This document shows, in pieces, positions 1 to 33,600 of a stretch of DNA of 33,600 nucleotides. The notes below the pieces were generated by a model, which searched no databases, had not been told where the DNA came from, and saw nothing but the letters and a program-made list of their open reading frames with translations. How positions within the stretch are numbered: position 1 is the first letter of the stretch; every line of letters starts with the position of its first letter. The stretch covers positions 1 through 33,600 of the forward strand of contig VGYY01000008.1 of assembly GCA_016872815.1 (NCBI GenBank), written 5' to 3'. This stretch comes from Planctomycetota bacterium. Lineage in GTDB: Bacteria; Planctomycetota; B15-G4; SIAN01. A program made the position numbers and the translations under genes.

Positions 1-1
1 G

Positions 2-2746
2 CCGCTGGCGCGACTCGCCTGCAGCCCGCCGGGCGAGCGTGACCGCGCCGCGGCTCCACGCCCGGACGGCCCCGGCAGCGAAGCGACCCGCGCCTGCGCG
101 GACGCGCCGATGCCAGCGCCCCCGACCGTGGTGAGCGCCGAGCGACGCGTCGAGGCGCCCGCTTCGGCTCCGACCGGATCGGCGGCGATGCTGCGCGATT
201 GGCGCGTGGAGCTCGATTGCGCCGCCGGCCTCGAATCGACCGTGCTCGAAGTGACCGTCGAGCCCGGCACGGAGCGGGCATCACCTCCACGCGCCCTGAC
301 GACCGTGCACGCCGGCGCCCGGTATTGCACGCTTCAGGCGGCATCCGGCGACCGCATCGTCGCTCGCGGCGAGGCGGTGGTCACGGCGCAAGCCGTCGTG
401 CCGTCGCGGTCGACGGCAGCGATCGTGCTGGTCATCGTCGCGCGCGAGCGACTCGCCGGTGCGCTGTTCCGGGCCGAGGATGGCGCGCCGCTGGTCGCCG
501 CGGAATTGCGCGTGGCGTCGATGGCCGACCCGACGCAGGAGTCGGCCCATCCGATCGGCGCCGCGTTCGATCTCCGTCCAGCGGCGGCCGCCCCGTGGCG
601 ACTCCGAATCGAGGCCGCCGGTCGCGCTCCGGCCGAGCTCCTCGACGTGCACCCCGGCCGCGCACTGCGCATCGATCTGGCTGCCGTCACGACACTGCAC
701 GGCACGGTCCTCGATCCGTCCGGAGTTCCGCTTGGCGGAGCCACCGTCACGGTCGGACGCCTCGGCACGCTGCCGGTCGACGAGCGCCTGATCGGTGCAT
801 CCGACGCCGACGGCGCATTCGTGCTCGACCCGGTCCCCGACCATGACCTCGTGCTCTGTGCGCGCTGCGACGGTTGCGCCCCGGCGCGGCTCGAACTGCG
901 CCGCGCGGAACTCGCGGTCGCTGACATCGAACTCCGACTTGGTGTCGAGTCCCGCTTCCGCGGCGTCATCGTCGCCGAGGACGGCACCCCCATCTCCGGG
1001 GCGCGCGTCATCGTCGGCAACCTCACCCACCAGTTCACGACCGGCTGGGTCCGCAGCGATGACGACGGCGGCTTCGCGATGCCATGGACGTCGGCGGCGG
1101 CGGAGTATCACGTGACCGTCCGCGCCGAAGGATTCTCCGACGGCGTCTTCGGCCCGTTCCGTCCGCCCTGCGACGATCTCTCCCTGATGCTGCGTCCGTT
1201 GCGCGACGTCGAGGTGATCGTGACCGACGCGGACGGGAATCCGCTCGCCGCCGCAACCGTCCTCGCGATCGCGCTGCACGGTCGCGACGAGCATGACCAC
1301 CACTCGTTCTTCGCACCGGCGCGCCGTGCCGTCACCGACGCCGACGGTCGCGGGCAACTGCCGTGGCTCGCGCGCATCCCCCACGAGCTCAGCGTGACCG
1401 CTCCGGGCGGCGCGACGACCACGACGCGGATCGACGCCGATCGGGACGCGATGGCACCCGTCACCGTCGCCGTCCCATCGCTCGAGCAGCGCGCGGTGTG
1501 CTGGCTCGACGCCGACGGTCGACCGATTCCCGGAGTCCGCCTGTTCCCCGCATTGCGCCGCCCGGACGGCGCCTGCTCGCCCCTCGTCTCGGCCGACCCG
1601 GTCACGACCGATGCGGCCGGCTGCGCCACGCTCTCCGCCGGGACCGGCTCCTCGGAGTGGTGGTGCGAGCGACCCGATGGTGGCTTGGCGATCCGTTCCC
1701 TCGCGACCCGTTGCGAGCGCGTCGATTGGACCTGGCCGCCGACCGCCGCCCTTCGCATCGAGGTTCCCGCGACCGCGGGTGCCCGCGCGGCGGCGCTCCA
1801 CGTGCTGGTCGTGCAATCGGACGGAGCGGTGCGAACCGCTCCACTCGGTCCGGAGGGCTGCGTCGAGATCGACGCGCTCGAACCGGGGTCGGCACGCGTG
1901 CGCCTGTTCGACGAGTGGGAGGCGAGTCGGTGGCAGTCGCACGTCGCCGACGAACGGCGGATCGAGCTCGGCGCCGGCCTGCTGCAGACGCTCCGCTGGC
2001 CGCTGCCGCGCGAGCGGTTCGCCGGACGCATCCGCGGTGCACCGCCGCGCGACGCACGCCTGCGCGTCGTCGCCCTCCCGGACCACGCCGGAGCGTCGGC
2101 TTCAGCGGCCGTCGCGTCGACGTCGTCGGTGGAGCTGGACGGTCGCTTCGTGCTGGCCGTCGGCGAGCGCGGTGCGCACGCCGTCATCGCCGTGGCGGAG
2201 ACCCTCCACGAGCTCTGGATCGACGGCTGGCGCGGGCTGCCCGCCGTGACCGGCGACGGCGTCGCTCTCGAGTGGCGGGCGCCAGACGCCCGCGTGCAGG
2301 TCCCCGCCGATGCCGTGGTCGAACTCCTCGACCGCGCCGGGACGCTGCTTGCCACCGCGCGCCCCGATTCCGCCGGCTGCGTCGCGATCAGCAGGACCGG
2401 CAGCGCCGACCTGCGCATCCGGGCCCGCTCGCTTCGCGGCACCGGATCGACGCTCGAACTTGGCCGGATCGGGTCGTTCTCGAAGTTGCCGGTCGCTCCG
2501 CTGGCGCGGATCGAGACCACGGTCCGGCGTGGCGCTGCCGCCGCCGGCCCGGGAGTCGCGTTGTCGGTCGAGGCGGTGTCGACGGGCGGCGGGAGCGACG
2601 GGCGCTACCACCTCCGCACCGACCGAGCCGGCCGCGCGACGATCGACGTGCCGGCCGGTCGCTACACGATCCGCCTCGGCGACCTCCATGCGGACGCCGT
2701 GGCAGATCCCGCGCAGCCAGCGAGCGTCTGGTTCACGCTCGACTGA
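2..2746 (+). CDS. Carboxypeptidase-regulatory-like (CarboxypepD_reg / Ig-like) repeat protein, 5' truncated by window edge
   Basis: ORF 110..2746, and the frame is open back to position 2. Repeated beta-sandwich segments of the type 'LHGTVLDPSGVPLGGATVTVG...SDADGAFVLDPV', 'RFRGVIVAEDGTPISGARVIV...DDDGGFAMPW' and 'RDVEVIVTDADGNPLAAATVLA...TDADGRGQLPW'. Confidence 0.75.
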   Translation, partial: PLARLACSPPGERDRAAAPRPDGPGSEATRACADAPMPAPPTVVSAERRVEAPASAPTGSAAMLRDWRVELDCAAGLESTVLEVTVEPGTERASPPRALTTVHAGARYCTLQAASGDRIVARGEAVVTAQAVVPSRSTAAIVLVIVARERLAGALFRAEDGAPLVAAELRVASMADPTQESAHPIGAAFDLRPAAAAPWRLRIEAAGRAPAELLDVHPGRALRIDLAAVTTLHGTVLDPSGVPLGGATVTVGRLGTLPVDERLIGASDADGAFVLDPVPDHDLVLCARCDGCAPARLELRRAELAVADIELRLGVESRFRGVIVAEDGTPISGARVIVGNLTHQFTTGWVRSDDDGGFAMPWTSAAAEYHVTVRAEGFSDGVFGPFRPPCDDLSLMLRPLRDVEVIVTDADGNPLAAATVLAIALHGRDEHDHHSFFAPARRAVTDADGRGQLPWLARIPHELSVTAPGGATTTTRIDADRDAMAPVTVAVPSLEQRAVCWLDADGRPIPGVRLFPALRRPDGACSPLVSADPVTTDAAGCATLSAGTGSSEWWCERPDGGLAIRSLATRCERVDWTWPPTAALRIEVPATAGARAAALHVLVVQSDGAVRTAPLGPEGCVEIDALEPGSARVRLFDEWEASRWQSHVADERRIELGAGLLQTLRWPLPRERFAGRIRGAPPRDARLRVVALPDHAGASASAAVASTSSVELDGRFVLAVGERGAHAVIAVAETLHELWIDGWRGLPAVTGDGVALEWRAPDARVQVPADAVVELLDRAGTLLATARPDSAGCVAISRTGSADLRIRARSLRGTGSTLELGRIGSFSKLPVAPLARIETTVRRGAAAAGPGVALSVEAVSTGGGSDGRYHLRTDRAGRATIDVPAGRYTIRLGDLHADAVADPAQPASVWFTLD

Positions 2747-2807
2747 ACGCGCCTGACCGGAGGTCCGCCGCGTTCGACCGGCGGCAGCCGCCCGCCCCGC
2801 CGGACCG

Positions 2808-3887
2808 TCATTCCATCGACGAGACGGCGGCGACGAGGCAGCCCTGCGAAACCGAATTGAGCGGCTCCTTGCCGAGGCGCACGCCCTTCAGCGGGATCGG
2901 CAGCTTCACCTTCTGCACTTCCTCGCGGAACACCTCGATGAAGCCCTGGATGAGCGAACCGCCGCCGGCGCAGACGATCTCGACCGGCTCGCTGAAGCTC
3001 GGCAGGTCGCGCCCCATCGCGAGGCGGTTGCGGATGTTCTGCAGGGTGTAGGAGATCAGGTTCCGGTAGTAGATCGCGATCGCCTCCTGCTCACGGCCCT
3101 TCGGCGAGCGGATGTCCATCCCGCTCTCCTTGATGAAGGTCACCTTGGAGGACGGCAGGCCGAGGACGGTCGCGGCGTTGCCGTCGATCCAGTCGCCGCC
3201 GCGCGCCACCGAGAAGGTGAGCGCCGCGATCGTCTTGTACGCGACGCAGACGTTCACCATCCCGCCGCCGAAGCTGATGCCGATGCCGGTGAATTCCTCG
3301 GCCGCCAGTTCCGCGAACGTGACCGCGTGGCCCTCGTTCATCGGGGTCGGGTTGTAGCCGAGCTTCTGCAGCATCCCGGCGAACAGCCCCTGGTGGTAGA
3401 CGATGTTGTTCTCCTTGTCCACCGACTCGGCGGGGACGGAGAAGAAGCACGGCTCGTTCGGGACGCACGGCTCGCCGAGCGTCTTCTTGATGATCATCTG
3501 CATCATCGGCAGGGCCTCCTTCTCCTGCGAGGAGATGAGGCCGTCCTTCATCGGGCGGCGCGTCGGCCGGCCGAAGACGTTCGCCAGCTCGAACGCCGAG
3601 GCGCCGAGCACGATCAGCGAGTTGTCGTGAACCACGTAGGGGACGTTGAGCCGCGTCAGCATCGAACGGCTGTGCACGTCGCCCTGGATGTCGAGGAAGG
3701 CGTTGCGCTCGCAGCGGACGACGATGCCGCCCTTCTGGTCGCGCACCGCCGCGAGGATGTTGGCCGTGCCGATGTCGAGACCCTTGCCGGCGAGCTTCGC
3801 CGTCATGGCCGGTCGGCCGCCCACGGATGCGGTGCCCGTCGCGCTCCCCGCCATTCCCTCGCTGCCGGTCATCTCTGCGCTGCCCAT
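2808..3887 (-). CDS. Actin/Hsp70-fold (ASKHA) ATPase, MreB-like, divergent
   Basis: Phosphate-1-like 'GLDIGTANILAAV', phosphate-2-like 'GIGISFGGGMVNVCVAY', adenosine-motif-like 'VCAGGGSLIQGF'. Start at MGSAEM with upstream GAGGGAAG. The longer ORF to 4868 overlaps the coiled-coil gene and is not needed. Confidence 0.75.
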   Translation of the reverse strand: MGSAEMTGSEGMAGSATGTASVGGRPAMTAKLAGKGLDIGTANILAAVRDQKGGIVVRCERNAFLDIQGDVHSRSMLTRLNVPYVVHDNSLIVLGASAFELANVFGRPTRRPMKDGLISSQEKEALPMMQMIIKKTLGEPCVPNEPCFFSVPAESVDKENNIVYHQGLFAGMLQKLGYNPTPMNEGHAVTFAELAAEEFTGIGISFGGGMVNVCVAYKTIAALTFSVARGGDWIDGNAATVLGLPSSKVTFIKESGMDIRSPKGREQEAIAIYYRNLISYTLQNIRNRLAMGRDLPSFSEPVEIVCAGGGSLIQGFIEVFREEVQKVKLPIPLKGVRLGKEPLNSVSQGCLVAAVSSME

Positions 3888-3967
3888 GTTGATTGCTTCC
3901 CTCGTGTCCCGTGGTTGCCTGGTGACGGCCATCCCAGTGCTTAGATCGGCACGGCGAATCCGGCGGC

Positions 3968-4756
3968 TCAAGCGCCGGGCTTCGCCTCGCGCAGGCTCTT
4001 CATCCGAGCCAGGGCATCGCTGACGTCGCTGCCCTTCCGTTCCTTCGCTTCGACCGCGTCGAGGTTGCCCTCGAGCTCGGGGATCGACTGGAACAGGCCG
4101 CTGATCTCGACCGGGGTCTCGTCCGGCGCCGCGGCGCCGACGTGGCGGCCGATCCGCTCGATCTTCGAGGCCAGCTCCGCGCCGAGCGACTCGATGCGCT
4201 TCTCGATCGCGCCGGAGAGCGGCTCCACCGCAGCGCCGACGGGCGGCGCCGCCGGCTCGGGGCGGGCGATGTCGCGGCGCAGAGCCTTCAGCTCGTCGAG
4301 CAGGTCCTGCGGGCTGCCGGCCTCGGCGCGCTGCCGCAACACGCGCAGCTCCGCTTCGAGTTCCGCGCGGCGCGCCTGCGCATCGACCAGCTGGTCGTCG
4401 CGCTCGGTGAGGCGCTGCTCGAGCTGCTTCAGCTCGGCCGCCTCGACCTCGAGCCGCGAGCGGATCTCTTCCATGGACTTCTGGGCGACGCCCTGCTGCT
4501 TCTCCATCTCCGAGCGCAGCATCTCGCGGAAGATGGCGGCCGAGTCCTTGAGCAGGTCGGCGCGCTCCTCGGGCGCCGCCGGCGACCCGCGCAATGCCAG
4601 CGCGCGGTCGACCGCCTGCGCGATCAGGTCGAGGACCTGGCTCGACCGGATCACCCGGACCTGCTCGAGGCCCTTCTTCCGAAGTTCGTCGAGCGTCGTC
4701 CGCGTCGCCCGCGAGGTCAGCTCGCTGCGGACGTCGCCAAGGAATTCGGTGGCCAT
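3968..4756 (-). CDS. Coiled-coil protein of unknown function
   Basis: Start MATEFLGDVRSEL preceded by GGGGAG. Long heptad-rich region 'EMEKQQGVAQKSMEEIRSRLEVEAAELKQLEQRLTERDDQLVDAQARRAELEAELRVLRQRAE'. Same strand as the ASKHA ATPase with an 80-nt gap. Confidence 0.75.
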   Translation of the reverse strand: MATEFLGDVRSELTSRATRTTLDELRKKGLEQVRVIRSSQVLDLIAQAVDRALALRGSPAAPEERADLLKDSAAIFREMLRSEMEKQQGVAQKSMEEIRSRLEVEAAELKQLEQRLTERDDQLVDAQARRAELEAELRVLRQRAEAGSPQDLLDELKALRRDIARPEPAAPPVGAAVEPLSGAIEKRIESLGAELASKIERIGRHVGAAAPDETPVEISGLFQSIPELEGNLDAVEAKERKGSDVSDALARMKSLREAKPGA

Positions 4757-4897
4757 TCGGTGCGCTCCCCTGCCGGAGCGGCTCCATCGACGACGCGGCC
4801 CGGTGACTGAAGCTGGTTTGGCGCGGGCGCTGCCCGGCCCGGGCGCCGGCGCCGCGATTGGCCAACATTTCCGCAACGCCGTCGCCGTGGCGCCGCG

Positions 4898-4927
4898 TTG
4901 ATCGTCACGCCGGCACCCCACTATGAT
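4898..4927 (+). promoter_or_regulatory. Candidate sigma70-type promoter for the hybrid histidine kinase
   Basis: TTGATC (4898-4903), 18-nt spacer, TATGAT (4922-4927), in the divergent intergenic region just upstream of the kinase. Confidence 0.45.
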
Positions 4928-4986
4928 CCGTCCGGTTCGCTCGAACCATGCCCCCAGCCAACATGGCGCCGCGCGTGGAAGGCCGA

Positions 4987-6477
4987 ATGGAGTGGATCGA
5001 CACCGTCCCGCTCCCCGCGCTGCGCGTCGATGCGCAGGGACGGGTCGCCGCCGCCAACCGGCTGGCCGCCAAGCTCTTCGATCGCGCACCCGCCGCGCTG
5101 CTGACCCGACTCGCCGCGGAACTGCGGCGCGAGGATCCGCAGGGGACGTCGCCCGCAGCGGAGATTCCGCTCGCCGACGGGACGCTGCTCCTCTTCCACG
5201 AGGGCGCCCTGGTGAGCGGGCTGCAGCAGCAGGTCTATCACCTGTCGCGCCTCGCATCGGCCGGCCGCCTGGTCGCGGTAGTCGTGCACGAGATCAACAA
5301 TGCGCTGTCGGGGATCATCGGCTACGCGCAGTACCTTCTGGCGCAACCGCTTCCGCCCGATGCCCATCGCGACCTCGCGCGCGTCCACGAGGAGGCGCTC
5401 CGCACCGCGCGCGTCGCCCAGAACCTGCTGCGCTTCAGTCGTGGCGGCCGGGGCGACCGCTCGATCCTGCGACCCGACGACCTCGTCGCCCGCTGCGCGG
5501 AGCTCAAGCGGCGCGACTTCGCGCTGCGCTCGATCAAGCTCGAATTCGACGTGGCCCCGGACCTGCCGCCGATCGAGGGCGATGAAGCGCTGCTCTCGCA
5601 GGTGCTGATCAACCTGCTGACCAACGCCCAGCAGAGCATCAGCGCGGTGCGCAACTGCGGCAATGTCTCGATCCGGGCGCGCAGCACCCGTCGCCGCGTG
5701 ATCATCGAAGTGACGGACGACGGACCCGGCATCCCGGCCCACCTGCGGGAGCGCGTGTTCGAGCCCTTCTTCACCTCGCGGCATGACGGGTCGGGCACCG
5801 GGCTCGGACTGACCCTGTGCCGGGAGATCCTCCGCGACCACAGCGGCGAGATCCGGATCACCCGAAGGGGGCCGCCCGGCGCGACGCTGCGCCTGTCGCT
5901 GCCGGCGGCCACCGCTGCGCCGCCGGCGCCGCTCGCGCCGCCGCCGCCGCGACCGCTCCCCATCAGCGGAAAGCGCGTCGTGATCGTCGAGGATGAGCCG
6001 TCGCTGCGCGAAGTCCTCACCCGGAGCTTCACCGGCCACGACAACCACGTCATCACCTTCGCCGACGGCGAGGACGCGCTGCCGTACCTGCTCAGCGAGT
6101 CGGTCGACCTCGTGATCAGCGACATGCGCCGGCCCGGACTCGACGGAATCCGGCTCTACGAGGAGATCGCGCGCACGCGCCCCTCGCTGCTGCGCCGCAT
6201 CCTGTTCGTGACCGGCGATGCGCTCGGTAAGGAGACCGCCGCCTTCCTGCGCCGCTCGCGCACGGTCGCGCTGCGCAAGCCGCTCGATCTCGACGAACTC
6301 GTCCGCGCCGCGCGCGCCATCGTCGAACAGCGGGAACAACAGGGCGAGCTGTTCGCGCCGCCGGACGCCAAGGAAGCCGACGCGGAAGGCGCCGCGGCGG
6401 CCGCCGTCCGGGCCGCGACGCCATCCGTCACGGCCGCGGCGGCCGGTCCGATCGTCGAGCGCGAACGCGAGGCGTGA
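4987..6477 (+). CDS. Hybrid sensor histidine kinase with C-terminal receiver domain (NtrB/PAS-like N-terminus)
   Basis: H-box 'VVVHEINNALSGIIGYAQ', N-box 'LINLLTNAQQSI', G1/F/G2 'DDGPGIPAHLRERVFEPFFTSRHDGSGTGLGL', receiver 'VVIVEDEP...LVISDMRRPGLDG...VTGD...LRKPLD'. ATG 4987 has GGAAGG upstream; ATG 4948 is an alternative start. Confidence 0.9.
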   Translation: MEWIDTVPLPALRVDAQGRVAAANRLAAKLFDRAPAALLTRLAAELRREDPQGTSPAAEIPLADGTLLLFHEGALVSGLQQQVYHLSRLASAGRLVAVVVHEINNALSGIIGYAQYLLAQPLPPDAHRDLARVHEEALRTARVAQNLLRFSRGGRGDRSILRPDDLVARCAELKRRDFALRSIKLEFDVAPDLPPIEGDEALLSQVLINLLTNAQQSISAVRNCGNVSIRARSTRRRVIIEVTDDGPGIPAHLRERVFEPFFTSRHDGSGTGLGLTLCREILRDHSGEIRITRRGPPGATLRLSLPAATAAPPAPLAPPPPRPLPISGKRVVIVEDEPSLREVLTRSFTGHDNHVITFADGEDALPYLLSESVDLVISDMRRPGLDGIRLYEEIARTRPSLLRRILFVTGDALGKETAAFLRRSRTVALRKPLDLDELVRAARAIVEQREQQGELFAPPDAKEADAEGAAAAAVRAATPSVTAAAAGPIVEREREA

Positions 6478-6498
6478 GCGCGGCCCGGCCCGCGCGAT

Positions 6499-7662
6499 TC
6501 AGTCCGCGAGCTCGGCGAGGAACAGATTGGTCTCCCGCGGGCGGACGCCGTGTCGATTGGCGGCCCAGACGAGGAACTTCCCATCCGGGCTCACCATCGG
6601 GAAACCGTCGAACTGCTCGTCCCAGGTGATCCGCTCCAGCCCGCTGCCATCCACCCGGATCATGTAGAGGTCGAAGTTCCGGTTCTTCGGATCGGTGTCG
6701 TGGAGGTTCGAGGAGAAGATCACGCGCTCCCCGTCCGGCAGCATGAATGGCGCCCAGTTCGACGCGCCGTTGGCGAGGAAGGTCCGCTTGTTCGCGCCGT
6801 CGGCATCCATGATGCGCAGCTCGAGCGGGCCGGGCCGCCACATGCCGAGCTGCATCATCTCGCGGTACGCCGCCTCCTGCTCGCCACCGGCGGGCGTCAA
6901 GCCGCGATAGACGATCCGCCGGCTGTCCGGCGTGAAGAACGCGCCGCCGTCGTAGCCGAGTTCGTGCGTCAGCTGCGTCAGGTCGCTGCCGTCGGTCCGC
7001 ATCTTCCACAGCTCGAGGTCGCCCGAGCGCATCGAGGTGAAGACGATCCACTTGCCGTCGGGCGAGACGGTGCACTCGGCGTCGTAGCCGGGGGTGCTCG
7101 TCAGGCGACGCAGGTCGCGGCCATCCGGCGCGGCCGAGAAGATGTCGAAGCCATCGTTGAACTTCCAGACGTAGCCGTACTTCTGCGGGTCCGGCGCCGC
7201 CGGCGGGACCGGCGAGTCGAGGTGCGTCGAGGCGTAGAGGATCCGGCGCCCGCCCGGCAGGAAGTAGCCGCACGTCGTCTTGCCGAGCCCCGTGCTCACC
7301 AGCCGCAGCCCGCCCGCGGCGAGGTCCATGGTGAAGATCTGGTCTGCGACGAGATCGGCGCGCGTCGACTGGAAGATGAGCTGGTCGCCCTCGAAGGAGA
7401 AGTACGCCTCGGCGTTCTGCCCGGCGAAGGTGAGTTGGCGCAGGTCGCGCAGCCGCGTCTCCTTCGGGTGCGTCTCGATGGCGCGCGCCGGCCCCTGGTC
7501 GTAGCGCGCCATGAACGCCGACGCCTCGGCGTCGCCCTTCGCGTGGAGGTCGGTGAGCGGGCAGCTGCCGAGCGGGCACTCGTTGGAGGTCCCGCAGCCG
7601 GCCGCGAACGCGACTGCCAGCAGGAGCGACGACCTGCCGGCGCGACGAAGGCTCATCTTCAC
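6499..7662 (-). CDS. PD40/TolB-like beta-propeller lipoprotein
   Basis: Signal/lipobox 'LLLAVAFAAGC' and repeated 'YDAECTVSPDGKWIVFTSMRSGDLELWKMRTDGSDLTQLT'-type blades. GTG start at 7662 with GGAGGAGG upstream; ATG 7656 is an alternative. Confidence 0.85.
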   Translation of the reverse strand: MKMSLRRAGRSSLLLAVAFAAGCGTSNECPLGSCPLTDLHAKGDAEASAFMARYDQGPARAIETHPKETRLRDLRQLTFAGQNAEAYFSFEGDQLIFQSTRADLVADQIFTMDLAAGGLRLVSTGLGKTTCGYFLPGGRRILYASTHLDSPVPPAAPDPQKYGYVWKFNDGFDIFSAAPDGRDLRRLTSTPGYDAECTVSPDGKWIVFTSMRSGDLELWKMRTDGSDLTQLTHELGYDGGAFFTPDSRRIVYRGLTPAGGEQEAAYREMMQLGMWRPGPLELRIMDADGANKRTFLANGASNWAPFMLPDGERVIFSSNLHDTDPKNRNFDLYMIRVDGSGLERITWDEQFDGFPMVSPDGKFLVWAANRHGVRPRETNLFLAELAD

Positions 7663-7803
7663 TGGCGTCTCCTCCTCCGCTCGTTCTGCGACCGTGCGCC
7701 CGCGCTGCCACCGCCGCCGGCGGCCCGGCAAAGGGCGAAGAGGGTATCAGCTCGGGGCGCGCAATCGACTTCGTTTCGCCGTCGCGTGGCGACGCTCGAT
7801 CGT

Positions 7804-8457
7804 TCAGAGGTGCGGTCGCACCGCACCGAACTCGACCCGCCAACGCGACTCCGCCGCCGCTTCCGCAGCGACGAGGACGCCGCCAGCCGCCGCGATCAGC
7901 GCCCGCGCACGCGCATGGTCCGGATCGTCGGCCCGGATGACGGGCGCCGGCGCGACGCGCAGCTCGAAGGCAAGGCCATCCCCCTGCTTCTCGACGACCA
8001 GCCGCACCGCACCGTTGCCGCCGCTGCGGACCGGATCGACCGGCAGCAGGAGGCAGAGCAGGACCAGCGCGGCCGCTTCCGGGTCCGCCGGCGGCGGGGC
8101 CCCGGGATCGACCTGACGCTCGAAACGCACCCCGCGGCCCCGCCAGGCGAGCTCCGTCACGCGCTCGACCGTCTCGGCGACCGCTCCGGCCGTCCGGGCG
8201 GCCGCATCGCCCGCGGCGTCCTCGGGTGCCAGGCGACGGATCCAGCCGACGAGCGTCTCCATCTTCGCCAGCTGCTGATCGATCATCGTGCCGATCCGGT
8301 CCGACATCGGCACGCCGGCTCTTGCGAGCTGGCGCACGCCCGCCATGACCGTCAGCACGTTGTTGGTCTCGTGGAGGATCGCGCCTCCGAGCCAGCCGAA
8401 CACGGCTCGCCGCGCCCGGTCATGTTCGCGGCCGTCCACTCCTCCGGCGTGCCCCAT
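7804..8457 (-). CDS. Degenerate histidine-kinase-like protein (DHp helix with HETNN; ATPase motifs not recognisable), possible histidine phosphotransferase
   Basis: 'FGWLGGAILHETNNVLTVMAGVRQLARAG' resembles a HisKA H-box. No N-box, DxGxG or G2 motif in the C-terminal half. ATG 8457 preceded by GGAG. The longer ORF start at 8511 is less likely because only 35 bp would separate it from the divergent gene. Confidence 0.65.
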   Translation of the reverse strand: MGHAGGVDGREHDRARRAVFGWLGGAILHETNNVLTVMAGVRQLARAGVPMSDRIGTMIDQQLAKMETLVGWIRRLAPEDAAGDAAARTAGAVAETVERVTELAWRGRGVRFERQVDPGAPPPADPEAAALVLLCLLLPVDPVRSGGNGAVRLVVEKQGDGLAFELRVAPAPVIRADDPDHARARALIAAAGGVLVAAEAAAESRWRVEFGAVRPHL

Positions 8458-8546
8458 CTCTTGCTCCGTCGCGCGCCGCTCGCTGCAGCGCTTGCATCGC
8501 GTCCCCGCCACCGTAGGGTACCGCGGATCAAGCGGGAGCCCGGCGC

Positions 8547-9323
<777 letters not shown>

Positions 9324-9356
9324 ATCGCCCGGCGCTGGCGGCCAGACGGATCGGAC

Positions 9357-10418
9357 TCAGTTTTGGCGTGGCGGAACCGCTGCCGGAGTTCCCGGCACCG
9401 TGCCGGGGTCCGCCGCCTTCGCTCCCGTGCCCACAGCGCCCGCGTCCTTCCGGACTTGTGCCGCCACCTGGCGCGTCGCTCGGCGGGCCTTGTCTGCGGC
9501 GATCTCGGCGCGCGCCAGCTGCACCAGTTCCTCGGCCGTGAGTGCGGAGAGATCGACGGCGAAGCTCGCCGCGCCCGCCGTCGGTTCCCGCTCGAGGGCC
9601 CACTCGAGCAATTCCGGATCGACGCCGCGTCCGCCGTCGCTCGCCTCGTTCACCACCAGCGGCCGGGCCAACTCCTCGAACGAGAGCCGGCCGTCGTTGT
9701 CGCGATCGAACGCCAGGAAGGCGTCGAGCGAACCCCCGGTCCGATCGCACCACTCGAGGAACGTGACCGCGGCATCGCTCGAACGATCAAGAGCGGTGAA
9801 CCAGCGTCGCAGGCGTGCGGCGTCGACGATCGCCGGACCCGTTGCGTCCGCCTCCGCTGGCTCGCTGCTCGCCGCCTCGAGCAGTCGGCCGAGCTCGAGC
9901 AGATCGAGATCCGCTGGCCGCGTGATAATGCTGGTCGGTTCGCGCGACGGCTCTGCCGCGCGATTCGAGCTCACCAGCAGTTCGACCAACGCGCGGGCCT
10001 GACCGGGCGTCAGTGGTCCCGCCTCGAGGGCGCGCAGGACGAGCGGCGGCAGCGAGGCGCCGGGAACCGGCGCCACTTCGCCTGGCGCAGCCGGCTTGGG
10101 CTGGCCGGGAACAGCGCCAGACGGGGTCGCGCGCGCCGCTGCGGGGCCCGCCGCGCCGATGCCGCCGGACTTGAACACCTGAACCTGGGAGACGGGAGTG
10201 CGCCGTTTCACGACGGTCGCCCCGCCGTACGCGGGCCAAGTGCCATGCACACCGCCGGATCCCCTCACGGCGCCGCCCTTCAGGATGCTGCCGGTACCTC
10301 CAGCCCCGCCACCTTGCGCGATGGGCAGTGCGGGCGCCGCCGCAGCCGATCGAGCGGTCGGCTCAGCCTCGGCTCCCTGAACGGCCAGCAGCACGATGTG
10401 CGCGGCGATCTGGAACAT
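9357..10418 (-). CDS. EF-hand domain-containing exported protein
   Basis: Canonical EF-hand loop 'FDRDNDGRLSFEEL' plus a degenerate 'LDRSSDAAVTFLEW'. Hydrophobic N-terminus 'MFQIAAHIVLLAVQGAEA'. Start preceded by GGAGAGAGG. Confidence 0.75.
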   Translation of the reverse strand: MFQIAAHIVLLAVQGAEAEPTARSAAAAPALPIAQGGGAGGTGSILKGGAVRGSGGVHGTWPAYGGATVVKRRTPVSQVQVFKSGGIGAAGPAAARATPSGAVPGQPKPAAPGEVAPVPGASLPPLVLRALEAGPLTPGQARALVELLVSSNRAAEPSREPTSIITRPADLDLLELGRLLEAASSEPAEADATGPAIVDAARLRRWFTALDRSSDAAVTFLEWCDRTGGSLDAFLAFDRDNDGRLSFEELARPLVVNEASDGGRGVDPELLEWALEREPTAGAASFAVDLSALTAEELVQLARAEIAADKARRATRQVAAQVRKDAGAVGTGAKAADPGTVPGTPAAVPPRQN

Positions 10419-10490
10419 CGTCCTCTCTCCAGCCACGGACGGTCCGGCGCAACCGACACCGCCGATGCAAAATCGATGCTAGCAGTGGGC

Positions 10491-10513
10491 CCACCGCCAT
10501 GCCCTGGCGGTGG
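10491..10513. other. Perfect 9-bp inverted repeat (CCACCGCCA-TGCCC-TGGCGGTGG), candidate hairpin
   Basis: Read directly. Intergenic, about 75 nt upstream of the EF-hand gene start on the minus strand. Confidence 0.5.
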
Positions 10514-10535
10514 CCGGATTCACCTGCCTCTTCGG

Positions 10536-10560
10536 AAAAAATCGGGCGAGCCTGCGCCCG
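10536..10560 (-). terminator. Candidate intrinsic terminator (CGGGCG-CAGGCT-CGCCCG followed by ATTTTTT on the minus strand)
   Basis: 6-bp GC stem, 6-nt loop and six T residues on the minus strand, downstream of the tRNA-Leu/tRNA-Val genes and upstream of the EF-hand gene. Confidence 0.6.
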
Positions 10561-10894
10561 TCATCGGCGCAGGATGCCGCCGACCTTGCGATCCGCCGGG
10601 AGCGCGGTCACTTTCCCTCGGACGAAGGTCGGGCAGCGATTTCCCGGTTCCCGATCGAGCGACGGCTGACCGCGGCCGTGGACGACCATGGCGACGCGCG
10701 CCTGGCCGGGATCTCACCGCGCACGGAGGCGCTGGTCACGGGACGCATCCGATCCGAACGGGTCACGGATTTGAGTCGCTCGAACCGACCGCGGAACGGG
10801 CGAGCAAGTCGGCGTGACGGCCAGCGCGCCGAGGGCGGCCGAAGAGTTCGTGGCGAACTGGGACACGGCGACACGGCGACACGGTTGCCGAACG

Positions 10895-10970
10895 TGGTGG
10901 GCGGTACAGGATTTGAACCTGTGACTCCTACCGTGTGAGGATAGTACTCTACCGCTGAGTTAACCGCCCA
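10895..10970 (-). tRNA. tRNA-Val(CAC)
   Basis: Reverse complement TGGGCGG-TTAACTCAGCGGTAGAGTA-CTATCCTCACACGGTAG-...-ACAGGTTCAAATCCTGT-CCGCCCA-CCA. Acceptor, D, anticodon (loop CTCACAC) and T arms all fold; CCA is encoded. Confidence 0.95.
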
Positions 10971-11132
10971 CGAGGGCGGCAGACTCTAGGGCTCGCGCCG
11001 CGCCGCCGCAAGTTGCGCACTCCGCCGCGCGCGCCCTCGCCAGCCGTCAGCGCCGCCGCCAGCGCCGCCGTCCGTGCTGCCACGCGCCGCTGCGGATCGA
11101 CGCGACGCCGACCGCCGCTTCGAGCGCGTTCG

Positions 11133-11218
11133 TGGTGCCGAGGGAGGGACTTGAACCCTCACGTCCTTGCGGACAGTGGATTTTGAGTCCACCGCGTCTG
11201 CCGTTCCGCCACCCCGGC
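11133..11218 (-). tRNA. tRNA-Leu(CAA)
   Basis: Reverse complement GCCGGGG...GTGGACTCAAAATCCAC...TGTCCGCAAGGACGT (long variable arm)...GGGTTCAAGTCCC...CCTCGGC-A-CCA. Anticodon loop CTCAAAA. Confidence 0.95.
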
Positions 11219-11317
11219 CGGTGGGTCGTTCGTTCAGGCTGGCAGCAGCCATTCGCGGCCGCCAGCGATGGCGTGTGCTTCTAGCAAATGCGCGCCCATC
11301 GGCCGCACGCGGCGCAC

Positions 11318-12058
11318 TCATGCGGTGAACAGCAGATCATCGAGTCCGACGACGAGGCGATCGAGCTTCATGACGCCGCGGCAGGCGAGCAGGACGCCAG
11401 GCATGTAGGCCTCGCGCGAGTAGGCCACGTGCTCGATGACCAGCTTTTGTCCCGTCTCGCCGAAGGTGATCGACTGCTCCGCGACGACGCCCGGCAGGCG
11501 CAGCGAGTGCATGCGTATGCCCGCGCGCTCCTCGCCACGCGCCCGCGACTCGACGGCGCCGGCCGCGACGCCCTTCGATCCGCACGCCACGCGGACTGCG
11601 GCCAGCCGTTCGGCGGTGGCGATCGCGGTGCCGCTCGGCGCATCCTGCTTCTGCGCGTGATGCGCCTCGACGATCTCCACGGCCGGGAGGAAACGTGCCG
11701 CCAGCTCCGCCAGTCGCATCATCACGATCGCGCCGACGGCGAAGTTCGGTACCACGACCCCGCCCAGTCGCCGGGCCGCGCAGGCAGCCGCCAGTTCCTC
11801 GCGCAAGACCTGAGTCATGCCGCTCGTGCCGATCACCGGCCGGATGCCGGCCGCGATCACCGCCCTGGCCGCACCACCGACGACGTCGGGCAGGGTGAAG
11901 TCCACGACCACCTCGGCACCGCCCGCGCGTGCCGCCGCCACGACGTCGTCGCCCCGGCCGCTGCGGGCGACCAGTTCGAGATCGGGCGCGGCCTCGATCG
12001 CGGCGCAGGCCAGGCGCCCCATGCGCCCATGGGCGCCGTTCACGGCGACACGGATCAT
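11318..12058 (-). CDS. dapB: 4-hydroxy-tetrahydrodipicolinate reductase
   Basis: 'VAVNGAHGRMGRLA', 'VIGTSGMT', 'EAHHAQKQDAPSGTA'. 4-nt ATGA overlap with ddl. Confidence 0.95.
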   Translation of the reverse strand: MIRVAVNGAHGRMGRLACAAIEAAPDLELVARSGRGDDVVAAARAGGAEVVVDFTLPDVVGGAARAVIAAGIRPVIGTSGMTQVLREELAAACAARRLGGVVVPNFAVGAIVMMRLAELAARFLPAVEIVEAHHAQKQDAPSGTAIATAERLAAVRVACGSKGVAAGAVESRARGEERAGIRMHSLRLPGVVAEQSITFGETGQKLVIEHVAYSREAYMPGVLLACRGVMKLDRLVVGLDDLLFTA

Positions 12059-13125
12059 CGTATGGCCGCCCGCGCCTGCGCGGCGACGCCGATCGCGCCA
12101 CGCACCATGCCGACGAACAGTTCCGGCAGGTCGCGCCCCGCCGCTCGCGCGGCCTTCGGGAACAGCGACTCGCGGGTCAGGCCGGGCAGAGTGTTCAGTT
12201 CGAGGAACCAGGGAACGCCATCGGCCAGCATGAAGTCGACCCGCGCGAAACCGCTGCCGCCGAGCGCCTGATACGCATCGGCAGCCGCCGCCTCGATCCG
12301 GCGCAGGGTGCCCGCGGGGAACGGCGCCGGGCAGATCTCATCGGTCGCGCCCGGCGTGTACTTGGCGTCAAGATCGAACAGGCCGCCATGCCGCGGCCGG
12401 ATCAGGATCGGCGGGAAGGTGGCGATGCCGCTCGCCGCGTCCCCCACCACCGCGCAGGTCACCTCGTCCCCGACCACCTGCTCCTCCACCAGCGCCCCGG
12501 TCGCCCCTTCCACCGCGACCGCCCGCCGCACCGCATCCGCGAGCGCCGCACGCGTCGTCACGCGGCTGAGCCCGTAGCTCGAGCCGCCATCGACCGGCTT
12601 GACGATGAGCGGCAGTTCGAGCCGGGCGCAGGCGGCGTCGACCGACTCAGCGTGCTGCGCCTGGTGTCGCGCGATGCGCGTGCCGCGCGGCATCCGCAGC
12701 GACGTCGTCGCCATCAGCACCGACTTCGCCAACTGCTTGTCCATGGCGACGGCGGAGGCGCCGACTCCGCAGCCGACGCACGGGATCCCGAGCGTGGCGA
12801 AGAACCCCTGCAGCGAGCCATCCTCGCCGAGCGTGCCGTGGACCATCGGGAACGCGGCATCCACCTCGCTCGCGAGCCGGGTGACCGCCGCGCCGAGCGG
12901 CACCGGTTCCGGCGCCGCCGCCGCAAGAGCGCTGGCTTCCGACGGTCGCGCCGCCCGCGGCGGGATCGTCGCGCTGGCGACGCGACGGTCGCGGCGCAGA
13001 TGCACCGCCTCGACCCGAACCCCGCCGGCCGACAGCCACTCGATCAGGCTGTCGGCGCTGCGGATCGAGATGTCATGCTCGGCAGAGGGACCGCCGAAGA
13101 CGACCGCCACCCGGAGTGCCGCCAT
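12055..13125 (-). CDS. ddl: D-alanine--D-alanine ligase
   Basis: 'VAVVFGGPSAEHDISIRSA', ATP-grasp 'LIVKPVDGGSSYGL', 'FLELNTLPGLT'. Confidence 0.95.
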   Translation of the reverse strand: MAALRVAVVFGGPSAEHDISIRSADSLIEWLSAGGVRVEAVHLRRDRRVASATIPPRAARPSEASALAAAAPEPVPLGAAVTRLASEVDAAFPMVHGTLGEDGSLQGFFATLGIPCVGCGVGASAVAMDKQLAKSVLMATTSLRMPRGTRIARHQAQHAESVDAACARLELPLIVKPVDGGSSYGLSRVTTRAALADAVRRAVAVEGATGALVEEQVVGDEVTCAVVGDAASGIATFPPILIRPRHGGLFDLDAKYTPGATDEICPAPFPAGTLRRIEAAAADAYQALGGSGFARVDFMLADGVPWFLELNTLPGLTRESLFPKAARAAGRDLPELFVGMVRGAIGVAAQARAAIR

Positions 13126-13157
13126 GCGCGCGATCGTAAGCTCCGCTGCGGCTCCCG

Positions 13158-14549
13158 TCAGGCGTGGTCAAACCACGCGCGACCGATGGTGCCGGCCGCC
13201 ACCTTGGCCGCCAGCTCCTCGGCGTCCAGCGCAAGCAACGGCCCGACCTCGGCCACGGCGTCGGCGCGAAGGCGCAGCCCCGCCGCCGCGAGCCATCTGC
13301 GGTGGAGCGCGGACCACGCCTGCCGACACGACTCGGGAGAATCCTCGCCGGTCCGGTTCTTGACGGGGGCGAACTCCTCGTCGCGAGCGACCTCCATCGC
13401 CATGGTGCGCCGCGCCAGCGCCAGTCCGTCGAAGACGAAGCTCTCGAACTTGACGCCGTTGGGCTCGGCCGGATTGACCAGGTCGCCGGCCTCGTCGATG
13501 TAGGGCACCTTCTTGCGCGCGAAGTGATACGGCAGCTCGAGCGCCCCCTGCCCCAGCCGCTCGAAGAAGGCGAGGCTGAAGGCGTGGATCGCGATGCTGC
13601 CGGCCCCGTACACGAGCCGACCCTCGGGCGACCGCGCCTCGCGCAGCTCCGCCGAGAGGTCCGAGTACTCGACGATGCCGGGGCGGCCATCGAGCTGCGC
13701 GAACACGCCGACCTTCTCCGCGGCGTCGCGCTTCGCCACGACCTTCAACGAAAACTCGCTCTCCTGGCGGAGGTGGTGACCGATGAAGACCGGATCGCCG
13801 ACGGACACCAGCGGATTGTCGACCTGGAAGTAGAACAACGTGTCGACGCCGCGCTTGCGCAGGGCGGCGACGGCGCCGGAGCGCACCGCCGCGCGGTAGA
13901 CGCCGCCGTGGCCGTCGGGGCTGAGGAAGATGCGCCCGCGCTCGGCGAGGAGCAGGCGGCCGTCGCGATCGAGCGCCGGCAGCATGCCCTGCTCGAAGAA
14001 CGTCACGTCCGCGGCCGGCAGGCCGAAGTACGAGTGCTGCTCGAAGAAGCGTCGGGTCGGCCCGTGATTGTCCGGGCTGACGAGGAGCAGCAGCGGCACC
14101 GCACGACCGTACCGCCGGGACAGCGCCAGCACCTTTTCCGCGTGGACCTGGAACAGCGACTTGCCCGACACCGGCCCGATCGGAAAGCAGCCCTTCGGCG
14201 CGTCGTAGCCGAGTCGCGTCGCCTGCCCGCCGGCGACGACCAGCACGGCGAGCCGACCGGCGCGCAGCGCCTCCTCGCCGACCTTGCGGCTCGCGGCGGC
14301 CTCGGCTCGACCGGCGGCGTCCGCCGCAAGCGGGATGACCTCGGCCGGCGCCAGCTTCGGCGTGTGCGGCTCGGTCTCGACCGCGAGATGGCGGTCGATC
14401 AGTTTCTTCACCAGCGCCAGATCGATCGAGCGCAGCTGCGCCAGCAGCGTCGTCCGCTGCTCGGCGGACAGATCGTCATAGAAACGGAAGACGTGGCCCT
14501 GGTCGGCCTCGCAGAGGCGGGTCCGCAGCGCAGCGTCCTTGGCGGTCAA
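13158..14549 (-). CDS. UDPGP-family (UAP1/AGX-like) UTP--sugar-1-phosphate uridylyltransferase
   Basis: 'LAVLVVAGGQATRLGYDAPKGCFPIGPVSGKSLFQ', 'FYFQVDNPLVSV', 'KFESFVFDGL'. Probable TTG start at 14549 with GGGAG upstream. The longer ORF to 15332 overlaps fabF. Confidence 0.88.
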   Translation of the reverse strand: MTAKDAALRTRLCEADQGHVFRFYDDLSAEQRTTLLAQLRSIDLALVKKLIDRHLAVETEPHTPKLAPAEVIPLAADAAGRAEAAASRKVGEEALRAGRLAVLVVAGGQATRLGYDAPKGCFPIGPVSGKSLFQVHAEKVLALSRRYGRAVPLLLLVSPDNHGPTRRFFEQHSYFGLPAADVTFFEQGMLPALDRDGRLLLAERGRIFLSPDGHGGVYRAAVRSGAVAALRKRGVDTLFYFQVDNPLVSVGDPVFIGHHLRQESEFSLKVVAKRDAAEKVGVFAQLDGRPGIVEYSDLSAELREARSPEGRLVYGAGSIAIHAFSLAFFERLGQGALELPYHFARKKVPYIDEAGDLVNPAEPNGVKFESFVFDGLALARRTMAMEVARDEEFAPVKNRTGEDSPESCRQAWSALHRRWLAAAGLRLRADAVAEVGPLLALDAEELAAKVAAGTIGRAWFDHA

Positions 14550-14575
14550 GCGAGTCGACTCCCGGTGCCGCAGGC

Positions 14576-15820
14576 TCAGCCGGCGAACGACCGGAAGGCG
14601 AGACAGGCGTTGTGGCCGCCGAATCCGAGCGCGTTGCAGAGCGCCGCACGCACGCGCATCTCGCGCGCCGCTCCCGGCACGTAGTCGAGGTCGCAGCGCG
14701 GGTCGGGATTCACGAGATTGCGGGTCGGATGGACGACCCCGCGGGCCACCGACAGAGCCGAGACCATCGCGCCGACCGCACCGGCCGCGCCGAGCAGGTG
14801 GCCGATCATCGACTTGGTGGAAGAGATGGCGATCCGCGGCGCATGCGCACCGAACACGTTCCTGATCGCGAGGGTCTCGACCACGTCGTTGTACTCGGTC
14901 GACGTGCCGTGCGCGTTGATGTAGTCGACCGCCGCCGGGTCCACCCCGCCATCGCGCAGGGCGATCTGCATCGCCCGCGTCGGGCCGATGCCGTCTTCCT
15001 TCGGCGCGGTGATGTGGTGCGCGTCGGCGGTCGTGCCGAATCCGCAGAGCTCGGCGAAGATCCGGGCGCCGCGGCGGCGCGCGTGCTCGGCCTCCTCGAG
15101 GACCAGGATCGCCGCGCCTTCGCCCATGACGAAGCCGTCCCGATCCCGATCGAACGGGCGACTCGCCCCGGCGGGATCGTCGTTCCGGCGCGACATCGCC
15201 TTCAGCGCGCAGAAGCCGCCGATCGCCAGCGGCGTCACCGTCGCCTCGCTGCCGCCGGCGACGATCACGTCGGCCTCGTCGTACTGGATCGCGCGCAAGG
15301 CCATCCCGATGGCATGGGAGGCCGACGCGCACGCCGACGCCGTCGCGAAGTTCGGCCCTTCGAGGCCGTGGTAGATCGAGATCTGCCCCGCGGCCGCATT
15401 CATCATCATCTTCGGGATGAAGAACGGGGTGATGCGGTCGGGCCCGCGCTCACCGAGCACCTTGTCCTGCGCCTCGAGCTCGGCGATGCCGCCGATCCCC
15501 GAACCGATCACCACGCCCGCCCGCGTCGGGTCGAACTGCGACGACTTCACGCCGGAGCCGTCGAGCGCTTCCTTCGCCGCGACCAGCGCTAACTGCGTGA
15601 AGCGATCGAGCTTCTTCGCCTCGATGCGCGGGAAGTGCTGCTCCACCTGGAAGTCGCGGCACTCGCCGGCGATTCGCGTGGCGAATGCGGCGACCTCGAA
15701 GGACGAGATCGGGCCGACGCCCGACTCACCCTTCAGCAGCCGCTCGAAGGAGAGCTCGGCACCGACCCCAAGCGGAGTGACGGCGCCGACGCCGGTGATG
15801 ACGACGCGACGCTTGGACAC
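14576..15820 (-). CDS. fabF: Beta-ketoacyl-ACP synthase II
   Basis: 'RRVVITGVGAVTPLG', active-site Cys 'SACASASHA', 'NAHGTSTEYND', 'STKSMIGHLLGAAGAV'. GTG start with GGAG upstream. Confidence 0.96.
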   Translation of the reverse strand: MSKRRVVITGVGAVTPLGVGAELSFERLLKGESGVGPISSFEVAAFATRIAGECRDFQVEQHFPRIEAKKLDRFTQLALVAAKEALDGSGVKSSQFDPTRAGVVIGSGIGGIAELEAQDKVLGERGPDRITPFFIPKMMMNAAAGQISIYHGLEGPNFATASACASASHAIGMALRAIQYDEADVIVAGGSEATVTPLAIGGFCALKAMSRRNDDPAGASRPFDRDRDGFVMGEGAAILVLEEAEHARRRGARIFAELCGFGTTADAHHITAPKEDGIGPTRAMQIALRDGGVDPAAVDYINAHGTSTEYNDVVETLAIRNVFGAHAPRIAISSTKSMIGHLLGAAGAVGAMVSALSVARGVVHPTRNLVNPDPRCDLDYVPGAAREMRVRAALCNALGFGGHNACLAFRSFAG

Positions 15821-15827
15821 CGGGCGC

Positions 15828-16067
15828 TTACTCCACCCGCTCCTTGATGTACTTGATCGCATCGCCGACGGTCTGGATCTTCTCCGCCTCGTCGTCGGGG
15901 ATGTTCACGTCGAACTCGTCCTCGAACTCCATGACGAGTTCGACCGTGTCGAGCGAATCGGCACCAAGGTCGTTCACGAACGAGGTCGCCATCGTGATCT
16001 TGTCCTTGCTCGCGCCCATCTGCTCGCAAATGATGTTGATCACGCGCTCTTCGATGCTCTGAGACAC
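15828..16067 (-). CDS. acpP: Acyl carrier protein
   Basis: '[42 protein letters not shown]'. GTG start with GGAGG upstream; 79 aa. Confidence 0.97.
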
Positions 16068-16243
16068 CCGCGGTCCTCCGTATGGCCTCGTAGATGGCCT
16101 CTTGCCCAGGCCCCGTTCCTCGTTCGCCCCCGGGGCAAGCGGCCTGCGCATGGCGCCGGGCTTCCCGAAGCGGGCGGAATGATAACGCGATTCCTGTGCG
16201 GCAATGCGCGCCAGACGCCCCCTGGCGCCCGGCGCGACGCCCT

Positions 16244-17008
16244 TCAACCCCCGAAACCGCCGATGGCGAGCCCGCCATCCACCGGAATCACCGTCCCGGT
16301 GACGTAGCCGGCCGCGTCGCTGCAGAGGAAAGCGGTCAGCGCCGCGATGTCGGCACCCGCCCCGAATCGGCCGAGCGGGATCTGGCCGAGCGATTGCTGC
16401 TTCATCGCCTCCGGCAGCACGGCGGTCATGTCGGTCTCGATGAATCCGGGACAGATCACGTTGGCGGTGACCTTGCGACCGGCGAGTTCCTTCGCCAGCG
16501 ACCGCGTGAAGCCGAACAGCCCCGCCTTGGCGGCGGCGTAGTTGGACTGCCCGGCATTGCCGATCATGCCGACGATCGAGCTGATGTTGACGATGCGGCC
16601 GGCCGGGCTCTTCGCCAGCGCCCGCGCCGCCGCGCGACAGACCAGGAAGACGCCCTTCAGGTCGATCGCCATCACCGCGTCCCAGTCCTCGTCGCTCATC
16701 CGCATCAGCAGGCCGTCGCGCGTGACGCCGGCGTTGTTGACGACGATGTCGAGGCGCCCCGCCTCGGCGACGAGGCGCTTGACCGCCTCGGTCACGGCGG
16801 CGCCGTCGGCGACGTCGAGCGCGAGCGGGAAGCAGCGCCGCCCCGCCGCCTCGATCTCGGCGCGACTCGCGGCGAGCGCCTCGACGCTGCGCGCGACGAC
16901 CGCGACGTCGGCGCCATCCGCCGCGAGCCGCGCGGCGATCGCGCGACCGATCCCGCGCGAGGCGCCGGTCACCAGCGCCACCCGACCGGCGAGCGGTCCC
17001 GTGCTCAT
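16244..17008 (-). CDS. fabG: 3-oxoacyl-ACP reductase
   Basis: '[16 protein letters not shown]', '[14 protein letters not shown]', '[21 protein letters not shown]', '[12 protein letters not shown]'. 4-nt overlap with fabD. Confidence 0.95.
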
Positions 17009-17949
17009 CGCTCCGCTCCTGATGCCGTCCCGGCGGCGAGGTCCTCGATCTTCTGGATGTTCCGGCAACGCGCCGTCGGCTCGATCTTCGCCAGGAGCCC
17101 GGTCAGCACGCCGCCCGGACCGGGCTCGACGTAATCGAGGCAACCCTGCGCCACGAGGGCGCGCATCGACGCCTCCCAGCGCACCGGCGAGGTGACCTGC
17201 TGCAGCAGCCGCGGGACGATCGACTCGACCGCGCCGTGCGGCGCTGCGGTGACGTTCGACAGCACCGGGATGCGCGGTGCGGTGAGACGGACCGATGCGA
17301 GCGCGCGTTCGAGCTGCGGGACGCCCGGCGCCATCAGCGCCGAATGGAAGGCGCCCGCGACCTTGAGCGGGATCGCCTTGCGCACGCCGTCGGCCCGCGC
17401 GTTCGCCGTGACGCGATCGAGCGCCGCGCGGGCGCCCGAGATCGCGATGTTGCCGGGGCAGAGGAAGTTGGCCGGCGTCAGGACGTCGCGTTCGGCCCGC
17501 TTGTCGCAGACGCTGCGGGCGAGCTCCTCGTTCGCGCCGAGCAGCGCCAGCATTCCGCTCGGTGCCGCCTCCGAGGCGAGCTGCATGCCCTGACCGCGTT
17601 CGCGCACCACGCGCACGCAATCCTCGAAGCCGATCGCGCCGGCGAACCAGAGCGCGGTGTATTCGCCGAGCGAGAGTCCGGCGGTCACGTCGAAGTCGGC
17701 GCGCGCGTACGCGCCACGCTCCTCGAGCGCGCTGACGATGGCGGCGCTGCAGACGAAGATCGCCGGCTGGCAGCGGTCGGTCTTCTCGAGCTCCGCCTCC
17801 GGCCCGTCGAGGCAGAGGCGGGCGAGGTCGAGCGCCAGCACCTCGCTCGCCCGCGCGAACAGCTCGCGCGCCGCCTTCGACTCGGCGAGGAAGCTCCTGC
17901 ACATGCCGACCTGCTGGGCACCCTGCCCGGGAAACAGGATCGCGCGCAT
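17005..17949 (-). CDS. fabD: Malonyl-CoA:ACP transacylase
   Basis: '[14 protein letters not shown]', '[10 protein letters not shown]', 'GAFHSALM'. ATG with GGAG upstream. Confidence 0.95.
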
Positions 17950-18010
17950 CACCGATCTCCTCGCTCCGTCCCTGCCCGGCCCGCTGCGACGGCCGGCGCC
18001 GCCGAGACGC

Positions 18011-18991
18011 TCACCAGCGCAGACTCCCCGACGCCCAGGTCAGCCCGGCGCCGAACGCGCAGAACACCACCTGCTTGCCGCGCGCTGCGTCGAGCGCGCC
18101 GCTGCGGACCGCCTCGTCGAGCGCGATGCCGATCGATGCGGCGGAGGTGTTCCCGTACTTCTCGATGTTGCAGAAGATCCGCTCCATCGGGATGTCGAGC
18201 TTCTCGCGCGCACTCTCGATGATCCGCAGGTTCACCTGGTGCGGGATCACGAGGCCGAGTTCGAGTTCGGGGTGGGCCGACCGCTGCTCGGTGACGAGCT
18301 CGACGAATCGGCTGACCGCGAACTTGTAGACCTCGCGCCCGCGGATGCGGAGGAAGTGCTGTCCCGCCGCCATCGCCTCGGGAGTGATGCGCTGGGCCGA
18401 GCCGCCCGCCTGGAGCCACATGATCTCGTAGCCTTCGCCGTCGGCATAGATGTGGTGCGGCAGGATCTCTCCGCGCTCGAACTCGTTCGAGACCACTGCG
18501 GCGCCGGCGCCATCGCCGAACAGGATGCACGACGTGCGATCGGTGTAGTCGACGATCCGCGACAGCGTCTCGGCGCCGATCACCATGACGTTCCGGGCCG
18601 CGCCGGAAGCGACCATCGAGCGCGCGACGTGCAGCGAATAGAGGAACCCGGAGCACGCCGCCGAGAGGTCGAATGCACCGGCACGATCGGCGCCGATCAG
18701 CGCCTGCACCTTGCAGGCGGTCGACGGGAACTGATTGTCCGGCGTCACCGTCGCGACGATCACCAGGTCGAGCGCCCGCGCCTCGAGACCCGCCGCCGCG
18801 AGCGCCCGCCTGGCCGCTTCGGCCGCCAACGTCGCCGTCGACTCACCCTCGACGACGACCCGCCGCTCCTTGATGCCGGTGCGGGTGGTGATCCACTCGT
18901 CGTTGGTATCGACCATCCGCTCGAGATCGGCGTTGGTCAGCGCCTTCGGCGGCACGGCCGAACCGGTGCCGCGGATCCCCGCGCGGATCAT
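18011..18991 (-). CDS. fabH: Beta-ketoacyl-ACP synthase III
   Basis: 'GTGSAVPPKALTNADL', 'DLSAACSGFLYSL', 'VIPHQVNLRIIE', 'EKYGNTSAASI'. Confidence 0.96.
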   Translation of the reverse strand: MIRAGIRGTGSAVPPKALTNADLERMVDTNDEWITTRTGIKERRVVVEGESTATLAAEAARRALAAAGLEARALDLVIVATVTPDNQFPSTACKVQALIGADRAGAFDLSAACSGFLYSLHVARSMVASGAARNVMVIGAETLSRIVDYTDRTSCILFGDGAGAAVVSNEFERGEILPHHIYADGEGYEIMWLQAGGSAQRITPEAMAAGQHFLRIRGREVYKFAVSRFVELVTEQRSAHPELELGLVIPHQVNLRIIESAREKLDIPMERIFCNIEKYGNTSAASIGIALDEAVRSGALDAARGKQVVFCAFGAGLTWASGSLRW

Positions 18992-19005
18992 CCCGCCCGG
19001 CGCGC

Positions 19006-20013
19006 TCAAGCGCCCGCTCCGCCGGCGGAAGCGGCCGCGTCGAACGCCGCGCGGATCTGGCGATTGACGTCCGCCTTGACGAACTGCGCCGACACCCGGA
19101 GCGCATTCGCCATCGCGCGGCGATCCGACCGCCCGTGCATGATCATCACCAGACCGTCGACGCCGAGCAGCGGCGCGCCGCCGTACTCGGCGTAGTCGAG
19201 CTTCTGCGTCACCTTGCGCACCGCGTGCCCGAGCGGCGACTGCTGCGCAGCCGGGTCCTGCAGCGGCCCCTTCACGGCGTCGTGGAAGTAGTGGCCGACG
19301 CCTTCGAACACCTTCAGCACGACGTTCCCGACGAAGCCCTCGCACACCACGACGTCGGCCTTGCCGGAGAGGAGCTGGTTGCCCTCGACGTTGCCGACGA
19401 AGGTGAACGGCGCCGTACTGAACAGGTCGCGCGTGCTCTTGACCAGCTTGTTGCCCTTCTCCTCCTCCTCGCCGATGTTGAGGAGCGCCACCCGCGGCTT
19501 GGCCAGACCGAGGACGTTGCGGCTGAACAGCTCGCCCATCACGCCGTACTGCAGCAGATGCTCAGGCGTGGCATGGATGTTTGCACCCACGTCGAGGATC
19601 GTCAGCGGACCGTTCGCCCCCTCGAAGGTGACCGCGATCCCCGGGCGATCGACGTTCTTCAGCGGTCCGAGCACGCGCCACGCGGCCGCCACGCACGCGC
19701 CGGTGCTCCCGGCGGAGATGAACGCGCCGGCCGCGCCGCTCTTGACGGCGTCCATGGCGACCATGATCGACGACTGCGGGCGGCGCAGCACCTTGACCGC
19801 CGACTCCCCCATCGCGACGTCGTCCGTCGCCGGACGAAACTCGCACTGGCGCAGGAGCGGGGCCTCGGCGAACCAGCGCTCGACCCGTTCCGGGTGACCG
19901 ACCAGCAGGACGTCCGACGGGCGGACGAATCCCTTGTCGAACGCGCGCGCGACGCCGCAGAGGATCTCCTGCGGCGCGTGGTCGCCGCCCATGGCGTCCA
20001 CCGCAATCTTCAT
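19006..20013 (-). CDS. plsX: Phosphate acyltransferase PlsX
   Basis: 'MKIAVDAMGGDHAPQEIL', 'GAFISAGSTGACVAAA', 'VVVCEGFVGNVVLKVFEG'. Confidence 0.96.
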   Translation of the reverse strand: MKIAVDAMGGDHAPQEILCGVARAFDKGFVRPSDVLLVGHPERVERWFAEAPLLRQCEFRPATDDVAMGESAVKVLRRPQSSIMVAMDAVKSGAAGAFISAGSTGACVAAAWRVLGPLKNVDRPGIAVTFEGANGPLTILDVGANIHATPEHLLQYGVMGELFSRNVLGLAKPRVALLNIGEEEEKGNKLVKSTRDLFSTAPFTFVGNVEGNQLLSGKADVVVCEGFVGNVVLKVFEGVGHYFHDAVKGPLQDPAAQQSPLGHAVRKVTQKLDYAEYGGAPLLGVDGLVMIMHGRSDRRAMANALRVSAQFVKADVNRQIRAAFDAAASAGGAGA

Positions 20014-20059
20014 GCGTTCCTCCGTCGCGGGGTGCGCGGGAACCGGGGCAGATGGAGGC

Positions 20060-20257
20060 TCAGCTCGCCTTCGGCTCGGCGCCGGCGTCAGCGACCACCT
20101 GCAGCTTGCCGTAGTAGCCGCAGCGGTCGCAGACCGTGTGCGGCCGCGTCATCGCGCCGCAGCGCCCGCAACGGGCATTCCCGGGCGCCGACAATGCATG
20201 GTGGGAGCGGCGCATCCCCTTGCGGGACTGCGACGTCTTCTTCTTCGGGACTGCCAT
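20060..20257 (-). CDS. rpmF: 50S ribosomal protein L32 (zinc-ribbon form)
   Basis: 'MAVPKKKTSQSRKGMRRSHHAL' and CxxC...CxxC 'CGRCGAMTRPHTVCDRCGYYGK'. Confidence 0.96.
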   Translation of the reverse strand: MAVPKKKTSQSRKGMRRSHHALSAPGNARCGRCGAMTRPHTVCDRCGYYGKLQVVADAGAEPKAS

Positions 20258-20511
20258 CGAATCGACCTCTCCGTCGCCAACGCGAGCCGCACGGATCCCG
20301 GTCGCGCGACCTTTCAGCGACCGCGAGTCCCGCAATCCGGCACGTGCCCGCCGGCAACCCCACCGACGAGCGACTCGTCGACGCGGGAGTTGCCGCCACA
20401 GGCGGAAGCCGGGGAGGTTACGGCGGCCTCCCGGGGCAATCAATGGCAGAGGCCGCGCGGGCGGCGGTCGGAACACCCGGGACCGCCCCGGGCTGCAGCG
20501 ACCGCGGTCGG

Positions 20512-23175
20512 TCACCCGGCCAACAGCGCCCGCGCCCGCTCGAGCGCCGCCGCAGCCGGCCGATCGCTTCGTCCCTGACCGCGGCCGAGCGTCGGATTGC
20601 CGCCCCCACCGCCGCCCAGTTCGGCGGCGACCTGCCGGCAGATCTCGCCGGCCTTGAGTCCGCGCGCCTGCGCAGCAGCGTCGACATGGACCAGCAACGG
20701 CGCCTTGTCCCCGTCCTTGCCGATCAGCACGACCACCGCCCCGCCCGTCAGGCGCGCCTTGAGCTGGTCGACCAGCGCCATGAGCGGCTCGCCGCCGAAG
20801 TCGACCGCGGCGAGGACGGCACGCACGCCGCCGATCTCGACCACCTTCTCCAGCAACTGCTCGAACTGGCCGCTCGATTGCGCCTTCGCCGCCTTCTCGA
20901 CGTCCTTCCGCAGCTTCTTCACTTCGTCCTGCAGATGGGTGAGTCGGGCCGGCACTTCGTCCACCGTCGACTTCAGCTGCGCGGCGACTCCGCGCAGCAG
21001 GTCGTCGCGCTGCTGCATCCACTCGAGCGCAGGAAGTCCGGTCACGGCCTCGATGCGCCGGATCCCCGCCGCCACGCCCCCTTCCGCGACGATCCTGAAC
21101 GCGCCGATGTCGCCCGAACGTCGCGCATGCGTGCCGCCGCACAGCTCGACCGAGTCGCGTCCCGCCGCCGGATCGCGGTCGCGCACCGCCACCACGCGCA
21201 CGAGATCGCCGTACTTCTCGCCGAACAGCGCCATCGCGCCCGACTTGACTGCCGCCTCGTAGGCGCACTCGTCGGTGGCGACGTCGAGATTGGCCAGCAC
21301 CTGCTGATTCACCAGCAGCTCGACTTCGCGCAACCGCGCCGGCGGGACCGCTCCCTGGAACGAGAAGTCGAAGCGCAGCCGCGCGGCATCGACCAGCGAC
21401 CCCTTCTGCTCCACGGCCGTCCCCAGCACCCGCCGCAGCGCCCAGTGCAGCAGATGGGTCGCCGTGTGGTTGCGGCGCGTGGGCGCGCGATGCCCGGTGA
21501 GGTCGACCGCAAGCACTCCGGGCTGGCCGACGGCGACGCTGCCGGCGACCACCGTGCCGTGATGGAGGTGGAACCCGTCCTGGCGCGTCGTGTCCCGGAT
21601 GCGCACACGGAACGAGTCGGAACGGAACTCGCCCCGATCGCCGACCTGCCCGCCGCCCTCGGCGTAGAACGGCGTATCGGAGAAGACGAGCGTCACCTCC
21701 TCGCCCTCGCTCGCGTTCGACAGCGCCGCCCCGTCGCGCAGCAGCAGGCGCGGGGCCGCCGTCCGCGCATCCTCGGCGTACCCGGTGAAGGTGGTCCCCG
21801 CGAGTTCGCGCTTCAGTTCCTTCAGCGGGCCTCCGGCGAACACGTCCCCCTTCATCGTCGATCCGGCGCGCGATCGCTGCCGCTGCTCCTCCATCGCCGT
21901 CTCGAAGCCCGCCTCGTCCAGCCCAAGGCCGTCGTCCTCGAGGATCCGCTGCGTCAGGTCGACCGGGAACCCGGCGGTGTCCCACAGGAAGAACGCGACG
22001 GCGCCCGGCAGCACCTTGCCGCCGGCCGACTTGAGGCGCGCCACCTCGGCGCTCAGTCGCTCGCGCCCCTTGGCATAGGTCTCGAGGAACTTGCGCTCTT
22101 CCTCGTGGATGACCTGCACGACCTTCTGCGCATGGCGCTCGATCTCGGGAAAGACCTGCGCCAGCCCCTTCACCTCGAGCAGCGCGGGAGCGATCTCGGC
22201 GAGGAACGGCCCCTTGATCGCGAGCGCGTCGAGTCCGTCCGCCAGCGCACGGCGCATGATCTTGCGCACGACGTAGCCCTGCCGTTCGTTGCTGGGCACG
22301 ACGCCGTCGGCGATGGCGAACACCGTCGTGCGCACATGGTCGGCGATCCGCTTCATCGGTCGGTCGATCGCCGGCGATTCGCCGTACGCATGTCCGGCGA
22401 TCCGCGCGAGCCGAGCGAGGATCGGCGCGAACAGGTCGGTCTCGTAGTTGTTCTTCCCGCCCTGCAGGACCCGCACGATGCGCTCGAGCCCCATCCCGGT
22501 GTCGATGTTGCGCTGCGGCAGCGGCTTGAGCTCGCCCCCGTCGCGCCGATCGAACTGGGTGAAGACGAGGTTCCAGACCTCGAGGTAGCGCCGGCAGTCG
22601 CAGGCCGGATCGCAGGCGGAGCCAGCCGTGCAGCCCGGTTGCGGCCCCCAATCGAAGTAGATCTCCGAGCACGGGCCGCACGGACCGTTCGGCCCCTTCG
22701 ACGGCGCTTCCGACGGCCAGAAGTTGTCTTTCTCGCCGAACCGCCAGATGCGGCGATAGCCAAGCTTCTTCCACTGCGTCTCGGCTTCGTCGTCGTCGCG
22801 GTAGACGGTGATGGCGAGCTGTTCCCGCTTCAGTCCGTAGCCGTCGCGGAGCAACTGATCGGCCCATTCGATCGCTTCGGCCTTGAAATAGTCGCCGAAG
22901 CTGAAGTTGCCGAGCATCTCGAAGAAGGTGTGGTGGCTCGGAGTACGACCAACGTTGTCGAGGTCGGGCAGGCGCACGCACTTCTGGGTCGTCGTCGCCC
23001 GTCGGAACGGATGGGTGCCGCGACCGAGGAACATGTCCTTGAACTGGTTCATCCCGGCGCCCGTGAACAGCAGCGTCGGATCGTCGTCCGGCACCAGCGA
23101 GGCCGACGGCCACACGGTGTGCCCGCGCGCCCGGAAGAACTCGAGGAAGGTCGAACGGATCGAGGCGGAGTCCAT
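20512..23175 (-). CDS. alaS: Alanyl-tRNA synthetase
   Basis: 'FLEFFRARGHTVWPSASLVPDDDPTLLFTGAGMNQFK', 'HTATHLLHWALR', 'CGGTHARRSGDIGAFRI'. GTG 23190 is an alternative start. Confidence 0.97.
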   Translation of the reverse strand: MDSASIRSTFLEFFRARGHTVWPSASLVPDDDPTLLFTGAGMNQFKDMFLGRGTHPFRRATTTQKCVRLPDLDNVGRTPSHHTFFEMLGNFSFGDYFKAEAIEWADQLLRDGYGLKREQLAITVYRDDDEAETQWKKLGYRRIWRFGEKDNFWPSEAPSKGPNGPCGPCSEIYFDWGPQPGCTAGSACDPACDCRRYLEVWNLVFTQFDRRDGGELKPLPQRNIDTGMGLERIVRVLQGGKNNYETDLFAPILARLARIAGHAYGESPAIDRPMKRIADHVRTTVFAIADGVVPSNERQGYVVRKIMRRALADGLDALAIKGPFLAEIAPALLEVKGLAQVFPEIERHAQKVVQVIHEEERKFLETYAKGRERLSAEVARLKSAGGKVLPGAVAFFLWDTAGFPVDLTQRILEDDGLGLDEAGFETAMEEQRQRSRAGSTMKGDVFAGGPLKELKRELAGTTFTGYAEDARTAAPRLLLRDGAALSNASEGEEVTLVFSDTPFYAEGGGQVGDRGEFRSDSFRVRIRDTTRQDGFHLHHGTVVAGSVAVGQPGVLAVDLTGHRAPTRRNHTATHLLHWALRRVLGTAVEQKGSLVDAARLRFDFSFQGAVPPARLREVELLVNQQVLANLDVATDECAYEAAVKSGAMALFGEKYGDLVRVVAVRDRDPAAGRDSVELCGGTHARRSGDIGAFRIVAEGGVAAGIRRIEAVTGLPALEWMQQRDDLLRGVAAQLKSTVDEVPARLTHLQDEVKKLRKDVEKAAKAQSSGQFEQLLEKVVEIGGVRAVLAAVDFGGEPLMALVDQLKARLTGGAVVVLIGKDGDKAPLLVHVDAAAQARGLKAGEICRQVAAELGGGGGGNPTLGRGQGRSDRPAAAALERARALLAG

Positions 23176-23294
23176 CGCAGGCTCTTTCACGGGTCGCTGT
23201 TCAGGTCAGGGGACCGGGAGCCCCGCATTCAACCACAGCGCGACGGCTTCCCGTTCCGGCCGGCCGCGCGCGACGCCGGGTCGTCCATCGACGA

Positions 23295-23330
23295 CACGGG
23301 CCCGCAGGTCGATCGACCTGCAGGCCCGTG
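23295..23330 (-). other. 36-nt dyad / RNA hairpin between recA and alaS
   Basis: CACGGGCC-T-GCAGGTCGA/TCGACCTGC-G-GGCCCGTG on the minus strand. It is fully paired with one U.G wobble; on the plus strand that pair is a C.A mismatch. No U tract follows. Confidence 0.65.
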
Positions 23331-23392
23331 CCATTCGATGGCGCGCCACGCAGGGAGCGGTGGAACCGCCCAGCGCCGCGTGGCGAGAGGGA

Positions 23393-24619
23393 TCACTTCT
23401 TCGCGGGAGCGACCGGCGGTTGCCGCTTCGCGTCACCGTCGCGCATCGCGGCAGCGACCGCCGGGCGCGGACCCGCCCCGGCGCCGACAGACGACGTCCC
23501 ACCGGCCGAAGTCACACCCGCGGCGGCGCCGTTCGCCGTGCCATGCGCCGACCCGTTGCCGCTGGCCGAGGCCGAACCGCCCGCACCCGGCTCGACCGGC
23601 GGCGCCAGCTTCTCGCGAACCAGCGCGTCCACCTTCGCCGCCACATCCTTGTTCGCCCGCAGGAACTCGACCGCCTTGTCGCGCCCCTGCCCGAGACGCA
23701 ACGCGCCGAACGAGAACCAAGTCCCCGACTTCTCGAGGACGTTGTGGGTCGATGCCAGGTCGATCAGGTCGCCGAAGTACGAGATGCCCTCGTTGTAGAG
23801 GATGTCGAACTCGGTCTTCCGGAACGGCGGCGCGATCTTGTTCTTGACCACGGTCGCCTTCGTCCGGTTGCCGACCGTCTCCTCCCCCACCTTCAGGGCG
23901 CCGACGCGCCGGATGTCGATGCGGACCGAGGAATAGAACTTGAGCGCGCGGCCGCCGGTGGTGGTCTCCGGGTTGCCGAACATGACGCCGATCTTCTCGC
24001 GAATCTGGTTGATGAAGATCACGGCGCAGTGCGACTTCGCGATCACGCCCGTCAGCTTGCGCAACGCCTGCGACATCAGCCGCGCCTGCAGACCGACGTG
24101 CGAATCGCCCATCTCGCCTTCGATCTCGGCTTTCGGCACCAGCGCCGCGACCGAGTCGATCACCACCATGTCGACGCCGCCGCTGCGGATCAGCATCTCG
24201 CAGATCTCGAGCGCCTGCTCGCCGGTGTCCGGCTGCGAGACCAGCAACTGATCGAGGTCGACGCCGAGCTTGCGCGCATAGACCGGATCGAGCGCGTGTT
24301 CGGCATCGATGAAGGCGGCGATGCCACCCTGCTTCTGCACGTTGGCGATGCAGTGCAGCGTCAGCGTCGTCTTGCCCGAGCTTTCCGGCCCAAAGATCTC
24401 GGTGACGCGGTCCCGCGGGATACCGACGCCGCCGAGCGCCAGGTCGAGCGAGAGGCAGCCGGTCGAGATCCCGGAGACCGCCTGGATCCGCCCTTCGCCG
24501 AGGCGCATGATCGCGCCCTTGCCGAACTGCTTCTCGATCTGGCCCACCACGTCCTGCACCGCCTGCTTGCGCGTCTCGTTCGCGCCGCCAGCCCCGCTCG
24601 AACTCGAATTGCCGCTCAT
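23393..24619 (-). CDS. recA: Recombinase RecA
   Basis: '[13 protein letters not shown]', '[37 protein letters not shown]', '[37 protein letters not shown]'. ATG with GGAGG upstream. Confidence 0.98.
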
Positions 24620-24691
24620 CCTGTCCCTCCTCCGTCTGGCTCTGCAGGTCGGCGCCTCTTCACCGCCCACGGAGCGTTTGCCGCCATCTAC

Positions 24692-24706
24692 GAACGAAAG
24701 TAGAAC
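24692..24706 (-). promoter_or_regulatory. Candidate LexA/SOS box GTTC-N7-GTTC overlapping the recA -10
   Basis: Plus strand GAACGAAAGTAGAAC. On the minus strand, TTGAAC-17 nt-TCTACT resembles -35/-10 and the GTTC(N7)GTTC motif covers the -10. About 73 nt upstream of recA. Confidence 0.5.
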
Positions 24707-24910
24707 AGACCGGAGCGGCGAGTTCAAGTCGCTGGATCCGCTTTTTCCGTGGGTGGCGTGTCACCCCGATTTTCCGGCGGCCCCAGCGGCCCGCGTCGAT
24801 CGCCCGTCACCTGCCGCGGCCACGCTGGCGGACCGATCGCGTGTGCCACGACCGCATCACGACGTCCGCCACGGCGCACGGTGACGCCCCCGCGAGTTCC
24901 CCGCTGCCGC

Positions 24911-25813
24911 CTACAGCGAGAGGAACTGCCGGAACTCCTCCATCCGCCGCTCGAACGCGGCGAGATCGAGCGACTTCAGTCGGTCGAGCGAGAAGTCCTC
25001 GACGCAGAACGACGCCGTGATCGTCCCTGCCAGCATCGCCTGTTTCAGCGCCTTGCGATCGGCCACGCCACCGCGGGCGAGCCAGCCCATCAGGCCCCCC
25101 GCGAAGGAGTCGCCGGCGCCGGTCGGGTCGACCACCTCCGCCACCGGGTAGGCCGGCAGGGCGAAGCCCTGGCCATCGACCGAGAGGAACGCGCCGTGCT
25201 CGCCCTTCTTGATGATGGCGATCCGGCTCCCCAGCGCATGCAGCCGGTGCGCGGCACGGATCAGGTTGCGTTCTCCGGTCAGTTGGCGCGCCTCGCCGTC
25301 GTTCAGCACGATGCCGTCGGTGCGCCGCATCACCTCCTCGAGGCCGGCGCGATCCTGGTCGATCCAGAGGTCGCGCGTGTCGCACAACACCAGCCTCGGC
25401 TTCGTCACCTGTCCCAGCGCCGCCAGCTGATTCTGCGGCGCGTCGTTGGCGAGGAACACGAACGGATGCTCGCGCCACGCCGGCGGCACCAGCGGCTTCC
25501 ACTTGCCGAGCACGTTGACCTTCACCCAGTTGGTCTGGGCGACGTTCAGGTCGTCGCCGTAGCGCCCGCTCCAGTGGAACGTGTCGACGTCGGCCATCTT
25601 CACCAGCCCGTCGAGCCCGATGCCGCGCCCGCGCAGCGCCGCCATGAACTCGTCGGGAAAGTCGCGTCCGACCGCCGCGATCAGGTCGGTCTGCACCAGG
25701 GTCGCCGCGGCCCACGCGAAGTAGGTCGCGGAACCGCCGAGCACCCGCTCGCGGTACCCCGAAGGCGTGCGCACGTCGTCGAACGCGACCGAACCGAGCA
25801 CCAGCAGCGCCAT
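24911..25813 (-). CDS. PfkB-family carbohydrate kinase
   Basis: 'LGSVAFDDV...GGSATYFAWAAATL' N-terminus, 'VVDPTGAGDSFAGGLMGWLA' C-terminal PfkB signature. Confidence 0.9.
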   Translation of the reverse strand: MALLVLGSVAFDDVRTPSGYRERVLGGSATYFAWAAATLVQTDLIAAVGRDFPDEFMAALRGRGIGLDGLVKMADVDTFHWSGRYGDDLNVAQTNWVKVNVLGKWKPLVPPAWREHPFVFLANDAPQNQLAALGQVTKPRLVLCDTRDLWIDQDRAGLEEVMRRTDGIVLNDGEARQLTGERNLIRAAHRLHALGSRIAIIKKGEHGAFLSVDGQGFALPAYPVAEVVDPTGAGDSFAGGLMGWLARGGVADRKALKQAMLAGTITASFCVEDFSLDRLKSLDLAAFERRMEEFRQFLSL

Positions 25814-25859
25814 CGCTCTCTCCCGCCGAAGAAGGGCGGGCAGCGTAGCGTCCGCGACG

Positions 25860-27137
25860 TCAGGCGCCCTGCGTCCGCATCTCCTCGTCGCTCACCCGCC
25901 GCTCGTGGCTGGCGAACAGCAGCGCGCCGCCGATGAGCGAGACCAGCATCTGGATCACGCGGTAGGAGACCGCCAGCGCCAGCGCGGCCGCGCGCGCGAC
26001 ACCGGCCGGCGCGAAGAAGTGGATGAACGCGTACTCGCCGACGCCGACGCCACCTGGAGTGAGCGGCAGCGACTGCGCGATCAGGGCCAGCGGCGCCAGC
26101 GCGAAGTAGTCGAGCAGCCCGATGCGGATGCCGACCGCGCCGCCGAGTCGGCTGATCGACCAGAGGATCATGCCGTGGACCGCGAACGAAACGACCACCG
26201 AGTAGGCCACCTGCCAGCCGGCGTTGCGGTAGAGCAGCGCCGCACGATCGAGCTTCTTCAGGACCTCGGCGAACGGCAGCGCCGACAACAGCCGGTCGAG
26301 CCGGATCGCGCGGCGCAGTCGTCGCGACATCACCACGCAGGCGCCGGCGACGATCGCGCCGAGGATCAGGTTGAGCTTCAGTTCGGTCTCGGGGAAGCGG
26401 CCGTGCTGGAACAGCAGCGCCGCCGACGCGACCACGGCGAGGCCGAGCAACCCGATCGCCCGATCGACGATCACCGAGAGCACGGCGGCCGGCTTCTGCT
26501 CCGGATGATCGCGCGCGACCATGATCGCCTTGACCAGGTCGCCGCCGGTCATGCCGGGGATGATGTTGCTGAAGAAGAGGCCGAGGAAGCCGAGCTTCTG
26601 CACGCGCCAGAAGCGCGCCTCGACCCCGGCCGCCTTCAGCAGCACCTGCCAGCGCTGGAACGACAGCATCGCGCCGAGCACGTAGAGCAGCAGCGCCTGG
26701 AACAGCGCTCCCGGCGCCGACGCGAGCCGCTGCAGCGTCGTGCGCAGCCCCGCCTCCGGCTGGTTGCCCAGTTCCCTGCGCACCGCCTCGGTCAGCTCGA
26801 TGCGGCGCGGCACGCCGTCGGCGCCGGTGAGCACCAGCGCGCTCCACATCGTCTCGTCGTCGCCGACCGCGGGCACGAACTCGACGGCGAGCCCGGTCCG
26901 CTCGCCCGTCGTGACCACGAATCGCACGACGTCGCCGTCGGCCGCATGCTCGATGCGGCCGATCAGCGACTCGTCGCCGAACTCGGCCGTGCAGGTCAGG
27001 CGATCGTCCCACGGCACGATTGAGAGGACGAACCCGAGGAGCGCCAACGCGACGACGCCGCGCACCGCCGCCTTCCAGCGGGATGGACGTGCCGTGGACA
27101 CCGAGTTGACCGTCGCTTCGCCCACCGCCCCGCTCAC
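25860..27137 (-). CDS. AglD2/YbhN-like (LPG synthase transmembrane-region, flippase-like) integral membrane protein
   Basis: Multiple TM helices, 'FFSNIIPGMTGGDLVKAIMVARD', 'AQSLPLTPGGVGVGEYAFIHFF'. GTG start at 27137 overlapping the upstream stop (GTGA). Confidence 0.82.
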   Translation of the reverse strand: MSGAVGEATVNSVSTARPSRWKAAVRGVVALALLGFVLSIVPWDDRLTCTAEFGDESLIGRIEHAADGDVVRFVVTTGERTGLAVEFVPAVGDDETMWSALVLTGADGVPRRIELTEAVRRELGNQPEAGLRTTLQRLASAPGALFQALLLYVLGAMLSFQRWQVLLKAAGVEARFWRVQKLGFLGLFFSNIIPGMTGGDLVKAIMVARDHPEQKPAAVLSVIVDRAIGLLGLAVVASAALLFQHGRFPETELKLNLILGAIVAGACVVMSRRLRRAIRLDRLLSALPFAEVLKKLDRAALLYRNAGWQVAYSVVVSFAVHGMILWSISRLGGAVGIRIGLLDYFALAPLALIAQSLPLTPGGVGVGEYAFIHFFAPAGVARAAALALAVSYRVIQMLVSLIGGALLFASHERRVSDEEMRTQGA

Positions 27138-27697
27138 GTGACCGCGCGGACCTTGGCCGCTGCGCGATGAATATCGACGATCTCGGCGGCGTACCTTCCG
27201 AGCAGCTCCCGGGCGAATCTTTCCGCTCCGATCCCCGCTTCCGCGAGGCCATAGGTCGGCAGCGGCGTCCCGTCGGTGCGGACATTGATGCCGAAGTGGA
27301 TCAGAGCCGACGTCGGCGACCGCGTCGCGACCGAGACGCTCGCCTTCCGGCCGGCCGCGAACAGGTCGTTGCCGCGAACGCGAACCTCGGGCGCACCGCC
27401 CTCCCGCAGCAGATCGCCGGCGAGCCGCGCCAGCAGGCGCTGCCGCAACACCGCCTCGACCAGCGCGACGCCGAAGTGCTCGACGATCACGTGCACCATC
27501 GCCGGGCTGGCGATGAAGGCGCCGGCGCGCGCGTCGACCTTGTCCACCAGGTCGGCCACGTCGACGCGACACGGACCGAGCCATGCCACCGCCGAGTCGC
27601 CGACCAGCGCGAATTCGTCGAAGGCGAAGTGGGACCGCAGCTCGCGGCCGGTGTAGGCGCGTTCGACCGGGCTCCAGTGTGTCTCGACGACGACCAT
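27134..27697 (-). CDS. DUF366-like protein
   Basis: 'YTGRELRSHFAFDEFALVGDSAVAWLGPCRVDVADLVD', 'FIASPAMVHVIVEHF', 'RQRLLARLAGDLL', 'IHFGINVRTDGTPLPTYGL', recalled as DUF366-like. ATG with GGAG upstream. Confidence 0.7.
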   Translation of the reverse strand: MVVVETHWSPVERAYTGRELRSHFAFDEFALVGDSAVAWLGPCRVDVADLVDKVDARAGAFIASPAMVHVIVEHFGVALVEAVLRQRLLARLAGDLLREGGAPEVRVRGNDLFAAGRKASVSVATRSPTSALIHFGINVRTDGTPLPTYGLAEAGIGAERFARELLGRYAAEIVDIHRAAAKVRAVT

Positions 27698-27708
27698 CCG
27701 CCGCTCCG

Positions 27709-28893
27709 TCACGATCCGGCGCGCGCCGGCTGCCATTCGCCGAGCGCCAGCCACGCGGCTTTCAGCTCGGCGGACGGCGTCGCCGCGTCCCGCTCCAGCA
27801 GGTGGCCGATCGCCGCACGCGCCCAGTGCGCGACCGCGGCGTCCTCATCGTCGAGTTCCTGGGCGAGCGCGCCGCGCAGCGATGGATGGACGTTGGCGCC
27901 GCGGATCGGCGCCTGCGCCAGCGCCTGCAGCCACTCGATCCGGACCAGCGTCACGATGCCCGGGGCGAACGCGCGGTTCAGCTCGCCGGACCACGCGCGA
28001 CCGAGGTCGACGGTGGCCGCCACCGGATCGAGGCGGATGCGGACCTGCCCGGCCACCGCGCGCACGCCATCGCCCGGATCACCGATTCCGCGCGGATGGT
28101 CGGCGGCGGGCGCGGTCGCCAGCCACGCCACCTGACGCGCCTGCGCGATCGCGGCGCGCTCGAGCGCTGCGGTCGCGACCGGCGCGCCGCCGTCCGCGGC
28201 GGCACGCTCGGACCGGTCGACGCGCTCCGCCCGCCGCGCGCCCTTCGCCGCGAGCAGGGCGAAGCGCTGCGCCAGAGCGATCCGCTCGACCGCGACCGCC
28301 TCCAGCGCCGCCGCCGCCCGCGCCAGTTCCGCCTCCCGGTCGGGAGCGAGCGGCGCCGCATCCACGGTCGGCGATTCGCAGAACGCGAGCAGCGGTTCGA
28401 TCGCGGCAAGGAGCGCCGCCTCGTCGTGGCTCGCCAGCGGCCGCGGCGGCGTCGCCGGCAGCGCGTCGCACAGGCGCGCCAGCACCGCGAACGCCCGCTG
28501 CCGCACGATCCGCGAGCGATCGAGCGTGGCCAGGTCGGCGAGCGTGACCACCGCGACCACCCGTTCCACCGGATCGAGCGCGTCGTCGTCGAGCGTCTGC
28601 TCGAGTTCGTCCAGCCGATCCAGCGCGAATCCGACCGGGTCCTCGAGCGGCTCCCGCTCGGTGAGCGGCGCCGGCTCGTCCCACGGCCAGCACCACGCCC
28701 GACCGAAGCGGGCGCCAAGGCCTCGATCGACCACGTCAGGCGCGTAGGTCGCGCGCGGCGCATCCCGCGTCGCGTAGAGATCGCCCAGATCAGCGATCCG
28801 ATCCTGCGGCGTCGCGCAGCTGCACGCGAGGGCAGCGCCAAGCGCGCCGGCAAGGACGGAAGGCGACAGAAGGACGGCGTTCCGCGGCGTCAC
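27709..28893 (-). CDS. Putative lipoprotein, alpha-helical (possibly HEAT-like)
   Basis: GTG start, signal/lipobox 'LAGALGAALACSC'. Ala/Leu-rich helical repeats. Confidence 0.7.
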   Translation of the reverse strand: MTPRNAVLLSPSVLAGALGAALACSCATPQDRIADLGDLYATRDAPRATYAPDVVDRGLGARFGRAWCWPWDEPAPLTEREPLEDPVGFALDRLDELEQTLDDDALDPVERVVAVVTLADLATLDRSRIVRQRAFAVLARLCDALPATPPRPLASHDEAALLAAIEPLLAFCESPTVDAAPLAPDREAELARAAAALEAVAVERIALAQRFALLAAKGARRAERVDRSERAAADGGAPVATAALERAAIAQARQVAWLATAPAADHPRGIGDPGDGVRAVAGQVRIRLDPVAATVDLGRAWSGELNRAFAPGIVTLVRIEWLQALAQAPIRGANVHPSLRGALAQELDDEDAAVAHWARAAIGHLLERDAATPSAELKAAWLALGEWQPARAGS

Positions 28894-28905
28894 GATCGTT
28901 CCCGG

Positions 28906-29266
28906 TGGTGGAGGCGGCGGGAGTCGAACCCGCGTCCCAGGGTGCCGAAGCGAAGACCTCTACGCTCGTAGTCGATCCATCTGCAGCGTCACCCGGCGGG
29001 GACCGATCGACAGGTCCTGATGCCGGATCAGCCCCGTGTTCTCACCGGCGTGCCTGGGACCTGGGCCCGCCGGCCAGCCTGCTGAGTGGCGACACAGGCA
29101 CCCCCACAGGCGAGGAGTGCCGGTCGTGGCTACCTGTTTTTGTTAGGCGGCCAGTGCGAAGTTGTTGTTCGCAATTGAACGTTTTTCAGGGGTTTCACGA
29201 GGCGCCTGAAACCTCGGAGCGCCATCTCCGCCGCGGGGTTCACCCGGTCGAAACCGTGACGCCCCC
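28906..29266 (-). ncRNA. ssrA: Transfer-messenger RNA (tmRNA), one-piece
   Basis: 5' GGGGGCGTCACGGTTTCGACCGGGT... and 3' ...GGGACGCGGGTTCGACTCCCGCCGCCTCCACCA. Acceptor GGGGGCG/CGCCTCC. Tag ORF GCGAACAACAACTTCGCACTGGCCGCCTAA (29143-29172) encodes ANNNFALAA. Confidence 0.96.
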
Positions 29267-29308
29267 CGGACGATCGAAGCGGCGGTGATCATAGCGACGG
29301 GACGGCCG

Positions 29309-31165
29309 TCACGGCTCGACCACGAACAGGGCGTTGCCGTCGCCGGTCGGAACGCGCCGGAGGCCGGTGGCATCAAGATAGGCCATCAGCTTCGCCCCGC
29401 TCTCGCGATTGAACTCGAACAACACCCGCCGGATCAGCACGTGGCGCACGCCGTAGCGCGCCAGCAAAGCGCGGTTCTCGGTCGCCTCCTGCGCGAGCTG
29501 CGCCGGCGACAGTTGCGCCGGATCGGCCGGCCGCATGCAACGCGCGACGAACGGCTCGTCCTCGAAGAAGGCGCGCGCGACCGGCGGCACGCGGGTGAGC
29601 GGTCCGCCGAGCAGCCGCCGGCCGTGGACGACCTGCCCGAACCCCATCCGCCGCAGCGTGATCTCGTGGCGCGCCGGCAGCTCGAGCACGGTCCCCGGGA
29701 CCGGGTCGTCGCGCATCCGCGCGTGCGACTCCTCGATCGTGAAGGGCACGAACAGGAACGGACGCAGCGGCGCGACCGTGAAGTACGCCGCGGCCACCGT
29801 CGCGACCGGGAGCCACAGCGCTCGTCCCACCGCGGCGGCCCCGAGCGCGGCGGCCACCGCGCCAGCGAGCTGGAACAGCCGCAGGTGCGCCGCCGGATAG
29901 CGGCCCGCTGCCATCCCGGGCACACCGCGCGCCAGCCAGCCGTAGGGCATCTCGATCGTCTCGCCGAAGAACGTCCGCTGGGGTCCCAGCGCGAGCAGGA
30001 AGCCGAGCACGGCGAGAGCGAGCCAGGCGCCACCGCCCCGTTCCGTCAGGGCGAGGGCGGCGGTGGTCAGGGCGAGCGCCAGGATCGCGCCGCCGACGAT
30101 CGCGGCGGCCGTCGCCGCCGCCCCCGCGACCGGCGGCCGAAAGCGATCGTGGATGTCCGCGGTCAGGCGCGCCGAACTGCGCAGGCGCGCCGGTCGCTCG
30201 CGCTCACCGGGAGGCATCAGGGTCGCCTCGTGCAACACCGGCGCGGTGTACCACGCCAGTCCGTCGAGATCGGGCGAGAGGATCCGCTGTTGCACGCTCG
30301 GGTCGTCCTCGAAGGTCAGGCGGCTGGCGACGTCGAACGCGCTGTTGTCTCGCGCCTGCGCCAGGAGCCGGACGAGGAACGGCGCGAAGAGAGCGGTGCC
30401 GGCAATGCCGCAGAGGAGCGTCCGCAGCAGCGCCGTTCGCAGCGGCGTCCCGCGCCGCCACTCGAAGACGGCGAGCGCGCCGCCCGCGAGCGCCATCTCG
30501 AGGACGGTCGACGCATCGCACGCCGCGGTGAAAGCGAACAGCGCTCCGGCCCACGCGCACCAGCGCCAGCCGCGGCCGCGGCACACCTGCAGCGTCGCGT
30601 GCAGGAACAACGGGATGAACGCGCCGGCGAGGTAGTGGATGCGCCCGAGCTGGATCAGGCGGAATGGCGTGAAGGCGAACAGGCAGCCCGCCGCCAGCGC
30701 GATCCATGCCGGCACACCGAGCGCCCGCAGGAACAACGACAGCGACCACGCGCCGAGCGCGAGCAGCAGGAAACCGAACAGCTTGACGGCGACGACCACG
30801 CCGGGGACGACGCCGAGCAGCGCCTGCAACGGCAGCGACAGCAGGCCGAGCGGCAGCGCCAGCGGCGAAGCGACCAGTTCGGCACCGTGCGGCACAAAGA
30901 CGTCCGGACAGGTCAGCGGATCGACGTGGCGCACCAGCAGCGCCTCGCGGATCCACCAGAAGTCCCACCAGTAGACGTGGTCGTCCAGCGTCCGATCGGC
31001 CAGTCGATCGTGCGGCCCGAGGTGCAGCACGAGCGGCCAGCTCGCCACGGCGGCGGCCGCCAGCGCCAGCAGCACGAACCAGAGCTCGCGGCCGATCCGC
31101 CGCCGTGTTGACGTTTCGCCGGCGGCCCCTGCCACGTCGCCGGCGACCGCTCCGCCCGCGCTCAT
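29309..31165 (-). CDS. Polytopic membrane protein, GT-C glycosyltransferase-like
   Basis: Many TM helices. N-terminal 'SWPLVLHLGPHDRLADRTLDDHVYWWDFWWIREAL...PDVFVPHGAELVASPLALPLG' layout. 4-nt ATGA overlap with smpB. Confidence 0.75.
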   Translation of the reverse strand: MSAGGAVAGDVAGAAGETSTRRRIGRELWFVLLALAAAAVASWPLVLHLGPHDRLADRTLDDHVYWWDFWWIREALLVRHVDPLTCPDVFVPHGAELVASPLALPLGLLSLPLQALLGVVPGVVVAVKLFGFLLLALGAWSLSLFLRALGVPAWIALAAGCLFAFTPFRLIQLGRIHYLAGAFIPLFLHATLQVCRGRGWRWCAWAGALFAFTAACDASTVLEMALAGGALAVFEWRRGTPLRTALLRTLLCGIAGTALFAPFLVRLLAQARDNSAFDVASRLTFEDDPSVQQRILSPDLDGLAWYTAPVLHEATLMPPGERERPARLRSSARLTADIHDRFRPPVAGAAATAAAIVGGAILALALTTAALALTERGGGAWLALAVLGFLLALGPQRTFFGETIEMPYGWLARGVPGMAAGRYPAAHLRLFQLAGAVAAALGAAAVGRALWLPVATVAAAYFTVAPLRPFLFVPFTIEESHARMRDDPVPGTVLELPARHEITLRRMGFGQVVHGRRLLGGPLTRVPPVARAFFEDEPFVARCMRPADPAQLSPAQLAQEATENRALLARYGVRHVLIRRVLFEFNRESGAKLMAYLDATGLRRVPTGDGNALFVVEP

Positions 31166-31638
31166 CGCCGCCCGCGCGCGGCCCGGTCGATCTCGCGCTT
31201 CGCCTCCCGCGCCTTGATCGACTGCCGCTTGTCGCCCTTCGCCTTGCCCTTGCCGAGCGCGATCACGATCTTCGCCCACTGTCCGTGGAACAGGAGCTCG
31301 AGCGGCACGACGGTCGTGCCCGCCGTCTTCAGCGACGCGCGCAGCTTCTCGATCTCGCGCGCGTGCAGCAGCAGCTTGCGCTTGCGCAGCGGCTCATGGT
31401 TGGCGTCGCTGCCGTGCGAGTAGATCGGGATCTGGCAGCCGACCAGCCACGCCGAGCAGCGACCGTCGTCGATGCGGATGTAGGAACCGGCGAGCGTCGC
31501 CTCCGCCTTGCGCAGCGACTTCACCTCGGTCCCGGTCAGCACCAGACCAGCCTCGATCCGGTCGAGGATCACGTAGTCGTGCGTCGCACGACGATTGCGC
31601 GCAACGACGCGGCGCGGCAGTTCAGGCTTGGTCGTCAT
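31162..31638 (-). CDS. smpB: SsrA-binding protein
   Basis: 'NRRATHDYVILDRIEAGLVLTGTEVKSLRKAEATLAGSYIRIDDG', 'YSHGSDANHEPLRKRKLLLH'. Confidence 0.97.
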   Translation of the reverse strand: MTTKPELPRRVVARNRRATHDYVILDRIEAGLVLTGTEVKSLRKAEATLAGSYIRIDDGRCSAWLVGCQIPIYSHGSDANHEPLRKRKLLLHAREIEKLRASLKTAGTTVVPLELLFHGQWAKIVIALGKGKAKGDKRQSIKAREAKREIDRAARGRR

Positions 31639-31676
31639 CGACGGACGGTCGGTCCTTCGGAGGTCCGGCGCCCCGC

Positions 31677-31704
31677 TTGACTCCGGAATGAGGCGGCCTA
31701 CAGT
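31677..31704 (+). promoter_or_regulatory. Candidate sigma70-type promoter of tRNA-Leu(CAG)
   Basis: TTGACT (31677-31682), 16-nt spacer, TACAGT (31699-31704), 17 nt upstream of the mature tRNA 5' end. Confidence 0.5.
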
Positions 31705-31721
31705 ACCGCGCTCCATTTCGG

Positions 31722-31808
31722 GCCGAAGTGGCGGAACTGGCAGACGCGCTAGATTCAGGGTCTAGTTCCCGCAAGGGAGTGGAGGTTCAAGTCCTCTCTT
31801 CGGCACCA
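31722..31808 (+). tRNA. tRNA-Leu(CAG)
   Basis: GCCGAAG...CTAGATTCAGGGTCTAG...TTCCCGCAAGGGAGT...GAGGTTCAAGTCCTC...CTTCGGC-A-CCA. Anticodon loop TTCAGGG, long variable arm, CCA encoded. Confidence 0.95.
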
Positions 31809-31862
31809 TCGGCTCCTCGCGCGGGGAGCCGGACGCGGGAAGCGGCCAACAGAGCCCGCCGC

Positions 31863-33600
31863 ATGCGCCAGATGCGCCTCATGCGCCACCGTCGGTCGCA
31901 CCCACCCGCGCTCCTCGTCGCGCTGCTGCTGCCTCCCCTCGTCGTTCCCTGCGCCGCCTGCGATCGCGTCGCCGCACCGAACTGCACGATCGAGAGCCTG
32001 CCGATCGGGCTCTCCGACGCGAACTCCGCGCCGGCGCTGCTGGTGCCACCGGGGGATGCGCGTGGCGGGCGGCTGCGCGCGACCCTGCGGCTGCGCGTCG
32101 ATCGCGCGCTCCCGCCTCGCTCCGGCGTGGTCATCGATCAGGGCGCCTTCGACGGCGAGCGCTGCTTCCGCGGCCCCGAACTGCGCTACGCCCTGCCCGA
32201 GCTCGGAGCCGATGCCCGGATCTCGGCGCGACGCCTGGGTGCGGCGACCCCGATCGCCGCGCGCGCGCTGCGGCGCGCCGACGGATGGCTGGCGCTCGAC
32301 TTCCCGGATGGACTCGCCGCCGCCGACGCGATCGAGCTCGATCTCGACGTGGCGGCCAACCCGCTTCCGCTCGAACTCGAGCTGTTCGCGGAAGTGCACG
32401 AGCCGGGACTGCCGCCGCGGTCGCTGCCGGCGCGGGTGGCGGTCCGGATCGTCGCGACGCGGGTCGACTGGCTGCGCGTCCTGGCGCCGGCGCAGGCGGC
32501 GGCGGGAGAGCCGGTCACCCTGCACGTGCTGTTCATGGACGGGCTGTCGGGACCGCTCGCCACCGCGCGCGACAGCCTCGTCCCGACCGGCACGCTCGAG
32601 CTGTCGACGCCGGCCGGGCCGCTCATCGTGCCGCTCGAGGGCGAACCCGACCCGCGCCTGCCGCACGCGGTGACGGTGGCCCTGCCGCCGTTGCCGCCCG
32701 GCCTCCATCGCATCCCCGCGCGCTGGCGTGAACAGCCGCTCGTCGTCGGCCTGTCGAACCCGATTCGCGTCGGCGACGCGGCCACTCCCTGCTGGTTCGG
32801 CACGCTCCACGCCCACACCGCCGTCGGCGGTCACGCCAGCGGCGTCCCCACGGCCGCACTGCGCTACGCCCGCGACGTCACGCGACTCGATTTCGTCACG
32901 CTGAGCGAACACCGCGAGTCGCCGTGGTACGACGGCGAATGGCTGAAGAGCCTCGCGCAGGACTGGACCGAGGATGGACGCTTCGTCGTCCTGAACGGCT
33001 ACGAGTGGACCGACGCCGACTGGGGCCATCGGCATGTCCTGTTCCGCGAGCCGATCGCGCCCGCGCCCGCGCCGGCCGGCCTCGACGCGCTGGCGGCGGC
33101 GCTCGGCGGCGACGCCGACGCCCTGCTGGTGGCCCACCACTCGATCTGGAACGGCTTCGCCGCGCAGCGCCGATTCGTCTGGGGCGCGCCCGACCAACTG
33201 CCGCGCCAGCGCCTCGCCGAGGTCTACTCGTGGCACGGCTCGTCGCTCGAACACGACTCGCCGTTCCCGCTGCATGACAACGCCGACCAGGTGCTGGCGC
33301 GCGAATGGCAGACGGACGTGCTGTCAGCGCTGCGCGCCGGTCATCGCCTCTTCTTCGTCGCCGATGGCGACAACCACCTCGGCAAGCCGGGAGCGCTGGT
33401 CGGCATCGAATGGCCGAAGGGCCGGCGCTACGCCTACCAGGGCGTGACCGGCGTCTTCGCCGCCGAGCTGGAACGGCCCGGGCTGTTCGCGGCGCTCGAC
33501 CGCGGCGCCGTGTTCGGCACCACCGGCGCCCGGCTGGTCGTCGAGGCGACCCGCACCGACGCGCGCGCGCACCTGCGCATCGCCGCCACCGCGCCGCTCG
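31863..33600 (+). CDS. PHP/DUF3604-like metal-dependent phosphoesterase, exported, 3' truncated by window edge
   Basis: Frame with no stop from ATG 31863 to the window end, so it is missing from the ORF track. Signal peptide 'PPALLVALLLPPLVVPCAAC'. 'CWFGTLHAHTAVGGHASGVPTAALRYARDVTRLDFVTLSEHRESPWYDGEW', 'LNGYEWTDADWGHRHVLF', 'LLVAHHSIWNG'. Confidence 0.8.
   Translation, partial: MRQMRLMRHRRSHPPALLVALLLPPLVVPCAACDRVAAPNCTIESLPIGLSDANSAPALLVPPGDARGGRLRATLRLRVDRALPPRSGVVIDQGAFDGERCFRGPELRYALPELGADARISARRLGAATPIAARALRRADGWLALDFPDGLAAADAIELDLDVAANPLPLELELFAEVHEPGLPPRSLPARVAVRIVATRVDWLRVLAPAQAAAGEPVTLHVLFMDGLSGPLATARDSLVPTGTLELSTPAGPLIVPLEGEPDPRLPHAVTVALPPLPPGLHRIPARWREQPLVVGLSNPIRVGDAATPCWFGTLHAHTAVGGHASGVPTAALRYARDVTRLDFVTLSEHRESPWYDGEWLKSLAQDWTEDGRFVVLNGYEWTDADWGHRHVLFREPIAPAPAPAGLDALAAALGGDADALLVAHHSIWNGFAAQRRFVWGAPDQLPRQRLAEVYSWHGSSLEHDSPFPLHDNADQVLAREWQTDVLSALRAGHRLFFVADGDNHLGKPGALVGIEWPKGRRYAYQGVTGVFAAELERPGLFAALDRGAVFGTTGARLVVEATRTDARAHLRIAATAPL

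Follow-up and report, generated by a model that had tools for sequence, protein, structure and literature searches.

What does a planctomycete gain from an actin-like ATPase encoded next to a coiled-coil protein, and does this pair form a filament system separate from wall elongation? The pair lies on the minus strand of contig C8 (VGYY01000008.1) of the 4.2-Mb assembly GCA_016872815.1 from a Planctomycetota bacterium (SIAN01); the window, i.e., the whole stretch of DNA that was analysed, covers positions 1-33,600 of this contig. As originally predicted, two adjacent genes on the same strand are separated by 80 nt (3888-3967), and the coiled-coil protein, referred to here as the adaptor, is encoded upstream of the ATPase and contains the segment LDELRKKGLEQVRVIRSSQVLDLIAQAVDRAL that was quoted in that prediction. 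The features of the locus are as follows:

2808-3887, minus strand: volactin-family actin-like ATPase (P0001), 359 aa; coordinates include the stop codon
3252-3281, minus strand: phosphate-2 loop of the ATPase, GISFGGGMVN; S205, G207, G209, M210 and N212 are invariant
3765-3782, minus strand: phosphate-1 motif of the ATPase, GLDIGT; D38, G40 and T41 are invariant across 56 volactins
3895-3903, minus strand: GAGGGAAGC, which by eye looks like a ribosome-binding site and precedes the ATPase start by 7 nt
3968-4756, minus strand: coiled-coil adaptor of 262 aa, encoded by the leading gene of the pair; coordinates include the stop codon
3983-4096, minus strand: C-terminal tail of the adaptor, LFQSIPELEGNLDAVEAKERKGSDVSDALARMKSLREA, a candidate volactin-binding element (profile A3)
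4319-4573, minus strand: residues 62-146 of the adaptor, its long helix/coiled coil, modelled as a helix by AlphaFold2 with a block pLDDT of about 71-94
4586-4756, minus strand: N-domain of the adaptor, residues 1-57 (alignment A1 and phylum search)

Because close relatives of the two proteins are encoded by neighbouring genes in two further genomes from this genus (86-89% identity for the ATPase and 71% for the partner), both open reading frames are conserved genes rather than chance frames. A scan of genome contigs with one protein gave only two close relatives, both in Planctomycetota MAGs, one of which is labelled Baikal-deep. No promoter or terminator of note was found at the pair. A divergent gene at 4948-6477, which starts ~190 nt from the adaptor start, encodes, as read by eye, a histidine kinase that has a receiver-like domain at its C-terminus.

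Family, fold and nucleotide site of the ATPase

The original prediction described the 359-aa protein as a divergent, uncharacterised ATPase of the actin/Hsp70 (ASKHA) fold. The fold is backed by Pfam, by a confident AlphaFold2 model and by Foldseek; the family, however, is not uncharacterised. In the Pfam scan, residues 35-354 matched positions 3-321 of the Volactin profile (PF25216) with 276 bits at a cut-off of 35, and volactin has been studied in Haloferax volcanii (PMC10869688). On sequence criteria, the window ATPase is a member of a known family, Volactin, from a new phylum. It shares 41% identity with the volactins of Haloarcula (over 332 columns) and Natrinema, both of which sit on megaplasmids.

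The AlphaFold2 model has an actin fold (mean pLDDT 90, pTM 0.87) preceded by 25 disordered residues. In Foldseek, MreB, Mbl and MamK were on top, with BeeR and EutJ close behind and PilM lower. Thus, the best structural match is not a non-polymerising ASKHA protein such as a reactivase or PilM, an outcome that the original prediction had set against its own reading. Similarly, the family profile matched MamK (3e-10) and MreB (3e-5) among PDB sequences, then FtsA, followed by EutJ and PilM, the latter with an E value of 0.3; phmmer with P0001 gave no pairwise match to PDB chains, i.e., the relation to MamK is seen at the profile level only. Because the reactivase, PilM and EutJ matches were weaker than those to MamK and MreB in both searches, we rejected these identities, and no pil genes, pilMNOP included, were recognised by eye around the pair. 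The ATPase has the actin fold in common with MreB, the structures of which are among its top Foldseek matches. In contrast to the MreB of the elongasome, it has an MreB_Mbl match of 29 bits (Pfam), as compared to the 366-bit cut-off of TIGR00904, and the same genome has a canonical mreB on contig C57, after which PBP2-like and RodA-like genes were recognised by eye. An elongasome identity was rejected on these grounds, and in agreement with the original prediction, no mreC, mreD or rodA was recognised in the window.

Volactin of H. volcanii (VolA, HVO_2015) is described in PMC10869688 as forming dynamic filaments in vivo, the tips of which contact the membrane; a role in cell-shape transition is ascribed to the family, its dynamics are likened to those of ParM, and its binding factors are given as unknown. 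The window ATPase resembles haloarchaeal volactin in matching the family over the full domain and in having the same S-x-G-x-G-M-x-N phosphate-2 loop. In this loop, Ser and Met stand where MreB and MamK, including the MreB and MamK-like proteins of the same genome, have Asp and Thr. Across the sampled volactins, the degenerate f26 group excepted, S-[FCY]-G-x-G-M replaces the DIGGGT of MreB and MamK, so that rewiring of the nucleotide site is a trait of the whole family, and because the usual Asp and Thr are missing, ATP turnover by volactin is not assured.

The adaptor and its tail

Type I partners, i.e., those of the volactin clade that includes the window ATPase, begin with an N-domain of ~55 residues, continue with a coiled coil that differs in length between proteins and finish with a ~39-residue tail, which ends roughly in GV...LaRlKsLr. 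The AlphaFold2 model of the adaptor has a mean pLDDT of 67, with low confidence except for the long helix. Weak Pfam and NCBIfam matches (SMC, exonuclease VII, golgin and others) were below cut-offs and were dismissed as coiled-coil noise.

Volactin was above cut-off in 111 of 294 sampled Planctomycetota genomes. In a quick maximum-likelihood tree with SH-aLRT support only, haloarchaeal, planctomycete and phage volactins grouped apart from MreB, with clades for type I (45 rows, support 100), type II (100), the degenerate f26 group (98), the haloarchaea and a large set of phages (63 rows, 99). In iterated HMM searches, 38/39 type I loci had a coiled-coil gene next to volactin, upstream in 37 and downstream in one; the exception (L108) reaches a contig end. 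The linkage, which the original prediction had left to be checked in relatives, is therefore conserved across the phylum despite the canonical mreB locus elsewhere. The tail profile matched 78/294 genomes, 77 of which also encode volactin (P about 2e-42 in a hypergeometric test that takes no account of how the genomes are related), and 34/111 volactin genomes are without the tail at threshold. In f24 genomes in which no partner stands beside volactin, a protein with N-domain and tail is encoded elsewhere in the genome. By comparison, the phylum-wide search of the 294 genomes found the N-domain in 128, including 34 without volactin, which rules out this domain as the volactin-specific part. Thus, the tail, not the N-domain, tracks volactin.

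A second actin of the same genome bears on this division of labour. On contig C52 (L002 1387-3482), a MamK/BeeR-like actin (MamK 5jyg, E 1e-75) is encoded directly downstream of a coiled-coil protein with an N-terminus that by eye resembles the adaptor N-domain and with a different tail. The phylum search for the N-domain gave a second match in this genome, its place not listed, in agreement with the C52 partner, and nine other N-domain loci also encode a MamK-like actin, in most cases directly downstream. Because partners of MamK/BeeR-like actins share the N-domain but the C52 tail differs, these observations suggest that the tail picks the actin and that the N-domain is for a shared anchor or cargo. 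The MamK precedent invoked by the original prediction is, therefore, apt. MamK and BeeR (PMC11929497) are among the solved polymerising actins nearest to the window ATPase, and MamK with the Mad coiled-coil proteins (PMC12748827) provides a precedent for an actin and coiled-coil proteins organising organelles. The window ATPase differs from MamK and BeeR in being a separate actin family with a different partner tail; with regard to the MamK setting, magnetosome genes were not noticed in the stretches of the genome that were inspected. One N-domain common to the partners of two actin systems is of interest in planctomycetes, the cell biology of which is known to be unusual.

Volactins are also encoded by phages. 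An alignment scan of IMG/VR gave at least 569 contigs with volactin relatives, the best 80 at 36-47% identity, and two huge uncultured phage records encode relatives as well. They reveal a phage actin family that has no counterpart in PHROGs v4; BFVD returned only Hsp70-type matches to the window ATPase model, none of them close. The tail hypothesis arose from one phage record (L169) and was then tested on IMG/VR loci from the best 80 of the at least 569 contigs, using a PSSM for which planctomycete tails were the sole training set. At ≥5 bits, 35/67 ORFs directly upstream of phage volactin matched, compared to 17/1007 other ORFs of the same contigs (P 3e-19), and many remaining loci have a tail-matching ORF at a greater distance upstream, up to about 3 kb. 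Within 3.5 kb, ORF tails of ≥10 bits were present upstream in 30/62 phage loci and in 0/68 downstream controls; at the loosest cut-off of 4 bits, 46/62 loci were positive, about a quarter thus being negative, and 7/68 controls passed. The phage tails exceeded same-composition shuffles in 31/67 cases at p < 0.01, and profile alignment related planctomycete and phage tails (P 5.6e-5). The phage adaptor N-domain aligned with its counterpart in the type II partners of planctomycetes (P 3e-5), and profile alignment did not relate it to the type I N-domain (P 0.14).

In Haloarcula and Natrinema, volactin follows the gene for a multi-TM protein (four TM segments by eye), the tail region of which matches the planctomycete tail model more weakly but beats shuffles with p 0.003 and 0.017, respectively, in what are two independent loci only. 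The window system differs from the haloarchaeal one in being bacterial and in having a coiled-coil partner without obvious membrane segments. Roughly, the common tail motif reads G-[VIL]-x3-[LAM]-x2-[LM]-[KR]-x-[LMAV]-[KR], and the adaptors that carry it beside volactins are of different kinds, i.e., a coiled coil in planctomycetes, a membrane protein in haloarchaea and a small protein in phages. We give even chances to a cross-domain adaptor code in which one C-terminal motif couples archaeal, planctomycete and large-phage volactins to unrelated, interchangeable adaptors, and in which many large phages encode a volactin cytoskeleton. These findings point to a plug-in volactin cytoskeleton previously unrecognised in bacteria or phages. 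The Volactin family itself is known; the novelty lies in its spread to bacteria and phages and in a modular partner with a volactin-specific C-terminal tail. A term search of the main texts of PMC10869688 and PMC10746226 returned nothing on planctomycete or phage volactins or the adaptor.

What the pair may do

Judged from sequence and structure models, the pair is probably a volactin filament system with a dedicated coiled-coil adaptor, and its most likely task is the positioning or anchoring of a cell structure, not wall elongation. The filament or positioning system of the original prediction is upheld as far as the actin fold of a polymerising branch, the conserved dedicated partner and the separation from the elongasome are concerned; polymerisation is extrapolated from the family. 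In the proposed mechanism, the ATPase would bind ATP and, as its predicted fold and its family suggest, assemble into a dynamic actin-like filament. The amphipathic C-terminal tail of the adaptor would dock on volactin, in line with their co-occurrence and with a tail common to unrelated adaptors, and the coiled coil may act as a spacer or dimeriser. The N-domain, also used by partners of MamK/BeeR-like actins, would hold the anchor or cargo. The filament would thereby position or anchor a cell structure, and wall elongation would be left to the separate MreB-RodA locus. The bacterial volactin branch now has a dedicated candidate binding factor, with tail-alike factors beside phage and archaeal volactins, and the tail-bearing adaptors are a direct, testable candidate for the anchoring of volactin filaments.

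The rewired phosphate-2 loop would also fit a non-polymerising regulatory or scaffold ATPase, i.e., a nucleotide-dependent switch for recruitment of the coiled-coil protein, e.g., to a pilus or envelope machine, as would the fusion of one type II volactin to a PilT-like ATPase and the degenerate f26 members beside SLBB-domain proteins. However, haloarchaeal members with the same loop belong to a family that forms dynamic filaments (PMC10869688), and the closest structures are polymerising actins, with PilM and EutJ weaker, making such a switch unlikely. If the adaptor instead linked a DNA-moving volactin filament to a DNA-bound factor, the pair would be a segregation system like that of ParM or salactin. 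Salactin, according to PMC10746226, is a dynamic haloarchaeal actin that has MamK as nearest relative and aids DNA partitioning; unlike salactin (PF25229), the window ATPase does not match that family, to which the MamK-like actin of the genome matches weakly. The ParM-like dynamics reported for volactin and the megaplasmid location of the haloarchaeal volactins agree with segregation; however, this location partly reflects the search of a plasmid collection. Moreover, centromere repeats as in ParMRC were sought near the operon and not found, the non-coding flanks having only two-copy repeats of chance length; Pfam found no DNA-binding domain in the adaptor; and no partition genes were recognised near the pair on what is a chromosomal contig. 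We consider segregation quite unlikely.

Because the tail is short and basic, part of its similarity could be convergent composition, and many loci are without it. The two genes might, therefore, be neighbours kept for expression only, with no physical interaction. Against this, the tail tracks volactin even where the genes are unlinked, phage ORFs with tails are enriched upstream over the downstream control, and many phage tails surpass shuffles of the same composition. Thus, we regard mere co-expression as very unlikely and favour the anchored volactin filament.

Variant volactin loci

Phage loci (L191-L270 from IMG/VR, L169, L170 and L271) usually have a small adaptor gene upstream of volactin. 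The order in several of them is ~460-aa protein, ~175-aa protein, adaptor, volactin, ~390-aa protein, Zn-ribbon protein and a large 'YAPPGVYT' protein. By eye, the cluster is tail-like, with weak family matches; a tail-sheath identity of the large downstream protein was rejected, as nothing in PDB matched it and the families that it matched, all weakly, are themselves of unknown function.

Among planctomycetes, type II volactins at L093, L094, L101, L110 and L126 have their own upstream partner with a MWIVKN-type N-domain and a helical region; these partners had no Pfam match where scanned, and their tails showed no clear relation to the type I tail (P 0.015). At L118 (1224-4199, G014), a type II volactin is naturally fused to a PilT-like T2SSE ATPase by a proline-rich linker. 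The degenerate f26 volactins (L096, L097, L115, L119 and L124) follow a gene for an SLBB-domain protein, as assigned by Pfam for L096 and by eye for the others; several of these SLBB proteins have C-termini that read like pLERALR.L, which gave no match to the type I tail model. Tandem volactins occur at L099, L111 and L112, where one copy is extended at both ends, by an apparently helical stretch at the N-terminus and by a long proline-rich stretch at the C-terminus that ends in PLIS or PLFS; the ParB-like look of the N-terminal extension at L111 and L112 was discarded for want of Pfam support. Finally, at L092 (1263-7139, G011), an open frame of 1959 codons with the partner N-domain lies just upstream of a divergent volactin.
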